This document shows positions 1-64,000 of a stretch of DNA of 64,000 nt, in pieces. The notes under the pieces are model-generated. The model made no database searches, was not told the DNA's origin, and saw only the letters and a list, made by a program, of their open reading frames with translations. The DNA is from Prolixibacteraceae bacterium. Lineage in GTDB: Bacteria > Bacteroidota > Bacteroidia > Bacteroidales > Prolixibacteraceae. Made by a program: the position numbers and the translations under genes. Position 1 is the stretch's first letter; each line of letters opens with the position of its first letter. Location: contig JAFLKN010000015.1 of NCBI GenBank assembly GCA_019163175.1, forward strand, positions 62,001-126,000. Direction: 5' to 3'.

Positions 1-195
1 TGCTGTAAGATGACTGGCAAATGGACTATTACCGAGCAGATAATTTATCGGTTGGTATAAAATCATCATGTTCTCACCCGGATAGAAAGAGAACAATGCC
101 GGCTCCATAAATGATCGAAACCATATTGCAATTGCAATTAATGGAATCAGAAAATAATGGTAGGCATGATTTGATTTTAAAGCTTTTAGTAACAT
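1..195 (-). CDS. Integral membrane protein, N-terminal 65 codons (DUF6427-like), cut by window edge
   Basis: An open frame on the minus strand starts at an ATG at 195 and runs off the left edge. The 65 visible residues begin MLLKALKSNHAYHYF, continue into a hydrophobic stretch rich in I, L, A and F, and then a P-G-E-N-M motif. This looks like the first membrane segment of a multi-spanning protein. In many Bacteroidota a DUF6427 membrane protein follows purD, and both position and N-terminus fit that family, so the name rests partly on context. It lies 32 bp after purD in the same direction and could be cotranscribed with it. Too little is visible to assign a function. Confidence 0.6.
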   Translation of the reverse strand, partial: MLLKALKSNHAYHYFLIPLIAIAIWFRSFMEPALFSFYPGENMMILYQPINYLLGNSPFASHLTA

Positions 196-227
196 GCAGA
201 AAAAATTACATCAATAATTAACTTGTG

Positions 228-1502
228 CTAAAGGTCAAAGCCCAGATCCTTCCGAAAATACATGCCTTCGTAATTAATGAAACGGGCATTTTCATAAGAA
301 AGATTAAGCGCTTCATGCATGTTTTCACCGTACGAACTGATAGCCAAAACACGTCCTCCGTCGGTACAAACTGCTTCGCCCTTTTGTGCTGTTCCGGCAT
401 GAAAGACCATACTGCTCCCAATGCTATCTAGACCTGAAATAACTTTCCCTTTAATATAATCTCCCGGGTATCCCCCCGAAACTAGCATAACTGCAGCTGC
501 AGTGCGTTCATCAATTTCAATACTTGTCTCAGCCAAAGTTCCATCGGCAGCACCAATAAGCAAATCAACAAAATCTGATTTGATGCGCAACATTACCGTC
601 TCCGTCTCTGGATCACCCATTCTGACATTGTATTCAATTACCATAGGTTCTCCCCCACAGCTAATCAATCCAAAGAAAATAAATCCGTTATACGGAATCT
701 GATCTTTCTTCAAACCCTCAACTGTTGGTTTTATAATTCGTTCTTCCACTTTTTGCATGAAAACTTCATCAGCAAACGGAACCGGCGAAATGGAACCCAT
801 ACCTCCAGTATTTAATCCGGTATCACCTTCACCAATTCGCTTGTAATCTTTGGCAACAGGCAAAACCCGATAATCCTTTCCATCAGTTATAGCAAAAACA
901 GAACATTCAATACCACTCAGAAATTCTTCGATCACAACTTTACTGCTTGCCGAACCAAACTGTCCATCCAGCATTTCTCTCAGTGAATCCTGAGCCTTCT
1001 GGAGATCAGAAATAATTAAAACACCCTTGCCAGCAGCCAAGCCATCGGCTTTCAACACATATGGCGAATTCATTGTCTTCAGAAAGGACAGGCCTTCAGA
1101 TAAATTTTCAGAAGTTACTGCCAGATATTTTGCGGTAGGAATCTGGTGCCGCATCATGAATTCCTTGGCAAAATCTTTACTTCCTTCGAGTTGTGCTCCC
1201 AATTTGTACGGGCCAATAAAACGGATATTCTTTAATTGCTCATCAGAGCTGAAATAATCGTGCAGGCCTTCGCACAAAGGCACTTCAGGCCCAACCAAAA
1301 CCAAATCGATCTGATTTTCAAGAACCGCATTCCTGAGTCCTTCAAAGTCGGAAACTTTGACAGGAATATTGGTCCCCAAAAGCGAAGTTCCGGCATTACC
1401 CGGCGCAATAAACAATTGATTGAGTTTGGGCGATTGTTTGATTTTCCATGCCATAGCATGCTCTCTTCCTCCTGACCCAACAATTAAAATATTTATCATC
1501 AT
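228..1502 (-). CDS. purD: Phosphoribosylamine-glycine ligase (GARS)
   Basis: PurD catalyses the second step of de novo purine synthesis, joining glycine to 5-phosphoribosylamine with ATP to give GAR in the cytoplasm. The 424 residues match the usual bacterial length. The N-terminus has the family sequence ILIVGSGGREHAMAWK, the centre has the ATP-grasp lysine/glycine region (KADGLAAGKGV), and the metal-binding part ends in EYNVRMGDPETE. Two ATG codons (1502 and 1499) are adjacent and either could be used. The gene follows the deacetylase and DUF2723 genes by 24 bp on the same strand, so cotranscription is likely. No truncation or frameshift is seen. Confidence 0.97.
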   Translation of the reverse strand: MMINILIVGSGGREHAMAWKIKQSPKLNQLFIAPGNAGTSLLGTNIPVKVSDFEGLRNAVLENQIDLVLVGPEVPLCEGLHDYFSSDEQLKNIRFIGPYKLGAQLEGSKDFAKEFMMRHQIPTAKYLAVTSENLSEGLSFLKTMNSPYVLKADGLAAGKGVLIISDLQKAQDSLREMLDGQFGSASSKVVIEEFLSGIECSVFAITDGKDYRVLPVAKDYKRIGEGDTGLNTGGMGSISPVPFADEVFMQKVEERIIKPTVEGLKKDQIPYNGFIFFGLISCGGEPMVIEYNVRMGDPETETVMLRIKSDFVDLLIGAADGTLAETSIEIDERTAAAVMLVSGGYPGDYIKGKVISGLDSIGSSMVFHAGTAQKGEAVCTDGGRVLAISSYGENMHEALNLSYENARFINYEGMYFRKDLGFDL

Positions 1503-1526
1503 CTTAAAATTTTGACAGGCAGTAAG

Positions 1527-2180
1527 TTACTTACTGCCTGCTATTATTCGTTTGTTGTATGGTATTGCCTCAAAACGGTAACCTTGATCCTTTATCCAAC
1601 CAATTGATTTGGGTAAAGCTTCGGTCAGGTTACGCTGTGCCTTAATTGAATCATGAAACGTTATAACAGATCCCGGTCTGACAAAGTCAGTAATATTTTT
1701 AAATACGCTTTCCGGGTTTAGGCCGGAATCATAATCGCACGAAATTAAATCCCACATAATTATCCTGAATTTGCTTTTCAGGAAATGGTATTGGGATGGT
1801 TTTAACCATCCATGTGGTGGTCTGAAAAGATCAGAATCAATATATTCCCCAGCCTTTTCAATATTGCTGAAATACTCCTGATTCCCTTTCTTTAATCCTT
1901 GCCAATGGTTGTAGGTGTGATTCCCAACCGAATGACCATCATTCAGGATTTGCCTGTATATTTCCGGATATTTCATCACATTTTCACCCACACAAAAGAA
2001 GGTAGCTTTGATATTTTCTGCTCGCAGCAACTCAAGCACCCAGGGAGTTATTTCAGGAACTGGTCCGTCGTCAAAAGTGAGATATACAACTTTCCTCGTT
2101 TCATCAAATCTCCATACAGCTTCACCGAAGAGCGAAGTAATGAAACCAGGTAATCGAACCCTGGGGTCAAAACGCTTCAT
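1527..2180 (-). CDS. Polysaccharide deacetylase family protein (NodB homology domain)
   Basis: A single-domain carbohydrate esterase 4-type protein of 217 residues that probably removes N- or O-acetyl groups from a cell-wall or surface glycan. The five NodB motifs are visible: TFDDGP near residue 35, HTYNH near 88, FRPPHG, a W-D segment (IMWDLISCDYD) and TFHDS near 175. These supply the catalytic Asp, the metal His pair and the catalytic His. There is no signal peptide, so it is either cytoplasmic or exported in another way. Its ATG overlaps the stop of the DUF2723 gene (TAATG), indicating translational coupling. The pairing with DUF2723 and purD is common in Bacteroidota; the substrate is unknown. 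Confidence 0.88.
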   Translation of the reverse strand: MKRFDPRVRLPGFITSLFGEAVWRFDETRKVVYLTFDDGPVPEITPWVLELLRAENIKATFFCVGENVMKYPEIYRQILNDGHSVGNHTYNHWQGLKKGNQEYFSNIEKAGEYIDSDLFRPPHGWLKPSQYHFLKSKFRIIMWDLISCDYDSGLNPESVFKNITDFVRPGSVITFHDSIKAQRNLTEALPKSIGWIKDQGYRFEAIPYNKRIIAGSK

Positions 2181-5100
2181 TATTTCAATGAACTGTATCT
2201 TTCCAGATAGCTGTTGAACGATGTTGAAACTTCTTTTAACAACTCAGGCTGATTATTACGTGTACAAATCATACTCATTTCACGCATGAAATATAAGATC
2301 CTCTGTATTTCTTCGTCAACTGAATTACGCATAGGCTTTTTCAGTTTAAAGAAATAGTCCAACTGCTCTTTGTAATCAGTCATTATGGTGTTGATAATTT
2401 CCTTGCCTTTTGAAGCTTGTCCGGCTTTAAAGTAAGTTTCAGCCATCATCATCGAGAAATAATTGTAGGGTACTACTTTATGAGGTATCAACTCAACACC
2501 ACGATCAAGAACCTTTGTTGCTTTTTCATTTTGGCCTTCAGCAACCAGCGTTTCGGCCAAACGGTTGAATGTATTCCGGATATTCATCATCATGCGGCCA
2601 TTGTTCTCGTCGATGTACACATCCGGACGTTCCATATTACCCCATTTAAAGTTCTCCATTACATTCTGATACATCAGTTTTGAATTTACCTGACCCATAT
2701 TAATTCCAGTGGCATCAGCAGGAGTCTTGATCGGAACAAGCTTGTAAGCCAATCCTTCGAGTTGGAAATAATCCTGAAGGTTCAGGTATTTTTCCCGGCC
2801 GATTGTAATTGCAAAATAGATCGGACGTTCCCAATTGTTATTGGCAATCATATCCAGCACCATCAATTCATCTTTAGTGATGTAATGTTTATTGCCAAAA
2901 TCTATTTGTAAAGTGTCCACAATTTTATCGTAGTCTTGCGGCTCAACAACCTTGTTTTTAATAACCGCGGCTTTGTCGACCACCAAAAACAGTTTCTTTG
3001 AAGGAATGTATGAAGCGTAATCAGCTTGCTCCAATTTGGTTCTTGGATTTTCGTCTTTTACAAAATCGATAGCCTTTTTCAACTCAACCGAACCGTTAAC
3101 GCGTGGATCTTCCATGAGGTAAACGATGTCGCGTTTTCCCTGTACATAAAGATCGTGAGTGAAACTGATTGGCAGTGGTTCCGACTTGTAAGCTTTACTT
3201 TTCATTTGATCAATGTACCAGTCGGTCTGGAAATAGCTGAGGTTACAAACACGCACGTCAGTCCGCACTCCCTCAACTTCCTGATTGTACCACAACGGGA
3301 AAGTATCGTTGTCGCCGTTGGTGAAAATGATGGCATTTGGTGCGCAGGTATTCAGGTAATTGGCTCCAAAATCGCGTGCCGTATACCGATTCGAACGATC
3401 GTGATCATCCCAGTTTTCGGCCGCCATTATAACAGGAACAAGCAAAAGAGCTAATCCACTGGCAATACCCGCACTCGGAACCTCAGGAACATATTTTTTC
3501 AAGCCTTCATAAAGCGCAAGAACTCCAATTCCAATCCAGATCGTGAATGCATAAAACGAACCGGCATAAGCATAGTCGCGTTCACGCGGCTGAAGCGGTG
3601 ATTGATTCAGATAGACAACAATCGCCAATCCAGTCATTAAAAACAGCAAAGTAACTGTCCACAAATCCTTTTTCCCTTCAACACCCTTGTTGTACATGAA
3701 CACAATACCAATAACACCTAATATAAAAGGCAGTAAATAGTATTCATTTCGGCCTTTGTTATTTTTAAATTCCTGAGGAAGTTTATTCTGATCACCCAGA
3801 CGAATTGCGTCAATCGCATTTATTCCTGTAATCCAGTTTCCGTTGCTGATTTCGCCCTGACTCTGAATGTCGCTTTGACGCCCCGAGAAATTCCACATAA
3901 AATAGCGGAAATACATGTGACCAACCTGATAGCGGAAAAAGAATGTAAGATTCTCTCCAAATGTTGGAACCTGAATGGTCTTGGATTGGCCTTCATCGTC
4001 AGTTATCTGAACTTTACGGCCCTTAATTCCAGCCCATTGTTTGTATTGCTCAATATGAGATTCTTCGCGGCTATACATGCGAGGGAAAACAGTACTCAGA
4101 TTTGAATCAAAGACTTGTTTTTGACGCATATCAGCAACCACATATTTTCCACCCTTCTGGATGTAATAAGGTTTATCATCAACATATTTTTCCAGAGGAG
4201 TATTGTAATACTGGCCGTAAACCAAAGGGCGATCGCCATACTGTTCACGGTTCAGATATCCAAGTAGTGAAAATACATTATCCGGACTATTCTGGTCCAT
4301 AGGTGGATTGGCTGATGAGCGGATAACGATCATGGCAAAAGAAGAGTAGCCAATCAGGATAACAACAAAACTCAGCAAAACGGTATTCCAAAGAACCATC
4401 TTTTTGCGAACGGTGTACATGATTCCATAAACAATGGCACCCACAAGCAAAAGCGCATAAATAATAACTCCGGTATTGAAAGGCAAACCCATTCCGTTTA
4501 CGAACATGAGTTCAAACCATGTTGCTATGGTAACAACCCCCGGAATAACCACATACATTACAATCCCAAGAATGAACAACGAAACGGCCAGACTTAGCAA
4601 TATGCCATTGCGTGTAACTTTATATTTTCTGAAGTAATATACAAATACGATTGCAGGAATTGCCAGCAAGTTCAAAAGGTGAACTCCGATGGAAAGCCCC
4701 ATCAGGTAAGCAATCAGGATAATCCAGCGATTGGCATGTGGTTCGTCAGCAGAATCTTCCCATTTCAAAATAGCCCAAAATACCAGTGCTGTAAATAAAG
4801 AAGATGATGCGTAAACTTCACCTTCAACGGCTGAAAACCAAAACGTGTCGGAAAAAGTATAAGCCAATGCCCCAACTACTCCACTCCCAAGTATGGCAAT
4901 AGTTTGGCCCAGGGTATATTCGCCTTCTGCCTTGACTAGCTTTTTTGCCAAATGTGTAATGGTCCAAAACAGGAACAAAATTGTGAAAGCACTTGCCAGA
5001 CCCGACATCGCATTAATCATGTAGGCTGCGTTTGACGGACTGCCCCCAAACAAAGTGAAAAACCGGCCGACAATCATAAAGAAAGGTGCGCCCGGAGGGT

Positions 5101-5248
5101 GTCCAACTTCCAGTTTAAACGAAGTGGTTATAAACTCACCGCAATCCCAAAAGCTAGCAGTTGGCTCTAGTGTCAATAAATACGTTACTGCGGCTACCAT
5201 AAAAGTCAGCCAGCCAACAATATTATTCAGTTGTTTAAAGTTTTTCAT
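2180..5248 (-). CDS. DUF2723 family multi-pass membrane protein
   Basis: A 1022-residue protein. The first half contains many membrane helices and the second half is a soluble region with a TPR-like end (LAETLVAEGQNEKATKVLD). The DUF2723 signature lies at residues 25-60, with a W-D-C-G-E-F core followed by GHPPGAPFF, an arrangement like the first periplasmic loop of GT-C glycosyltransferases. From memory, DUF2723 proteins have been proposed as the protein O-glycosyltransferases of Bacteroidota (a GT-C fold); I could not verify this here. The gene is followed with a 1-nt stop/start overlap by the deacetylase. It is full length and surely real; the enzymatic role is an inference. Confidence 0.9.
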   Translation of the reverse strand: MKNFKQLNNIVGWLTFMVAAVTYLLTLEPTASFWDCGEFITTSFKLEVGHPPGAPFFMIVGRFFTLFGGSPSNAAYMINAMSGLASAFTILFLFWTITHLAKKLVKAEGEYTLGQTIAILGSGVVGALAYTFSDTFWFSAVEGEVYASSSLFTALVFWAILKWEDSADEPHANRWIILIAYLMGLSIGVHLLNLLAIPAIVFVYYFRKYKVTRNGILLSLAVSLFILGIVMYVVIPGVVTIATWFELMFVNGMGLPFNTGVIIYALLLVGAIVYGIMYTVRKKMVLWNTVLLSFVVILIGYSSFAMIVIRSSANPPMDQNSPDNVFSLLGYLNREQYGDRPLVYGQYYNTPLEKYVDDKPYYIQKGGKYVVADMRQKQVFDSNLSTVFPRMYSREESHIEQYKQWAGIKGRKVQITDDEGQSKTIQVPTFGENLTFFFRYQVGHMYFRYFMWNFSGRQSDIQSQGEISNGNWITGINAIDAIRLGDQNKLPQEFKNNKGRNEYYLLPFILGVIGIVFMYNKGVEGKKDLWTVTLLFLMTGLAIVVYLNQSPLQPRERDYAYAGSFYAFTIWIGIGVLALYEGLKKYVPEVPSAGIASGLALLLVPVIMAAENWDDHDRSNRYTARDFGANYLNTCAPNAIIFTNGDNDTFPLWYNQEVEGVRTDVRVCNLSYFQTDWYIDQMKSKAYKSEPLPISFTHDLYVQGKRDIVYLMEDPRVNGSVELKKAIDFVKDENPRTKLEQADYASYIPSKKLFLVVDKAAVIKNKVVEPQDYDKIVDTLQIDFGNKHYITKDELMVLDMIANNNWERPIYFAITIGREKYLNLQDYFQLEGLAYKLVPIKTPADATGINMGQVNSKLMYQNVMENFKWGNMERPDVYIDENNGRMMMNIRNTFNRLAETLVAEGQNEKATKVLDRGVELIPHKVVPYNYFSMMMAETYFKAGQASKGKEIINTIMTDYKEQLDYFFKLKKPMRNSVDEEIQRILYFMREMSMICTRNNQPELLKEVSTSFNSYLERYSSLK

Positions 5249-5410
5249 TTTTAGGGCATTTTAACGCCTGCGAAGATAGTACATTCTTTCAAATCAGGGT
5301 ACTAAGGGTTTGAATTTTATCGCATTTTATTGGACTTAGAACAGCAATCAGAGGCACTCAAAATCACAGTTTTAGAGAATCTGATGATTGGGAAACTGCA
5401 TTAAATAAAA

Positions 5411-5436
5411 AAGCCCTTCGGAGAACCGAAGGGCTT
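5411..5436 (-). terminator. Rho-independent terminator after tsf
   Basis: A 10-bp perfect stem (AAGCCCTTCG with CGAAGGGCTT) with a 6-nt loop is followed on the minus strand by a run of seven T. It lies 22 bp past the tsf stop codon and closes the rplM-rpsI-rpsB-tsf block. Confidence 0.9.
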
Positions 5437-5458
5437 GGTAAGATATCGTGCGATTTAT

Positions 5459-6286
5459 CTAGTCTGCAAGATTGTAACGGAAAAATCCGGTTACAGTAAG
5501 TCCTTTATCCTGACTTTTCAGGAATTCAGCAACGGTTTGTTTGTTTTCTTTAATGAAAGCCTGATTTAACAAGGTGCTATCTTTAAAGAATTTCTCAAGA
5601 GCTCCCTGAGAAATTTTATCAAGCATTGCTTCTGGTTTGCCTTCCTGACGGAATTTTTCTTTAGCAATTTCCAATTCTTTAGCTACAATTTCGGCGGAAA
5701 CATCTGCTTTATCAACAGCAACAGGATTCATTGCCGCTACTTGCATAGCAACATCTTTGGCAACCTGAGCATCAAGATCAGCTTTATTAAAACCAACCAG
5801 AGTTGACAGTTTGTTTCCAGGATGAATGTATGCTACAACAGTTTCAGCATCAAGTTTTGAATAGTAAGGCAAGTCAAGTTTTTCACCAATAACACCGGTT
5901 TGTTCAATGACATGGTTTTCAACTGTTCTTCCGTCAAGGAGTAATGCTTTAACGGCATTCAAATCAGCTACGTTATTAGCAATAGCTGCATCGAGAATGC
6001 GTTCAGCAAAAGCTACAAAATTTTCATTTTTTGCAACGAAGTCAGTTTCACAATTTAAAACTATCAGCGCGCCTGAATTCTTTGATGCATTTACCTTTGC
6101 CAAAACCACGCCTTCAGTAGCTTCACGGTCAGCTCTTTTGCTGGCAACGAGTTTACCTTTTTCGCGAATAATGTCGGTAGCACGGTTAAAATCGCCTTCT
6201 GCTTCTGCAAGGGCTGTTTTACAATCCATCATACCTGCGCCAGTTGCTTTACGCAACTTCATCACATCTGCTGCACTAATTTCCAT
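5459..6286 (-). CDS. tsf: Translation elongation factor Ts
   Basis: EF-Ts is the guanine-nucleotide exchange factor that regenerates EF-Tu-GTP. The 275-residue protein has the N-terminal UBA-like region (MKLRKATGAGMMDCKTAL) and the EF-Tu-contacting core TDFVAKN around residues 80-86. The length is normal for Bacteroidota. It lies 32 bp after rpsB, the classical gene order, and ends just before a strong terminator, so it is the last gene of the ribosomal operon. Confidence 0.98.
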   Translation of the reverse strand: MEISAADVMKLRKATGAGMMDCKTALAEAEGDFNRATDIIREKGKLVASKRADREATEGVVLAKVNASKNSGALIVLNCETDFVAKNENFVAFAERILDAAIANNVADLNAVKALLLDGRTVENHVIEQTGVIGEKLDLPYYSKLDAETVVAYIHPGNKLSTLVGFNKADLDAQVAKDVAMQVAAMNPVAVDKADVSAEIVAKELEIAKEKFRQEGKPEAMLDKISQGALEKFFKDSTLLNQAFIKENKQTVAEFLKSQDKGLTVTGFFRYNLAD

Positions 6287-6318
6287 AATATTTCTTGATT
6301 AAATGGGTTGTTGAACGT

Positions 6319-7149
6319 TTACTCATCAATTTCGTCATCGAGATCTTCATCATCGTCGAGATCTTCATCGTCGTCGACAGCGGATAAGTCATCGTCAGCA
6401 ACTTTTGCTTTTTTTGCTTTTACTTTTGTTTCTTTGTCATCGCCTTCTTTTTCGCGTTCAACTTTACGTTCTGAAAGTCCTTCGCGGATGGCGTCAGTCA
6501 TAACCTGAACAATCAGGCTGATTGACTGTGATGCATCGTCGTTAGCCGGGATAACGAAATCAATTCCTTCTGGCTGCGAGTTGGTATCAACCATCGCAAA
6601 AACAGGAATTCCAAGACGTTGGGCTTCGCGAACTGCAATTTTTTCTTTCAACACATCAACGATGAAAAGAGCTGCGGGTAACCGGGTTAAGTCGGCAATA
6701 CTTCCGAGCATTTTTTCGAGTTTGGCACGTTGACGGCTAATCTGAAGTTTTTCACGTTTTGAAAGAACATCCCATGCGCTGTCTTTGGTCATTTTGTCGA
6801 TGGAAATCATTTTCTTAACAGCTTTCCGGATAGTTGGAAAGTTGGTAAGCATACCACCGGGCCAACGTTCAGTCACGTAGGGCATGTTTACGCCACCAAC
6901 CAAATCAGCTACGATGTCTTTGGCTTGTTTTTTTGTGGCAACGAATAAAATTTTGCGGCCTGATTTTGCAATTTGTTTAATTGCCAGGGCGGCTTCGTCA
7001 ACTTTGACGATTGTTTTTTGAAGATCGATAATGTGAATCCCGTTTTTCTCCATAAAAATATACGGAGCCATGTTTGGATTCCACTTTCTTTTCAAGTGTC
7101 CGAAATGAACACCTGCATCTAATAAATCTTGAAAATTTGTTCTTGGCAT
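6319..7149 (-). CDS. rpsB: 30S ribosomal protein S2 with an acidic C-terminal tail
   Basis: S2 binds the 30S subunit late in assembly and is needed for S1 function. The conserved body is intact (LLDAGVHFGHLKRKWNP at the start, PYVTERWPGGMLTNF in the middle, GIPVFAMVDTNS near residue 185). From about residue 225 a lineage-specific tail of about 50 residues follows, first Lys/Glu-rich and then almost purely Asp/Glu, encoded by a GAT/GAC/GAA-rich low-complexity repeat. It lies 121 bp after rpsI and may also have its own promoter. The tail is typical of Bacteroidota S2 in kind but variable in length. Confidence 0.98.
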   Translation of the reverse strand: MPRTNFQDLLDAGVHFGHLKRKWNPNMAPYIFMEKNGIHIIDLQKTIVKVDEAALAIKQIAKSGRKILFVATKKQAKDIVADLVGGVNMPYVTERWPGGMLTNFPTIRKAVKKMISIDKMTKDSAWDVLSKREKLQISRQRAKLEKMLGSIADLTRLPAALFIVDVLKEKIAVREAQRLGIPVFAMVDTNSQPEGIDFVIPANDDASQSISLIVQVMTDAIREGLSERKVEREKEGDDKETKVKAKKAKVADDDLSAVDDDEDLDDDEDLDDEIDE

Positions 7150-7270
7150 CTTTTTACTTTTTTTTTAAAAAATAATCTCCTGAAAAGCAATTGCTAAGTA
7201 GCCCCGATTCAAAAAGCATGGGAGTCTGAGCAATTTAGATCCAAAGCAGAATATTTTTGTACTAAAAATA

Positions 7271-7657
7271 TTAACGTTTTGAGAACTGGAACCGTTTGCG
7301 TGCTTTTGGCTGACCTGGTTTTTTACGTTCAACTTCACGTGGATCTCTGGTCACGAATCCGGCAGCTTTCAACGCTGATCTTGATTCGGGATTGATTTCC
7401 ATTAACGCACGTGTAATTCCTAAACGTAATGCTTCAGCTTGTCCGGTGATACCACCACCATCAAGATTAACCTTAATGTCATACTGACCAGCAACACCTA
7501 ACAGATTCAACGGTTGCAAAACAACATACTGCAGGATTCCTGTAGGAAAATAATCATTCAAATCTCTGTTGTTGATTGTGATTTTTCCTTTGCCATCGCT
7601 TACATAAACTCTGGCAACCGCAGATTTCCTACGACCTAACGCGTTTACTACTTCCAT
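7271..7657 (-). CDS. rpsI: 30S ribosomal protein S9
   Basis: S9 is a small-subunit head protein whose C-terminal arm reaches the P-site tRNA. The protein has 128 residues, with [14 protein letters not shown] at the N-terminus, [10 protein letters not shown] in the middle and the basic tail ending in KRFQFSKR, so the functional terminal K-R is present. It starts 6 bp after rplM, the standard gene pair. The stop codon lies within a short AT-rich inverted repeat (7250-7272), which could slow transcription before rpsB but lacks a strong T-run. Confidence 0.98.
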
Positions 7658-7663
7658 TAGTTA

Positions 7664-8119
7664 TTATTTAATTGTATTTAAATCAATTACTTTTGGGTTC
7701 TGGGCTTCCTGTTTGTGTTCTGAACCAACATACACTTTCAGGTTTCCATAGACTTTACTTCCCAGACGGTTTTTAGGCAACATCCCTTTTACTGCTTTTT
7801 CAATCAGTCTTTCAGGATATTTACTTAGCAACTCTGCTGGAGTTTGTTTTCTTTGTCCGCCCGGATAGCCCGAATAACTCAAATAAATTTTGTCATTCAG
7901 TTTGTTTCCTGTCAGACGCACTTTTTCTGCATTGATGATAACCACATTATCACCACAATCCACATGAGGAGTAAAGCTTGGTTTGTTTTTACCTCTCAGG
8001 ATTTTAGCAACTTTACTTGCCAAACGTCCGAGAACCACATCGGTGGCGTCAACAAGAACCCACTCTTTTGTTACCGTAGCTCTGTTTGCCGAAACGGTTT
8101 TGTAACTTAGTGTATCCAC
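7664..8119 (-). CDS. rplM: 50S ribosomal protein L13
   Basis: L13 is an early assembly protein of the large subunit. The protein has 151 residues; the conserved segments [31 protein letters not shown] and GMLPKNRLG are all present. It is the first gene of the operon and is preceded by a leader of about 150 nt from the promoter at 8278-8307. In other bacteria this operon is autoregulated through the leader; here a control structure is possible but not demonstrated. Confidence 0.98.
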
Positions 8120-8277
8120 TTGTTTATTTTTAATTATTAAACATTAATTCGCAATGGATTAAAATCCAACTGCTTAGAGCTTCAGAATTTATCAACCCGG
8201 AATTGTTAATAAGATCTGCACACTCAACATTTTCAGTTATTTACAACAACTGACATTACGGGCAATAATCGGGACTG

Positions 8278-8307
8278 CAAAAGTATTTCTTTTTTTTTTA
8301 TTTGCAA
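8278..8307 (-). promoter_or_regulatory. Bacteroidota-type promoter for rplM-rpsI-rpsB-tsf
   Basis: On the minus strand a TTG at 8307-8305 is followed after 19 nt by TACTTTTG (8285-8278), matching the Bacteroidota consensus TTG-N19-21-TAnnTTTG. The A-rich spacer is typical of strongly expressed genes. Transcription would start near 8271, leaving a leader of about 150 nt before the rplM ATG. Confidence 0.8.
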
Positions 8308-8733
8308 GAATTTATTTGGGTGATATATAAAATTAACACAAAGATTCTCAAAGCTTAATCAGATTGGAGGAAAAGGAGTGCCCTCCCTGCAGATGAACCT
8401 GGTAAGCAATTTTGTTCCGGATTTAATTTCATCCTGTTTTAACTGCCAATTTCACACGATAAGTCAATGCTAATTTTTGCTGGCTGAATTTACACAATGA
8501 TCATTTTATATCTCAAATCAAGCAGTTCGTAACCAAAACAGGCATTTCATTGACATTTCCTAAAATCTGAGTCAGATTTAAATTTGCATGTCCTAACTTT
8601 ACTTCAGATATAAACATTTTTGCTATTCCATACCCATAATGGACAAAGCTCCGGTTGCCTCATAAAGTAAATGAAGAAGGATGTGAATCGGGTTGATAGT
8701 TAATTTATTTACTAATTCAAAATTGGCTGATCT
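8308..8733. other. Intergenic region with no gene seen
   Basis: About 430 bp between the rplM promoter and the next plus-strand ORF. It holds stop-rich, ordinary AT-leaning sequence. I see no tRNA, strong hairpin or repeat, and no convincing full promoter for the gene at 8734. Confidence 0.5.
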
Positions 8734-8994
8734 ATGAAAGCAAGGTTAAAGAAAATCAATATTGTTCTGTTAATTTCTTTAGTGGCCTTATTAATTTTAA
8801 GTCTGAGTACTATGTTTTGGGGAAAAGACCAGCTCTCAACTGATTTGCTTTTCGGAGCTTCGGTTATTTTCCCATTTTTCATTGCCACCAAAGGAATCGA
8901 ATTCATGATCGAAAATCAAAGACTAAAGGTATTTGTATCCATGCTTCTGCTATCTCTGGTGTGCATTTTGTCTCTCATCCTGATTTTCATTTAA
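8734..8994 (+). CDS. Small hypothetical membrane protein
   Basis: An 86-residue ORF starting at ATG 8734, with a basic N-terminus (MKARLKKIN) followed by hydrophobic segments at about residues 9-28, 38-52 and 65-85. This pattern suggests an inner-membrane protein with two or three helices and no soluble domain. I do not recognise the family. It stands alone between the ribosomal operon and a glycosyltransferase. The overlapping minus-strand frame at 8712-8906 has no features. It is probably real because it has a consistent membrane topology and starts after a long intergenic region, but this is not certain. Confidence 0.55.
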   Translation: MKARLKKINIVLLISLVALLILSLSTMFWGKDQLSTDLLFGASVIFPFFIATKGIEFMIENQRLKVFVSMLLLSLVCILSLILIFI

Positions 8995-9134
8995 AGGCAA
9001 TATTTATTTAATTCACAGTTGACTACTTCCAATATGTGCTGACTACTAAATAAGTTTACAGCGAATTTCTTCCTTTTACCGTATCAAATCTCAAGATATT
9101 AAAACGTATTTTTACCAGACTAAACAAACCGATT

Positions 9135-10100
9135 ATGGGAATTATTTCGTTCTGGAAAAAACGGAAATACAAAAACAGTAGACCATTATACTACATCAGA
9201 GCTTTCATCCGGGAACTTTACCCCGACTTTTTATGCCGCTTACAGCTTAAATCGAAGCTTAATTCCCAAACGAACTCAGACACCCAGAATATCCAAAGGC
9301 GGGTAAACTATTACAACAAACTCAAAAAATACGATCATTACCTGGAATTTTTATCTCCGCTCAGCGAATTCAAAATTCCAAAAAAAATACGGGCCTATTA
9401 CTTTGATAGTTATGAATATACCCGATTCTTCAGTAAAAACTTGAGAGCTGCCTTTCTTGCTGGCGACATTGTTCATGTTCCTGATTTTCCGACAATACTA
9501 AAAAGCCGGCCAGTTGACGACCACAATGCCAATTCTGTATTGCTAAATTTAGACAAAACAAGGCATTTTATGTTTGTGAACGACAAAAAGCCATTCGTTA
9601 GCAAAAAGGATATGCTGGTTGGTCGAGGAGCAGTGACTCAAACTCACCGAAAGCGATTTCTCGAGATGTATTTCAATCACCCCCTATGTAATGTAGGGCA
9701 AGTAAATACAGACAATGTGGGCAATAAATACCTGGTTAAAAAAATGACCATTGATGAGCAACTGGAATACAAATTCATTTTAAGTCTGGAAGGAAACGAT
9801 GTGGCGACCAACCTGAAATGGATTATGTCGTCAAATTCGCTGGCGGTTATGCCCCGGCCAAAATACGAAACATGGTTTATGGAAGGAACTTTAATGCCAG
9901 ATTACCACTACGTATTAATTAACGATGACTATTCTGATTTGGAGGAGAGGCTAAATTATTACATCGCACATACTGACGAGGCCCTTGAAATAGTCAGGAA
10001 TGCAAACGAATATGTCAGCCAGTTCCAAAATAAAAAGCGCGAGGATGTGATTTCGTTGTTGGTTTTGGATAAATATTTCAGGGAAACAGGCCAATACTAG
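9135..10100 (+). CDS. Glycosyltransferase family 90 (CAP10/LpsA-like) protein
   Basis: A 321-residue soluble protein resembling the GT90 lipopolysaccharide-modifying transferases, which move xylose, glucose or related sugars onto envelope glycans. The diagnostic region is near residues 215-260: YKFILSLEGNDVATNLKWI, then SNSLAVMPRPKYETWF and the H-Y-V-L-I-N-D-D-Y-SDLEE segment, matching the CAP10 nucleotide-sugar site. It is followed by a convergent GT4 gene and then an O-antigen-ligase-like gene, so a role in surface polysaccharide is likely. Its TAG stop lies inside the left arm of the inverted repeat at 10096-10247. Confidence 0.82.
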   Translation: MGIISFWKKRKYKNSRPLYYIRAFIRELYPDFLCRLQLKSKLNSQTNSDTQNIQRRVNYYNKLKKYDHYLEFLSPLSEFKIPKKIRAYYFDSYEYTRFFSKNLRAAFLAGDIVHVPDFPTILKSRPVDDHNANSVLLNLDKTRHFMFVNDKKPFVSKKDMLVGRGAVTQTHRKRFLEMYFNHPLCNVGQVNTDNVGNKYLVKKMTIDEQLEYKFILSLEGNDVATNLKWIMSSNSLAVMPRPKYETWFMEGTLMPDYHYVLINDDYSDLEERLNYYIAHTDEALEIVRNANEYVSQFQNKKREDVISLLVLDKYFRETGQY

Positions 10101-10247
10101 TGTTGCATCAACGTCTTACTGACGAATACTCGTCACCCTGAACTTGTTTCAGGGTCTCATCAATGAAGAGATGCCGAAACCCAGCCTGCCAGCTGGCAGG
10201 AAGTTCGGCATGACATTGCGACAAGAGTTTGTTGACACGACACTAGT
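10096..10247. repeat. Nested palindromic intergenic repeat element, about 152 bp
   Basis: The ends are imperfect inverted repeats (ACTAGTGT-G-TCAAC on the left, its complement on the right). Inside are a CCCTGAA-CTTG-TTCAGGG hairpin, a perfect 16-bp palindrome CCTGCCAGCTGGCAGG and an outer ATGCCGAA / TTCGGCAT pair. This is a small non-coding repeat of the REP/MITE type. It fills the space between two convergent genes and supplies the stop codon of the left one. No second copy is seen in this window. Confidence 0.75.
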
Positions 10248-10248
10248 T

Positions 10249-11232
10249 CTATTTCCATTCCAGTAATTTCGCAGTTTGCTTTTCAATCAATTTGGGAGTG
10301 CAACTATTCAGCTTATTGCCATTTAATACGTTAAGGTACTTCTCCAAATACGACACGGCCATTTTTTTCGAGTTAAACAGTTCTATGACATAATTTTGAC
10401 AATGCAAGCGCGAAAACCGGTCAACGTGTTCAATATCCCGCACCAACTCACCAGCAACATTTGACAGAAAACCAACCTCAGGATGTACAATTTCAGGAAG
10501 TGAACCATAAGGTGTTCCGAAAACTGGACAACCAAAAAACAGGCTTTCGATTAAGGCTAATCCAAATGGCTCGTGCCAGCGTACCGGAAAAATCAATCCT
10601 TTAGATTTGCTTAAAAGAGCATTCTTTTCTCTGCCACCAACCATTCCATAGAAATGAATCCGTGAACTTAGTGTAAATCGGAATCCCATTTTCAGATTCA
10701 GGCGATGCCCGCCCAAAACCAGCAGTTCTTCATGCGTTGTGGCTTTGATGACATCAATTGCTCCCTGTACATTTTTCACCCTCCAGGCAGCTTTCCCAAG
10801 AAAATGAAAATACTCCCTTTTGCAATCTAAATCCGGATTTCCATAATCATCCCAGTCTAATCCGTTGTGCACAAAAGAATCGGAACCAAATCTATTGGCA
10901 TGGTTCTTCGAAACAAAAACTGCATTTAAATCAAACTCCCTGAAATCGTTGCAATTTCCGTGTATCGTTACTATGTATGGTTTTTTGATCGTTTCGGCAG
11001 GCACAAAATTGAAATGAACGATATCTGTTGAGGATGGAATTTGCTCAGCTAAACTTTTGGAAAGATCAAAAAAAAGAACAGTGGCAAAGTCGCAATACGA
11101 ACCTTTGGAGACGAGAAAGGTAACTTTGTTCCCCATTTTACAGAGCTCTTTGCCTAAATACCAGATTACTCTTTCTGTTCCTCCGTATTTTTGAGCAGGA
11201 ATTACCCCCAAACCCACTATCAAAATATTCAT
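10249..11232 (-). CDS. Glycosyltransferase family 4 protein
   Basis: A 327-residue GT-B transferase. The N-terminal Rossmann half starts MNILIVGLGVIPAQ with a G-G-T-E-R acceptor-side motif near residue 18. The C-terminal half has the nucleotide-sugar motif E-P-F-G-L-A-L-I-E-S near residue 220 with a downstream GTPYGSLPEIV. These are hallmarks of retaining GT4 enzymes. The donor and acceptor are not predictable; the neighbours point to lipopolysaccharide or capsule synthesis. The gene is transcribed towards the GT90 gene and divergently from the ligase-like gene. The start at ATG 11232 fits the family. Confidence 0.88.
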   Translation of the reverse strand: MNILIVGLGVIPAQKYGGTERVIWYLGKELCKMGNKVTFLVSKGSYCDFATVLFFDLSKSLAEQIPSSTDIVHFNFVPAETIKKPYIVTIHGNCNDFREFDLNAVFVSKNHANRFGSDSFVHNGLDWDDYGNPDLDCKREYFHFLGKAAWRVKNVQGAIDVIKATTHEELLVLGGHRLNLKMGFRFTLSSRIHFYGMVGGREKNALLSKSKGLIFPVRWHEPFGLALIESLFFGCPVFGTPYGSLPEIVHPEVGFLSNVAGELVRDIEHVDRFSRLHCQNYVIELFNSKKMAVSYLEKYLNVLNGNKLNSCTPKLIEKQTAKLLEWK

Positions 11233-11443
11233 TTGGCTCTTTATAAGATTGGTACTGGTTAAAATTCACCTCAAGTCAAGGCCAAATTTATGCTTTTTCG
11301 ATGCACATGACAACTGTCTATCAATCAATATTTTTAATTCCTGAAAATCCGTCAATATCTTTTAAAATAAAATATCGTCAATATGCAATTATTTCTTTTG
11401 CCAATTCGTTTTGCTTTGTAGATTTATGACCTGATTCAAACCT

Positions 11444-13033
11444 GTGGAAAAACCTCGACATATCATTCATTTCAGAATTTATATGGCCTTGCTGCTGATT
11501 ATGGCAGTTAGTTTGCCCATATCGAAAGCACTAATGAGTATTGTTCCGGGAGCTATGGTGCTAAACTGGCTCATCGAAGGACAATTTTCGGCAAAGTTCA
11601 GGCTGCTAAAAGAGCGGAAATCTCTCGTTCTGCTCATCTCCGTTTTTTTCGTCTATTTACTTGGTTTATTGTGGACAAACAACATTAAATCGGGTGTTCA
11701 CGACATTATTATACAGCTTCCTTTGTTGGTTCTGCCGCTTGTAATCGGGACTTCAGCTCAGTTAAACTATCGTCAGGTCAAGCAAATCATGTATACTTTT
11801 TCGGCAGCGGTTGTTGTAGCAACGTTATGCAGCGTCTGGGTTTTGCTGGGTTTCTCCGGAAAAACAATCTCCGATCCGCGCGAGATGTCGCTGTTTATTT
11901 CGCACATCCGTTTCGCCCTTTTAATCAACATTAGTATATTTTCGTTGGGTTGGTTTTTCCTGAATCCCGGGAAGAAAAGCAGCGCTGAATATGCACTTTT
12001 AGTTCTTACAATTGTTTGGCTAAGCATTTTCCTTATCATCCTGAAATCGGTAACCGGTTGGGTTGTTTTTCTGGTTGTAGCCACGGTTGTCATTTTTCTG
12101 AAGCTTCTCCAGATTCAGAAGTTGGTATGGAAAGTCATTTTAATTGGACTATTGGGTTGTCTTCTTGCAACACCGGTAATTTATATTGGCTACGTGGTCA
12201 ACCAGTTTTACACCATCGAAACTTTGCCCGAAAACATACGCCAATTGAAAACCAGCAAAGGGAATCCCTATCAGCACGACTTCAACAACAAGGAACTCGA
12301 AAACGGGCATTATACGTTTTTATATATGAACGAAGAGGAGGTGCGCGAAGTCTGGAACAAAAAGAGTGCGATTAATTTTGACAGTACCTCAGCTTCCGGC
12401 TTTAACCAATATGTGTTGTACCGGTATCTGACTTCGAAAGGACTGCACAAAGATGCCGAAGGAATCGGGAAACTAACCGAAGCCGACATCCGAAACATTG
12501 AAAACGGCATGACCAATTACCGTTTTGCGAATTCGCTGCCGATATACAAACGCATTTACCAGATTGTTTGGGAATTTGATGTGTATCGTAAAGGTGGAAA
12601 TCCATCGGGACATTCGGTTACACAGCGGATTGAATACTACAAAATGGCCTTTCAGATTATCAAAGAAAACTTTTGGCTGGGAACCGGTACTGGTGGGTAT
12701 GATTTGGCTTACCAGAAAAAATACGATCAGAACAAATTTTTTAAGGAACAGAAATTCAGGCAGCGGTCGCACAACATGTTTCTGAGTTACTTGATCGATT
12801 TTGGACTTATTGGCCTCATTTACATTTGCACGGCCCTCTTTTCTCCGGTGTTTCTGGAGCGCAAAACCAAAAGTCCACTGCTGCTGGTCTTCCTGCTGAT
12901 TGTGCTGCTTTCGTTTATGAATGAAGATTCGCTGAACAACCACGATGCCATTTCGTTCTTCGCATTTTTCTATCCACTTTTTTTATATTCGAAATACGAA
13001 AAGCCCCTGGAATCTGAAGGAATGAGAAAGTGA
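11444..13033 (+). CDS. O-antigen ligase / polymerase-like (Wzy_C) membrane protein
   Basis: A 529-residue inner-membrane protein with about ten to twelve hydrophobic helices and one large periplasmic loop (about residues 260-410). The motif GTGTGGYDLAYQKKYDQ followed by F-R-Q-R-S-H-N-M-F-L-S-Y in the last third is the Wzy_C/WaaL signature, where the conserved His takes part in glycan ligation or polymerisation. A GTG at 11444 gives the longest frame; an ATG at 11483 (MALLLIM) is a possible alternative. Ligase and polymerase cannot be told apart by sequence alone. The nearby GT90 and GT4 genes support an envelope-polysaccharide role. Confidence 0.85.
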   Translation: MEKPRHIIHFRIYMALLLIMAVSLPISKALMSIVPGAMVLNWLIEGQFSAKFRLLKERKSLVLLISVFFVYLLGLLWTNNIKSGVHDIIIQLPLLVLPLVIGTSAQLNYRQVKQIMYTFSAAVVVATLCSVWVLLGFSGKTISDPREMSLFISHIRFALLINISIFSLGWFFLNPGKKSSAEYALLVLTIVWLSIFLIILKSVTGWVVFLVVATVVIFLKLLQIQKLVWKVILIGLLGCLLATPVIYIGYVVNQFYTIETLPENIRQLKTSKGNPYQHDFNNKELENGHYTFLYMNEEEVREVWNKKSAINFDSTSASGFNQYVLYRYLTSKGLHKDAEGIGKLTEADIRNIENGMTNYRFANSLPIYKRIYQIVWEFDVYRKGGNPSGHSVTQRIEYYKMAFQIIKENFWLGTGTGGYDLAYQKKYDQNKFFKEQKFRQRSHNMFLSYLIDFGLIGLIYICTALFSPVFLERKTKSPLLLVFLLIVLLSFMNEDSLNNHDAISFFAFFYPLFLYSKYEKPLESEGMRK

Positions 13034-13107
13034 TCAGTGGTCAGTCTCAGTAGACAGTTAAACACTGAAAAAGCAGACCTGTAACCTGAAATTTGGAACT
13101 TGAAACT

Positions 13108-13614
13108 ATGAACGATCGTCTTCCTCTCAATTTTTTCCTTCGCGATGTGCTGGACGTCGCCCCATCACTACTTGGCAAATTACTGGTCCGGCAGTTCGAC
13201 GATGGCCGTATTGAACGTTACCCGATTACAGAAGTTGAAGCCTATCGCGGCACTGAAGACCGTGCCTGCCACGCCAGTAAAGGACGGACTCCACGCACCG
13301 AAGTAATGTTTCAGCAAGGTGGAACTGTTTACGTTTACCTCATTTACGGCCAATATTGGTTGCTCAATTTGGTAGCCGGACACGAAGGCGATGCCTCAGC
13401 CGTTTTGATTCGTGGCATTGAAGGTTTCCCGGGGCCAGGCCGCGTGGGACGTGAATTGCAACTCGACCGTTCGTTTTACGGCGAAAGCCTGAGTGATTCT
13501 CCCCGAATTTGGGTGGAAGATGCCAAATCGGTAACCGAATTCAAAACTTCAAAAAGAATCGGGATTGAGTATGCTGGCGAGTGGGCAGAAAAACTTTGGA
13601 GATACTACCTTTAA
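13108..13614 (+). CDS. DNA-3-methyladenine glycosylase, AAG/MPG family
   Basis: A base-excision repair glycosylase that removes alkylated purines. The 168-residue product has the family core: an N-terminal L-L-G-K-L-L-V segment, the catalytic Glu in TEVEAY near residue 43, EDRACHASKGRTPRTEVMF, and VYLIYGQYWLLN. The C-terminal KRIGIEYAGEW is also present, so the protein is complete although shorter than many homologues. A TTG at 13093 would add five residues; ATG 13108 is preferred. The stop overlaps the stop of the convergent downstream gene by 4 bp. Confidence 0.92.
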   Translation: MNDRLPLNFFLRDVLDVAPSLLGKLLVRQFDDGRIERYPITEVEAYRGTEDRACHASKGRTPRTEVMFQQGGTVYVYLIYGQYWLLNLVAGHEGDASAVLIRGIEGFPGPGRVGRELQLDRSFYGESLSDSPRIWVEDAKSVTEFKTSKRIGIEYAGEWAEKLWRYYL

Positions 13615-14732
13615 TCTTTTAATTTCTTCAGCAAAAAATCCTGATTAATGACCAGATAATACCCAAAAGCAAACGAAAATTTGGTGGTCAGGAAGTCGTA
13701 TAGGGCTTCGCCCTGAAAAGCAAATTCGATGTCTTTCAGTATGTGCTGTTTCATCATATAGTTGAAAGCAACCTGTGAACGGTCGGTTTGTGAAAGGGCA
13801 ATGTCGCGGTCTGAAATCGACATGTAAATCCGTTTTCCGTAAGGCGCAATAAACTGGTAGGCATTCCAGTAATCGAGTGAGAATTTGCCAATGTGGGTGT
13901 CGGCAGCAACCGTAACCGAATAGCCATGTCCTCTTTTGTAACCATAAGGCGCGGGCCCATCCGGGCAATCGTAACCGACCCAATGAAGATTCAAATTCGT
14001 GGTTTTCAAAAATCCGTCGCCTACTTTAAACTGTGTTTCAAGACCGGTGGCATAATTCAAATCGGTAATTACACCCAGCGGACTCGAATCAATTTCGCCA
14101 CCACGGTGATAAACCAATACTTGCAATGGAATGTGAATTTTAAGCCCTGAATTCGGGAAAATCTGTCCGCGGCCACTCAGCCCGAAAGTAAAATGCTCCT
14201 GAAACGGATCGCCGCGCAGGATAAACTGTTCCCAGCTCATCCAGTTCTGCATTTCGAAATATTTCGATTCGTAGATGAACTGGACACCTTCGCGTGGGGC
14301 GTCGGTCATTATTCGTTCGGGTTCCCAAAGCTGTTTCACCAAACCCAGATTGCGATTCAGATTCAGGTTGCCAAAAATTGCTTTCATTTTCGGGAACATC
14401 TGGTATTGGGCCGAAAACCAGGGGCGCACCACCGTAAAATCATCGCGGCTGTGGTAACGCAGAAAATGTCCGCCCACCTCTAGTTTAAGTTTGGCAGAAA
14501 AAGTATAATTCAGTTTGGGTCGAAGCCAGGCGCCTGTCCAGGTGTAGCCATCCACAATTTCTCCCATATATTCAGTATTGTGGAAAAAACTCATGCTCTC
14601 CACCCTGAAATTCAGGTTTTTGACTTCTGTTGTATCGAGGTCTTTGTAATGATAATTCAGGTCGGTAAGCGTTTGTGCATCGAGTTGGGCGACTGCCAAT
14701 ATCAGGAATATAATAGAGACGAGTTTTTTCAT
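13611..14732 (-). CDS. Predicted outer-membrane beta-barrel protein, unknown family
   Basis: A 373-residue protein with a clear signal peptide (MKKLVSIIFLILAVAQLDAQ) followed by many short amphipathic, aromatic-rich strands, alternating in the way of outer-membrane porins (for example KLKLEVGGHFLRYHS). The C-terminal part ends with a strand-like F-A-F-G-Y-Y-L-V-I. I do not recognise a named domain. The frame extends upstream to 14816, but those residues are not signal-like and the ATG at 14732 is the better start. It ends convergently on the DNA glycosylase with a 4-bp overlap. Its role is not predictable. Confidence 0.72.
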   Translation of the reverse strand: MKKLVSIIFLILAVAQLDAQTLTDLNYHYKDLDTTEVKNLNFRVESMSFFHNTEYMGEIVDGYTWTGAWLRPKLNYTFSAKLKLEVGGHFLRYHSRDDFTVVRPWFSAQYQMFPKMKAIFGNLNLNRNLGLVKQLWEPERIMTDAPREGVQFIYESKYFEMQNWMSWEQFILRGDPFQEHFTFGLSGRGQIFPNSGLKIHIPLQVLVYHRGGEIDSSPLGVITDLNYATGLETQFKVGDGFLKTTNLNLHWVGYDCPDGPAPYGYKRGHGYSVTVAADTHIGKFSLDYWNAYQFIAPYGKRIYMSISDRDIALSQTDRSQVAFNYMMKQHILKDIEFAFQGEALYDFLTTKFSFAFGYYLVINQDFLLKKLKD

Positions 14733-14794
14733 GAGTTTGTAATTTAAAGTCCACTCCAAAGGGGATGTCTCAAAAGCCTGAAAATACAAATTAA

Positions 14795-14866
14795 ACACGA
14801 AGGCACGAAGACACAAAATATTGATTATTAATTCTATCTCTTCGTGACTTTGTGGCTTTGTGTTTA
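14795..14866. repeat. Imperfect inverted repeat built of TTCGTGN-type heptads
   Basis: Two arms of about 23 bp (14795-14817 and 14840-14866) made of repeated CACGAAG / CTTTGTG heptads are complementary at about 18 of 23 positions. The loop is AT-rich. It resembles the dispersed cacgaag-acacaaa intergenic repeats common in many bacterial genomes. It lies between the beta-barrel gene and the POT transporter; no function is known. Confidence 0.6.
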
Positions 14867-14919
14867 GTTCTTTTACTTCTGAAAAACCCTACTTTAGATA
14901 GGAGAATTCAATATTAATG

Positions 14920-16395
14920 CTATGCCCCAGGCTTTTCCTGTTTAGGGGAATGTGAGTGGAACGTTATAATAAACCTGTCGTACAAAAATAGCAGAACTAC
15001 AGCACTTAAAGCTACCGAACCAAAAATAATCCAGACAGACTGCGGATGGTAACTGTTCCAAAGGAAATCGGTCAACTGCTGTTGACTCAGGTTCATTTGA
15101 CGGGCAGCTTCGTTAAAGTAGTCTGTTTTCGTAAACGAATCGCCAATTTCAGGAACCGTTAATCCACGTTTGGCCACTTCGGCTTTCAGGAGAAATAGTT
15201 TATCGGCCACTTTTTCGTAGGGTGCACCCGACAAAAATCCGGCAATCTGGTGACCGAGCGCAATGGGCAAAAACGACGAACCCATGTACAATGCTTTTTT
15301 ATCGGCAGGTGCAATGCTGCCCACATATTCGGTGTACTTGGGTGAACTGCTCATTTCTCCAAGACCAAAAATGAGTAAGCCGAACAAAACAATCCAACCG
15401 TTTTGAAAAGCAAACATCATGGAAAGACCGATTGCCAGCACAAAAATACCGCCTATCATGGCATTTAGCGGACGAAAGCGCATGACAAAAGCCGAAACGG
15501 CAATCTGGAAAACGATAATGTAAAACGAATCGAGACTACTGAGTGTGACTGCCGAAACCGTTCCTTTCCCGGTATTAATCAATTCGGCCAGCGCCGGAAA
15601 AACAGAGTGAATTCCCTGAAAAATAATTGCAGTGTTTACCCAATCGTCGATAAAATTGGGAAACGAATAATACAATTGATTAAAAGCCGCCCAAAAAATC
15701 GACATGATCAGCAGAAACATGGTGTACCGCCAGTTGATGATTGTAATAAAAATATTTATAAAGGGCTGAATAATTGCTTGCAGCAGTGGAGTTGATTTTT
15801 TTTCTTCTTTAGGTTCCTTAAAAAAGAGCAGTGTTATCAGAAAGTTGATGGCAATGGATGCAATAGAGAGCATGAAAACAAAATTCCAGCCTTTACCCAA
15901 AACAATTCCGGCAACGAAAGGGCCAATAAATCCGCCGATGTTTACCATCATGTAAAAAATCCCGAAGCCGATGGAAGCTGTTTCTTCATTGGTGGTTTTC
16001 GAAATCATGGCCGAAATGATGGGCTTAAAAAATGCTCCACCCACGCAAATCCAGATAAACGACACGAAAACCATTTTGAAACTTTGGAATTGCTGAATCA
16101 TGTAAAATCCCGAACTGTAAAGCAAAAAAGAAAGGAGCAGTACTTTTTTGTATCCGATTTTGTCGGCAATGGCACCGGTCAGGATAGGCAAAAAGTACAA
16201 CAACATGGAACCGGTACCCATAATGGCGCCTTTTTCGACTGGCGAAAATCCCATCGCACCGGTTTCTTTCGATCCAACCAAAAACAGTCCAAATCCCATG
16301 TAAAAACCATACCAGGCATAGCGTTCGAACAATTCGATGATATTGGATATCCAAAATATGGAAGGGTATTTTTTAAAAATCTGAAGTTTCGACAT
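14920..16395 (-). CDS. MFS transporter, POT/PTR-like (proton-coupled oligopeptide family)
   Basis: A 491-residue inner-membrane carrier with about 12-14 hydrophobic helices. The first helix carries the POT signature in ELFERYAWYGFY (E-x-x-E-R-x-x-Y), and GAIADKIGYKKV between helices 2 and 3 is the MFS A-motif. This supports a proton-coupled transporter for di/tripeptides or related substrates, but divergent POT proteins carry other cargo. A 106-bp gap separates it from the TPR gene at the end of the carotenoid block, so readthrough from that block is possible. Nothing ties it functionally to carotenoids. Confidence 0.85.
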   Translation of the reverse strand: MSKLQIFKKYPSIFWISNIIELFERYAWYGFYMGFGLFLVGSKETGAMGFSPVEKGAIMGTGSMLLYFLPILTGAIADKIGYKKVLLLSFLLYSSGFYMIQQFQSFKMVFVSFIWICVGGAFFKPIISAMISKTTNEETASIGFGIFYMMVNIGGFIGPFVAGIVLGKGWNFVFMLSIASIAINFLITLLFFKEPKEEKKSTPLLQAIIQPFINIFITIINWRYTMFLLIMSIFWAAFNQLYYSFPNFIDDWVNTAIIFQGIHSVFPALAELINTGKGTVSAVTLSSLDSFYIIVFQIAVSAFVMRFRPLNAMIGGIFVLAIGLSMMFAFQNGWIVLFGLLIFGLGEMSSSPKYTEYVGSIAPADKKALYMGSSFLPIALGHQIAGFLSGAPYEKVADKLFLLKAEVAKRGLTVPEIGDSFTKTDYFNEAARQMNLSQQQLTDFLWNSYHPQSVWIIFGSVALSAVVLLFLYDRFIITFHSHSPKQEKPGA

Positions 16396-16501
16396 GAAGA
16401 GTTGCTTAATTATAGAGCCGGAAAAATAATAAAAGATAATGTACTACAAGGAAACTTCATAGGCTAAAATAAAATCAACATCAAAATAAAACTGAACAAT
16501 C

Positions 16502-17254
16502 CTATTTCTCATCAATCAGTTTGGAACCAACGAACTGTTTGATCCATTCCATCGAGCCATAGTCCTTTTCCATTTCACTCAAAAACAATTTGGCTTCAGC
16601 GTCCCTTTTTGTTTCGTAGAGAGTTTTCAGGATAAAAGCCCGAAGAAGTAAATGTTGCCAGTTACACGTTAAATTGCTCCGTGTCTCCATCAGTTTAAGC
16701 GCCTTCCGGTAAAGACTCAAGGCCACATCCTTATCTCCGCCAAAGGCAGCAGGCCGATACAGATAGGAGTTAGCTTTTTCAATATAGCCCATCGGCTCGG
16801 CCGGATCGAGTTCAATTGATTTTTCGATATGCGAAAGACTTTTGGGACCAAAAAATGGCGCCTTGTAAAACGAAAGAGCAATTTTATACCCATAAAATGC
16901 TCCTGAAAGGCTGTGAAGTTTGGCATTGTTCGGATGATCTTTCAGTAATTTTTCGAGGTAAACATCAGCTTTATTCACATATACCCGTGCCAAATCCTTA
17001 TTTTTTGCCCCAAGCTCATAGCCCACCAATCCGTACATGGCTTTTACCATCTCAGTTTGCCAGACCAAATCCTGCGATTTTGCACGCTCCATTTCGGCAA
17101 TCAGACCGAGCCAGGGCGTCATATCACCTTTTCGATAGCTTTCAAAAAAGGCACATTGGTAATACGCCAGATCCTTCTTCTGTGCGGTTACAACAAACGA
17201 CGGAATCAACAGTAATGCAATTAAAACTAAAACTTTATTCGTCTTCCTTTCCAT
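16502..17254 (-). CDS. Secreted TPR-like protein at the end of the carotenoid operon
   Basis: A 250-residue protein with a signal peptide (MERKTNKVLVLIALLLIPS, cleavage probably near VVTA-Q). TPR-like helical pairs follow, for example LLKDHPNNAKLHSLSGAFYG and SIELDPAEPMGYIEKANSYL. Its first 28 bp overlap the end of the GT2 gene, which makes translation coupling likely and places it in the same transcript. I do not recognise a named family. A periplasmic scaffold or lipid/pigment-handling role is conceivable, but only from position. Confidence 0.75.
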   Translation of the reverse strand: MERKTNKVLVLIALLLIPSFVVTAQKKDLAYYQCAFFESYRKGDMTPWLGLIAEMERAKSQDLVWQTEMVKAMYGLVGYELGAKNKDLARVYVNKADVYLEKLLKDHPNNAKLHSLSGAFYGYKIALSFYKAPFFGPKSLSHIEKSIELDPAEPMGYIEKANSYLYRPAAFGGDKDVALSLYRKALKLMETRSNLTCNWQHLLLRAFILKTLYETKRDAEAKLFLSEMEKDYGSMEWIKQFVGSKLIDEK

Positions 17255-18321
17255 ACGGTTTCTTTTCGAATTCTTCTGAACAGGTTATAAAAAACAATAG
17301 TGGTGAAACTAATCATCTGTATCGGATGCAGGATTACCGACCACATCCAGTTCTGGCGACTGGCAATTGCCACCTGTAATCGGTTCATTACAATCAAAGC
17401 CACAAATAAGCCTAAAAAATTTACACCCAAAGCAGCAAAAACGATGAACGGCCCCAAACAAACCAAAAACCAGAATGCTAGCATAACAAGCCGTTGCCCA
17501 CCAAAATACTCGTGCATATTGCGTGAAAAACCAAGCACTGCCTCATCAAAACGAGTATACATTCTGCAAAAAACATCTTCATTCCCAAGTAAAACAGCCA
17601 TTTTTAATCCTGAATCCTTAATCATTCGGGCCAAGCGGATGTCTTCCACATTCTGATTTTTGACTTTCGAATGCCACTGATTGGTTCGGTAATTTTCAGC
17701 ATCAAACATCATGAATTGCCCGTTGGCTGCCGACAGCGAAGGAAACTTAGTTATCTGAACTAAAATCATAGGGAGCAAACTCTGCAATATCCAGTTCATA
17801 ACAGGCACAGTTAACCGTTCGGCAAATGTTTCCATTTTTTGCTGCGGAAATACCGACAAAAGCGACAACTGCTTTTTCTGAAAAAAGGCAACTGCTTTAG
17901 AAACGGCATCGGCACTCAACTCCACATCAGCATCCAGAAAAATCAGGTACTTGCCATTTGCCCGCATTGCAAGTTGGTGGCATGCGAGGTTCTTCCCCAG
18001 CCAGTCATCGTGCAGCTTTTCGCCCAAAAACCAGTTAATTCGTTCATCCTCTCCGACAAACCAATTCAGGATTTCCTCGGTATTGTCTGACGAATGATCG
18101 TTGCAAACAATTACCTCAAAATCAGGATAATTCTGCAACTGAAGATTGGCAAGCAATTTTCCGATAGTTGCTTCTTCATCACGAGCCGGAATCAGAATGG
18201 AAACCTTGGGAAAAGTCGCAGGCTTTTTCTCCGGAAGATGCAGGCCCGACAGCAGGTTCACCAGCGAAATCAATGTCCGCAGCGCCAGAAATCCAAGTAT
18301 GCCAATAGCCAGAATTTCCAT
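17227..18321 (-). CDS. GT2 glycosyltransferase of the carotenoid cluster (CruC/CrtQ-like role)
   Basis: A 364-residue membrane-anchored GT-A transferase. There is an N-terminal hydrophobic helix, then VSILIPARDEEATIGKLL, the nucleotide-binding C-N-D-H-S-S-D-N-T, the DxD metal motif (FLDADVELS near residue 130), an acceptor-side Q-N-V-E-D-I-R near 220 and two or three C-terminal membrane helices. In green sulfur bacteria and staphylococci, GT2 enzymes of this type put a sugar on hydroxylated or carboxylated carotenoids. Its ATG overlaps the stop of the acyltransferase gene (TAATG). With CruF making a tertiary hydroxyl, glycosylation of that hydroxyl is the likely reaction. Confidence 0.85.
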   Translation of the reverse strand: MEILAIGILGFLALRTLISLVNLLSGLHLPEKKPATFPKVSILIPARDEEATIGKLLANLQLQNYPDFEVIVCNDHSSDNTEEILNWFVGEDERINWFLGEKLHDDWLGKNLACHQLAMRANGKYLIFLDADVELSADAVSKAVAFFQKKQLSLLSVFPQQKMETFAERLTVPVMNWILQSLLPMILVQITKFPSLSAANGQFMMFDAENYRTNQWHSKVKNQNVEDIRLARMIKDSGLKMAVLLGNEDVFCRMYTRFDEAVLGFSRNMHEYFGGQRLVMLAFWFLVCLGPFIVFAALGVNFLGLFVALIVMNRLQVAIASRQNWMWSVILHPIQMISFTTIVFYNLFRRIRKETVWKGRRIKF

Positions 18322-18932
18322 TATTCAGTTTGTTTCGTAACGCAAGATTGATAAAACGAATGGTAGGCCAATTCGATGGATTCTGCGGAACGTTCTCCGG
18401 AATAATTTTTCAGGTAAATACGGATTTCGGGCCGGGCCAGACTAAAATGGTCGACCAACACAACTGCAAAAGCAATGTGCGAGTGATTGTCGCGCCGACA
18501 GGCAATCCGGGCGAATCCCTGCTGAAAAGGAAAGTTCTGCTGATGGTGCGAAATAATCTCGCCCGACGGATAAATGGTAACCACATTCAGCGGATCTTGC
18601 AGCAATTCGTTGGCGTAATTGAGCGACTCAATCAAATCGCGACTGTTTTTGCGGACCGAAAATACGCCGCAACGGGTCAGGAACATGCGTTTGGCCAACT
18701 CCTCTTCGAGCATCATCACATGAAACCGGCGCCTGAATACCTTGTTGCACAAATACATCGACCAGTAGCCGTCGTAATAGCTGAAATGGTTTTGCAGCAA
18801 GAGAACCGATTGGTCTTCAGGAAAAATAGCATCGGAAATTACACTGATTTTGCGGAAGTATATTTTCTGCAGTAACCTGAAATATGAACTGTAAAACCTC
18901 AGCCACAGCGGATGATAGCGGTCTTTGATCAT
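18321..18932 (-). CDS. Lysophospholipid-type acyltransferase of the carotenoid cluster (CruD-like role)
   Basis: A 203-residue PlsC-superfamily acyltransferase. The catalytic H-x4-D is in LLQNHFSYYDGYW near residue 45, and the substrate-binding block appears as IYPSGEI near residue 125, a PSGE variant of the usual PEGT. The start chosen is ATG 18932, which overlaps the crtW stop in an ATGA junction; a start at 18968 is possible but would overlap crtW by 40 bp. In Chlorobaculum, CruC and CruD act in sequence to glycosylate and then acylate carotenoids. The same order GT2 plus acyltransferase here suggests acylation of the carotenoid sugar. Confidence 0.82.
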   Translation of the reverse strand: MIKDRYHPLWLRFYSSYFRLLQKIYFRKISVISDAIFPEDQSVLLLQNHFSYYDGYWSMYLCNKVFRRRFHVMMLEEELAKRMFLTRCGVFSVRKNSRDLIESLNYANELLQDPLNVVTIYPSGEIISHHQQNFPFQQGFARIACRRDNHSHIAFAVVLVDHFSLARPEIRIYLKNYSGERSAESIELAYHSFYQSCVTKQTE

Positions 18933-19609
18933 GATTGCTGGTTTTTGAGTTGGTACAATTTCCACCACGGAGTGCGGGGCGATTCGTGGTGCTCAAAATG
19001 ATAGCCGAAAAAATAGCACGACAACATAGCCCACCAGTGAGGTCCTTTCTGCGTGCGCGAATGATGCGGCATCATCGCTTCGGTATGCGGCAAACGATGT
19101 GGCCGGTATGTTCCGAAATAAAACAACTGAAAGGTTGCCAAAATGGAGGGCAGAACCCAGAAAAGAACCAGATTAAGCTGATTGACCCAAATTTGCAGAA
19201 TATTAAAAACTACTGCCATGATGAGAATCTGATACCATTTGATGTAATTTTTCAGGAACGAAAACCACCACCGCCAGAAATTCTGCGAATACATGCAATA
19301 ATCCGGATCGCCCTCTTCGCCGGGAAACTGGTGATGCAACTTGTGCTTTTCGAGCAGGCGCGAATACGAAAGCGCTGCAAAAAGCCAGGTTGACAAACAC
19401 CCCACACCATTATTCAGTGGCCGATTGCCCGAAACCTGTCCGTGCATGGCATCGTGTGCCGTAATGAAAAGTCCGGTATATAAATAGGTTTGAATAGCGA
19501 TGTGAACAAGCACCATCGGCGATGTAAACGAGACTTCGGTGAACACCAGCGCATAAACCAAATGAGCCATCCAAAGCAAAATAACGGTAAGTGCAATCAA
19601 AAGTCCCAT
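18929..19609 (-). CDS. crtW: Beta-carotene ketolase, CrtW-type di-iron membrane enzyme
   Basis: A 226-residue integral-membrane oxygenase of the fatty-acid-desaturase superfamily. The three histidine boxes that hold the di-iron centre are visible: HDAMH at residues 52-56, H-K-L-H-H at 89-93 and, near the end, YHFEHHESPRTPWW, the typical CrtW closing motif. The middle GEEGDPD is also CrtW-like. It introduces a 4-keto group on beta-rings. It lies 2 bp after cruF and overlaps the acyltransferase start. A CrtW needs a cyclised substrate, yet no cyclase gene is in this window. Confidence 0.88.
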   Translation of the reverse strand: MGLLIALTVILLWMAHLVYALVFTEVSFTSPMVLVHIAIQTYLYTGLFITAHDAMHGQVSGNRPLNNGVGCLSTWLFAALSYSRLLEKHKLHHQFPGEEGDPDYCMYSQNFWRWWFSFLKNYIKWYQILIMAVVFNILQIWVNQLNLVLFWVLPSILATFQLFYFGTYRPHRLPHTEAMMPHHSRTQKGPHWWAMLSCYFFGYHFEHHESPRTPWWKLYQLKNQQS

Positions 19610-19611
19610 AG

Positions 19612-20250
19612 TCAGATTCGCATTAAAAGGTTAAGCGCCAGAAAAAACACAAACTGCATCAGGAGAAGAACTCCGGCAATCCGGTTATTGATTTCAACTT
19701 TCAGAATTCGAATCATCAGGAATAAAAAGCCTGAGACCAAAAACCAGTCGATGTAATTTTTATGCGGAATGCTGTCAAAAGCCCAGCTCCACATGTCAGT
19801 TGAAACAGCCACCGGTTCCATAACAAAATCGAAAGTCACCATGGTAAAAGCACCAATCAGCGGGAAATACCAGGTATCGCGAACCGGTTTTGCCACTGCT
19901 GAAATACAATACACCAAAACCAGCCAATTTAAGCCGATGATGAGCGGTGTGTTCAAAAGCTTCAGACCGAGCGAGCTGCCATATTTGTAAAACCCGAACA
20001 GCAACTGGGTGTTCACGCCAATTAACTCTACAACAAACCCGAACAATGCAATTCCGGTAAAAATGATCCAGCTTTTTAGGTTTTTAGGTTCATGAAAATA
20101 CAACAAAATTACCGCTGCCGCCAGCATTCCGAAAGGTGTAAGCATCTGGAAAACGGGCTGCAGTGGCCTGTTCAGAAATCCGACGATTCCGACCAGATAC
20201 CAGACCACCACAAGGATCCTGACTAGCTGATAATTGGGCAATCGGTTCAT
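19612..20250 (-). CDS. cruF: Carotenoid 1,2-hydratase, CruF-type (PF04240)
   Basis: A 212-residue membrane protein with about seven helices. The family pattern is clear in FVVELIGVNTQLLFGFYKYG near residue 75, followed by P-L-I-I-G-L-N-W and, later, a D-F-V-M-E-P-V-A segment. CruF adds water across the psi-end 1',2' double bond, giving a tertiary hydroxyl that can be glycosylated. Its ATG lies inside the end of the crtD-like gene (4-bp ATGA overlap). The neighbouring CrtD-like desaturase and GT2 are the usual functional partners. Confidence 0.87.
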   Translation of the reverse strand: MNRLPNYQLVRILVVVWYLVGIVGFLNRPLQPVFQMLTPFGMLAAAVILLYFHEPKNLKSWIIFTGIALFGFVVELIGVNTQLLFGFYKYGSSLGLKLLNTPLIIGLNWLVLVYCISAVAKPVRDTWYFPLIGAFTMVTFDFVMEPVAVSTDMWSWAFDSIPHKNYIDWFLVSGFLFLMIRILKVEINNRIAGVLLLMQFVFFLALNLLMRI

Positions 20251-21716
20251 TGCTTAAGCTTTAAAAGTTGTTCCTGAATCAATCCATCGACAATGCGTGC
20301 CGACGACAGACACAGCGGAATTCCACCTCCGGGATGAACGCTTCCACCAACAAAATACAAACCCTGAATATCGCTCCTGAAATTGGCATGACGGTTAAAC
20401 GAAGCATAGCGGCTGTTTGAGCTGCTTCCGTATATAGAACCGTTCACCGAGCCGGTTTGTTTAGCAATTTCGGGCGGCGAAAGTATTTCTTCGCTAATGA
20501 TAAAATCCGACAGTTTTCGCTTCAGCATTCGCTCCAGTTTTTCCACAATATTATTGCGCGACTGAGCAACAAATTCGGCCCAGTTTTGGCCGGTATCGGC
20601 GGGTGCATTCACCATCACAAACCAGTTTTCACATCCTTCAGGAGCATCAGCTTTAGTGTATTTACTGCTGATGTAAATGTAAACTGTTGGGTCGTCACAG
20701 GCTTCTTTCAACTGAAATAAATGCCTGAATTCATCCTTATAATCACTACTGAAAAATATATTGTGAACGTCCAACTCCGGAAAAGTTCCCTTCATGCCCC
20801 AGTAAAAAATAAGAGCAGACGACGAACGCTCTTCTTTTTCGATTTTCGTAAGCCTTTTCAGATCGGGCATCAATGAAGAATAGAATCGGTGAATATCCAC
20901 GTCGCTGACAACAATATCAGCCGGAACAAATCCGGAATCGAGCCAAACGCCTTTAGCCCGTCCATTTTCAGCAACCACTTTTCTGACCGGCTGTGCCAAA
21001 TGAAATTCTACACCCAGACGCAATGCCTGTTTCACCAGCGAATCAGTTATCCGAAACATGCCACCCTCCGGAATAAATGCACCCAGATTGTGCTCCAGAT
21101 GCGAAATCACACTCAAAGTTGCAGGAGTCTGATACGGATCGCTACCGTTGTATGTGGCATAACGATCGAACAACTGAACCAATCTTTTTTCGCCTAGCTC
21201 GCGGGTATTGAAATCGTGCAAACTTCGGAATGCCTGAAGCCGCCGGAAGTTCAGCAATGTTTTCAGCGATTTCAGATTCATCAGATTTTTCAGTCGATGA
21301 AACGAACCAAAAATAAACAGGTCAGCCGTCAAATCATAAACAGTAGATGCTTTTTGAAGGTAACTAATCACTTTGGTTGCCGGAACATTCAGTTTTGTCT
21401 CCACCTCTTCAGCCATTTTCTGCACATCACTATATGCTGCAAGCTGAGTCCCATCGGGGTAAAAATATTGGGTAATTACCTCAAGCCGGTCAAGCGGGAA
21501 TCGAAGATCATCGTCTAACAATTCGAAAACCAAATCAGGCATTGTAAACAATGAAGGTCCGGCGTCGAAGCGGAAACCATCAAAATGCCGTTCCGAAACC
21601 TTACCACCGGGCTTTTCAGAAGCCTCATACACATGCACATGGATACCCCGACGAGCAAGCCTGATAGCCGCTGCCAGTCCTCCAATTCCTGATCCAATTA
21701 CGATTGCATGTGTCAT
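20247..21716 (-). CDS. crtD: Carotenoid desaturase, CrtD-like (C-3',4' desaturase)
   Basis: A 489-residue FAD-dependent amine-oxidase-fold enzyme of the CrtI/CrtD family. It has an N-terminal dinucleotide site (VIGSGIGGLAAAIRLARRG), an E-x-x-x-x-PGGK FAD motif near residue 36 and the closing motif F-V-G-G-S-V-H-P-G-G-G-I-P. Two such desaturases occur here; this one is paired with cruF, the arrangement seen for 1'-hydroxycarotenoid 3',4'-desaturases, so it is called CrtD by context. It is the first gene of the minus-strand carotenoid operon. The 107-bp divergent spacer to crtI should contain both promoters. Confidence 0.8.
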   Translation of the reverse strand: MTHAIVIGSGIGGLAAAIRLARRGIHVHVYEASEKPGGKVSERHFDGFRFDAGPSLFTMPDLVFELLDDDLRFPLDRLEVITQYFYPDGTQLAAYSDVQKMAEEVETKLNVPATKVISYLQKASTVYDLTADLFIFGSFHRLKNLMNLKSLKTLLNFRRLQAFRSLHDFNTRELGEKRLVQLFDRYATYNGSDPYQTPATLSVISHLEHNLGAFIPEGGMFRITDSLVKQALRLGVEFHLAQPVRKVVAENGRAKGVWLDSGFVPADIVVSDVDIHRFYSSLMPDLKRLTKIEKEERSSSALIFYWGMKGTFPELDVHNIFFSSDYKDEFRHLFQLKEACDDPTVYIYISSKYTKADAPEGCENWFVMVNAPADTGQNWAEFVAQSRNNIVEKLERMLKRKLSDFIISEEILSPPEIAKQTGSVNGSIYGSSSNSRYASFNRHANFRSDIQGLYFVGGSVHPGGGIPLCLSSARIVDGLIQEQLLKLKQ

Positions 21717-21823
21717 AGATGATTAAATTTATGCAAAACAACAAGGTTCGCAAAATAATTTCGTAATTTACTAAAACATTTTGAGCTTAATTTGTTTAAG
21801 TGTATGTGAAATAAATTAAACAA

Positions 21824-23308
21824 ATGCAGAAAAAGGTATTAATAATTGGTACAGGACTTGGAGGTTTAACAACTGCCCTACGTTTATCGAGCAAAGGCTA
21901 TCAGGTTGAAATGGTGGAGAAATACCAGCGTGCCGGAGGTAGACTCAATTTGCTTGAAAAAGATGGCTTTAAATTCGACCTCGGGCCTACTTTTTTCAGC
22001 ATGAGTTACGAATTTCAGGAACTGATAAAAGACTGTAACATTGAAATGCCTTTCGAGTTTGTTGAGCTTGACCCCTTGTATTCGGTTCATTTTGAGGGCG
22101 ACCAACGGAGCTATTTAATTTACAAAGATCTGAAAAAACTGGCCCTCGAATTTCAACATCTCGAACCTGATTTTGAAAAGAAAATAAAGAAGTTTCTGGA
22201 AGCTGCCGGCAAGATGTTTCATGATACCGAAGGCATTGTGATAAAGCAGAATTTTGATTCGCTGGCTCAATATCTTTTAAAATTAACCACTGTTCCGTTT
22301 AAGCATGCTCCAAAAATGTTTTACTCCATGTGGCGTGAGATGGAGCGGAACTTTGAGTCGTTCGAGGTGAAAGTAATTTTTTCGCTGGTAGGATTCTTTT
22401 TAGGCTCAACGCCTTTCGACACTCCCGCGGTTTACACCTTACTCAATTATACCGAATTGGTGCACGATGGCTATTACAACGTGAAAGGCGGAATGTACAA
22501 AATTGTGGAAGGACTGCTTCCGGAGTTGGAAAAACGGGGAGTTAAGATTCATTACAACACAGAAATCACCGATTTTTCAGAAGAAAATGGGAAGATAAGT
22601 TCGTTTAGCGACAGTTCAGGAAAAATCTGGAAAGCCGACCAATATGTGGTAAATGCCGATGCTGCGTGGTTTCGTGGCGCCATTCTGAAACGGGCTGCTT
22701 TCTCTGAAGAAAAACTGGATGCTAAAAAATGGACTTTGGCGCCGCTGACCATTTATTTGGGTTTGGATACCAAAATTCCGAACATGTATCACCACAATTA
22801 TTTCCTGAGGAGAAATTTTAAAGAATACGCCGGAAAAATATTTAAGAATAAAATTAAGCTCGACAAACCTTATTATTACGTCAATATACAATCGATGCAT
22901 AACCCGAATTATGCACCGGAAGGCAAAGAATCGGTGTTTATATTGTGTCCTGTTCCCGATTTGCGTTTCAAGTCGGACTGGAGCGATGATCGTGAAATTG
23001 CCGATGCTATTATTCAGGACATGAGTGACCGAACTGGTTTCGATTTTCATAAACATACCGAAGTAAAGGTTGTTTTAAACCCTGAACACTGGCAAAACAT
23101 GTTTGGTTTGTACAAAGGCAGCGGCCTTGGTCTGGCGCACGATTTGAATCAGGTTGGTGGTTTCAGGCCAAAAAATAAAGATGAGAAATTCGGAAATTTA
23201 TATTATGTTGGTGCATCAACAGTTCCCGGAACTGGTTTGCCCATGGTGGTTATAAGTTCACGATTGGTAACCGAAAGAATACAGAAAGACAATGGAATTG
23301 TATCGTAA
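21824..23308 (+). CDS. crtI: Phytoene desaturase CrtI
   Basis: A 494-residue FAD enzyme that converts colourless phytoene into lycopene or related polyenes at the membrane. The FAD site is in VLIIGTGLGGLTTALRLSSKG at the start, with a R-A-G-G-R-L-N-L segment after it and the family end V-G-A-S-T-V-P-G-T-G-L-P-M near residue 465. It is followed by crtB with a 17-bp overlap, the classic crtI-crtB pair, which is why this copy rather than the divergent one is named CrtI. No regulator of the CarA/CarH type is adjacent. Confidence 0.92.
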   Translation: MQKKVLIIGTGLGGLTTALRLSSKGYQVEMVEKYQRAGGRLNLLEKDGFKFDLGPTFFSMSYEFQELIKDCNIEMPFEFVELDPLYSVHFEGDQRSYLIYKDLKKLALEFQHLEPDFEKKIKKFLEAAGKMFHDTEGIVIKQNFDSLAQYLLKLTTVPFKHAPKMFYSMWREMERNFESFEVKVIFSLVGFFLGSTPFDTPAVYTLLNYTELVHDGYYNVKGGMYKIVEGLLPELEKRGVKIHYNTEITDFSEENGKISSFSDSSGKIWKADQYVVNADAAWFRGAILKRAAFSEEKLDAKKWTLAPLTIYLGLDTKIPNMYHHNYFLRRNFKEYAGKIFKNKIKLDKPYYYVNIQSMHNPNYAPEGKESVFILCPVPDLRFKSDWSDDREIADAIIQDMSDRTGFDFHKHTEVKVVLNPEHWQNMFGLYKGSGLGLAHDLNQVGGFRPKNKDEKFGNLYYVGASTVPGTGLPMVVISSRLVTERIQKDNGIVS

Positions 23309-24125
23309 AAATAATCTCGACTGTAGCCGGATAACTACACGCAATTACAGCACCTCCTTTTCGCTTGGTGTTCGCATGCTTAGTCCGAAATACCGCGAAG
23401 GTATTTACAGCATTTACGGTTTCGTTCGCTACGCCGACGAGATTGTGGATACTTTTTTTGATCAGGATCAACGGGTAATTTTCGAAGAATTCAGACAGGA
23501 AACATACAAAGCCATTGAACGAGGATTCAGCATCAACCCGATTATCGACAGTTTTCAGATGGCTGTTCGCAAATACAAAATCGATCGTGAATTAATCGAC
23601 GCTTTTCTGCTGAGCATGGAAATGGATCTCTCGAACGAAGTCTATTCTCCGGAATTGCTGAAAACTTACATTTATGGTTCGGCCGAAGTGGTTGGATTGA
23701 TGTGCCTCAGGGTATTCTATTACAATGAGCCCGAGAAATACGATATGTTGGTTACCCCTGCCCGCAAGTTGGGTGAAGCATTCCAGAAAGTAAATTTCTT
23801 ACGCGATGCCCGTGACGACTTTGGCGAAAAAGGGCGCGTCTATTTCAAAGACATCGATTTTACGAACTTCACCGAAGAAACCAAAAAGCAGCTGGAAGAC
23901 GAGATTGAAAAAGATTTTCAGGAATCGATGGAAGGAATTCGTCAACTGAAAAAGCAAGTGCGGCTGGGTGTTTACCTGGCTTACACGTATTACCTGCATT
24001 TGCTGAAAGAAATAAAAAAGGCCAGACCAGAGGAAATCCTGAAGAAGCGGTACCGAGTTTCAAATCGGCGGAAAAGCTACCTGTTGGTAAATGCCTATCT
24101 GAAGAATGCATTAAACTTGCTTTAG
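23292..24125 (+). CDS. crtB: Phytoene synthase CrtB
   Basis: Catalyses head-to-head condensation of two geranylgeranyl diphosphates to phytoene, the committed carotenoid step. The 277-residue protein has both Asp-rich Mg-binding motifs: DEIVD at residues 49-53 and the D-A-R-D-D motif in NFLRDARDDFGEKGRVYF near residue 175. The start at ATG 23292 overlaps the end of crtI by 17 bp and gives the family N-terminus (S-R-I-T-T-R-N-Y-S-T-S-F). The length is slightly short but normal for Bacteroidota. Confidence 0.95.
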   Translation: MELYRKNNLDCSRITTRNYSTSFSLGVRMLSPKYREGIYSIYGFVRYADEIVDTFFDQDQRVIFEEFRQETYKAIERGFSINPIIDSFQMAVRKYKIDRELIDAFLLSMEMDLSNEVYSPELLKTYIYGSAEVVGLMCLRVFYYNEPEKYDMLVTPARKLGEAFQKVNFLRDARDDFGEKGRVYFKDIDFTNFTEETKKQLEDEIEKDFQESMEGIRQLKKQVRLGVYLAYTYYLHLLKEIKKARPEEILKKRYRVSNRRKSYLLVNAYLKNALNLL

Positions 24126-24201
24126 ACTGAAGGAATTATAATTCGGTTCGCACCTCAAATTTTCGTATTTTCGTGCCGAATTTCATTCTGAAAAGCCAAC
24201 A

Positions 24202-25305
24202 ATGTTCAAATTCTTTTTATATCCTATTTCTGCTATTTACGGATTAATTATTTCGATTCGTAATTTCCTGTACGATTACAAACTGTTTCAATCTACCGAA
24301 TTTGAAATACCGGTGATTTCAATCGGTAACATTACCGTTGGCGGAACCGGAAAAACTCCACATACCGAATACCTGGTCGATCTGCTGCGCAAGCAATTTA
24401 CGGTTACTACAATCAGCCGCGGATACAAGCGAAAAACAAAAGGTTATCAGGAAGTGGAAGTTAATTCGCTTGCCACTGCAATAGGCGACGAACCTTTGCA
24501 GATTAAGTCGAAATTCCCCGATATTCAGGTTATTGTTGACGAAAAGCGGGTACATGCCATCAAAAAAATTCAGGTTCAGGAGCCTTTACAGTTACCCGAT
24601 ATTATTTTACTCGACGATGCCTTCCAGCACCGCAGTGTGAGTGCAGGGATAAATATTCTACTGATCGATTTTAATCGCCCAATCGACAAAGACAGCCTGA
24701 TGCCTGTTGGGCGTTTACGCGAATCGAAATGGCAAATGCGACGTGCCAATGTAATCATTTACACCAAATGCCCACAGGAGATTTCGCCTATCACACGGCG
24801 CATTATCATGAAAGATGTAAACCTGCGTCCCTACCAAAACCTGTTTTTTACCACCATGGTCTATCAGCCGCTTACTCCGGTCTTTCCTGACAAAGCCATC
24901 GGAACACCCAAACTGGCCTCCGACAGGGTGAGTGTTTTACTCGTTACCGGAATCGCCAATCCGGAGCATCTGCGGAAATATCTGAGTAACTTTACCGAAA
25001 ACATCACCGATTTAAAATATCCCGATCACCACAATTTCAACGCATCTAACATTCAGCAAATCGAGCAAAAATTTGCCTCAATAGCTGCTGAAAATAAAAT
25101 CATCATCACCACCGAAAAGGATTCGATGCGGTTGAAAGACATGGATTTATCGGAATCGATGAAAGCAAATCTGTTTTTTATTCCACTTAAAATAAAATTC
25201 CTCGACAGCGAGGGAAAGAACTTTGACGAAAAAATTGTGACCTATGTTAGAGAAAATAAAAGCAACCGCGACCTTCATAAGCGAAAAAGTAAAAAAGCCA
25301 ATTGA
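24202..25305 (+). CDS. lpxK: Tetraacyldisaccharide 4'-kinase
   Basis: LpxK phosphorylates the 4' position of the lipid A precursor at the inner face of the inner membrane. The 367-residue protein has an N-terminal membrane-binding helix, then the family P-loop I-G-N-I-T-V-G-G-T-G-K-T-P near residue 45, and LLDDAFQHRSV around residues 137-147, a conserved LpxK block. The C-terminal basic tail overlaps the first 62 bp of punA in another frame. Its presence shows that the cell makes lipid A. Confidence 0.95.
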   Translation: MFKFFLYPISAIYGLIISIRNFLYDYKLFQSTEFEIPVISIGNITVGGTGKTPHTEYLVDLLRKQFTVTTISRGYKRKTKGYQEVEVNSLATAIGDEPLQIKSKFPDIQVIVDEKRVHAIKKIQVQEPLQLPDIILLDDAFQHRSVSAGINILLIDFNRPIDKDSLMPVGRLRESKWQMRRANVIIYTKCPQEISPITRRIIMKDVNLRPYQNLFFTTMVYQPLTPVFPDKAIGTPKLASDRVSVLLVTGIANPEHLRKYLSNFTENITDLKYPDHHNFNASNIQQIEQKFASIAAENKIIITTEKDSMRLKDMDLSESMKANLFFIPLKIKFLDSEGKNFDEKIVTYVRENKSNRDLHKRKSKKAN

Positions 25306-26056
25306 TGCTGCCATCATTCTGGGATCGGGACTAGGCGGATTGGTAAAAGAGATAGAAATTGAGTTAACCATTCCGTACAAAGACATTCCTGATTTCCCGG
25401 TTTCAACTGTTGAAGGCCATTCAGGTCAGCTGATCATCGGGAAACTGGCCGAAAAAACGGTTATGGCCATGCAGGGGCGCTTTCATTATTACGAAGGATA
25501 TTCGATGAAAGAAGTAACCTTTCCGGTTCGGGTCATGAAAATGATGGGCATTAATACGCTCTTTGTTTCCAACGCTTCAGGAGGATTAAACCCTACCTAC
25601 GTTGTTGGCGACGTGGTAATCATTTCCGATCACATCAATTTCTTTCCTGAACATCCGCTTCGGGGAAAAAACATCAATGAACTCGGAACGCGTTTCCCTG
25701 ATATGAGCAAAACATACGATGCACGCCTTCGCAACAAAGCAAAAGCTGTTGCCTTGAAAAATGGCATAGCTGTTAAAGAAGGTGTTTACGTGGGGGTTTC
25801 AGGACCGACATTTGAAACGCCTGCCGAATACCTTATGTTCCGCCATTTGGGCGCCGACATTGTTGGTATGTCAACCGTTCCTGAAGTGATTGTAGCCCGC
25901 CACATGGACATGACTGTTTTCGGTATTTCAATTGTAACTGACAGCGGCGTTCCTGGACAAATCGTCGAAATCTCGCATGAGGAAGTTCAGGAAGTAGCTA
26001 TGAAAGCCGAACCAAACATGACTTTGATTTTGAAAGAATTGGTCGCCGGATTGTAG
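25244..26056 (+). CDS. punA: Purine nucleoside phosphorylase (class II, trimeric type)
   Basis: Cleaves purine (deoxy)nucleosides with phosphate to base and (deoxy)ribose-1-phosphate for salvage. The 270-residue protein has the class motifs: AIILGSGLGGLV (phosphate loop), GRFHYYEGYS near residue 85, SNASGGLNP near residue 115, and GPTFETPAEY with GMSTVPEV near residue 210. The ATG at 25244 lies within lpxK and gives the normal N-terminus (MLEKIKATATFISEKV). The 62-bp overlap therefore appears real, and a downstream start would remove family sequence. A bidirectional terminator follows 24 bp after the stop. Confidence 0.95.
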   Translation: MLEKIKATATFISEKVKKPIDAAIILGSGLGGLVKEIEIELTIPYKDIPDFPVSTVEGHSGQLIIGKLAEKTVMAMQGRFHYYEGYSMKEVTFPVRVMKMMGINTLFVSNASGGLNPTYVVGDVVIISDHINFFPEHPLRGKNINELGTRFPDMSKTYDARLRNKAKAVALKNGIAVKEGVYVGVSGPTFETPAEYLMFRHLGADIVGMSTVPEVIVARHMDMTVFGISIVTDSGVPGQIVEISHEEVQEVAMKAEPNMTLILKELVAGL

Positions 26057-26080
26057 AATATTCAAGTTCTCCATAAAAAA

Positions 26081-26117
26081 GTAAGGATTCCATCTTTCAG
26101 AAAGATGGAATCCTTAC
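26081..26117. terminator. Bidirectional rho-independent terminator between punA and the beta-helix operon
   Basis: A perfect 17-bp stem (GTAAGGATTCCATCTTT and its complement) with a 3-nt loop is flanked by A-run on the left and T-run on the right. It can stop punA transcripts and, from the other side, the minus-strand operon that ends at 26174. Confidence 0.92.
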
Positions 26118-26173
26118 TTTTTGTAATGAACCCAATAAATAGTAATAAAATAGCTTGGTATTGGTTTGATAAA

Positions 26174-28411
26174 CTACCAAACTACCTTTTTACTTTCTAC
26201 ATCAGTTTCAGATTCACTTCTAACGATATAAACCCCATGAGCTGGTAAAGAAAACTGGATTATATTATTTGTTGGCTTACAGCTATTTAAAAATTTACCA
26301 CTCACATCAAATATTTGAACGCTTGAACCTTCTAATAAATTTGAAACAAGGAGATTTCCATTTTTAATACTACATAAAAATGATGCTTCTTTTATTTTTT
26401 TAACTTCCGTTTTGCCATCTGTATCAACAATGATATTATCAATTTCCCATTTCTCGATTCTATTTGCGTTCTGCCCATTAGCCCTAAATCGCAAATAGAA
26501 GGGTCCGATATTAGCCCAAGAAGTAATATCATGTACATATGTCTTCAATGGGATTACCCCATTCTGGTTTGAATAACTAGCAATTGTATTCCAAGTTATA
26601 AAATCAAGTGAATATTCAATCGTCAACTTCTCAGTACCAACTTGAGTAATTGAACCAGAATATGGTTCAAAATACAGATCATATTTCAATGTCACTTGGG
26701 GGAGTTTAGATGTGCCGTAAACGGGTACCGTAAAGAATGATTCATCGTACGCGGAAGTAAGATTAACTTTCCAATCAAAAACTGCTTTGCCATTGCGGAT
26801 AAACCACTTCATGTATTCACCTGTGTTAATATTTGCAGACTTATACAGAAAGGAACTCTCTTCAAAATTACTTATGTTATTAAAATTTTCTATTACTGGA
26901 ATATTCACTTGAATCATATTATACTCAGCAGCTCCAATATCAAAAAGACCAAGTCGGGGTCGAGGTGAACCATAATAAGAATCCAAGTCCGAAATATTAT
27001 ATGTTTCTCCAGCATTAATACAAGAGGAGCCTTCTTTTAAGTACCAATGAGAAGAAATTAATTCTAATAATTGAGTATCACTATTCGCTAACCCAATAAA
27101 TGTTGTTGGTCTAAAGAATGTCAAACTAATATCAGGACTTATAATTTTTTGATTATTAGTTGGAACTGCCCCGCTATTTATAACAGCGCAACTCCTAAAC
27201 ATTAAAGGAATTGTCGAGCTAAATTGTGCTGTACAGTTACATATTGCACAATTTATAACTGAGGAAGTCGATGTTACAATACCTCCACCACTACTTTGTA
27301 ATGAAGCACAATTAGTTATAGTACAATTTCGAACCGGACAATTTGCTTTAACAAATATCCCACCACCGGCAGGAGCAAAGCAATTACGTATAAGGCAATT
27401 ATTTATGCCTCTATCCCCTAGCACTGGTGCGGCATAATTTGTTTCAATACCCCCTCCACTTGTCTTTGCCGTACAATTGTCTATTCCACAAATAGAAATA
27501 GAGAATGCTCCTGTTGAAAAAAAACCTCCTCCCGAAGATGCTGAACAATTTTCTACATCATTATATTTAAAAAAATATCCAATTTCTGCAAAAATGCCAC
27601 CGCCAAAATTTGAAGCAGAACAATCAGAAACTCTAGAACTAGCAGCAGAAATAGAATACATTCCACCACCATTTGTGGCAAAACAATTAGAAACAAAAGT
27701 GTTAGTAATCATTGGCGAAGCTAAACCTTTTTGTATGGAATAAATTCCTCCACCTTTTTCAGATGCAAAACAAGAATTGACAAAGCATTGACTTATACTT
27801 AATTTAGTCAATGCATAAATCCCTCCACCAGAATTTACATTACTAGTATTGGCATTGCCCCCAATTATGGTAAATCCATTCAGGCTTGTATTATTAGTGA
27901 ATTCTCTTCCAGTAATCACACGCAAACAATTGTTTTCATTTCCTGTAACAGACCATGTCCAACTTTTCCCATCTGAATTCACCTTTCTTGTCCAAACATC
28001 CTTTATACCATCAATGTCACCACTCAAAATTGTTGCATTTGTGAATTCCCAAAGGTCCCTTCTGGAATCATTATTTAGATCGTATATTTTTCGATCTGAA
28101 ATTATTATTTCATCACCAGCAAATCCTCCATAAAGTTTGACTCCATCTTTTAAGATAAAAGTTCGAGTACGGGCATCTCGTTCTATGGTTTCAGAGGTTG
28201 GATAATAAGTACCTTTTGCAACCCAAACTTCGTCGCCTGAGGCTGCTTTGTCTATCATAGTTTGGATATTCCCAGCAGCTTTTACCCAAGAAGTGCCATC
28301 GCCAGTTCCATTTTGAGTAACGTAGTAAATAGTTTTGGCATAAGTTAAATTGGGTAAAAAAAGAATAGTAATTATTAAAGTAATATTTCGAAAGAAAAAG
28401 ATAGGATTCAT
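26174..28411 (-). CDS. Secreted right-handed beta-helix protein with T9SS sorting domain
   Basis: A 745-residue exported protein. A signal peptide (about residues 1-25) precedes the common N-terminal block Y-Y-V-T-Q-N-G-T-G-D-G-T-S-W of pectate-lyase-like repeat proteins. Residues about 190-400 are repetitive coils of the type N-C-x-A-x-x-S-G-G-G-I-x, a parallel beta-helix. After a lectin/concanavalin-like segment (about 510-660) comes a C-terminal type A sorting domain (SVQIFDVSGKFL, ending in GVYIVRSESETDVESKKVVW), used for type IX secretion and surface anchoring. Its ATG overlaps the stop of the HEPN-like gene by 4 bp. An adhesin or glycan-binding/cleaving role is likely; the substrate is unknown. 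Confidence 0.88.
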   Translation of the reverse strand: MNPIFFFRNITLIITILFLPNLTYAKTIYYVTQNGTGDGTSWVKAAGNIQTMIDKAASGDEVWVAKGTYYPTSETIERDARTRTFILKDGVKLYGGFAGDEIIISDRKIYDLNNDSRRDLWEFTNATILSGDIDGIKDVWTRKVNSDGKSWTWSVTGNENNCLRVITGREFTNNTSLNGFTIIGGNANTSNVNSGGGIYALTKLSISQCFVNSCFASEKGGGIYSIQKGLASPMITNTFVSNCFATNGGGMYSISAASSRVSDCSASNFGGGIFAEIGYFFKYNDVENCSASSGGGFFSTGAFSISICGIDNCTAKTSGGGIETNYAAPVLGDRGINNCLIRNCFAPAGGGIFVKANCPVRNCTITNCASLQSSGGGIVTSTSSVINCAICNCTAQFSSTIPLMFRSCAVINSGAVPTNNQKIISPDISLTFFRPTTFIGLANSDTQLLELISSHWYLKEGSSCINAGETYNISDLDSYYGSPRPRLGLFDIGAAEYNMIQVNIPVIENFNNISNFEESSFLYKSANINTGEYMKWFIRNGKAVFDWKVNLTSAYDESFFTVPVYGTSKLPQVTLKYDLYFEPYSGSITQVGTEKLTIEYSLDFITWNTIASYSNQNGVIPLKTYVHDITSWANIGPFYLRFRANGQNANRIEKWEIDNIIVDTDGKTEVKKIKEASFLCSIKNGNLLVSNLLEGSSVQIFDVSGKFLNSCKPTNNIIQFSLPAHGVYIVRSESETDVESKKVVW

Positions 28412-28824
28412 TTTGTTGATTTAAAATGATTTACAAATAATTCTATTATTTCAATTAAACTTATAATTTCAAATAAAGCAATCATTGAGGGTTTGACTCC
28501 CGAAAAATCACTAAGAAATATTTGAGAACCTTTCTTCTCAATTAAACAATGAGCAATCGAGTTTCTCAAATGTCTTGAAAAACAGAGCATTTCAGTTCCT
28601 GTTCCAGCAATAAAAGCCATATTACTGTTTGGCAAAAGCTTTGTAGGGAATTTTGTATAGGTTTCCTTTTTCAAAATTATCGACTGATTTTTAAGAAGCT
28701 GTTTGAAGTTCTTCGGTAAAGTGTCGAAACTTTTATTTGCCGTATATTTCTTCAAATGGTTCTCGTAGCAATAGAGAAATTGATAAAAAAGAACGATTTC
28801 CTTTTTAGATAAATTACTGACCAT
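28408..28824 (-). CDS. HEPN-like protein (putative)
   Basis: A 138-residue all-helical protein. Near residue 87 it has R-N-S-I-A-H in the context RHLRNSIAHCLI, matching the R-x4-6-H catalytic signature of HEPN ribonucleases and its usual helix surroundings (L-R-N-x-x-A-H). Flanking helices F-Y-Q-F-L-Y-C-Y-E-N-H and the C-terminal FEIISLIEIIELFVNHF fit the HEPN four-helix fold. The lower complexity and AT richness differ from neighbouring core genes. It starts 10 bp after the 81-residue gene and overlaps the beta-helix gene by 4 bp. Functional assignment rests on the motif only. Confidence 0.6.
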   Translation of the reverse strand: MVSNLSKKEIVLFYQFLYCYENHLKKYTANKSFDTLPKNFKQLLKNQSIILKKETYTKFPTKLLPNSNMAFIAGTGTEMLCFSRHLRNSIAHCLIEKKGSQIFLSDFSGVKPSMIALFEIISLIEIIELFVNHFKSTK

Positions 28825-28834
28825 AAAGTGAAAA

Positions 28835-29080
28835 TTATAAGTGTAGATTTTTTAGCTCTCCGTCCAATTCTATTAGCATTTGACAAAAATCAGAGACCTT
28901 TGCACTACCTTCAAATTTCGTAATATTTATTTCTCCATTCCATGTAAAGTAAAGGGCAAAATCAAAACCACTCCCTTCAATACCAGCAATGAGAATTTTA
29001 TGGCCAGAACAACCAGATCTATAGCACCTTAGAGTGTGCTTAGATAGAACTTCATCTATCTTGTCATAAAAATTTTCCAT
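28835..29080 (-). CDS. Small unknown protein, first gene of the HEPN/beta-helix operon
   Basis: An 81-residue acidic-to-neutral protein (starts MENFYDKIDEVLSKHTLRC) with a central C-Y-R-S-G-C-S-G-H segment and a C-terminal helix (FCQMLIELDGELKNLHL). I do not recognise it. The start at ATG 29080 follows the structured leader by about 50 bp, and the stop is 10 bp before the HEPN-like gene. A short partner in front of a HEPN protein is reminiscent of toxin-antitoxin layouts, but it lacks MNT nucleotidyltransferase motifs, so this is only a suggestion. Confidence 0.55.
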   Translation of the reverse strand: MENFYDKIDEVLSKHTLRCYRSGCSGHKILIAGIEGSGFDFALYFTWNGEINITKFEGSAKVSDFCQMLIELDGELKNLHL

Positions 29081-29128
29081 CTGTTACAAATAAATTCCTC
29101 CCCGCTCCCCAAGTTCAGTTTTAGACAT

Positions 29129-29306
29129 AAAAAAAGCGTGGGAACTGCTAGCTAAATCACTGCCCTGAGGGTGTCGACACCCTGTAACAAATGATAAAGC
29201 AACAGCCCCACGCCTATTAATTATAGACATGGAGCGTTTTGTTGCTATCATCCTTGTTACTTTTGAAATTGTCGAGATTTCAGGACAGGATAATATCTAA
29301 AACGCT
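29129..29306 (-). promoter_or_regulatory. Structured leader or ncRNA upstream of the HEPN/beta-helix operon
   Basis: Two folded blocks lie in the 5' region of the operon. The first (29136-29213) has outer arms GCGTGGG/CCCACGC and an internal perfect 16-bp palindrome AGGGTGTCGACACCCT; on the minus strand it is followed by seven T (29135-29129), so it could end transcription. The second (29233-29306) has outer arms AGCGTTTT/AAAACGCT and an internal GAAAT/ATTTC pair. A transcript reading into the 81-residue gene would pass both. It may be an attenuator, a separate small RNA, or a repeat element; no known RNA family is recognised. Confidence 0.5.
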
Positions 29307-29445
29307 TTCGCTATTTTAAAAATAAAAAGATTCACGCTTCTGGCGTAAATCTGACTAAAGGTAAAGAAAATATCTATACGAGTATTTAACTTTTTATAAT
29401 TATACTTTACTTTTTGTGGACCTTATGAAGACTGTTCAAACAAAA

Positions 29446-29483
29446 GCAGTGAGCCGATGAACTTAAGTTCATCGGCTCACTGC
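29446..29483 (-). terminator. Terminator after the GH9 gene
   Basis: A perfect 19-bp self-complementary stem (GCAGTGAGCCGATGAACTT and complement) starts 4 bp past the GH9 stop and is bordered by A/T runs. It is symmetric enough to work in both directions. Confidence 0.88.
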
Positions 29484-29487
29484 TTTT

Positions 29488-31971
29488 TTATTTCAGCACA
29501 TCTTTTGCAGCCAACACCAGAAACATGAAATTGGTGGCGCCGCCTCCCAAAACATATTCGGTTTGCTGCCAGAAATATGGCCACTCTTTCAACTCCGGAA
29601 AATCAGGACGAATAATTCCGGTTCCTGAAACCGAACCTCCGGGAATAAACGAACGATCGGCTCGATTGACGCCGTATGCCTGAGTCACAGAACGCGAACC
29701 GACACCGGAAACAAACGACGACGTATTTTCGCCAGGATGGTTGCCCAGTACGAAATTAAGTGCATTCAACATGGTTTTGGAGTCGTAAATTTCAGTGAAA
29801 CATTTTTGGAGGAAATACTGGGTGACACCGAAATTCTGAATATTCCAGCCATCGCCCCAAATGTGCGGCCGATAAGGCACTCCGAAAGGATTCTCATTCT
29901 GCAATTTATCCACTTCAGCCTTGTAATTTTTAGCTGCAGCCACAACCATTTCAGTAAATTTTGGTTCATTAATTTGTTTTAGCACCCGACCCACATAGCC
30001 AATTACCTCATTTCTTTTCAAAACTTCAGGAGTGGTGTATTTCAGAATATCAGCGCGATAGCTGGCATTTCCTGTAGTAAGAAGCAGCTCAACGGCAGCT
30101 TTCACTTTTGCACCAGACAAACGCTGATTTTTATCGGCATCGACCAATGCATAGATAGCTTCGGAAGTACTTATCGACTGATTGGCCAGGGTATCATTAA
30201 AGCCTTTCAGAACGCGGGCTCCGGTAGCCAATGCTTCAGCCACATCCAGTTCGCGACTCGGATTTTCTTCGGTGAAAACCAGGCGGTCGTCCAGCACGCC
30301 TGATTCGTGCGCTGTAACTTCGTCTTTTTTAAGTGAAGGATTGTATTTGCGGTTATCGGTCATCGTGGCAGCATCGCCCAGATGCACGTATTGGCGCAGG
30401 CTATTTTCGATGATTCCACGGTACAACCGTCCCAGACTTTGATACCCGGCCAAAATGGTAATTGTTCCATGCTCAATCTGCTGAAGCAAGTCATTTTTCC
30501 CATCAGGTCGATGAATTTCCACGAGATTTTTACTTTGATCAACCGTTGTCTGGTCAATATCGGGTTTAAATAATTCGAAGGCCTGAGCTAAAATCCAAAC
30601 TTCTCCGGCCTGAGATTCCACCCGTAAATCGTAATCACCGGCATCGTGCCAGCCACCGCGATTTAGACCCGAAACCTGATCGAGCGGTTTAAATTTGGTT
30701 AATGTAGAATGGCCTTGTGCATACCCATCGAAATGGTTGGTATCTATGGGAGCCATCAACGCATCGTCCATGTGGCAGAGGCCATGCCAGACACGGTAAC
30801 CTTCGTTAACGCGCATGTGGCACATTTGCACCGGAAGAAAATACTCGACCGTGGGTTGCCATACATGCCTGTCGTAAATAGTTTCGCTTATCCGGAAAGG
30901 TTCCGTTGTGTTGTCGGCATATTTAACTTGATAAATTCCGGGAGTCTTTATGTCAGAAAAGTCGAACTGAAAATAATTGAAGCGCAGGAATTTTCCCCAT
31001 TTTTTAGGTTCAATGCTCCGAATTTCTTTTAATCCACCATCTTCGGAAATGCGCACCAGAGTAGCTTTTTCTGATTTTGGGTCGTTTTTGTCAACCTCAA
31101 TGACGGCAATTTTCTGCTGTTCGGGATGATATCCAATCTGGCTAACATGAACTACTGGTTTCGAAATAAAATTCGGCAACACATTGCAATCGACTACCCA
31201 TTCGACAGCGCCCAAAGTTTTTCCTGGAGTAACCAGCGAACGCACGACAAACCAGCCATTGTTGTGGTAAAAACGTCCATCCATCAACTGAAGTGGCTGA
31301 CCTTTACTTTCGATGATCATGGTTTGCGAGGCAATTTCAGGAGCAATGGTTAGCTTTTTGCCGGTTGCCATCGGGAAAGCCTGCCAATTGCCTTCCGCAT
31401 CTTTTTCCATTGGACCGTTGGCTTGTGTGGGGAAAATTCCGGATTGGCTATCGAGATACCAACTTTTGCCAAACAAAAGCGCCGGGAAAAGCTCAAAATT
31501 GAATCCGACTTTCTTCTCCCAACCGGCAGGAAGTGGTTTATCCAGATCAACCAGAATGCGGAATTTGTTGCCTTCACCAACTACCCGAACATGGTAAGTA
31601 AAATACAAATCGGGGTATTCGACTGGGTTAAAACCTTTGCGGTTGATGCTCGAATCGGGATAAGTACATTTAACGCTTATTTCATTTTTAATGCGGTCGA
31701 CTGATCGTTTCCCCACTTTGGGAATGGGTTGCCATTGGCCCGGAGTTGGCTCCAGACGCAAATCGCCATTGGTAGCCACACGGGTTCCGTTCTGGATTAT
31801 ACCCACTGCTCCCTGATGGCCTTCAGGATAAATATCGAAAAAGACCATCACATTTAGTCCGGACTTCTCAAAATATTCGGCTTCGTTAATTTTCAGCGAT
31901 TGGGCATCCAGTTTCAATGCTGTAGAGAGAAATAAAATGATCGCAAAAAACAGAAGGGCTTTCTTTTTCAT
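29488..31971 (-). CDS. Secreted glycoside hydrolase family 9 protein with N-terminal Ig-like domain
   Basis: An 827-residue protein with a signal peptide (MKKKALLFFAIILFLSTAL, cleavage near LDAQ). The N-terminal part is a sugar-binding beta domain, then at about 275-370 the CelD-type Ig-like domain (HVSQIGYHPEQQKIAVIE). The GH9 catalytic (alpha/alpha)6 barrel follows with the Asp motif GGWHDAGDYDLR near residue 440 and, at the C-terminal end, LGNHPG and the expected catalytic Glu in WQQTEYVLGGG. GH9 enzymes cut beta-glucans such as cellulose or related beta-linked oligosaccharides. It lies about 200 bp upstream of the GH29 terminator, so the two hydrolase genes are separate units. Confidence 0.92.
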   Translation of the reverse strand: MKKKALLFFAIILFLSTALKLDAQSLKINEAEYFEKSGLNVMVFFDIYPEGHQGAVGIIQNGTRVATNGDLRLEPTPGQWQPIPKVGKRSVDRIKNEISVKCTYPDSSINRKGFNPVEYPDLYFTYHVRVVGEGNKFRILVDLDKPLPAGWEKKVGFNFELFPALLFGKSWYLDSQSGIFPTQANGPMEKDAEGNWQAFPMATGKKLTIAPEIASQTMIIESKGQPLQLMDGRFYHNNGWFVVRSLVTPGKTLGAVEWVVDCNVLPNFISKPVVHVSQIGYHPEQQKIAVIEVDKNDPKSEKATLVRISEDGGLKEIRSIEPKKWGKFLRFNYFQFDFSDIKTPGIYQVKYADNTTEPFRISETIYDRHVWQPTVEYFLPVQMCHMRVNEGYRVWHGLCHMDDALMAPIDTNHFDGYAQGHSTLTKFKPLDQVSGLNRGGWHDAGDYDLRVESQAGEVWILAQAFELFKPDIDQTTVDQSKNLVEIHRPDGKNDLLQQIEHGTITILAGYQSLGRLYRGIIENSLRQYVHLGDAATMTDNRKYNPSLKKDEVTAHESGVLDDRLVFTEENPSRELDVAEALATGARVLKGFNDTLANQSISTSEAIYALVDADKNQRLSGAKVKAAVELLLTTGNASYRADILKYTTPEVLKRNEVIGYVGRVLKQINEPKFTEMVVAAAKNYKAEVDKLQNENPFGVPYRPHIWGDGWNIQNFGVTQYFLQKCFTEIYDSKTMLNALNFVLGNHPGENTSSFVSGVGSRSVTQAYGVNRADRSFIPGGSVSGTGIIRPDFPELKEWPYFWQQTEYVLGGGATNFMFLVLAAKDVLK

Positions 31972-32124
31972 CGTTGGTTTGGTTTAGGGTTCAGGTTAAA
32001 ATGCCTACAGGGCAATAGTTTTAAATCTTATTGTAATTTTTACAAATAACAAGGCTTAAAGATACTGAATTTTTCAGTTTCCCGCCAAGTTGCTTTGAGA
32101 AGCACAAAGGTATAGCACAAAAAA

Positions 32125-32155
32125 AAGGTGGCCCGAATCGCGTCGGAACCACCTT
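32125..32155 (-). terminator. Terminator after the GH29 gene
   Basis: An AAGGTGG/CCACCTT stem with an inner CCGA/TCGG pair, followed on the minus strand by a run of eight T, lies 24 bp past the GH29 stop. Confidence 0.82.
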
Positions 32156-32178
32156 GAAATATCAAAACTATTTTACAA

Positions 32179-33546
32179 CTAATTCAAAACTACTTCAATC
32201 ACAGGAATTTCAACATTCGGTTTAGTTACAGGCAAACTAAAATTCAAATCGGTAGGTTTTTCACCTTCCTTCATGCCGTGTCCGGCACGCGGAGTAATTT
32301 TTATCTCAGAAGCATCGTGCAGGAACTGAGCATATTTTACTTTACCGGCAAATCCGGGCAAATTAAAGTTCTGCAATGGATAATCAAGAAGGTGAATGTA
32401 TAGGCGGTTTGTTTTTGGATTGTAAGTCAGCAAACTATTTTCAGGAACCTGAAACTCTTCGGGAGCCTGTGTGCAACCATAAATTGAGCGGTTGTTGTAT
32501 TTCATCCAATTCCCCATGTTCGAAAGGGCAGACTGCGCACGTTCGTCGAAGGTTCCGCGGGCTGTTGGACCAACATTCAGTAACAGGTTTCCACCCTTGC
32601 TAACCGATTCAATTAACAGAACCAACAGCTGTTTGGTATCTTTCCAGGTGTGTTCATCGCGGTAATATCCCCAAGATCCGCTGAACGTTTGGCAGGTTTC
32701 CCAGTAGGCTTTCTTGCCATTTACTTCAGGCCATTTGGCTACTTTGTATTGCTCCGGAGTGGTAAAATCCCATCCATCTTCATACTCTTTTAAATCAAGC
32801 CTGTCGTCAACAATAATTCCGGGTTGGAGTTGGCGGATCATTTTAAGAAGTTTTTCTGAATCCCAATCTTTTGCACCTTTCCCATTTTCGCCGGGATACG
32901 AGAAATCGAGCCAAAGAATGTCAACCTTTCCGTAGTTGGTCAACAACTCGCGTACCTGGTTGTGTAGATATTCGCGATATTTATTCATATCCCGTCCTTT
33001 GTTCAGTTCGGCCAGTTTTGCTTTATCGTCTGTTCGTTGCGGATGCACGCGATCGACCGTAAAATCAGGATGATGCCAGTCAATCAGGCTGTAATAAAAT
33101 CCGATCTGTAATCCTTCAGCACGAAAAGCTTCAACCCATTCTTTCAGCAAATCTTTGCCGACGGGTGTTTTCGGTGCTTTGTAATCGGTATATTTTGAGT
33201 CGAATAAACAGAATCCTTCGTGATGTTTCGTGGTAATTACTGCATATTTCATCCCGGCAGCTTTGGCCATTTTGGCCCATTCGCGCGGGTTGTACAAATC
33301 CGGATTAAAGTTGTCGAAATACTTCTGGTAGTTTTCATCCGTAATTCTTTCGAAATTTTTTATCCATTCGTGGCGGGCCGGAAGAGCGTATAAACCCCAG
33401 TGAATAAACATACCGAAACGGTCGTTAACCCACCATGCCATTCGTTCTTTTTTTTGTTCTTCGGTTTCCTTGGATAGTTTTTGCTGGGCATTCGTTCCCT
33501 GAACGAAAAGTGCAAGCAAGCAGACGATCAAAGCCAATTTTTTCAT
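32179..33546 (-). CDS. Secreted GH29 alpha-L-fucosidase
   Basis: A 455-residue protein with a signal peptide (MKKLALIVCLLALFVQGTNAQ). GH29 features follow: the early W-W-V-N-D-R-F-G-M-F-I-H-W-G-L-Y, then KYAVITTKHHEGFCLFDSKY near residue 115, the nucleophile region in DILWLDFSYPG near 220, and GNLLLNVGPTARG near 320. GH29 enzymes are retaining exo-alpha-L-fucosidases. Together with GH9 and GH172 genes it shows that the organism degrades complex, partly fucosylated glycans outside the cytoplasm. No SusC/SusD pair is nearby. Confidence 0.95.
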   Translation of the reverse strand: MKKLALIVCLLALFVQGTNAQQKLSKETEEQKKERMAWWVNDRFGMFIHWGLYALPARHEWIKNFERITDENYQKYFDNFNPDLYNPREWAKMAKAAGMKYAVITTKHHEGFCLFDSKYTDYKAPKTPVGKDLLKEWVEAFRAEGLQIGFYYSLIDWHHPDFTVDRVHPQRTDDKAKLAELNKGRDMNKYREYLHNQVRELLTNYGKVDILWLDFSYPGENGKGAKDWDSEKLLKMIRQLQPGIIVDDRLDLKEYEDGWDFTTPEQYKVAKWPEVNGKKAYWETCQTFSGSWGYYRDEHTWKDTKQLLVLLIESVSKGGNLLLNVGPTARGTFDERAQSALSNMGNWMKYNNRSIYGCTQAPEEFQVPENSLLTYNPKTNRLYIHLLDYPLQNFNLPGFAGKVKYAQFLHDASEIKITPRAGHGMKEGEKPTDLNFSLPVTKPNVEIPVIEVVLN

Positions 33547-33672
33547 TTTATTCAGTTTAGGTTTTACAATTTGGGTTAATAAATAGCATTTTAAGATTGA
33601 ATAAAAGTACGATTTAAGGTTCGAACCTCAATCCTGTACTGTGCTGTAGTTGTATGTTTCGGAACACAAAAA

Positions 33673-33704
33673 AAGCGGCTCACTTCTGTTGAAAAGAACC
33701 GCTT
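33673..33704 (-). terminator. Terminator after the gene at 33733
   Basis: An AAGCGGTTC / GAGCCGCTT stem (one G-T pair) with a long loop, followed on the minus strand by seven T. It lies about 30 bp past the stop of the gene at 33733. Confidence 0.75.
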
Positions 33705-33732
33705 ATAGTCGGATTATCAGTTTATCAAGCCT

Positions 33733-34437
33733 TTATTTCATTTTTTCGAGATAGAGTTTACGTAATTCGACCAAATATTCCGGTCCAATTTTATCCGAAT
33801 AAATACGGATCACTTCATGGAGTTCGCCATCGTAATAAAATGAAGCCTTTGCTGCATCAAATTTACTTTCTACCCAATTGTATTTTACTTTATTGGTTAT
33901 AGCTTCGAACTCAGCCCAGTTCAGGAATCGAGGAATTTCGAGGTAAGCATGGTACTTTTCCCGCTTATCGAGATAGATCTTTTCAGCAATCTCTTCCAAT
34001 GCAAAAAACTTAATGATCCTGATTTTTACCAATTCATCTTTGTATTTCTTCGACTTCTGCAGAAAACGAATGCCATTTTCAGTGAATAATCGCTGAAGCT
34101 TTTCGAGCTGATTGTAATCTTTCAAATGCCTTACGCGCAATACATTATACTTGGTATCAAAAACCTGAAGGAAGCCTTTTCCGGCATCAAAACGAACATC
34201 AAACTCAAGCTGCACTTTTTGTGATGCCCGCAAAATATCTTCCAATTCGTACTGGTCTTCCAGAGCCAAATACATATAAACCGGTTTTGTACCTGTGGGT
34301 GAATCGGAGTAATAACCAGAAAATGGTTTTAGTGCTTCAAAAACTAAAGTTCCGGGAATAATCTTGTGGTCGATAGTGAAAACTGTTTCTGTTTTTGTCA
34401 AGGTTCCAAAAACTTCGAATCGTTTGTTCTGTTCCAT
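33733..34437 (-). CDS. Conserved hypothetical protein, unknown family
   Basis: A 234-residue soluble protein without signal peptide or membrane helix (starts MEQNKRFEVFGTLTKTETV). It is rich in aromatic and charged residues, for example Y-V-E-x-type strands at the start and a long helical stretch from about 110 to 150 (LEKLQRLFTENGIRFLQKS). The end is helix-like (YLVELRKLYLEKM). I do not recognise the fold. It is divergent from the YgjP-like metallopeptidase with a 52-bp spacer, and has its own terminator, so it is a single-gene unit. Confidence 0.72.
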   Translation of the reverse strand: MEQNKRFEVFGTLTKTETVFTIDHKIIPGTLVFEALKPFSGYYSDSPTGTKPVYMYLALEDQYELEDILRASQKVQLEFDVRFDAGKGFLQVFDTKYNVLRVRHLKDYNQLEKLQRLFTENGIRFLQKSKKYKDELVKIRIIKFFALEEIAEKIYLDKREKYHAYLEIPRFLNWAEFEAITNKVKYNWVESKFDAAKASFYYDGELHEVIRIYSDKIGPEYLVELRKLYLEKMK

Positions 34438-34489
34438 ATGATTAGTTTTTTTGGTTTAATTACTTTAGCAAAATATTGTCAGGTTTTTA

Positions 34490-35200
34490 ATGACTACAAA
34501 ATACATAAATATTGAACAAGTTGGTCAAGTTTCGTTCACAATAAGCGAACGATCAAGAAGAATTCGCCTAAGTGTGAAATCTGATGGCGAAATTGTGGTC
34601 TCCATGCCACGTTCTGTTCAATATCAGGATGCCATCCGGTTTGCCGAATCAAAGACCGACTGGATCGTAAAGCAACAATCGAAGATACGTGCTGGTTTAA
34701 CCCTATTTGCTCCGGAAAGCTGTTTTAGAACCAGGTTTCACAAATTGGTCATTACTAAAGGAAATACCGACAAAGTGTACAATCGTGTCGGAAACGGTGT
34801 AATTCAAATTTTTATTCCTGAACGAATCAATCACGAACAACCCAAAATTCAGGAATTTATTAAAAAGACATTGGTTGATGTTATGCGCTGGGAAGCCAAA
34901 ATTTACTTACCCAAACGCTTAAAGGAATTGGCCGACAAGCACGGTTTCAAGTACCAGAACGTAAGTATAAAAAATGCCTCAACACGCTGGGGCAGTTGCT
35001 CTTCAGCCAATAACATTAACCTGAACCTCCACCTGATGCGGGTAACCGAACATTTAATCGACTATGTTTTGTTGCACGAGCTGGCACATACCGTGGTTAA
35101 AAATCACGGTGAGAAATTCTGGTTATTGCTGGAGCAATGTTATCCAAATGCCCGAAAAGCCGACAAGGAAATGAATAATTACCGGACTCAAACTTTTTAA
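34490..35200 (+). CDS. YgjP-like zinc metallopeptidase (DUF45/M48-type)
   Basis: A 236-residue cytoplasmic protein. The N-terminal half is beta-rich (RSRRIRLSVKSDGEIVVSMP, typical of YgjP). The C-terminal half has RWGSCSSANNINLNL, then the zinc motif HELAH in LLHELAHTVVKNHGEKFW near residue 200, where the later His is the third ligand. Family members resemble the SprT/Wss1 proteases that act on DNA-protein crosslinks, but the natural substrate of YgjP is uncertain. It is followed after 43 bp by dgt in the same direction. Confidence 0.9.
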   Translation: MTTKYINIEQVGQVSFTISERSRRIRLSVKSDGEIVVSMPRSVQYQDAIRFAESKTDWIVKQQSKIRAGLTLFAPESCFRTRFHKLVITKGNTDKVYNRVGNGVIQIFIPERINHEQPKIQEFIKKTLVDVMRWEAKIYLPKRLKELADKHGFKYQNVSIKNASTRWGSCSSANNINLNLHLMRVTEHLIDYVLLHELAHTVVKNHGEKFWLLLEQCYPNARKADKEMNNYRTQTF

Positions 35201-35243
35201 CAGAAATCGGGCAAAACCAACTATTTTTACCAAAATTTACCAA

Positions 35244-36581
35244 ATGAACTGGAATCAGATTATATCGACCACCCGATTGGGGCAGGAAGAACTTGCCACT
35301 AAAGACAATAAACATAGCCGCACACAATTTCAACGCGATTACGACCGCATAATTTTCTCATCACCTTTCAGGAGGATGCAAAATAAAACACAGGTTTTTC
35401 CTTTGCCCGGAAGTGTTTTTGTACACAACCGTTTAACGCACAGCCTGGAGGTTGCCAGCGTTGGCCGTTCATTGGGTAGTATGTTTGTTGAAAAAGCCGA
35501 AAGTGAAAACATGGAAATCGAAAATCCGCTGTTTCAGGAAATCGGTTCTGTAGTTTCGGCAGCCTGTTTGGCACACGACATGGGAAATCCACCATTTGGA
35601 CATTCAGGCGAAGATGCTATTGCCCAGTTTTTCAAGAAAAGCAATGAGCCCCGCCTTCGGAACGATCTGACTGAAGCACAATGGAAAGATTTTACTCAGT
35701 TCGACGGAAATGCCAATGCTTTCAGGCTACTTAGCCACCGATTTAACGGACGCCGAGATGGAGGTTTTGCACTCACCTACACAACTTTGGCCTCAATCGT
35801 TAAATACCCGTTCGAATCGATGCTGACACAAAAACCCAAATTTGGTTTCTTTCAATCAGAAAAAGCAATTTACGAACGAATTGCCCATGAATTGGGCTTG
35901 TTGCAGCTTTCCGAAAATCCGAACAAATTCATCAGACACCCCTTGGTATTTCTTGTTGAAGCGGCCGACGATATCTGTTACCAATTGATGGATTTAGAAG
36001 ATGCACACAAATTAAAAATTCATTCGTTCGATCAAACCCGCTCTTTACTCGAGAAATTTTTCGACCCGCAAACCGAAGCAAAACAAATTCACCGGATGAA
36101 CGAAACACTCAATCTGGTATCCGATCCAAACGAACAGATAGCTTATTTACGTGCCAGTGTTATCGGGAAACTGGTCAAACAATGTGTTACTATTTTCTGG
36201 GAAAACCAACAGGATATTTTTGCCGGAAGTTTTCAGAAAGCGCTGATCGATCATGTGCCTTCAACCTCACAAGCTGCGATTAAGGAAATTAAAAAGGTAA
36301 GCATCCGTGATATTTACAATGACCGGTCGGTCGTTGAGATTGAAATTTCGGGCTATCAGATTATTGGAACCTTGCTCGAAGTTTTTACTGAAGCTATTCT
36401 AAATCCGAATGAAGGTTTCTCTCAGAAACTACTCGGTTTAATACCCGACCAGTATCGTGGAAATCACGAATCAACTTACGAAAAGGTGCAGTCGGTTGTC
36501 GATTTTGTATCGGGAATGACTGATTTATACGCACTCGATTTGTATCGGAAAATTAAAGGAATCAATATTCCCGGAATTTAG
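35244..36581 (+). CDS. dgt: Deoxyguanosinetriphosphate triphosphohydrolase (dGTPase)
   Basis: An HD-domain enzyme that hydrolyses dGTP to deoxyguanosine and triphosphate, adjusting dNTP pools. The 445-residue protein carries the Dgt signature: F-R-R-M-Q-N-K-T-Q-V-F-P near residue 45, N-R-L-T-H-S-L-E-V-A-S-V (first metal His), CLAHDMGNPPFGHSGEDAI near residue 110 and a C-terminal A-D-D-I-C-Y. The length fits the long (E. coli-like) class. It is likely cotranscribed with the upstream metallopeptidase gene. A short DUF5808-like gene follows 26 bp later. Confidence 0.95.
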   Translation: MNWNQIISTTRLGQEELATKDNKHSRTQFQRDYDRIIFSSPFRRMQNKTQVFPLPGSVFVHNRLTHSLEVASVGRSLGSMFVEKAESENMEIENPLFQEIGSVVSAACLAHDMGNPPFGHSGEDAIAQFFKKSNEPRLRNDLTEAQWKDFTQFDGNANAFRLLSHRFNGRRDGGFALTYTTLASIVKYPFESMLTQKPKFGFFQSEKAIYERIAHELGLLQLSENPNKFIRHPLVFLVEAADDICYQLMDLEDAHKLKIHSFDQTRSLLEKFFDPQTEAKQIHRMNETLNLVSDPNEQIAYLRASVIGKLVKQCVTIFWENQQDIFAGSFQKALIDHVPSTSQAAIKEIKKVSIRDIYNDRSVVEIEISGYQIIGTLLEVFTEAILNPNEGFSQKLLGLIPDQYRGNHESTYEKVQSVVDFVSGMTDLYALDLYRKIKGINIPGI

Positions 36582-36607
36582 TACTACCCAAAACTACAAA
36601 GCAAGCC

Positions 36608-36832
36608 GTGATGAGAACCAATTTTGATCAATTTGAGAATGACCGGATGATCAATGATCCGACCAATTACAGGTGGGGAATATTCTATTTTAATCCGAAA
36701 GATAAGCGAATAGCTGTCCCAAAGCGCTCCAAAATGATGGGTTGGACCCTGAATTTTGGAAACTTCTATTCTTATCTGCTCATTTTTGCATTAATTTCTA
36801 TTGAACTGATATATGAAAGCTTAAGTAAGTAA
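36608..36832 (+). CDS. Small DUF5808-like membrane protein
   Basis: A 74-residue protein whose middle N-D-P-T-N-Y-R-W-G-I-F-Y-F-N-P-K-D-K-R, followed by VPKRSKMMGWTLNFGN, matches the DUF5808 pattern found beside or within membrane proteins. One hydrophobic helix (about residues 55-70) ends the protein. The gene follows dgt by 26 bp and could be cotranscribed. The function of the domain is unknown. Confidence 0.75.
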   Translation: MMRTNFDQFENDRMINDPTNYRWGIFYFNPKDKRIAVPKRSKMMGWTLNFGNFYSYLLIFALISIELIYESLSK

Positions 36833-37007
36833 AAAGCTGGAACCCGCACCAGACTAAGCGCACCGTTGTTTTTAACGAAAAATTACTGCAAGTTAAATTT
36901 TAAAAATGCTTAATAAACCTAAAATTCAGGTACTTATCTGAATTTTCAAACAACTTTTTACCGATCTTCGACGTTCTATTCTGGAAATTTACAAGACGGA
37001 GAAGATT

Positions 37008-37517
37008 ATGGTCGCGGTATTTAAAATCATTCAGGTTTTTTTGTTGGCTTCAGTAAAGTATGTTGTTACGTTTCCGTTTGCATTGTTAATCGGCTTAAAC
37101 TTTCAGCAAACTCTAATTGCTGTTACCCTTGGAGGAATTGCAGGGTTTTTCTTTTTTTATCATTTCAGCGGTTATGCACAAAAAAGGTTTCATCATGTAA
37201 AAACCTTTCTTTGGAAGCATTCTCCTCTTTCAGTTCGTTTGAGATACCGACAGTTAGTTGCCTGGCGTAAAAATACTACAGGTGAACGGGTTTTCTCCAA
37301 AAGAAACAGGTTTATTGCCCGCTTTCGCGCAAAGTATGGCTTAGCCGGAATTGTAATTTTATCTCCAATTATTTTAAGTATTCCAATTGGAGCTTTCTTA
37401 TTGAACAAATACTATTCAAAGCACAAGTTTGCTATGCCTTACATGGTCTTATCCATATTAAGTTGGACTGCTGTTTTTGTTGCTTTTACTCTTATTTTCC
37501 CGAATCTGGTCAAGTAA
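37008..37517 (+). CDS. Hypothetical membrane protein
   Basis: A 169-residue protein with four predicted membrane helices (about 5-25, 30-52, 108-128 and 143-165). A basic cytoplasmic stretch rich in Arg, Lys and His lies between helices 2 and 3 (RYRQLVAWRKNTTGERVFSK). The segment AKYGLAGIVILSPIILSIPIG with its glycine and prolines resembles small-exporter or DedA-type re-entrant segments, but the match is weak. No name is supported. It is convergent with the NUDIX gene 17 bp downstream. Confidence 0.72.
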   Translation: MVAVFKIIQVFLLASVKYVVTFPFALLIGLNFQQTLIAVTLGGIAGFFFFYHFSGYAQKRFHHVKTFLWKHSPLSVRLRYRQLVAWRKNTTGERVFSKRNRFIARFRAKYGLAGIVILSPIILSIPIGAFLLNKYYSKHKFAMPYMVLSILSWTAVFVAFTLIFPNLVK

Positions 37518-37534
37518 AAACACCTCTGAACAAT

Positions 37535-37945
37535 CTATTCCTGATTATCCGACAACAACGATTTTAATCTTTCCTGATTTTTCAGGATTAACTCACGATC
37601 TGCACCTGACCAGTCAATAGTCTGCCATTCATTTAGATTGAACCACTTTTGGGCAATGTGTTCATTCAGTATAATATCTCCTGAAACAATTTGGCAAACA
37701 AAAGGAATTAGCTGTATGTGCTTTGTTGGGTAAACAAATTTAACGGGTAAAAGCTTGCATAAAACTTCAATCTGCACAGTCAACTCTTCTTCAATTTCCC
37801 TGACGATGCATTGTTCCGGAGTTTCGCCTGGCTGAGTTTTACCTCCCGGAAATTCCCAAAGCCAGGGGTGGCTGCTATCCGGCCCTCGCTGAACTGCCAG
37901 CATTCTAGGTCTATTCAATACAATTGCACAACAAACTTCAATCAT
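37535..37945 (-). CDS. NUDIX hydrolase, MutT-like
   Basis: A 136-residue NUDIX protein likely to hydrolyse 8-oxo-dGTP or another nucleoside diphosphate derivative. The NUDIX box is nearly complete: GGKTQPGETPEQCIVREIEEEL, with the catalytic REIEEE intact and the terminal G of the consensus replaced by T. The start is set at ATG 37945 (MIEVCCAIVL), giving the typical strand at the N-terminus, whereas 37969 would add eight unusual residues. It is convergent with the gene at 37008 and divergent from the HEAT-like gene at 38025. Confidence 0.9.
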   Translation of the reverse strand: MIEVCCAIVLNRPRMLAVQRGPDSSHPWLWEFPGGKTQPGETPEQCIVREIEEELTVQIEVLCKLLPVKFVYPTKHIQLIPFVCQIVSGDIILNEHIAQKWFNLNEWQTIDWSGADRELILKNQERLKSLLSDNQE

Positions 37946-38024
37946 TTCTATCCGGAATAGTTTCCGCAAAGAAGGAAAAATTTATCTTTATTACAAGATT
38001 TAACCCTCAACAGATTGCTTAATC

Positions 38025-38552
38025 ATGAATGAGAATGAAGTTCGGGCATTGATCCTATCATGGGAAAATCTGGCCATATTGGTCAGGTATATTGCCGATT
38101 ATCCGGAACATCTGGACATTATAATGAATAAAGCGTTGGACGATAGTCAGCCTGAGAACTGGCGAGCCGTTTGGATGGTCGATAAAATTCATGAACGGCA
38201 TCCAGAATTGGTAATTCCCTATCTTCCGGCCATGACCAGTTTTTTGATGACTACCCAAAATGCGAGTAAAAAGAGGCATTTACTGAAACTGATCAGTCTC
38301 AACGAAATTCAGGAAGAAGATATAGCTGCTTTATTGAATTTCTGCATCGATGAGTTCACAAATGCTGCTGAGCCAGTTGCTGTTCGGGTTCATGCCATGC
38401 AAATCCTTTTCAATATTGCACAAAAAGAACCTGATTTCTCCGGAGAATTAATCGAACTGATTGAACATGAAATGGATTACCATGGGTCTGCAGGAATTGC
38501 CTCACGAGGAGGAAAACTATTGAAAAAATTATACGCTGCCAAGGCAAAATAA
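38025..38552 (+). CDS. HEAT-like helical repeat protein, unknown function
   Basis: A 175-residue all-helical cytoplasmic protein with HEAT/ARM-like helix pairs (for example NWRAVWMVDKIHERHPELVIPYL and VAVRVHAMQILFNIAQKEPDF). The repeats are irregular and no catalytic motif is visible. Such proteins are often protein-interaction scaffolds; homologues are scattered in Bacteroidota as hypothetical proteins. A terminator begins at its stop codon. Confidence 0.8.
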   Translation: MNENEVRALILSWENLAILVRYIADYPEHLDIIMNKALDDSQPENWRAVWMVDKIHERHPELVIPYLPAMTSFLMTTQNASKKRHLLKLISLNEIQEEDIAALLNFCIDEFTNAAEPVAVRVHAMQILFNIAQKEPDFSGELIELIEHEMDYHGSAGIASRGGKLLKKLYAAKAK

Positions 38553-38593
38553 AAGAATAAGCCTGATCAAAAATGGTCAGGCTTATTCTTTTA
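38552..38593. terminator. Bidirectional terminator between the HEAT-like gene and rhaD
   Basis: A 16-bp perfect stem (AAAAGAATAAGCCTGA and complement) with a 10-nt loop. The stem ends in A/T runs that serve both convergent genes. Confidence 0.88.
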
Positions 38594-38609
38594 GAATCAT
38601 TGGCTACGC

Positions 38610-39431
38610 TTATTTCTTTAAGAAAGCTTCTTTTAACTCCATTAGTTGGGCATCGTTTAATCCTTCAGGTTCGTTCCCGGTTTGCATGGCCATAAACCAG
38701 ATTTGTGCCGATTTAGAAAGAATATCAATCATATCGAATGCATCCGAAACGGTTTCTCCAATGGCAAAGGCGCCATGCTTTTCCCAAATAACAACCTCAT
38801 GTCCCAATTTAAATCCTTCGATGGTGGCGTCAGCAATTTTATGGCTTCCGGGCAAAATATACGGAACCATAAACACACCTCGCGGTACAAAAACAAAAGC
38901 TTCAGGGTGCATTCCCCACAGGGTTTTATTCAGCATATCGGCTGTCTGAAACTTTGGAATCTGAGTCATGGCAACCAATTCGTTCGGATGCGTGTGAACT
39001 ACTGACTTGTTTTTTGATCCGGTGCTGACCAACAAATTGTGTACAGCCAAGTGGGTAGGCAATTCAGACGTTGGCCTGAAATTGTAGAGATTTCGTTTTT
39101 TCATGGAAATGATGTGGTAGGCATTTCCCTTTTTATTCATTTTGATGATGCAAGCATTTTTCATTGGACTAATTGCCAGATCGCGCATACGTTTTCCGGT
39201 TCCGGTAACAAAAAAATAAAGGTTGGCTAAGGCATCGTAACTCCGCTCTAGTTGAAACATGGGATAATGGTCAAGCTCAAACTCGTAGTCGCCCATCATC
39301 TCCGATAAATTTACCGAAATATTACCGGCATTGCGCTCTGCCCAACCTTTTTGCCAAAGGTAATTTGCCAAGCCGGCCACCTCAGTTATGGTTTTGGCAA
39401 TTTTTTTGTTTTCCTGAAAAAACTCTTTCAT
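38610..39431 (-). CDS. rhaD: Rhamnulose-1-phosphate aldolase (class II aldolase/adducin family)
   Basis: Cleaves L-rhamnulose-1-phosphate to dihydroxyacetone phosphate and L-lactaldehyde. The 273-residue protein has W-A-E-R-N-A-G-N-I-S at the start of the fold, SELPTHLAVHNLL near 125, V-V-H-T-H-P-N-E (two zinc His) near 150 and EKHGAFAIGETVSDAF with the third His near 225. The start is at ATG 39431; the frame continues 57 codons upstream, but those residues are not part of the family and include the predicted promoter. No rhaA, rhaB or transporter is adjacent, so the rest of the pathway lies elsewhere. Confidence 0.9.
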   Translation of the reverse strand: MKEFFQENKKIAKTITEVAGLANYLWQKGWAERNAGNISVNLSEMMGDYEFELDHYPMFQLERSYDALANLYFFVTGTGKRMRDLAISPMKNACIIKMNKKGNAYHIISMKKRNLYNFRPTSELPTHLAVHNLLVSTGSKNKSVVHTHPNELVAMTQIPKFQTADMLNKTLWGMHPEAFVFVPRGVFMVPYILPGSHKIADATIEGFKLGHEVVIWEKHGAFAIGETVSDAFDMIDILSKSAQIWFMAMQTGNEPEGLNDAQLMELKEAFLKK

Positions 39432-39508
39432 CTCGTATATCTTTAGTAATTGTGTACAAATTAAGTCTTTCAACAAATAACTACCCGTCAATTCACCCTT
39501 AGCGTGTG

Positions 39509-39516
39509 CAAAAGTA
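39509..39516 (-). promoter_or_regulatory. Candidate promoter -7 element for rhaD
   Basis: On the minus strand TACTTTTG matches TAnnTTTG and is placed about 70 bp before the rhaD start. A good -33 TTG is not seen at the expected distance, so this is tentative. Confidence 0.4.
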
Positions 39517-39722
39517 CAAGCTAAGATTGTACTTTCGGTATACCCGTCATTTGTATTTCCTATATTCTTAACAATCAATTTATACACAACAGAAAGCGAC
39601 AAGCGGCTGAGAGTTAAAGGATAATGAAGTCAAAACCTGTTTTGCGTTTTTCGAGTAGAAATAAACATCCCGGGCAAAACAAAAAATTACAGGCAAAACA
39701 GAGGTCAAAAAAATAATTTTTA

Positions 39723-39730
39723 TATTTTTG
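39723..39730 (+). promoter_or_regulatory. Candidate promoter -7 element for the tRNA-Gln pair
   Basis: TATTTTTG matches TAnnTTTG and ends 31 bp before the first tRNA. The predicted start lies near 39738. A -33 TTG is not clear. Confidence 0.45.
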
Positions 39731-39761
39731 CACCGTCTTTAAAGAAAAGACAACGAAGGAT

Positions 39762-39834
39762 TGACCCATGGTGTAATTGGCAACACAACTGATTTTGGTT
39801 CAGTAGAGTCTAAGTTCGAGCCTTAGTGGGTCAA
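39762..39834 (+). tRNA. tRNA-Gln, anticodon TTG
   Basis: A 73-nt cloverleaf without encoded CCA. The acceptor arms are TGACCCA and TGGGTCA, the anticodon stem is ACTGA/TCAGT with loop TTTTGGT (anticodon TTG, reads CAA), and the T loop is TTCGAGC. The weak U-A first pair is characteristic of tRNA-Gln. It is the first of two tandem tRNA-Gln genes separated by 57 bp. Confidence 0.95.
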
Positions 39835-39891
39835 CAAAAAACAAACAATTTTAGCTTCGGCAAATTGAAATTTGTTTTACATTTTTAAAAT

Positions 39892-39964
39892 TGTCCTGTG
39901 GTGTAATTGGCAACACGTCTGATTCTGGATCAGAAGAGTTTAGGTTCGAGACCTAACAGGACAA
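39892..39964 (+). tRNA. tRNA-Gln, anticodon CTG, integration site of the element
   Basis: A 73-nt cloverleaf: acceptor TGTCCTG/CAGGACA, anticodon stem TCTGA/TCAGA with loop TTCTGGA (anticodon CTG, reads CAG), and T loop TTCGAGA. The 3' end CTAACAGGACAAC is repeated exactly at 48504-48516, so the gene was used as an attachment site and regenerated intact by the incoming element. Confidence 0.95.
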
Positions 39965-39965
39965 C
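39953..39965. repeat. attL core, 13-bp direct repeat in the tRNA-Gln 3' end
   Basis: CTAACAGGACAAC occurs here and, identical, at 48504-48516. Upstream the two sites stay partly similar (AGGTTCGAGAC here, AAGTTCAGGTA there), which suggests a longer original att site now diverged on the right. Confidence 0.82.
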
Positions 39966-39990
39966 AATAAAGCATTGATTATTAAGTGGT

Positions 39991-40156
39991 TAAAAATTAC
40001 TTGAACCATTTTTGAACTGAAAAAGAAAAAAAAAGAATTATCATTGATTTGATAGTTCTTTTTTTTTGCCTGATTTTTTGGTTCAAGTCCTTAGAGTACT
40101 TGAACCTATATTGAATATCAAATAGTTAAATATTATTTTGAACCATTTTTGAATAT
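39991..40156. repeat. Left-end recombinase arm-type repeats
   Basis: Direct copies of a TTGAACCATTTTTGAA motif lie at 40001-40016 and 40138-40153, each preceded by an A/T-rich TTAAA tract. An inverted pair GGTTCAAGT/ACTTGAACC (40080-40088, 40098-40106) lies between them. Similar motifs recur at the right end (48321-48376). They are probably integrase arm or accessory-factor sites. Confidence 0.6.
40029..40067 (+). terminator. Element-borne terminator downstream of tRNA-Gln
   Basis: An A-run/GAATTATCA stem pairs with TGATAGTTC followed by nine T and GCC. It lies just inside the left end, about 65 bp after the tRNA, so it can replace the original tRNA terminator that was displaced to 48525. 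Confidence 0.6.
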
Positions 40157-40289
40157 GAAGCAATTTTTAAAATTAGGCCAATTTTTTATAGTACTGATTA
40201 TCTAATATTTATATAATTTTACATCAGTGGATGTATTATTTTAATATGAGTACTAATAAAATATATTTTAACATTTAAAAATATCTACT

Positions 40290-40496
40290 ATGATTACTAA
40301 AAAAGAGTTATTAACTGAATTAATAGGAAAAAAAGTTTTATTTTCTTTCACTCAATATGGAATTGGTATTTCTACTGGTGCAGTTTATGCTGATGCTACT
40401 ATTTTAGAAGTAAGTGAAGAATTGCTTAAAACTTCAATAGGAAATATTATTACATATTATGATATGCAGTTTATTTCTAATATCCAAATCAAATAA
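40290..40496 (+). CDS. Small element protein, unknown
   Basis: A 68-residue protein (MITKKELLTELIGKKV) with a predicted helix followed by four to five short strands (VLFSFTQYGIGIS, ATILEVSEELL, ISNIQIK). It is AT-rich like the rest of the element, with a clean ATG after a long AT-rich spacer. No family is recognised. It could be a small DNA-binding or accessory protein, but nothing directly shows that. Confidence 0.55.
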   Translation: MITKKELLTELIGKKVLFSFTQYGIGISTGAVYADATILEVSEELLKTSIGNIITYYDMQFISNIQIK

Positions 40497-40591
40497 TATA
40501 TTGAAGAGATAATATTTTAATATGTGGACTTAAATTTTGTTTTATTCGGGTCTTAATATTTCTTTCAATATATTTTGATATTAATATTAAT

Positions 40592-41353
40592 ATGATAATC
40601 TTACAATCACTAAACATTAATAACCTATATATGAAATTTTTAAATTTAGAAATAAAACAAGATTCGAAAGTAATTAAAACCTTTCTTGTAACCTTTTTTG
40701 CAACCTTTTTTTTAACTTCTATTTTTTCCCCAATTGGTAATTGGATTACACAGGGAGTAATAAATATATTTGTTTCAATAAGTCAGGGATTTTCAAATTT
40801 TTATTATTCATATATTTCATTGAACGATCCTAATGTAATTGATACACATATTATTTTTATATTATGGATTATTGTAACACCATTGTTAGTGGGTGGTTTT
40901 GTTTATCTTTCTGGAATACTTTCTTCACTTAAAAATAAAATAAATCAATTAAAAGATAGAGTTAATAAAAAAGATCAGAGCGTTGAAGAAATTACTGTTG
41001 AAGCATTAGAAGAAAGTATTTCGGATTTTGAAACATTATTATCGAAAACTTCACTTAAATTATTTATTACAAAGGCGATTACTATTATAGTTTTTCTATT
41101 AGTTTATTTCTCTTATTTCTTTCTAAATAACATTAAATTTGAAAACTTAAATTTTCAAAACAGTATTACAATTATTTCTCCATATATTACAGAACAAAAA
41201 GTTCTAGAATTAAAATCTAATTGGGCGTTAATGAGTACTAAACAAGAATTTATATCTATTAATAATGAAATAAGTGAAATTAAAACAACAATTCTTCTAA
41301 AGGCAATTGAGGCTCATAAAGCAAACAAATTAAAGGATAAAGACAATAAATAA
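40592..41353 (+). CDS. Element membrane protein with coiled-coil, unknown
   Basis: A 253-residue protein with three hydrophobic segments (about 28-50, 85-110 and 160-182). A charged helical, coiled-coil-like stretch (ILSSLKNKINQLKDRVNKKDQ...EALEESISDFETLLSK) lies between the second and third. The ATG at 40592 gives the longest frame; ATG 40631 (MKFLNLEIK) is an equally plausible start and fits better if the first 13 residues are not needed. Small membrane proteins of this build are frequent as cargo, including defence or superinfection-exclusion factors, but nothing specific identifies one here. Confidence 0.65.
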   Translation: MIILQSLNINNLYMKFLNLEIKQDSKVIKTFLVTFFATFFLTSIFSPIGNWITQGVINIFVSISQGFSNFYYSYISLNDPNVIDTHIIFILWIIVTPLLVGGFVYLSGILSSLKNKINQLKDRVNKKDQSVEEITVEALEESISDFETLLSKTSLKLFITKAITIIVFLLVYFSYFFLNNIKFENLNFQNSITIISPYITEQKVLELKSNWALMSTKQEFISINNEISEIKTTILLKAIEAHKANKLKDKDNK

Positions 41354-41358
41354 TTAAT

Positions 41359-41775
41359 TTAGTTTTGTATATCTTTAATAATTTTAGCTTTATATTCATT
41401 CATTATCTTTAGTATTTTAGTTTGTTGGTATCTATAATAATCTATTTCCTTATATTGCCTTTCAATGCTTAATTCATCATTAAATTCACTACTAGGAATA
41501 TTTATTAAATACTCATATCTTTCATTATAATACTTAATAGTTGATTCTAAATATCTGGAAAATAGAACTACAAAGTCAATAGGTTTTGAAAACTGAAATT
41601 CTTTATCATTTATTTCCACTAAATAAGTTATAATTCCTGATTGTAAATTTTTAGACCAATATATTTTACCTAATTCTATACCACTTTCTTTTAATTCAGA
41701 ATAGAATTTTATTTTTAATATTTTGGAAAGTATCTTATATGTACTTTCTTTATTATCTCTATTATCTAAAATCAT
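41359..41775 (-). CDS. Hypothetical element protein
   Basis: A 138-residue soluble, charged protein (starts MILDNRDNKESTYK) that is mostly helical at the C-terminus (Y-R-Y-Q-Q-T-K-I-L-K-I-M-N-E-Y-K-A-K). The strands around residues 45-65 (SGIITYLVEINDKEFQF) give an alpha/beta look. It is convergent with the membrane protein gene 5 bp away. No known family is recognised. Confidence 0.58.
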   Translation of the reverse strand: MILDNRDNKESTYKILSKILKIKFYSELKESGIELGKIYWSKNLQSGIITYLVEINDKEFQFSKPIDFVVLFSRYLESTIKYYNERYEYLINIPSSEFNDELSIERQYKEIDYYRYQQTKILKIMNEYKAKIIKDIQN

Positions 41776-42241
41776 AATCCTATTAATATTTATTTGTCAA
41801 TGTATAATGTTGTTTGAAATACTATTAAGTTTTTTTATATGGCTTTAGTTGAATTAATTAGGTAGATAAAATTATATTATTAGTATCAAATAACCTACTA
41901 ATATTTCTTATTTCAGACAAAAAACATATTTTATAAAAATTTATAATTCTCTCTTTTTTTAGATACATTTTTTGTAGAAAAAAATCGTGTAGCACCCACA
42001 TAGCATACATTAAATCTTATTCAGATTTCAGTAATTAATAACAGATACCTTTGTTATACTACCCTTAATGCTAGGTGACCCACTTCAACGTTGTAAAGGG
42101 TTATTATAGTACTATTAGAATAGTATTAATTTGCATATATAAAATAAAAAAACACATTACTAATATTCTGTAATGTGTTTTAAATTGCAATGTATATAAT
42201 GATTTTCCGATCACATATAAATACTAGAATTTATAAAAATA
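41776..42241. other. AT-rich intergenic region with one terminator
   Basis: A stretch of 466 bp without a convincing ORF. Apart from the terminator at 42150-42181, I see only short AT tracts and a lone TGACCC motif near 42078 of the type that is arrayed at 45.5 kb. Confidence 0.5.
42150..42181 (-). terminator. Terminator of the RHH-DUF3987-TOPRIM operon
   Basis: An AAACACATTAC stem pairs with GTAATGTGTTT across a 10-nt loop and is followed on the minus strand by seven T. It lies about 60 bp past the last gene of the operon. Confidence 0.8.
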
Positions 42242-43639
42242 TTATTCATCATTCCAATGTTCTATAAACCATTCTTCAGGTAATATATTTTTAGAATCTA
42301 TTTCTGTTAATGGTTCTTTAAAGAAATCAGCTAAATTTGAATCAATATCTTTAAAATGATTAGCTAAATATTTTAGATTATCTATATGTCTTTCAGTACT
42401 TATTATTGTAGGTCTTATAGTCATTTTTTGAACTACATAATCAGATTTATACAATGGTTCTGATTTAATAATAGTATTACTTATTTTCGGTAATTCTTTC
42501 TTAATTTCAGGTATTATAACAGTCTTTTTAATTGGTTGTATTACTTCTGTTATGTATGGCTTTAATATACTTTTCATATAGTCTATATAATTAGGATATT
42601 CTAAAATATAATCAGCTATATCTAAACCTTTTTCTTTTGCAGAAATATTAAATGAATTATTACCATAAGGCATATAATTTATGAATGTTTCAATCATACT
42701 ATATTTAGTTTTAATCTTTTTGATTGATTCACGCCAATACATCTCTGTTTTATCTTCTATACTCAAATCAGGAAATATTAACCAATCACGATTTGAATGA
42801 TAAGTAAATTTATATGCTTGTAAAAAGCTTTTTCCACCTGATGCCAACCAAACAAATTCAGGAAAAACAATAGAACAGATTATTGCTGTTTTTTCAGCCT
42901 CAACCAAACAAATTGTTTTATTTCGATTTTCAGGTATGTTTAATAAATCCCACCCAAAAATTGGAATTGTATAATTAAATTTATCACATTCTGAATCAAT
43001 ACTATAACTATCACGAAATTTTATAAAATCGTTATATTCTTCTGTTTCTATTGGAAATAATATATTATATATTTTATCATTATTTTGATATTCATTATTG
43101 AAATTTGTAAATGATTCTATTGAATGTAACCAATTAGGATTTACTAATTTGCTTCTATGTAAATCTTCATTATACTTTATTACTTTTCCTGTTTTTAGAT
43201 CACCATTAAAAAAATATGGAAATATAGTACTACCATTAAAACACATTCCTAACTTATAATCATTGTAAGCTTTTCTAACTAAATTAATTTCAAATCTTTT
43301 CTTTAGTCCATCAATAAAAGTGTTATGAATTAAATTTGATTTGCTATAAGCACCAATAGTATTTTTGAGTTTATGAAATGTATTAATATATACTTCTGAA
43401 TTTAAACTATCACTAATATATAAATCATAAACTTTGTCCTTAAACTTACTTTCAGATTCATTTATAAATTCAATTTCTGGTTGTACCCAATATTGACAGC
43501 TATCTTCACGGTCACAACGACCATATTTAGAATCAATTAAATTACCTGTTGTATTATCAACATATCTTTGAAATTTATTTACTTGTCCACATTCAGGACA
43601 AGTAAATTTTTGTTTATTGTATAAGCTATATTTGTACAT
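42242..43639 (-). CDS. TOPRIM-like primase-type protein (DUF6371-like) with zinc-binding N-terminus
   Basis: A 465-residue protein. Residues 14-48 form a zinc-ribbon pattern (C14-P-E-C17 ... C42 ... C48) like those that start primases. The middle has I-C-L-V-E-A-E-K-T-A-I-I near residue 246 and W-L-A-S-G-G-K-S-F-L, then L-I-F-P-D-L, a TOPRIM-type layout with the E...D-x-D positions partly degenerate. Similar proteins of Bacteroidota mobile elements sit beside DUF3987 helicase-like proteins and probably help replicate the excised element. The gene starts 2 bp after the DUF3987 gene, so the two are cotranscribed. Confidence 0.78.
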   Translation of the reverse strand: MYKYSLYNKQKFTCPECGQVNKFQRYVDNTTGNLIDSKYGRCDREDSCQYWVQPEIEFINESESKFKDKVYDLYISDSLNSEVYINTFHKLKNTIGAYSKSNLIHNTFIDGLKKRFEINLVRKAYNDYKLGMCFNGSTIFPYFFNGDLKTGKVIKYNEDLHRSKLVNPNWLHSIESFTNFNNEYQNNDKIYNILFPIETEEYNDFIKFRDSYSIDSECDKFNYTIPIFGWDLLNIPENRNKTICLVEAEKTAIICSIVFPEFVWLASGGKSFLQAYKFTYHSNRDWLIFPDLSIEDKTEMYWRESIKKIKTKYSMIETFINYMPYGNNSFNISAKEKGLDIADYILEYPNYIDYMKSILKPYITEVIQPIKKTVIIPEIKKELPKISNTIIKSEPLYKSDYVVQKMTIRPTIISTERHIDNLKYLANHFKDIDSNLADFFKEPLTEIDSKNILPEEWFIEHWNDE

Positions 43640-43641
43640 AA

Positions 43642-45039
43642 TTATGCTGCTAAAATTTTATAATACTCACCCATTTTATTTTTACCCACAATTTTACTAT
43701 TCTGAAATTCATTTAATCTTCTTTGACCTGTTTTAATAGATATATTATTTCTTTTATATTCACCTATGAAATTTGAATATTGGAATACATCTGGCAAATT
43801 TGAATAGATTTCTTTTTCAATATCTGACTTAAATATTTTATCCGTTGGATTGCTAACTCTATTAATAATTTCAATGCTATTATCTAAAAAATAACTCATT
43901 ACTTTTTCAGCGTTAATCATATCAATCATTTCAATTGTTTCATTATCTATGTTAGTTTTATTTATAGAATTGTCTAAATATGTTCTACTTCTATTTAAAG
44001 TGATTGCAAATTTTATTAAATAATCTTCCATTTTGGCAGTTATATTTAGTAAGGTTTTCTTTTCTATATTATCGTTTTTCTTTACCTTATTTAGCCAATT
44101 CGCTGCAAACTGAATACATTCATTTGATAGCTTTAATTTTGTTCTTCTAATTTTAAAACTGTAATTAATTAGAAAGTGTTCTATCATTTCATTATATGAT
44201 TGCATTATATCATTTTCAGGCTGTTCCTTTAACATACTTTCAAAAGCATTACGATTTAAATCTAGTTCATCTTCTACACAATATAACCACCTAAAAGCAT
44301 TACCATTGCTTATTCTTTCGGGTGTTATTACGTTATAAATTGTATCTGATTGAGTGCAACCCATAACACTAACATTCTTTTCAGTAATATATAATTCTTT
44401 AGTAGAATCGGCTCTAATAATAGGTTCACCGCCATAATTATAATATTTCAAAAAATCTTCCTCGTCACTACCTTTAGAGTACTGATTGAATGATTTAAGA
44501 ATTGATAAAATTTCATCTGAAATTAATAGAACAGCTTTACCATTGTTATAATTATCGCTTAATACTCTGTTCATACCTTCAGAAGTATATTTACCAATTG
44601 TTAGCGTTAATTTTTGTGGTTCTTCAGGTGTATTAATGCAGTTAAAATTATTTAATAACCATTCATTTATTCTATTACTATCAGCATCTTTTAATGATCC
44701 TTTTTTTACTTCTTCAGTATATTGCATAAATTGTAAAAGCTGTTCTTTATACTGTTTATGTAGTTCGTTTTGTTTTGCTTTTATTGGTGTTAATATACAA
44801 TCAAATAAAGGCGTTTTACCTGCACCGCTTGGACTTATAAACATAGTCCATAGATTAGGTCTAATTATTCGATTTTTGATCGGTTCAACCTCATAATTAT
44901 TATTCAATGAATAAGCTATTGCTGTTAACATTAAACTACAACTAGCATTAATATTATGAGTGTAATATTCATTCATTTCTAAAATTGTTCGTTTTATTTC
45001 GGGGTGAAATACAGATATTGGAAAATCATTTTTATTCAT
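43642..45039 (-). CDS. DUF3987 family ATPase/helicase-like replication protein
   Basis: A 465-residue protein with the DUF3987 core: a Walker A-like SPSGAGKTPLF at residues 69-79, a hydrophobic strand then acidic LLISDEILSIL near residue 175 (Walker B-like D-E), and a later VMGCTQSDTIYNV. The C-terminal quarter has a winged-helix look (KTGQRRLNEFQNSKIVGKNKMGEYYKI). DUF3987 proteins are typical of integrated elements and plasmids in Bacteroidota, where they are thought to act as replicative helicases. It follows the RHH gene by 7 bp. Confidence 0.82.
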   Translation of the reverse strand: MNKNDFPISVFHPEIKRTILEMNEYYTHNINASCSLMLTAIAYSLNNNYEVEPIKNRIIRPNLWTMFISPSGAGKTPLFDCILTPIKAKQNELHKQYKEQLLQFMQYTEEVKKGSLKDADSNRINEWLLNNFNCINTPEEPQKLTLTIGKYTSEGMNRVLSDNYNNGKAVLLISDEILSILKSFNQYSKGSDEEDFLKYYNYGGEPIIRADSTKELYITEKNVSVMGCTQSDTIYNVITPERISNGNAFRWLYCVEDELDLNRNAFESMLKEQPENDIMQSYNEMIEHFLINYSFKIRRTKLKLSNECIQFAANWLNKVKKNDNIEKKTLLNITAKMEDYLIKFAITLNRSRTYLDNSINKTNIDNETIEMIDMINAEKVMSYFLDNSIEIINRVSNPTDKIFKSDIEKEIYSNLPDVFQYSNFIGEYKRNNISIKTGQRRLNEFQNSKIVGKNKMGEYYKILAA

Positions 45040-45046
45040 TTTTTAA

Positions 45047-45220
45047 TTAGTTTTTAATAGCTTCATTATAATATTCTATAACCGTTACACGATTAAATAA
45101 ACAGTATTTTATAACCTCTGTATAGGTTCTTATCTTCTTTGATTCCATTATAGATTCAATCATTTTCATTGTTTCTGAATCTAACTTTAAACCGATCATT
45201 TTTAAATTACTTTTTTTCAT
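45047..45220 (-). CDS. Ribbon-helix-helix (CopG/Arc-like) DNA-binding protein
   Basis: A 57-codon gene missed by length-based ORF searches. The protein starts MKKSNLKMIGLKLDSETM (ribbon strand with alternating polar residues), then helix IESIMESKKIRTYTEVIKYC and a second helix ending NEAIKN. The S/T-Y-T-E-V-I-K motif is typical of RHH repressors. It starts 7 bp upstream of the DUF3987 gene, so it heads the replication operon. It may autoregulate the operon or bind the nested inverted repeat located about 275 bp upstream. Confidence 0.82.
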   Translation of the reverse strand: MKKSNLKMIGLKLDSETMKMIESIMESKKIRTYTEVIKYCLFNRVTVIEYYNEAIKN

Positions 45221-45494
45221 TTTAATAAGTATTAATTCACTTTATTTTTAAACTCTGATTGTTGCATCAGTCATAAATAAATACTAGCGGAATTAAATAA
45301 AATTTAGCAAAATTTAATCCATTAACAATTATTAACAAATAATTAGATTCTGAATTTATGCCTAAATAATATATATGGTTATCAATCAGATTTATAGACA
45401 AGTTTTATAATAGAGAAAATATATAGAATATTTTCAATTCGATAGATGTTAATATTTATGGGTTACAGGATAGCTAATTTAGGTTTGACCCTCA

Positions 45495-45891
45495 TTTGAC
45501 CCTAGTGACCCTAGTTTGACCCTAGCAAGAATTTATATAATATTATAATACAGATAGTTACAGAGCAAAGGGTCAAAAGGTCAAAAAGGTCACAGGGTAT
45601 CACTTTTATTTTTAAACGGAAATTCATATATTGTACTATAATCTAATTATAATAACATATATAAATAATAATAGATATTAATATCTTTAATATGATTATT
45701 ATTTAATATACTATATATCAAGATACTATGTAGTATATTATAGGAGTTAGATAAATTATGAAGTTTTACTTTTTTATTTAGGTCAGCCCTGTGACCTTTT
45801 TTACCTTTTGACCTTTTATCCTTATAATATGCAGTAAATCAAATATATATGATTTTATTTTTAGGGTCAAGTTAGGGTCACTAGGGTCAAA
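45495..45891. repeat. Nested inverted repeat with GACCCT/AGGGTCA iteron-like units
   Basis: The outer arms at 45495-45524 (three TGACCCT units; a further unit lies at 45484-45492) and 45862-45891 (three AGGGTCA units) are complementary at 28 of 30 positions. The inner arms at 45567-45597 and 45787-45816 (AGGTCA-rich) are complementary with one indel and one mismatch. The AT-rich centre carries palindromes AGATATTAATATCT (45673-45686) and ATACTATGTAGTAT (45723-45736). The unit spacing of 9-11 bp suggests binding on one face of the helix. It lies upstream of the RHH-DUF3987 operon and is a strong candidate for the element's origin or control region. Confidence 0.85.
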
Positions 45892-45900
45892 GCAAAAAAA

Positions 45901-45928
45901 AAAGTGATAACGGTAAATTATCACTTTA
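45901..45928 (-). terminator. Terminator after the gene at 45952
   Basis: An AAAGTGATAA/TTATCACTTT stem with a short loop, followed on the minus strand by a long T-run. It ends the upstream transcript just outside the right outer arm of the nested inverted repeat. Confidence 0.8.
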
Positions 45929-45951
45929 GATTATTTTATTGAATAATGAAA

Positions 45952-46380
45952 TTATATTTTATTGTATTTCTTTTTTAGTTCTATTAATTTATTCTCTATT
46001 GTTTGAATTTTATCCTTTTCAGTTTCCTTATTTAATTTAGATTTCTGATTCATTAGTTTTCTGTATTCAGTTTGATATGGGTCTGATGATAGTTTTTCAG
46101 CGTTAATAACTGCTAGTTTTAGTATTTCAATATCTGATTCCGTTAATGTTTTATTACTTGAAATCATACTAATTAAATCAGATTTAGGACTATCAATAAT
46201 AGTTACTTTCTTATAATTGGCTAAATTTAGTTTTCTTTTTATAGCTTCTTTAAATTCAATAAATGAATCATCAGGATTATTTATATTCACATACTTTATT
46301 GTTTTCTTAACCTGATTTAAATCTTTAGCTTTTTCAATTGCTTTATTAAATTCTTTTAATGATTCTAATACTGATGCCAT
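45952..46380 (-). CDS. Coiled-coil element protein, unknown
   Basis: A 142-residue acidic/basic mixed helical protein. The N-terminal part has helices around ESLKEFNKAIEKAKDLNQVK, with strand VTIIDSPKSDLI in the middle. The C-terminal 35 residues are a charged coiled coil (KLNKETEKDKIQTIENKLIE). It is probably cytoplasmic. It starts at ATG 46380 after a gap of 140 bp from the next gene and has its own terminator. I do not recognise a family. Confidence 0.6.
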   Translation of the reverse strand: MASVLESLKEFNKAIEKAKDLNQVKKTIKYVNINNPDDSFIEFKEAIKRKLNLANYKKVTIIDSPKSDLISMISSNKTLTESDIEILKLAVINAEKLSSDPYQTEYRKLMNQKSKLNKETEKDKIQTIENKLIELKKKYNKI

Positions 46381-46520
46381 ATTGATAAGGTTTTAAAGTT
46401 TCTACAAAGATATTAGATATTTTAATACATATATGAGATTCTAAGCACTATTATAGTGTTAATGATAGTTTATGTATCAATTCAGGAAAAACAGCAAAAA
46501 CAAGCTAATATTAAGCTATT

Positions 46521-46814
46521 CTAGTTATTATTTTGAATCTTATTTACTAATTGAATGAATGAATCAGATTCATCATTTTTAGTATGTTTCTTCTCTGGAA
46601 AGATATTATAGTGTTTTAATTGATTAAAGATAGTTGTGGAAAGGTTTGTAACTATATACACGTTCTTTGTATTACTAATATCTATATTTTCAATTAAATT
46701 ATTATAGATTTCAATGTTATTTTGGATTAAATTAATCGGAAAGTTTGACAAATTGTTTTCTTCAACAATTTTAGTTAACTGAATTTTAGTTTTAGAAATA
46801 TTAATCTTTTTCAT
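46521..46814 (-). CDS. Small hypothetical element protein
   Basis: A 97-residue AT-rich protein starting MKKINISKTKIQLTKIVEE with several Asn and Ile residues. It has a helix-strand-helix pattern (LNKI-type helix, then VYIVTNLSTTIFNQL). The composition matches the rest of the element. No domain is recognised, and it is called only because of frame length and spacing. Confidence 0.5.
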   Translation of the reverse strand: MKKINISKTKIQLTKIVEENNLSNFPINLIQNNIEIYNNLIENIDISNTKNVYIVTNLSTTIFNQLKHYNIFPEKKHTKNDESDSFIQLVNKIQNNN

Positions 46815-46978
46815 CTTTATATATTTCTATATAAATACTGAAATATTTAAAATTCTTAATTTAACTACCCCTCAAAAAAAACATATATTCTACACGGTTC
46901 TGGGAGTGTGAGTTTCTATCTTAATACGTTTTTTTAAAGGGCCTATCCCCTTCAGGTATAATATTGATAATTAATATA

Positions 46979-48286
46979 TTATACGTTTTCTAAACCTTTA
47001 AAAGCATTTTTGTTTTGTACCTTTTTAACGTAACTCTTTAAGGTAGCTAATTGAGTATGACCAGAAGCCATCATTAATGTATTCAATGGTACATTTAAGT
47101 TAATACATTGAGTTATAAAAGTACGTCTGCAAGTATGCGAACTAATTAAATCACGTTTCATTAATCTAGTATTTTTAGTTTCGGATAGTACACGTCTAAC
47201 TTTAACTACTGAATCTTTAAATAAATCATAGTGAATAAGTATATCTTTTAGTTCTCTGTTAAAATATTGATTGGTTAATCTAGGTAAATTAAAATCATAC
47301 TTCTGAAGTATGCTTAATGATATTGGTTGTATTGGTATCTCAACTGTTATATTTGTTTTCTTATTTTCTTTCTTTAGAAAATAATCACCATCATTATCAA
47401 TATAGAAATCGTATTTAGTTATTGTTTGTAAATCAGAAAATCTTAAACCCATATAGCAATTACAAACGAATATATCTATTATGGTTTGCCAATGTGGTTT
47501 ATCTATTGATAGATTAATTAGCTGTTTAATTTCATCGTTTGTCAATGCTATTATCTCATTTGAATACTTTTCTATTTTTAATTTATAAACTTCCTTTTTG
47601 AAAGTATATATTTCTTTCATTTCTAAATCTCTAAAGAAACTATACAACCGTGTAATACGCTTATGAATTGTATTATTTGCCAAACTACCAATGGTTTTGT
47701 ATTCATCCGTGTCTGGGTGTTTTAAGGTTAAGAAGTTTCTAAAATCTAAAATAAATTCATAGCTATTAACATCTGATAAGGTTAATGTTTTATTGATATG
47801 TGTCTGATAATCTAATAAAGCATTTTGAAGGCTTTTATAGTGTTTTATTCCTTCTCTTTCGTTTAAATCTTTTTGTTTCAGGTTAAAGAAATCCTGATAG
47901 AATTCATTTAGATATTTTGGTTTGAGTACTATTTTTCCTTCAAAATCTTCTGGTTTAAGTTGAATTTTATCGGCTAAACTAAGTTTGTATGTTAGTCCTC
48001 TACTTTTTAGAATAGCTTCTAATTTCTTTTGATCAACAATAGGATGAAAATCTTCTAATTGAATTCTGATATAGTTATCAACTAACTTTTTTAATTCTAA
48101 AGTTTTTTCATTTTTCTTTTTATACTCTTCTACTTTGGTATTATATAGTAGATCATTGGTCATACCATTTTTAACTACTTTGTTTTTGGTGTTTATCCTG
48201 ATTACATTACCGTTCAATTTGAAATAAATATAAATGTATTCATACAAACCGCTTTTATAGGCTTTCAATGTTGACTGATTGTTCAT
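46979..48286 (-). CDS. Tyrosine recombinase (integrase) of the element
   Basis: A 435-residue tyrosine recombinase that catalyses integration and excision at tRNA-Gln. There is an N-terminal arm-binding/SAM-like part (about 1-235). The catalytic domain follows with arginine I in CYMGLRFSDLQ near residue 285, lysine in the beta-hairpin K-K-E-N-K-K, the H-x-x-R block in SSHTCRRTFI near residue 392, ASGHTQLATL with the second His, and the nucleophile Tyr in KSYVKK near residue 424. All catalytic positions are present, so it is probably active. It lies about 220 bp from attR and reads into the element, the usual arrangement. Confidence 0.95.
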   Translation of the reverse strand: MNNQSTLKAYKSGLYEYIYIYFKLNGNVIRINTKNKVVKNGMTNDLLYNTKVEEYKKKNEKTLELKKLVDNYIRIQLEDFHPIVDQKKLEAILKSRGLTYKLSLADKIQLKPEDFEGKIVLKPKYLNEFYQDFFNLKQKDLNEREGIKHYKSLQNALLDYQTHINKTLTLSDVNSYEFILDFRNFLTLKHPDTDEYKTIGSLANNTIHKRITRLYSFFRDLEMKEIYTFKKEVYKLKIEKYSNEIIALTNDEIKQLINLSIDKPHWQTIIDIFVCNCYMGLRFSDLQTITKYDFYIDNDGDYFLKKENKKTNITVEIPIQPISLSILQKYDFNLPRLTNQYFNRELKDILIHYDLFKDSVVKVRRVLSETKNTRLMKRDLISSHTCRRTFITQCINLNVPLNTLMMASGHTQLATLKSYVKKVQNKNAFKGLENV

Positions 48287-48320
48287 TACAGTAGTTTTTA
48301 AAATGGTTCTGCAATGATAC

Positions 48321-48376
48321 TAAAAACTTTGAACCTTTTTTGAACTATGCTAAAAACTTTGACCTGATTTTGAACG
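48321..48376. repeat. Right-end arm-type direct repeats
   Basis: Two adjacent copies of a 28-30 bp unit beginning CTAAAAACTTTGA-CC and ending TTTTGAAC lie at 48319-48348 and 48349-48376. They match the left-end motif TTGAACCATTTTTGAA in sequence and orientation. They lie between the integrase gene and attR and are probably integrase-binding arm sites. Confidence 0.65.
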
Positions 48377-48503
48377 CTAAATGATATTTTATATAATTGA
48401 TATACAATACTTTAATATTTATAAATTTAGAAATGTTCAAAACAATATAGATTTAGAAATTATTTGTTGATTATCAGATAGTTAAGTAGTGTAAGTTCAG
48501 GTA

Positions 48504-48516
48504 CTAACAGGACAAC
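48504..48516. repeat. attR core
   Basis: CTAACAGGACAAC is identical to the tRNA-Gln 3' end at 39953-39965 and marks the right boundary of the element. The preceding bases are a degenerate tRNA T-arm (AAGTTCAGGTA), so this is the displaced original tRNA end. Confidence 0.82.
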
Positions 48517-48524
48517 TTGTAATC

Positions 48525-48553
48525 AACCACTTACGAATATCTCGTAGGTGGTT
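48525..48553 (+). terminator. Original tRNA-Gln terminator displaced by the element
   Basis: An AACCACTTACGA stem (one T-G pair) pairs with TCGTAGGTGGTT, then TTTTTTATTTTTTGCC. It lies 9 bp after the attR core, where a tRNA terminator would be expected if the element were removed. Confidence 0.8.
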
Positions 48554-48687
48554 TTTTATTTTTTGCCATCGAGCGTGGTATTTGAGTCGATCGAAAGGGA
48601 GAACAGTGCTAAATTATACTGACTCCTATGAAGTTCAATCCATACCATTGAAAATTGCTATATTTGAACCAAACAAACAGGAATAAA

Positions 48688-49635
48688 ATGGATAAAAAAA
48701 ATCAATCCAACGGAATGGAACGTCGGTTTTTCTTACGTACCGGCGCCTTGGTTGCAGCTTCTGCACTGCTATTACCCTTAAGTGGAACTAAAGTATTTGG
48801 TGCTCTTTCCTCCACTCTGGGGGAAAAATCAATTCCCGCCGTCAAACTCAATAACAGCATGCAAATGCCTATGCTTGGCTTTGGTACAAACACCCTTAAC
48901 GGCGATATAGCTGAGCGCTGTGTAGCTGATGCAATATCAGTGGGCTACCGGCTTATTGATACTGCCCACATTTACGGAAATGAAGAAGCCGTGGGCGTTG
49001 GGATAAAGAAAAGTGGCATCAACAGGGAAGAACTTTTTGTAACTTCAAAACTTTGGGTGGATTATGCGGGGTATGAGAGCACAAAAAAAGCTTATCAAAC
49101 TACATTAAATAAATTGGGTTTGGAGTATCTGGATTTGTACATCATTCACAGGCCACGGGGAGATGTAAAAGGTTCCTGGAAAGCAATGGAAGAGCTATAC
49201 GAGGCAGGTAAAATCAGGGCTATTGGAGTCAGTAATTTTGATCCTGATCAGTTGGCCGAGTTGATAAAATACGCCAAAATCAAACCTGTAATCAATCAAA
49301 TCGAAACGCATGTTTTCTTTCAGGAACACAATTCGTATAAAGATTTGAAGAGAATTTCCGTGCAAATGGAAGCCTGGTCACCTTTTGCGGCAGGCCGAAA
49401 CGCCATTTTCAGCAACCCAACCCTGGCTGCCATTGGTAAAAAACACAATAAAAGCATTGCCCAGGTTTGCCTGAGGTGGCACTTTCAGAGAGGTGTTGTT
49501 GCAATCCCAAGATCTTCTCAAAAAGAGCATATGATTGAAAATTTAGTCATTTTCGATTTTGAATTAGATAATTCTGATATGCAAACATTAGCCACACTCG
49601 ATCTAAATAAAACTCAATTTCCTGAGTGGGGGTAG
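48688..49635 (+). CDS. Aldo/keto reductase with twin-arginine (Tat) signal
   Basis: A 315-residue protein with a Tat-type signal peptide (E-R-R-F-F-L-R at about residue 11, hydrophobic core ALVAASALLLPLSG). The AKR barrel follows: catalytic D-T-A-H-I-Y-G-N-E (Asp and Tyr), TSKLW (Lys), YIIHRP (His), and the NADPH-site IPRSSQKEHMIEN near the end. It should be an exported NAD(P)H-dependent oxidoreductase; such periplasmic AKRs are uncommon because the cofactor is cytoplasmic, but Tat export of folded, cofactor-loaded protein would fit. ATG 48688 is used, as the upstream TTG adds no family sequence. Base composition is chromosomal, unlike the adjacent element. Confidence 0.9.
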   Translation: MDKKNQSNGMERRFFLRTGALVAASALLLPLSGTKVFGALSSTLGEKSIPAVKLNNSMQMPMLGFGTNTLNGDIAERCVADAISVGYRLIDTAHIYGNEEAVGVGIKKSGINREELFVTSKLWVDYAGYESTKKAYQTTLNKLGLEYLDLYIIHRPRGDVKGSWKAMEELYEAGKIRAIGVSNFDPDQLAELIKYAKIKPVINQIETHVFFQEHNSYKDLKRISVQMEAWSPFAAGRNAIFSNPTLAAIGKKHNKSIAQVCLRWHFQRGVVAIPRSSQKEHMIENLVIFDFELDNSDMQTLATLDLNKTQFPEWG

Positions 49636-49691
49636 ACATTACAATTTGAGACTGCTATTTCAATCCCGAAACTGAAACTTAACCATTCAAT

Positions 49692-49757
49692 CCGGAGTTA
49701 GGATACTTAATGGGGAATAATTAAATCAACCACTTACGAAACAAATCGTAAGTGGTT
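49692..49757 (+). repeat. Second degenerate tRNA-end plus terminator copy (old insertion scar)
   Basis: Bases 49694-49720 (GGAGTTAGGATACTTAATGGGG...) resemble the tRNA 3' end at attR. They are followed by a perfect 12-bp terminator stem AACCACTTACGA/TCGTAAGTGGTT (49728-49757) and TTTTTTATTTCTTGCC. The block 49723-49770 is nearly the same as 48520-48567. It lies 57 bp after the aldo/keto reductase stop, so the AKR gene is enclosed between two copies of the tRNA-end/terminator block. Confidence 0.7.
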
Positions 49758-49892
49758 TTTTATTTCTTGCCTGTACGATGTAACCAGATCAGAAATACTG
49801 AATTTATGAATGCAATAAAATAAACCTACTTCTAATCACCTCTACAAATCAATTAGTTAAAAATCATGACAATTTCAAGAGTGATCGTAGGA

Positions 49893-49942
49893 TGTGATTC
49901 TGATTAAGAAGAGTTCCGGGTTGAGACCTGAGAAGACTATAA
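49893..49942 (+). pseudogene. Degenerate tRNA-Gln 3' fragment
   Basis: TGATTCTG, then AGAAGAGTT, then GAGACCT and AAGAC match the anticodon-to-acceptor half of the tRNA-Gln(CTG) at 39914-39962 in order and spacing (roughly three quarters of positions identical). The cloverleaf is broken. It is followed by a terminator-like hairpin at 49955. It is the third layer of tRNA-end remnants at this locus. Confidence 0.65.
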
Positions 49943-49954
49943 CTACGATACACA

Positions 49955-49985
49955 AACCGCCATAATACAAAATATTTTGGCGGTT
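49955..49985 (+). terminator. Terminator-like hairpin after the tRNA fragment
   Basis: An AACCGCCA stem pairs with TGGCGGTT across a 15-nt AT-rich loop, followed by ATATTTTTTC. Confidence 0.6.
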
Positions 49986-50320
49986 ATATTTTTTCACATG
50001 ACGGATTAGGTGAAGAGTACTATTTCTAATTGACTATCTGTAACTTAAAAATATTTATTCATCAGTTGTCTCCATTTAATCAAGATTCAAAAGTTATATT
50101 CCTTAGCTTTTAAAATACATTGCCTGATAACTTATTAGGTTTTAATAATCAAAATACAACAAACAAAGGCTAAAAAACGTTGTTTGGTACATTGCTAATA
50201 TTTATATCCAATAATTTTTTTGATTTGATGATAATGTCAATATTTACAAACGAAAAAGGAGAATTAAAATCATGCTCAGGTCAATCTGGTTATGGTTTTT
50301 AGTAAAATCTATTCAGCGAA
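49986..50320. other. Intergenic region, no gene seen
   Basis: About 335 bp of AT-rich sequence between the scar region and the DUF5723 gene. It holds one Shine-Dalgarno-like GGAG before an ATG at 50272 that opens a 36-codon overlapping frame; this is discussed under rejected items. No other structure stands out. Confidence 0.45.
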
Positions 50321-51763
50321 GTGAAAATAAAAAGGATATCAGTTTTACTTGTGGCATTGTTAATCTCGGCTTTACTGAGTAATGCCCAGACTAATCTGGT
50401 TTTCTATCATGACCATGAGCAGCTAAACTCATCCAATTTTAATCCCGCCTTTCTTACTTCGCAGCAAAAATTCACGTTCAGCATTTTCCCAATGTCAGGA
50501 ATGAGTGTTGGCTATAACAATCAGGAGATTATTAAGGATATGCTTATCCAATTTTTAACTGGCAACCAAACCCAGGAAGATTTTCAGGATGTATTCAAAA
50601 GCCTTATGAAACGAGATCTGTTTTATCAATGCTTGGAATTCCCAATTCTTATTTTTGGACATAACACCAAATGGGGTTCCTTCAGATTTCAAATTAAGGA
50701 TGTTGAGCAAATTATGAGTGATTTTAAAAGTGATTTTTCTGATTTTTTAAGCAATCCTGAATTCAGAACGATGAGCCTCAACCAAAAGCAAGCTTTTCCG
50801 GCAAGTGCTGTTTATTATCGGGAATACAGCCTTGGCTTTGGTAAAGAAATTATAAAAGATAAACTTACTGTAGGGATTAAAGCCAAACTGTACTTCGGAA
50901 AACTAAATGTGACTTCGGATGTAGATGGTGGCATTGAAGAAAGCAGCAATCGTTTTCTGCTTAAAACTTATGGCTCAGCCAAACTCTCTATTCCATTAGA
51001 TTTAGTTCAAAACCGTGATTCAATTCTTTATGGAGCAAATATGCCCGAAGATTTCAATGCTATCAATTATCTTTTCAGCTCAAAAAATATGGGAGCCGGA
51101 ATCGATATTGGATTAAACTATCAGATAAATCCTCAGCTTGAGTTTTCAGCCAGTGTAATTGACTTGGGAAGAATAACATGGAATAATTATGTAAGTACTA
51201 TGAATTTCAGAGGAGTTTACAGACTACCTGTGCAATTTATAGAAACAAGCGGCCCAGATTATGTCATCAAAACACCAGAGTTTTCGACTGAGGCCGACAA
51301 TGTTAACTTCGCTGGATTATTTAAAATCGTACAGGACCATAACAACTATTCGACAAATTTGCCAACGACTTTTTTTACAGGTCTGCGCTATGAAGTGAAT
51401 CCTAAATTTTCAGTCGGTTTGTTAAATCGGTATATGAGCGCAAAAGGATTAAACCAGAACAGCTTTTCGCTTACCGGTCATTACATAGTGAATAAAAAGC
51501 TCTCCATAAGCTCGGGCTATTCCATTATCGGAAAATCATTTACAAACATGCCATTGGCTATACTTTACAAACAAGAATCCAGCCAATCTTTTATTGGTAC
51601 CGACAATTTTTTGTCATTCCTGGCCCCTTCAACTACCGAATTCTCTGGAATAACCTTTGGAACATGTTTTTATCTTTTCAGGAAGAAAAACCTATATCGT
51701 TCACCAACAGAAGACTTCCCATACTACAAACCTAAAAAAAACAAGAAAGTCCAGGCTCTTTGA
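50321..51763 (+). CDS. DUF5723 family secreted protein
   Basis: A 480-residue protein with a signal peptide (MKIKRISVLLVALLISALLS, cleavage near NA-Q). The early motif N-F-N-P-A-F-L-T is typical of DUF5723 proteins. The remainder is beta-rich with repeated amphipathic strands (FSVGLLNRYMS, KLSISSGYSIIGKSF), suggesting an outer-membrane beta-barrel in Bacteroidota. The start is GTG at 50321 because it gives an exact signal peptide and an in-frame stop lies just upstream; no in-frame ATG is available nearby. The role is unknown. Confidence 0.82.
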   Translation: MKIKRISVLLVALLISALLSNAQTNLVFYHDHEQLNSSNFNPAFLTSQQKFTFSIFPMSGMSVGYNNQEIIKDMLIQFLTGNQTQEDFQDVFKSLMKRDLFYQCLEFPILIFGHNTKWGSFRFQIKDVEQIMSDFKSDFSDFLSNPEFRTMSLNQKQAFPASAVYYREYSLGFGKEIIKDKLTVGIKAKLYFGKLNVTSDVDGGIEESSNRFLLKTYGSAKLSIPLDLVQNRDSILYGANMPEDFNAINYLFSSKNMGAGIDIGLNYQINPQLEFSASVIDLGRITWNNYVSTMNFRGVYRLPVQFIETSGPDYVIKTPEFSTEADNVNFAGLFKIVQDHNNYSTNLPTTFFTGLRYEVNPKFSVGLLNRYMSAKGLNQNSFSLTGHYIVNKKLSISSGYSIIGKSFTNMPLAILYKQESSQSFIGTDNFLSFLAPSTTEFSGITFGTCFYLFRKKNLYRSPTEDFPYYKPKKNKKVQAL

Positions 51764-51895
51764 CTGATGAAGAAATATGATCTGAATTCTGATTATCAAG
51801 CTAATTTACCCTGTTTACAAGGCTTACATAAGTTCCTAAGTCAAGCCAGATATGTCTTTTTGAAAGCAGAAGTTAAACCTTTCGATTAAAAATAG

Positions 51896-51903
51896 TAATT
51901 TTG
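51896..51903 (+). promoter_or_regulatory. Candidate -7 promoter element for rpoN
   Basis: TAATTTTG matches TAnnTTTG 18 bp before the rpoN ATG, which would leave a very short leader. A matching -33 TTG is not evident. Confidence 0.35.
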
Positions 51904-51920
51904 GGGAAAGTTGTACCAGA

Positions 51921-53369
51921 ATGGCAGACCAGAGATTAAGCTTACAGCAAAGGTTATTACAGAAACTTTCTCCACAACAGATACAGGTTATCAAGTTGCT
52001 GGAGATACCTGCCATGCAGCTGGAGCAACGAATAAAAAGCGAACTGGAAGAGAATCCGATTCTGGAACTGATTGAAGGTGATGAGACCGATGACAATTAT
52101 GAAAATGATTCTGACGATTCTCAATCGGATGATGAATTTTCGCTGGAAGATTACATGAACGAAGAAGATATTCCAAGCTACCGCCTTGCCGCCAACAACT
52201 ACTCCAAAGACGATAAACAGGTGGATATGCCCTACTCTTCAGGCGTCAGTTTTCATGACTCGCTGATTGAGCAAATTGGTCTTTCGGATCTTAATGAAGA
52301 TGAAGAACTTATTGCCGAATACATTATCGGGAATATTGATGAAGATGGATATTTACGCCGCGATTTACTTTCCATTTCCGACGATTTAGCTTTTCACCGG
52401 AATATTGATGTAAAACTGGAAGACCTGGAACGCTACCTGGAAATCATTCAGGATTTTGATCCTCCAGGCGTTGGGGCACGAGACCTTCAGGAATGTTTGC
52501 TCCTTCAGATTATGCGCAAAAAGGGAACAAATTCAACTTGCCTGGCTTCGAAAATTCTTCAGGACAATTTCGAGGAATTTACCCGTAAGCACTACGACAA
52601 AATCATAAAGAAATACGATATTACCGAAGAAGAGCTAAAAGCGGCTATCGATGAAATTCTGAAACTCAACCCGAAGCCAGGAAGTTCATACAATAACCCG
52701 ATGAGCAAATCGAATCAGGTAATTGTGCCCGACTTCCTTCTTGATAATCTGGAGGGTGAACTGCAACTTAGCCTGAACCAGAAGAATGTGCCTGACCTGC
52801 AGCTTAGCAGTACCTACATGGATTTGATGAAGTCGTATTCAGGAAATAAAAATTTAGCCTCGAAAGACAAAAAAGAGGCTATGCTTTTTATGAAGCAAAA
52901 ACTGGATTCGGCCAAATGGTTTATCGATGCTATTCGTCAGCGCCAGCAAACCCTGATGGTTACGATGCTCGAAATCATCAAATTTCAGAAGGAATTTTTT
53001 GAGGAAGGCGATGAAACCAAGCTCAGGCCAATGATTCTGAAGGATATTGCCGACATTACAGGCCTCGACATTTCAACCATATCGCGTGTTTCGAACAGCA
53101 AATACATTCAAACCCATTTCGGAATTTATCCGCTCAAATATTTCTTTTCGGAAGGTATGCAGACCGACACGGGCGAAGAAGTATCAACTCGCGAAATCAA
53201 ATCTATACTTCAGGAATGTATTGCCAACGAAGACAAACGCCACCCTGTTACCGACGAAAAACTGGCATTGATCCTGAAAGAAAAATCGTACATTGTTGCG
53301 CGCCGCACTGTGGCAAAATACCGCGAGCAGCTTGGAATTCCGGTTGCTCGAATGAGAAAAGAACTGTAA
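51921..53369 (+). CDS. rpoN: RNA polymerase sigma-54 factor
   Basis: RpoN directs RNA polymerase to -24/-12 promoters that need an AAA+ activator. The 482-residue protein has region I (LSLQQRLLQKLSPQQIQVIKLL), an acidic region II (about 55-95, rich in D, E and S), the core-binding domain, a helix-turn-helix (DIADITGLDISTISRV near residue 380) and the RpoN box A-R-R-T-V-A-K-Y-R-E at residues 460-469. All parts are complete. The PAP2-like gene starts 1 bp after its stop, indicating cotranscription. Confidence 0.97.
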   Translation: MADQRLSLQQRLLQKLSPQQIQVIKLLEIPAMQLEQRIKSELEENPILELIEGDETDDNYENDSDDSQSDDEFSLEDYMNEEDIPSYRLAANNYSKDDKQVDMPYSSGVSFHDSLIEQIGLSDLNEDEELIAEYIIGNIDEDGYLRRDLLSISDDLAFHRNIDVKLEDLERYLEIIQDFDPPGVGARDLQECLLLQIMRKKGTNSTCLASKILQDNFEEFTRKHYDKIIKKYDITEEELKAAIDEILKLNPKPGSSYNNPMSKSNQVIVPDFLLDNLEGELQLSLNQKNVPDLQLSSTYMDLMKSYSGNKNLASKDKKEAMLFMKQKLDSAKWFIDAIRQRQQTLMVTMLEIIKFQKEFFEEGDETKLRPMILKDIADITGLDISTISRVSNSKYIQTHFGIYPLKYFFSEGMQTDTGEEVSTREIKSILQECIANEDKRHPVTDEKLALILKEKSYIVARRTVAKYREQLGIPVARMRKEL

Positions 53370-53370
53370 A

Positions 53371-53985
53371 ATGAGCAAAACACTTTCCTTAACTGCACGT
53401 GCAACATCAATTCTGTTTCATCCACTTTTGATTCCAACACTTGGATTTTTGCTGCTTTTTAACTCTGGTTTTTATTTTGCTGTCATCCCCTGGAGTTTGA
53501 AACGCTTCATTCTATTGGTAGTTTTTCTTTCAACTTGCGTTATGCCTGCACTTAGCATTGGTATACTATCCTTCAGCCCCAGATTTGACATCAAAATGGA
53601 GAAGGGAACCGACCGCGTACTTCCGCTTATTTTAAGTTCTATAAGCTACTATATGGGCTACCTCATTCTCCAGCGAATGCCTCTTTTCCCAATCTATCAG
53701 TTGTTTCTGATGGCATCAATTCTCGTCCAGATTGCCCTACTGATAATCTCGCTTCAATGGAAAATAAGTGCGCATGCAGCAGCAATTGGGGGATTAGTCG
53801 GTGGATTTTTTGCAATCTCTTTCCGGCTTCAGGAAAATCCGATTCTGATTTTGGCAACTCTCATTTTCATTGCAGGCATCGTTGGAACAGCAAGACTTAT
53901 TCTAGAGAAGCACACCAGCGCCCAGGTTTACGCGGGATTTCTGCTCGGGATACTGGTAATGAGCTCGGTTATCCTGTTTATTTGA
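53371..53985 (+). CDS. PAP2-like integral membrane protein
   Basis: A 204-residue protein with five to six membrane helices. The segments K-I-S-A-H-A-A-A-I-G-G and A-R-L-I-L-E-K-H-T-S-A-Q-V-Y-A-G correspond in position to the PSGH and SRxxxxxHxxxD motifs of PAP2 lipid phosphatases. Several catalytic residues are replaced (no PSGH serine context, Gln instead of the last Asp). It may therefore be an inactive or divergent PAP2-type protein. It follows rpoN by 1 bp; a direct link to sigma-54 regulation is not shown. Confidence 0.75.
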   Translation: MSKTLSLTARATSILFHPLLIPTLGFLLLFNSGFYFAVIPWSLKRFILLVVFLSTCVMPALSIGILSFSPRFDIKMEKGTDRVLPLILSSISYYMGYLILQRMPLFPIYQLFLMASILVQIALLIISLQWKISAHAAAIGGLVGGFFAISFRLQENPILILATLIFIAGIVGTARLILEKHTSAQVYAGFLLGILVMSSVILFI

Positions 53986-54005
53986 AAAGCTAAATCACGT
54001 TACAT

Positions 54006-56060
54006 TCAAACCAGTCCGTTTCGTTTCAGCAATGCTGTGGTTGTTGGTTCCTGTCCACGAAATGCTTTATACAAATTCATCGGGTGTTCACTTCCTCCTT
54101 TTTCCAGAATATTTTTACGGAAAGAATCTGCAGTTTCGCGATCAAAAATACCTTTCTCCTGAAATACCGAAAAAGCATCGGCATCCAATACTTCAGCCCA
54201 TTTGTAGCTGTAGTATCCGGCATCGTATCCTCCTGAAAATATATGCGAGAATGCTGTACTTTGCATGCTCCCTTCAACCGGTTCAAACAAATCTGTGGAT
54301 GCAATTGCCTGCATTTCAAATTCCTTCAAATCGCCATCAACCGGAACTTCCCGATGGTGATAAGCCATATCGAGCATGCCAAAACTAAGCTGACGTTCCA
54401 TCATATAGGCCGCCTGAAAATTTTGTGCTTTCTGTATTTTCCGGATCAGCTCTTCGGGTAACCTTTCACCGGTTTGGTAATGCACGGCAAATTGGTCGAG
54501 CCACTCTTTTTCGTAAGCCCAATTTTCGTGTATTTGCGACGGAAGCTCTACAAAATCCCAGTACACATTGGTTCCCGAAGTTCCGGGGAACTGGCATTGC
54601 GACAACATTCCATGCAAACCATGTCCAAACTCATGAAGAAAAGTAGTCACTTCGTCAAAAGTCAGTAAAGACGGAGTATTTTCGGTCGATTTACTGAAAT
54701 TGGTCACCAGCGAAATGTGCGGCCTGATTTGATTTCCGTCAACATTCGACTGCGAACGGTAATCGGTCATCCAGGCGCCAGAACGTTTTCCTTCGCGCGG
54801 GAAAAAATCAAGGTACAAAACCGCAATAAACTGGTCGTTTTCATCAAACACTTCGTATGCAGTCACCTCGGGGTGATAAACTTCAATATTCTTATTCTCC
54901 TGAAGACGCAAGCCATATAGTTTCTGCGCCAGTGAAAATACACCGTCAATTACCTTTTCGAGTTGCAAATAGGGTTTCACTTCTTCATCGGTAAAGTTGT
55001 ATTTTTCCGATTTCAGTTTCTCTGAATAGTAGGCCCAGTCCCAACGTTGCGCGGTTCCGGCAAAACCTGATTTTTCGGCGAATTCCTGCACTTCGGCAAA
55101 CTCTTTTTCCGCGAAAGGTTTCGATTCCAGATGAAGGTCGTCTAAAAAACGAATCACCTTTTCGGGAGTTTCGGCCATTCGTTCCTGAAGTTTGTATTCA
55201 GCATGAGTTTTGAAACCCAACAAATGAGCTTTTTCAATTCTCAGTTCAACGATGCGTTTGATAATTGCATTATTGTCGTTCTCATTTCCATGGTTTGCCC
55301 GTGAGCTTGAAGCACGGAAAATCTGCTCTCGCAATTCGCGGTTATCGGCATATTTTAGGAATGGAACGTAACTGGGGTATTGCAGGTTAAAAAGCCAGCC
55401 CTCTTTGTTTTTCGATTGTGCGGTTTGAGCCGCCATTTCGACTATCGAATCCGGAAGTCCATTCAAATCATTTACATCGGTAATCAGCAACTCGTAAGCG
55501 TTTGTTTCGGCCAGTACATTTTGTTGATACTGCAAACCAAGTGTGGACAATTCTTTGGTGATTTCGCGGTATTTGGCTTTGTCGGTTTCGTTCAGGTTGG
55601 CACCGCTTCGTACAAAACGGCGGTACGTCTTTTCGAGCAGTGTTGTTTCTTCCGTATTTAAAATAAGGCTTTCACGCTGATTGTAAACAGCTTTAATGCG
55701 TGCAAAAAGTTGTTCGTTCAGGGTAATGTCGTTCCCGAAATCCGAAAGTTTGGGAGCCACTTCCTGGGCAATGTTCTGCATCTCGTCGCAGGTTTCAGCC
55801 GAATTTAGGTTGAAGAAAATGTTTTGAATCCGGTTGAGCCTTTCCCCGGCCAGATCGAGTGCAACGATGGTATTGCCAAAATCAGGCTGCTCCGGATTGT
55901 CAATGATTTGCTGAACTTCTTCTTTTGCTTCTGCAATGGCCACATCAAATGCTGGGAGGTAATGCTCTATTTTAATTGAATTGAAGGGCGCCGTTTGATG
56001 AATTCCCTGAAAGGGTTTTAATAAAGGGTTTTCGATATCCTGAATGGTTTCGTTTGTCAT
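54006..56060 (-). CDS. M3 family oligopeptidase / peptidyl-dipeptidase (Dcp-like)
   Basis: A 684-residue zinc metallopeptidase that cleaves short peptides. The family zinc motif FLHEFGHGLHGMLSQ lies near residue 475, with W-D-F-V-E-L-P-S-Q downstream, and a GYDAGYYSYKWAEVLDADAF block in the last quarter that is characteristic of Dcp/OpdA enzymes. The start is placed at ATG 56060 (MTNETIQDIENPLLKPF), whereas 56114 adds 18 atypical residues. There is no signal peptide, so it is probably cytoplasmic. The gene is convergent with the PAP2-like gene. Confidence 0.95.
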   Translation of the reverse strand: MTNETIQDIENPLLKPFQGIHQTAPFNSIKIEHYLPAFDVAIAEAKEEVQQIIDNPEQPDFGNTIVALDLAGERLNRIQNIFFNLNSAETCDEMQNIAQEVAPKLSDFGNDITLNEQLFARIKAVYNQRESLILNTEETTLLEKTYRRFVRSGANLNETDKAKYREITKELSTLGLQYQQNVLAETNAYELLITDVNDLNGLPDSIVEMAAQTAQSKNKEGWLFNLQYPSYVPFLKYADNRELREQIFRASSSRANHGNENDNNAIIKRIVELRIEKAHLLGFKTHAEYKLQERMAETPEKVIRFLDDLHLESKPFAEKEFAEVQEFAEKSGFAGTAQRWDWAYYSEKLKSEKYNFTDEEVKPYLQLEKVIDGVFSLAQKLYGLRLQENKNIEVYHPEVTAYEVFDENDQFIAVLYLDFFPREGKRSGAWMTDYRSQSNVDGNQIRPHISLVTNFSKSTENTPSLLTFDEVTTFLHEFGHGLHGMLSQCQFPGTSGTNVYWDFVELPSQIHENWAYEKEWLDQFAVHYQTGERLPEELIRKIQKAQNFQAAYMMERQLSFGMLDMAYHHREVPVDGDLKEFEMQAIASTDLFEPVEGSMQSTAFSHIFSGGYDAGYYSYKWAEVLDADAFSVFQEKGIFDRETADSFRKNILEKGGSEHPMNLYKAFRGQEPTTTALLKRNGLV

Positions 56061-56261
56061 GATTTTTGAATTTCTATTAATCTGGTGATTACTTGCGGCG
56101 CATACAATTTTCATACTTCGAATCAGAACAGTAGTTGCGCCTTTTTGTTTTTGCTCTTTTCCTCCCTGGGTTACGTCGTTCCTCCTTACCCAGGGTTATT
56201 GATATATTACCCTTTCAGGGTAATCTGAACCTTATTTCTGCCAACTGAGACTGAACACTGA

Positions 56262-56837
56262 TCACTTCTTCTTTTTTTTCTCCACCGACCAGCCGAACTT
56301 TCCAATCGGGTCGCCCATTTTGAAATAATGACCATGTGAATAAACTATCGGGCTGGATTTCTTTAGGCTGAAAGCTCCGGTTTCCGGATCGATGTATCGG
56401 TCATCAGCAATCACATTCACCACTTCAGAAATAAACATATGATGCACCCCAAGTTCAATGATTTGCTTCACTTTACATTCAATACTGATAGGTGCTTCGG
56501 CCAGAATGGGAGCCTTTACAATGGTTGCAGGAGCGGGAGTTAATCCCATTTCCTTCCATTTATTGTATTTGGCACCCGAACGACAGCCGCACCAGTCGGT
56601 GGCCCGGGCGAGTTCTTCGGTGGTCAGGTTGATCACATATTCGCCGGTGCGTTTGATAATTTCGTAGGAGTGCCGTGATGGCCGAACTGAAATGTAGCAC
56701 ATCGGCGGATCACTGCTGATGGTTCCCGTCCATGCAATAGTGATGAGGTTGTACTCTTCGGGAGTTTCGCCGCAGGTAACCAATACTGCCGGCAGCGGAT
56801 AAATCATGGTGCCGGGTTTCCAGTTAATTTTTGCCAT
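56262..56837 (-). CDS. Flavin reductase family protein (FMN-binding split barrel)
   Basis: A 191-residue flavoprotein of the split-barrel type that reduces or binds FMN, probably as partner of a monooxygenase or as a general NAD(P)H:flavin reductase. The fold is seen in TMIYPLPAVLVTCGETPEEYNLITIAWTG at the start, then C-Y-I-S-V-R-P-S-R-H-S-Y, the helix E-Y-V-I-N-L-T-T-E-E-L-A, and the strand P-I-S-I-E-C-K-V. The lysine-rich tail (EKKKKK) is unusual but short. It is divergent from the BNR gene and has no obvious partner nearby. Confidence 0.92.
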   Translation of the reverse strand: MAKINWKPGTMIYPLPAVLVTCGETPEEYNLITIAWTGTISSDPPMCYISVRPSRHSYEIIKRTGEYVINLTTEELARATDWCGCRSGAKYNKWKEMGLTPAPATIVKAPILAEAPISIECKVKQIIELGVHHMFISEVVNVIADDRYIDPETGAFSLKKSSPIVYSHGHYFKMGDPIGKFGWSVEKKKKK

Positions 56838-57017
56838 GGATAATGATAAGTTTCTCTCGTCGACAAAAATAGGAAAAGAAAGAAGGAAAACTCACCACCG
56901 AAAATGCAAACTCCAAATTGTTTACTCAGGCTAAAATGTTTCTATGTCATATTCACTTCTGAAATTTATTGCTATTTTGTGACCCCACAGTCAGACATTA
57001 CAACTTAAACCTTCAAT

Positions 57018-60000
57018 ATGAAACACATTCTCACCTTACTGTTATTATTCTCCATTTTAGGACTTTCCGTTTCGGCCAAAACCGATGAGAAAGACAAGTT
57101 GAAAGACAAAACCAAAGAAAAGGCCAAAGGCGATACCATTATTACCAGTTCGCTGATTGACGGCCTGAAATTCAGGAGTATTGGTCCGGCATGGTGCAGT
57201 GGCCGAATTGCCGATTTGGCGGTTAATCCAAAAAATTCGAAAGAATATTACGTCGCGGTTGCCAGCGGAAACGTATGGAAAACCACAAACAGCGGGACGA
57301 CCTGGGATCCAATTTTTGACAAGTACGGAGCGTATTCAATTGGCGTGGTCGAGCTCGATCCCAATAACCCAAATGTGGTTTGGGTTGGCACTGGTGAAAA
57401 CAATCATCAGCGTGCATTGGGCTATGGCGATGGGGTGTACAAATCGGTTGACGGTGGTAAATCGTTCAAAAACATGGGCCTGAAAGAAAGTCGCCAGATT
57501 GGTGGAATTGTAATTGACCCACGAAATTCGAATATCCTTTTTGTAGCCTGCGAAGGTTCAGCATGGGGTCCGGGCGCAGATCGTGGTTTGTATAAAAGTA
57601 CCGATGGCGGAACGACCTGGGAAAAAGTATTGTTCGTGAGTGAAAATACGGGCATCAACAATGTGGTGATCGATCCTTCGAACCCCGATATCATGTATGC
57701 CACCTCGGAACAACGTCGCCGGCACATTTTCACCAAAATTGGTGGTGGTCCGGAATCGGCTGTTTACAAGTCGACCGATGGTGGAAAAAACTGGCGCAAA
57801 ATTATGGATGGTCTTCCCAAAGTTGACATTGGTGGAATGGGCATCGATGTATCGCCGGTAAATCCCAACATTGTTTACCTGATTGTGGAAGCGCAGCTTG
57901 GTAAAAGCGGGTTCTTCCGCTCGACCGACAAAGGCGAAAGCTGGAATAAAATGAGCGATTACAGTGCCAGTGGCCAATATTACAACGAAATTGTTTGTGA
58001 TCCGCTTGACGCTGATAAAGTGTATTCAACCGAGACTGTTTCAAAAATGACAGTTGATGGTGGGAAAACCTGGAATTCGTTGGGCAACAACAAACGCCAT
58101 GTCGACGACCATGCCATTTGGGTTGATCCGAAAGACACTGAGCATTTCATGATTGGTGGTGATGGTGGTTTGTACGAATCGTTTGACGGTGGTAAAAACT
58201 ACGATTACAAAGAAAACCTGCCGGTTACACAGTTCTACCGGGTGAATGTTGACAATGCCTATCCATTTTACAATGTGTACGGCGGAACTCAGGATAACAA
58301 CTCCATGGGAGGTCCGTCACAAACGACTTCCAACGATGGTGTAACAAACGACGAATGGTTTGTAACTGTTGGAGGCGACGGCTTCTGGATCGACACCGAC
58401 CCCGCTGATCCGAACATTATCTACACCGAATCGCAATATGGTGGCATGGCCCGTTTCGACCGCAAAAGCGGCGAAGACATCAGCATTAAACCGCGCGAGC
58501 GGAAGGGCGAACTGGCCTACAAATGGAATTGGAATGCTCCCTTGTTTGTAAGTAAACATGCTCCGCAAAGGCTTTACACCGCGGCAAATAGAGTATTCCG
58601 GAGTGATGACCGTGGTAACACATGGCAGGTTATTTCTGACGATCTCACCACCAAAACCGACCGTAACTCATTTCCGGTGATGGGCAAATACTGGCCAGCG
58701 GAAGCTGTTGCTAAAGATGTTTCAACCTCGCAATGGGGAACTATTGTGGCACTCGACGAATCGCCGGTAAAAGCAGATTTGCTTTATGCAGGAACCGATG
58801 ATGGTGTAATTTCAGTCACCGAAGATGCAGGCAAAAACTGGATTCAGACAAAGACTTTCGCCGGAATTCCGGAATACACTTATGTGAGCGATCTGAAAGC
58901 CGACCGTTTTGATGCCAATGTGGTTTATGCTGCATTCGACAATTTACAACGCGACGATTTTAAGCCTTACCTGATGAAAAGTCCGGATAAAGGAAAAACC
59001 TGGGTTTCTATCGCTGGAAATCTTCCGGTCAATGGAACAGTTCATTGCATCGAACAGGACTATCTGGAGCCCAACCTATTGTTTGCAGGTACTGAGTTTG
59101 GAGTGTTTTTTACTATCGACGGTGGCAAAAACTGGGCACAGATGAAATCAGGTATTCCGACCATTGCCGTTTTCGACATTGCATTGCAAAACCGTGAGTC
59201 GGATTTGGTGCTGGCTACATTTGGCCGTGGTTTTTATATTCTCGAAAATTACAGCCCTTTACGCGAACTGTCGCACGAATTGGCAGCCCGCGAAGCACAT
59301 ATTTTCAAGGTGAAAAATGCGAACATGTTTATCCAGACTTCATCGAAAAACAACCAGGGAAGTACCTATTTTCTTTCGAAGAATCCTGAATTTGGCGCCA
59401 CTTTTACCTATTACCTGAAAGATGTGCCGAAGACAAAAAAGGAACTTCGTCAGGAAGCCGAGAAAAAATTGTTTAAAGAAGGCAAACCTATTTCGCAACC
59501 GAGCCAGCGAGATTTACAGTTGGAAGCCGACGAGGAACCGGCCCATTTGATTTTTACCATTACCGATGAAGCCGGAAATGTGGTTCGCCGCCTGACCAAA
59601 TCGCCATCCAAAGGAATCAGCCGCATAAACTGGGATTTGCGTTATGCTGCAAGCCGTGCACCACAGGGAGGCAAATTCGATCCGCTGAAAGATTCGAGAG
59701 GAAGCATTTTGGCCATGCCCGGAAAATACAAAGTTGGCATGAGTCTGTGGTTCGAAGGTCAGGAAAAAGAGCTGGTAGCGCCAGTCGAATTTACTTGTCA
59801 GAAACTAAATCTGGCCACTTTACCGGCAGCCGATTATCAGGAAGTAGTTGCATTTGGCAAGAAAGTAGGCAAGATTTCTGCTGCAATTAATGGAACCAAC
59901 CAGATGACAAACGACCTGATTGGCAAGATTGAAACCATCAAGCAAGCTATTTATGCTACTCCTGATGCCGATCAGAAATTAATGGATGTGGCTCGCAAGC

Positions 60001-60308
60001 TTGGAGATCAGCTTGAAGCGCTTAAGTTTAAAATGGAAGGCGTACAGGCCAAAGCCAGCTGGGAAGAAATACCACCAGCACAAATTCCGATTATGGAGCG
60101 TCTGGGCAATATTGCATACGGACATTACAGTTCAACCTCAGCTATTACAGCATCTGAAAAAGCCGATCTGGCTATTCTGGAAGAAGAGTTTCCTCCCATT
60201 CTGGAAGAACTAAAAAAGCTGGTTGAAAAGGATATTCCGGCATTGGAATCGGCCATGAATAAAGTAAATGCGCCCTGGACTCCGGGCAGATTACCAGTCT
60301 GGAAGTAA
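57018..60308 (+). CDS. Secreted BNR/Asp-box (sortilin/VPS10-like) beta-propeller protein
   Basis: A 1096-residue exported protein. A signal peptide (MKHILTLLLLFSILGLSVSA) is followed by a Lys/Asp-rich linker, then at least eight Asp-box repeats of the S-T-D-G-G-x-x-W type (for example YKSTDGGTTW and YKSTDGGKNW) in the first 700 residues, forming a beta-propeller. The C-terminal 350 residues are mixed and include a FTITDEAGNVVRRL Ig-like segment. Bacterial members of this large family are annotated as glycosyl hydrolase-like or sortilin-type, but catalytic evidence is weak. It probably binds or processes extracellular glycans or proteins. A terminator follows. Confidence 0.9.
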   Translation: MKHILTLLLLFSILGLSVSAKTDEKDKLKDKTKEKAKGDTIITSSLIDGLKFRSIGPAWCSGRIADLAVNPKNSKEYYVAVASGNVWKTTNSGTTWDPIFDKYGAYSIGVVELDPNNPNVVWVGTGENNHQRALGYGDGVYKSVDGGKSFKNMGLKESRQIGGIVIDPRNSNILFVACEGSAWGPGADRGLYKSTDGGTTWEKVLFVSENTGINNVVIDPSNPDIMYATSEQRRRHIFTKIGGGPESAVYKSTDGGKNWRKIMDGLPKVDIGGMGIDVSPVNPNIVYLIVEAQLGKSGFFRSTDKGESWNKMSDYSASGQYYNEIVCDPLDADKVYSTETVSKMTVDGGKTWNSLGNNKRHVDDHAIWVDPKDTEHFMIGGDGGLYESFDGGKNYDYKENLPVTQFYRVNVDNAYPFYNVYGGTQDNNSMGGPSQTTSNDGVTNDEWFVTVGGDGFWIDTDPADPNIIYTESQYGGMARFDRKSGEDISIKPRERKGELAYKWNWNAPLFVSKHAPQRLYTAANRVFRSDDRGNTWQVISDDLTTKTDRNSFPVMGKYWPAEAVAKDVSTSQWGTIVALDESPVKADLLYAGTDDGVISVTEDAGKNWIQTKTFAGIPEYTYVSDLKADRFDANVVYAAFDNLQRDDFKPYLMKSPDKGKTWVSIAGNLPVNGTVHCIEQDYLEPNLLFAGTEFGVFFTIDGGKNWAQMKSGIPTIAVFDIALQNRESDLVLATFGRGFYILENYSPLRELSHELAAREAHIFKVKNANMFIQTSSKNNQGSTYFLSKNPEFGATFTYYLKDVPKTKKELRQEAEKKLFKEGKPISQPSQRDLQLEADEEPAHLIFTITDEAGNVVRRLTKSPSKGISRINWDLRYAASRAPQGGKFDPLKDSRGSILAMPGKYKVGMSLWFEGQEKELVAPVEFTCQKLNLATLPAADYQEVVAFGKKVGKISAAINGTNQMTNDLIGKIETIKQAIYATPDADQKLMDVARKLGDQLEALKFKMEGVQAKASWEEIPPAQIPIMERLGNIAYGHYSSTSAITASEKADLAILEEEFPPILEELKKLVEKDIPALESAMNKVNAPWTPGRLPVWK

Positions 60309-60330
60309 AACTTCAGTCTGACACAATTAG

Positions 60331-60370
60331 AAAAGGCACTTATTCCTAATCCTGAGAATAAGTGCCTTTT
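60331..60370. terminator. Terminator between the BNR gene and plsC
   Basis: A 15-bp AAAAGGCACTTATTC stem and complement with a 10-nt loop, flanked by A and T runs, serves both convergent genes. Confidence 0.88.
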
Positions 60371-60398
60371 TGTTGGACTGTGAACTGCGACTGAAAAC

Positions 60399-61136
60399 TC
60401 AATTTTGCCCCAATTCTTTCCTGATCATATCCTCAATTTCCTGAGCTACTTCAGCCATATCCCTGCCTTTCGGATCAATCGGATCGAAAACAGTTAACTT
60501 CAGGTGTACACCAAAAGTCATCGGGAAATAACCGCGTTTCATCAGTTCATAATTGCCGTCGATTGCAAATGGAACAATCAGTGCCGATGGTGAAGTCTTA
60601 TATAAAGACGCAATTCCGGCCGGCATAAATGGCTTAAGTTTTCCGTCTTTGGAGCGCGTTCCTTCAGGAAAAATACAAGCAGCATAATTGTTTTCTTCGA
60701 TGTGTTTTCCGAGTAGCAAAATATCTTTGACTGCTTGTCTTGGGTTTTTACGGTCGATGAGCACAGAACCACCATGACGCAGATTGTACGAAATACTTGG
60801 AATCCCTTTGCCCAACTCAATCTTGGAGATAAACTTCGGATGGTTTTTCCGGAAGCCGACAATCACCGCCGGAATATCAAGGGTACTTTGATGATTGGCT
60901 ACAATTATGAGAGGTCGGTTCTGTGGAATTTTTTCGAGTCCCCGGTAAGTAATTTTTGTTCCCAAAATCCGGAGTCCGTATAACAAACCAAAATTCAACA
61001 CATCAACCGCCTTTTTGCGCACCGGATAGCCCCATATCCAACGGGTAAAAATCTGGATGGGATGAAAAATACCTAGAAGAAATCCGAATATGATCAGGTA
61101 AACCGGAGTCAGGAGGTAAGACAATATTTTCTTCAT
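60399..61136 (-). CDS. plsC: 1-acyl-sn-glycerol-3-phosphate acyltransferase
   Basis: Acylates lysophosphatidic acid to phosphatidic acid at the inner membrane. The 245-residue protein has an N-terminal membrane helix, the catalytic H-x4-D in IIVANHQSTLDIPA near residue 82, and the FPEGTRSKDGKLKPF motif near residue 157. It is a typical PlsC length. The gene is convergent with the BNR gene and divergent from the GH172 gene. Confidence 0.93.
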   Translation of the reverse strand: MKKILSYLLTPVYLIIFGFLLGIFHPIQIFTRWIWGYPVRKKAVDVLNFGLLYGLRILGTKITYRGLEKIPQNRPLIIVANHQSTLDIPAVIVGFRKNHPKFISKIELGKGIPSISYNLRHGGSVLIDRKNPRQAVKDILLLGKHIEENNYAACIFPEGTRSKDGKLKPFMPAGIASLYKTSPSALIVPFAIDGNYELMKRGYFPMTFGVHLKLTVFDPIDPKGRDMAEVAQEIEDMIRKELGQN

Positions 61137-61254
61137 ACTGAATGATTCAATTTAAGCGGCACCAAAATAACCAAAAAAAATCAAGCATCAGAAAAAGAAA
61201 TGCAATAAGATAATGTTGTAAATTTAACCACTCTCAAACCTAAATCTGACTGTT

Positions 61255-62445
61255 ATGAAACGAATTGTTCTTTCTATCCTGCTGATTTTTAGTTGCAGTA
61301 TATTGTTTGCACAAAATCAGGGAAGCGAAATGTCGTCGCTCACCCAAATCAAAAAGAATGTCAAAACCAAACGTGTCGGAAGTTCCGATCAGACCGGAGG
61401 AAACGGCGATTGCCTTAGTGGAATTGCCAATGGCGAAAAACGGGTAATCATGGATGTGAAAGGAGCCGGAATAATCAACCACATTTGGATTACCATTGCT
61501 CCGGAAGCTGCCAAAGCAAGCCGGAACGATATCATTCTCCGCATTTTTTGGGATGGAAATACCTTTCCTTCAGTGGAGTCGCCAATTGGCCCATTCTTCG
61601 GAAACGGCTGGAACGAAACGTATAATTTCGTAACCACACCCCTTTCAGTTTCTCCGGGATGGGGAAAATCGTATGTCAGTTATTTTGCCATGCCTTTTGC
61701 CAACGGCGCCAAAATTGAAATTGAAAACCAAACAGGCGAAAAAATAAATTCATTTTATTTCAACATTGATTACACCGAAATGCCAGCCTTGCCTGAGAAT
61801 ACCGGACGTTTCCATGCCTGGTACAACCACGAAATTACCGATGCTTTGCCTGATGGCGAAAACGAATGGGGATTGCTGGGCGAAACCGGCAAAAATCCAA
61901 AAGGTGAAGGCAACTATGTGTTTGCCGATATAAAAGGGAAAGGTCATTTTGTTGGCGTAAATTATTACGTGAATTGCCCATCGACGATGTGGTATGGCGA
62001 AGGTGACGAAATGGTTTTTATTGATGGTGACGAAAAACCTACCTTAAACGGTACCGGAACTGAAGATTTTTTCAATACCTCATGGTGCCCAAAAGAGCTG
62101 TATCAGCATCCGTATTATGGCTATCCGCGTGTAAACAATGAAACCGGTTGGTTGGGACACACCCATGTCTACCGATTCTTTATCGCCGACCCGGTTTATT
62201 TCGACAAATCGTGCAAGTTTACCATCGAACATGGGCACAACAACAATCTGACACTCGATCTAGCCTCGGTAGCCTACTGGTATCAGGATAAAGCTTCGCC
62301 ACTGCCTCGCACGTTTACCAAGGAAGAACGGGTACACAAACCGCTTATCGGAGCATCCGAAATTCACAAATGGCGCGATGCCTGGCGCATTGAAAATGGC
62401 GAAAACAGCAAATTGTGGGGAGATGAAAAAAGAGTGGTAAAATAA
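61255..62445 (+). CDS. Secreted GH172 (DUF2961) glycoside hydrolase-like protein
   Basis: A 396-residue protein with a signal peptide (MKRIVLSILLIFSCSILFAQ). The DUF2961 core follows: I-N-H-I-W-I-T near residue 75, L-R-I-F-W-D-G, the Y-V-N-C-P-S-T-M-W-Y-G-E-G-D-E-M segment near residue 240 and LNGTGTEDFFNTSWC near 265, where the acidic residues are thought to be catalytic. GH172 enzymes act on fructofuranosides or arabinofuranosides. It is preceded by a 118-bp spacer and followed by a strong terminator. Substrate specificity is not predictable. Confidence 0.92.
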   Translation: MKRIVLSILLIFSCSILFAQNQGSEMSSLTQIKKNVKTKRVGSSDQTGGNGDCLSGIANGEKRVIMDVKGAGIINHIWITIAPEAAKASRNDIILRIFWDGNTFPSVESPIGPFFGNGWNETYNFVTTPLSVSPGWGKSYVSYFAMPFANGAKIEIENQTGEKINSFYFNIDYTEMPALPENTGRFHAWYNHEITDALPDGENEWGLLGETGKNPKGEGNYVFADIKGKGHFVGVNYYVNCPSTMWYGEGDEMVFIDGDEKPTLNGTGTEDFFNTSWCPKELYQHPYYGYPRVNNETGWLGHTHVYRFFIADPVYFDKSCKFTIEHGHNNNLTLDLASVAYWYQDKASPLPRTFTKEERVHKPLIGASEIHKWRDAWRIENGENSKLWGDEKRVVK

Positions 62446-62451
62446 GTTATT

Positions 62452-62488
62452 TTAGTAAGGGCTTCACTTCAGGTGAAGCCCTTACTAA
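62452..62488 (+). terminator. Terminator after the GH172 gene
   Basis: A perfect 16-bp stem (TTAGTAAGGGCTTCAC and complement) with a 5-nt loop, followed by TTTTTG, lies 6 bp past the stop codon. Confidence 0.9.
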
Positions 62489-62568
62489 TTTTTGTACGCA
62501 TCAGATTTCCTCATGAAGTTTTTCGTTTCTTTGAGCTTAAATTACTTTGATTTCAAAATTTTCAAGAA

Positions 62569-62874
62569 ATGACCAACAACGATATACTGAAAAAACTGCG
62601 CGTGGCTCTTAAACTACGCGATGAAGACATTATCCAAATTTTAAAACTTGCTGAGTTTGACGTTTCAAAAAGTGAATTAAGCGCATTGTTCCGTGCCGAA
62701 GATCATCCGAATTACAAGGAATGTGGCGACCAGATACTTCGTTATTTCCTTAACGGATTGATTGTTTACATGCGTGGTCCGGCTGGCGAAGAGCGAAAAC
62801 CCATTCAGGAAAAAGAAATCTCAACCAGAGAGAAACCGAAATTGATCATTAAAAAGCAGATCCGAAAAAAGTAA
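62569..62874 (+). CDS. DUF1456 family protein (YehS-like, single unit)
   Basis: A 101-residue protein whose residues 1-70 match one DUF1456 unit: M-T-N-N-D-I-L-K-K-L-R-V-A-L, then the turn E-F-D-V-S-K-S-E-L-S-A-L-F-R and C-G-D-Q-I-L-R-Y-F-L-N-G-L-I. E. coli YehS carries two units, so this is a half-length form with a basic tail (KKQIRKK). The function of the domain is unknown. It stands alone between terminator and dehydratase. Confidence 0.85.
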   Translation: MTNNDILKKLRVALKLRDEDIIQILKLAEFDVSKSELSALFRAEDHPNYKECGDQILRYFLNGLIVYMRGPAGEERKPIQEKEISTREKPKLIIKKQIRKK

Positions 62875-62999
62875 GCTAAAACCAAAATATTTCAGGATGA
62901 ATAGCTTGGCAACTGCCGAAAGTTATTCTTTTGAGATGCTTAAATTTTTATCTTTCCCCTCATTGTTTGTTACTTAAAGTCAAAACCAAATTCATCACC

Positions 63000-63947
63000 A
63001 TGACTGTATTACCAAGCTTCTCCGACATTGAAAAGGCTCATGTACGCATTCGTCCGTATATTCATCAAACACCAGTCCTGAGTTCGCAAAGCATCAACGA
63101 AATTGTAGGTGCCAACTTGTTTTTCAAGTGCGAAAACCTGCAAAAAGTAGGTGCTTTCAAGTTTCGTGGCGCCTGCAATTCGGTGTTTTCATTGACAGAC
63201 GAAGAGGCACAAAACGGAGTTTGCACCCATTCCTCCGGAAATCATGCCGCCGCTTTGGCTTTGGCTGCGCGAATGCGGGGTATTCCGGCTTACATCGTTA
63301 TGCCCGAAAATGCTCCGGAAATCAAGAAGATTGCCGTAGCCGGTTATGGCGCTCAAATTACGTTTTGCACTCCTACTCTGGAAGCGCGCGAATCTACTTT
63401 GAAAAAAGTGGCTGAAGAAACCGGGGCAACTGAAATTCATCCATACAATTATTTTAATGTGATATGCGGACAGGGAACTGCTGCCAAAGAACTGATCGAA
63501 GAAATTGGCCAATTGGATATAGTGATGGCTCCGGTTGGTGGTGGTGGTTTGCTCAGCGGAACAGCCCTTACGACCAAGGCACTGTTACCAAACACACAGG
63601 TTATTGCAGCCGAGCCTGCCGGTGCTGATGATGCATTCCGTTCGTTTTATTCCAAAACACTTCAACCATCAGTTGCACCCAAAACCATTGCCGATGGATT
63701 ACTGACCTCGTTGGGAAGTCTCACTTTTCCAATAATCTTAAATAATGTGAACCAGATTGTAACAGTCTCTGAAGAAAGCATTGTGGCAGCCATGCGCATG
63801 ATTTGGGAGCGCATGAAAATCATTATCGAACCTTCATCTGCTGTTCCATTGGCCGCTATCCTTGAAAATAAAGTGGATGTAAAAGGTAAAAAAGTAGGTA
63901 TTATTTTAAGCGGCGGAAATGTTGATTTAGGGAAGTTGCCATTTTGA
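63000..63947 (+). CDS. PLP-dependent threonine/serine dehydratase-type enzyme
   Basis: A 315-residue fold-type II PLP enzyme, probably a threonine/serine ammonia-lyase or serine racemase-like protein. The PLP lysine is in G-A-F-K-F-R-G near residue 52, HSSGNHAAALALAA (phosphate loop) near 75, and the glycine loop APVGGGGLLSG near 180. The end IILSGGNVDLG is typical. No ACT regulatory domain is present, so it is a catabolic-type enzyme. ATG 63000 is used rather than the upstream TTG at 62931, because family sequence begins with LPSFSDIEKAH right after it. Confidence 0.92.
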   Translation: MTVLPSFSDIEKAHVRIRPYIHQTPVLSSQSINEIVGANLFFKCENLQKVGAFKFRGACNSVFSLTDEEAQNGVCTHSSGNHAAALALAARMRGIPAYIVMPENAPEIKKIAVAGYGAQITFCTPTLEARESTLKKVAEETGATEIHPYNYFNVICGQGTAAKELIEEIGQLDIVMAPVGGGGLLSGTALTTKALLPNTQVIAAEPAGADDAFRSFYSKTLQPSVAPKTIADGLLTSLGSLTFPIILNNVNQIVTVSEESIVAAMRMIWERMKIIIEPSSAVPLAAILENKVDVKGKKVGIILSGGNVDLGKLPF

Positions 63948-64000
63948 CCATTATCGTTTCTTCAATTTCTGAAACTTGCATAACCAAAGATTATTTGATA

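Follow-up and report, generated by a model that had tools for sequence, protein, structure and literature searches.

A mirror-symmetric repeat array beside DUF3987 and DUF6371 genes is a putative replication origin of an integrative element in a Prolixibacteraceae bacterium

The window, by which we mean the whole stretch of 64,000 nucleotides analysed here, contains an element of ~8.55 kb that lies between two 13-bp repeats. An integrase gene, an attachment-site repeat that overlaps the 3' end of a tRNA gene and a shift in G+C content, from ~40% outside the repeats to ~24% between them, identify this stretch as an integrative element within a tRNA gene. Seven ORFs of the element were scanned, which comprise a tyrosine integrase, a DUF3987 protein, a DUF6371 protein with a Zn ribbon and four ORFs that match nothing in Pfam; no convincing match to a terminase or capsid family of Pfam or PHROG was found among the seven. 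The features considered below are as follows.

39892-39965: tRNA-Gln(CTG) gene
39953-39965, plus strand: attachment-site direct repeat CTAACAGGACAAC, the 3' end of the tRNA-Gln(CTG) gene, a 13-bp exact match to 48504-48516
42242-43639, minus strand: DUF6371 protein with an N-terminal Zn ribbon (Pfam DUF6371, E 2e-28; Zn_ribbon_16, E 6e-18)
43642-45039, minus strand: DUF3987 protein (Pfam DUF3987, E 1e-31; PHROG DNA helicase, E 6e-30)
45047-45220, minus strand: 57-aa ORF, first in the operon, RHH-like by eye only
45486-45523, plus strand: left outer block of four TGACCCT units
45567-45597, minus strand: left inner block of one AGGGTCA and two AAGGTCA units, in the orientation opposite to the outer block
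45598-45786, no strand: AT-rich core, 84% AT; 0.18% of the 189-bp segments of the element are equally AT-rich
45787-45817, plus strand: right inner block of two TGACCTT units and a degenerate third
45862-45891, minus strand: right outer block of three AGGGTCA units
46979-48286, minus strand: tyrosine integrase (Pfam Phage_integrase, E 1.2e-8; phrog_1 integrase, E 2.5e-18)
48504-48516, plus strand: second attachment-site repeat, 13 bp

The repeat array lies upstream of the minus-strand genes for the 57-aa ORF, DUF3987 and DUF6371, in that order, whose positions suggest an operon; position and inference further suggest that the DUF6371 protein is primase-like. On reading the sequence, we also observed words similar to TTGAACC and TTTGAAC that recur near both ends of the element (39999-40160 and 48330-48375), which may be arm-binding sites of the integrase. 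Over 41000-48250, GC skew is negative on the left side of the array and close to zero or slightly positive on its right side, a change that occurs at the array although most genes to either side lie on the minus strand.

When a 421-bp stretch of the array was searched against its own genome, it revealed a 397-bp imperfect palindrome with 69% identity to its own reverse complement, and no match was found beyond the stretch itself and that reverse complement. The outer arms (45495-45524 and 45862-45891) are complementary at 28 of 30 positions, as originally predicted, whereas 100 dinucleotide shuffles of 45400-45950 never exceeded 24 (mean 20.4, sd 0.9). The prediction of three GACCCT units in each outer arm holds within the arms themselves, but the left block has a fourth unit, at 45486, that lies beyond its arm; the left outer units start at 45486, 45497, 45506 and 45517, and the right outer units start at 45863, 45874 and 45883. 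The inner arms had been described as complementary except for one indel and one mismatch, and nearly the same arms (45567-45597 and 45787-45817) pair at 29 of 31 positions with no gap. Both pairs of arms are centred near 45692, in agreement with the same prediction, and their joint mirror score of 97.7 bits far exceeds the maximum of 30.1 that was observed among 200 local shuffles. In total, the array consists of 12 TGACC[C/T]T units in the order >>>><<< core >><<<. All eight exact copies of TGACCCT or AGGGTCA in the 64-kb window fall within 45486-45889, and 12 of the 16 copies of TGACC[C/T]T in the window are inside the array. The core, which includes the 100 bp with the highest AT content of the element (89%), contains both of the palindromes that had been expected there: by reading, the one at 45673-45686 is perfect and the one at 45723-45736 has two mismatched central pairs.

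The array had been placed next to a terminator. A pattern scan detected none at that site, its sole terminator-like match (45780-45797) overlying the right inner arm, but reading of the sequence did reveal a hairpin (45901-45910 and 45918-45927) that is flanked by an A run toward the array. Promoter-like matches on the minus strand overlap the units at 45870-45842 and 45881-45852, with a total of 10 such matches in the array region vs 13.4 expected by chance. No DnaA box was found in the element with two consensus patterns (TTATNCACA and TTWTNCACA).

Two relatives carry the same module of array, small ORF, DUF3987 and DUF6371. The first, L180, is the Bacteroidales MAG contig PLLX01000275.1, and the second, L114, comes from genome G384, in which the wider stretch (L179) is a prophage that encodes a serine integrase, terminase, portal and protease. 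The DUF3987 proteins of L180 and L114 are 31% (E 2e-77) and 32% (E 1e-62) identical to that of the window, respectively, and each DUF6371 protein is 33% identical. The small ORF matches that of L180 at 37% identity over 51 aa (E 2e-6) and was aligned to that of L114 by MAFFT only, with no match by BLASTP; two extra small ORFs of 51 and 80 aa, the latter of which overlaps DUF3987, lie between the conserved small ORF and DUF3987 in L114. In all three loci, the array is positioned 5' of the operon. With respect to the suggested search for GACCCT/AGGGTCA arrays upstream of DUF3987 genes in other elements, the layout recurs in both relatives but the unit differs. The units of L180 are TG[G/T/A]CGG[A/T/G], with 13 of the 16 copies of the locus in the array and an order of >>><<<>>>><<<, which is essentially the arrangement of the window. 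In L114, all 14 copies of the TCCGCA unit are in the array, and their order of >><>>><><<<>>> is partly mirror symmetric and less regular. The cores are 83% AT in L180 (vs 68% for the locus) and 81% AT in L114 (vs 59%), and the mirror scores reach 41.0 in L180 and 74.0 in L114, as compared with shuffle maxima of 33.6 and 34.5, respectively. In a mirror scan of the 2 kb 5' of DUF3987 in 98 loci, the window and L114 stood out, with the next score at 37.6; L180 was found later. Direct searches with the DUF3987 protein of the window found no relatives in the genome-contig or viral-contig collections, and the best direct matches among phages, plasmids and the family of the host, short fragments aside, were ~20-28% identical. 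Scans of viral contigs with other DUF3987 alignments were empty in two cases and led to 5 and 2 loci in two others.

We then surveyed 76 distinct DUF3987-like ORFs for repeats in 510-bp regions, each of which was compared with 40 dinucleotide shuffles. Two measures were used, the most over-represented 6-mer on both strands (word) and co-centred inverted repeats (mirror), and a region was scored as positive if it beat all of its shuffles. Either measure was positive in 38 of 74 regions 3' of DUF3987 (two loci had too little sequence to be counted), as compared with 12 of 76 regions just 5' and 5 of 76 regions internal to the gene. Both measures were positive in 21, 0 and 0 of these regions, respectively, and the numbers with z above 5 were 15, 0 and 0 for mirror and 18, 0 and 0 for word. 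Among 180 control regions, drawn from 192 available on the 3' side of other genes from these loci, 13 were positive (Fisher p 3e-14 vs 38 of 74), none by both measures, and z above 5 occurred in two for mirror and in none for word. These measures detect repeats; the status of inverted iterons was read from the order strings and fails for some loci, such as L054, which is one of the 38 and is a palindromic contig end (1830-2349, with arms of 256 bases) that is probably an assembly artefact. Near copies were counted separately (for example, L107-L112; L129, L130 and L116; L091 and L132). The remaining 36 of the 74 loci were negative 3' of the gene, including the window, as its array is 5'. A second set of 26 loci (7 from IMG/VR and 19 others), from which one duplicate was dropped to leave 25, omitted genomes already used, the second fragment L178 and matches without a locus. 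At a threshold of at most 1 of 100 shuffles, this set, which is partly dependent in that the array of L143 is the same as that of L129 and L165 resembles L176, showed positive regions in 12 of 23 (3'), 2 of 23 (5') and 1 of 25 (internal) cases, with both measures positive in 3, 0 and 0.

The unit word varies by element (GTACCA, GTCCAC, GTGCCA, CTGCAA, GTCACA, TGTAAA, GCGGAA, CCGCCA and others), and the arrays recur in two layouts, one of four blocks in which the middle is AT-rich (for example, L014, L015, L022, L124 and L125) and the other of two tight blocks without such a middle (for example, L107, L108, L111 and L157). The window belongs to the four-block type, and its core is unusually long. 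Across the 38 arrays, the AT content of the central 30 bp is 62%, vs 58% for the region, and is the higher of the two in 25 of 38 (p 0.009). Within the family of the host, DUF3987 is present in 30 of 140 genomes. As a side observation, DUF6965 is encoded by a small gene of its own next to the array in L014 (1589-1984) and is fused to the end of DUF6371 in L126 (8835-10169), which is a hint that it is part of the replication machinery.

Mirror repeats also occur without DUF3987. Of 46 DUF6371 loci (L180-L225), 42 have no DUF3987 match, and 8 of these 42 scored above all 138 shuffles (maximum, 38.3), seven at 43-50 bits and L198 at 38.6. The four DUF6371 loci with DUF3987, among which L185 repeats the protein of L186, scored 41.0 and 39.8, which are above that maximum, 36.3 (99% line, 36.2) and 33.1, just below the 95% line of 33.3. 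Five of these eight contigs without a DUF3987 match (L196, L197, L203, L207 and L210) contain compact inverted repeats around words similar to GGAATCAAGGGGACAGGTC, and these repeats may be terminators. We also considered the TGACCCT word as a diagnostic of DUF3987 elements and rejected it: a search of IMG/VR for triple TGACCCT gave at least 120 stretches, and only one of the 120 listed had a DUF3987 match, with both orientations nearby in seven of those listed. One contig end from IMG/VR (L274:68-348) contains nine TGACCCT or AGGGTCA words in a mirror-symmetric arrangement of 72 bits, with no DUF3987 match, and is possibly the origin of another type of phage. L240, L248 and L275 contain TGACCCT clusters in both orientations, and the first residues of their ORFs indicate that these contigs seem to share gene neighbours.

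Modelling by AlphaFold2 of the DUF3987 protein of the window, together with 35 relatives, resulted in pLDDT 85 and pTM 0.84. Of the best 50 Foldseek matches in the PDB, 49 were chains of MCM, CMG, OCCM or replisome structures and one was Orc1/Cdc6; the best E was 5e-7, and the query TM-scores of the 49, ~0.29-0.46, correspond to a distant fold match. Based on this model, DUF3987 is predicted to be an MCM-like helicase, and the predicted order of helix, short strand, helix, helix, strand and strand at its C-terminus (residues ~406-461) can be read as a winged helix. The best Foldseek matches among viral models include phage DUF3987, primase or helicase proteins, and a sequence search of the PDB with the DUF3987 profile gave no match. 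Across 28 array-bearing loci (L054, L122, L171, L148, L096 and L123 were left out), similarity between units correlates with similarity between DUF3987 proteins, with r of 0.67 for the core and 0.68 for the C-terminus and partial r of 0.24 and 0.27, which do not separate the two. Because core and C-terminus track the units alike, neither is singled out as the binding domain, and co-inheritance could explain the correlation.

A similar arrangement was observed on a plasmid. The circular plasmid pSR11 of Salinibacter ruber (11,534 bp) has an imperfect palindrome with 46-bp arms directly after its TOPRIM-DUF3987 gene, in which TTGCAC words are exact in the left arm only. Pfam scans of ten proteins, which represent 9 of the 16 annotated genes and an unannotated DUF3987 frame, revealed no further helicase or replication initiator domain; pSR11 also encodes ParA-type and RHH proteins. 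The repeats of the cyanobacterial plasmids L097, in which the annotated CDS spans only part of the DUF3987 domain, and L099 lie inside or beyond the DUF3987 frame, and neither plasmid passes the test of the 3' region, which makes them weak support for linkage between DUF3987 and arrays. No terminal repeat was found in the linear phage records L094 and L095.

Taken together, these results suggest that the array is probably a replication origin of the excised element, which would be fired by the element's own MCM-like helicase and would resemble the origins of PICIs and SaPIs apart from its initiator family. This reading draws on the same module and array layout in L180 and L114/L179, on the enrichment of arrays 3' of DUF3987 in both survey sets, on units that vary yet track the DUF3987 protein and on the pSR11 palindrome, which follows the only helicase or initiator domain among the proteins scanned. 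It is further consistent with a core that is the AT-richest spot of the element and is matched by the AT-rich cores of both relatives, with the MCM-like predicted fold, with the architecture of PICI origins as described in the available portion of PMC6092414 and with the prediction that DUF3987 is the helicase of mobile-element replication, as given in the available portion of PMC5862659. Several observations argue against it: the window, L114 and L180 have their array 5' of the operon, where PICIs and most of the array-bearing DUF3987 loci found have theirs on the 3' side; 36 of 74 DUF3987 loci have no array by these measures; mirror repeats without DUF3987 are found in the eight DUF6371 loci and in the two control regions with z above 5; and array centres are only modestly AT-richer over the 38 arrays, no DnaA box was found in the element by two patterns and near copies occur among the loci.

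As an origin, the array would function after excision of the element to a circle, when copies of the initiator would bind the repeat blocks on both sides of the core. The most likely initiator is DUF3987, which would bind by way of its C-terminal winged helix, possibly with the aid of the small conserved protein that the first gene of the operon encodes. The AT-rich core would then melt, rings of DUF3987 would load there as the replicative helicase, the DUF6371 protein would prime and the excised circle would replicate. The two-fold symmetry suggests that two helicases might be loaded in opposite directions, which is the boldest step. A broader hypothesis, which we put forward tentatively, is that DUF3987 proteins are bacterial self-loading MCM-like initiator-helicases, two rings of which would assemble in a head-to-head arrangement on an iteron origin of two-fold symmetry for bidirectional replication. 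Such proteins would serve integrative elements, satellites, prophages and small plasmids of Bacteroidota and extend into Rhodothermota and Cyanobacteria, and an iteron word specific to each element could provide its own replicon identity.

The repeat blocks may also be autoregulatory sites of such an origin, at which initiator binding sets the copy number. This dual role overlaps the origin reading, and we consider it conceivable but do not favour it: the clade of the window has its array 5' of the operon and promoter-like matches overlap the units, though their count is no higher than chance, whereas the array is 3' of the gene in most array-bearing DUF3987 loci. We find it unlikely that the array is an operator or partition site only, at which a small protein binds the heptamer blocks and represses the operon or segregates the element. 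The RHH protein omega acts in this manner at its heptad repeats. Consistent with such a site, the small ORF adjoins the array and is conserved in both relatives found, the units are words of 6-7 bp that occur in either orientation, the array is directly 5' of the operon and L022 has an ORF directly upstream of DUF3987 with a NikA-like match and a weak match to RHH_1. However, Pfam searches at E up to 10 gave no RHH match for the 57-aa ORF of the window, and its AF2 model, which features three helices and a poorly modelled N-terminal stretch, has no Foldseek match better than E 2.6. Furthermore, in eight other array-bearing elements, in which the array is 3' of DUF3987, the upstream genes encode HTH_17 (L014, L095, L126 and L128, with L124 just below the cut-off) or DUF3853 (L127) or are unmatched (L125 and L015), which makes an RHH protein an unlikely general partner of the array. 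A two-fold symmetry of 400 bp with an AT-rich core would also appear to exceed the needs of an operator. The original prediction had offered either an origin or an RHH operator, and its origin half is supported by the layout in relatives and the linkage to DUF3987, while its RHH half is weaker. The RHH-class ORF of L022 and the eight loci with strong mirror repeats and no DUF3987 nevertheless lower the origin reading slightly and raise that of an operator slightly. Finally, it is very improbable that the array is an oriT for the relaxase of a helper, or a packaging or recombination site: two Bacteroides records do have MobC and relaxase genes adjoining DUF3987 and DUF6371, but no relaxase domain was found by Pfam in the seven ORFs scanned, arrays of this type are also present in a prophage and next to the DUF3987 gene of a plasmid that is typed as non-mobilizable, and oriT sites are short nick-site hairpins, unlike an iteron palindrome of 400 bp.

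The reading of the array as an origin provides testable functions for two families of unknown function, with DUF3987 as an initiator-helicase that has a cognate origin and DUF6371 as its primase partner, and mirror-symmetric repeats beside DUF3987 would offer a way of locating origins in such elements. If correct, these elements replicate autonomously, with consequences for how Bacteroidota elements spread and for their copy number and incompatibility.

Iterons around an AT-rich core are a known kind of origin, and we did not find the DUF3987-linked, mirror-symmetric variant described; no publication that joins DUF3987 with iterons was found among those listed in searches of the open-access literature, subscription papers lying mostly beyond the search. 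The element shares its pair of DUF3987 and DUF6371 with Bacteroides elements that are ordered integrase-HTH-DUF3987-DUF6371-MobC-relaxase. NBU-type mobilizable elements of Bacteroides presumably have the same pair plus mobilisation genes. Unlike these NBU-type and MobC-relaxase elements, no mobilisation gene was seen among the seven ORFs scanned in the window. Iteron (Rep/DnaA) theta plasmid origins feature direct repeats only, DnaA boxes and a classical Rep initiator. In contrast, the units of the window are in both orientations around the core, and neither a DnaA box (two patterns) nor a classical Rep initiator (seven ORFs, Pfam) was found. The likeness to plasmid origins of the RepA/TrfA type, as presented in the available portion of PMC4980987, consists of short repeated units by an AT-rich region and an initiator gene. 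PICMI satellites of Vibrio are small and of the integrase and DUF3987 type, as stated in the available portion of PMC10803314, from which the word 'iteron' (singular) is absent; the window element shares the integrase and DUF3987, and the PICMI model adds genes for DUF5906, AlpA and Fis (PMC10803314). The closest resemblance in architecture is described in the available portion of PMC6092414, in which PICI origins have two sets of iterons that flank an AT-rich region immediately 3' of the initiator gene. Like the PICI/SaPI rep-ori, the window has a small integrative element with iteron sets around an AT-rich stretch and its own helicase-like and primase-like genes adjacent (PMC6092414). Unlike those systems, its helicase is DUF3987, which is MCM-like by predicted fold, its array is 5' of the operon, whereas most other array-bearing DUF3987 loci have theirs 3', and the array is mirror symmetric as a whole.
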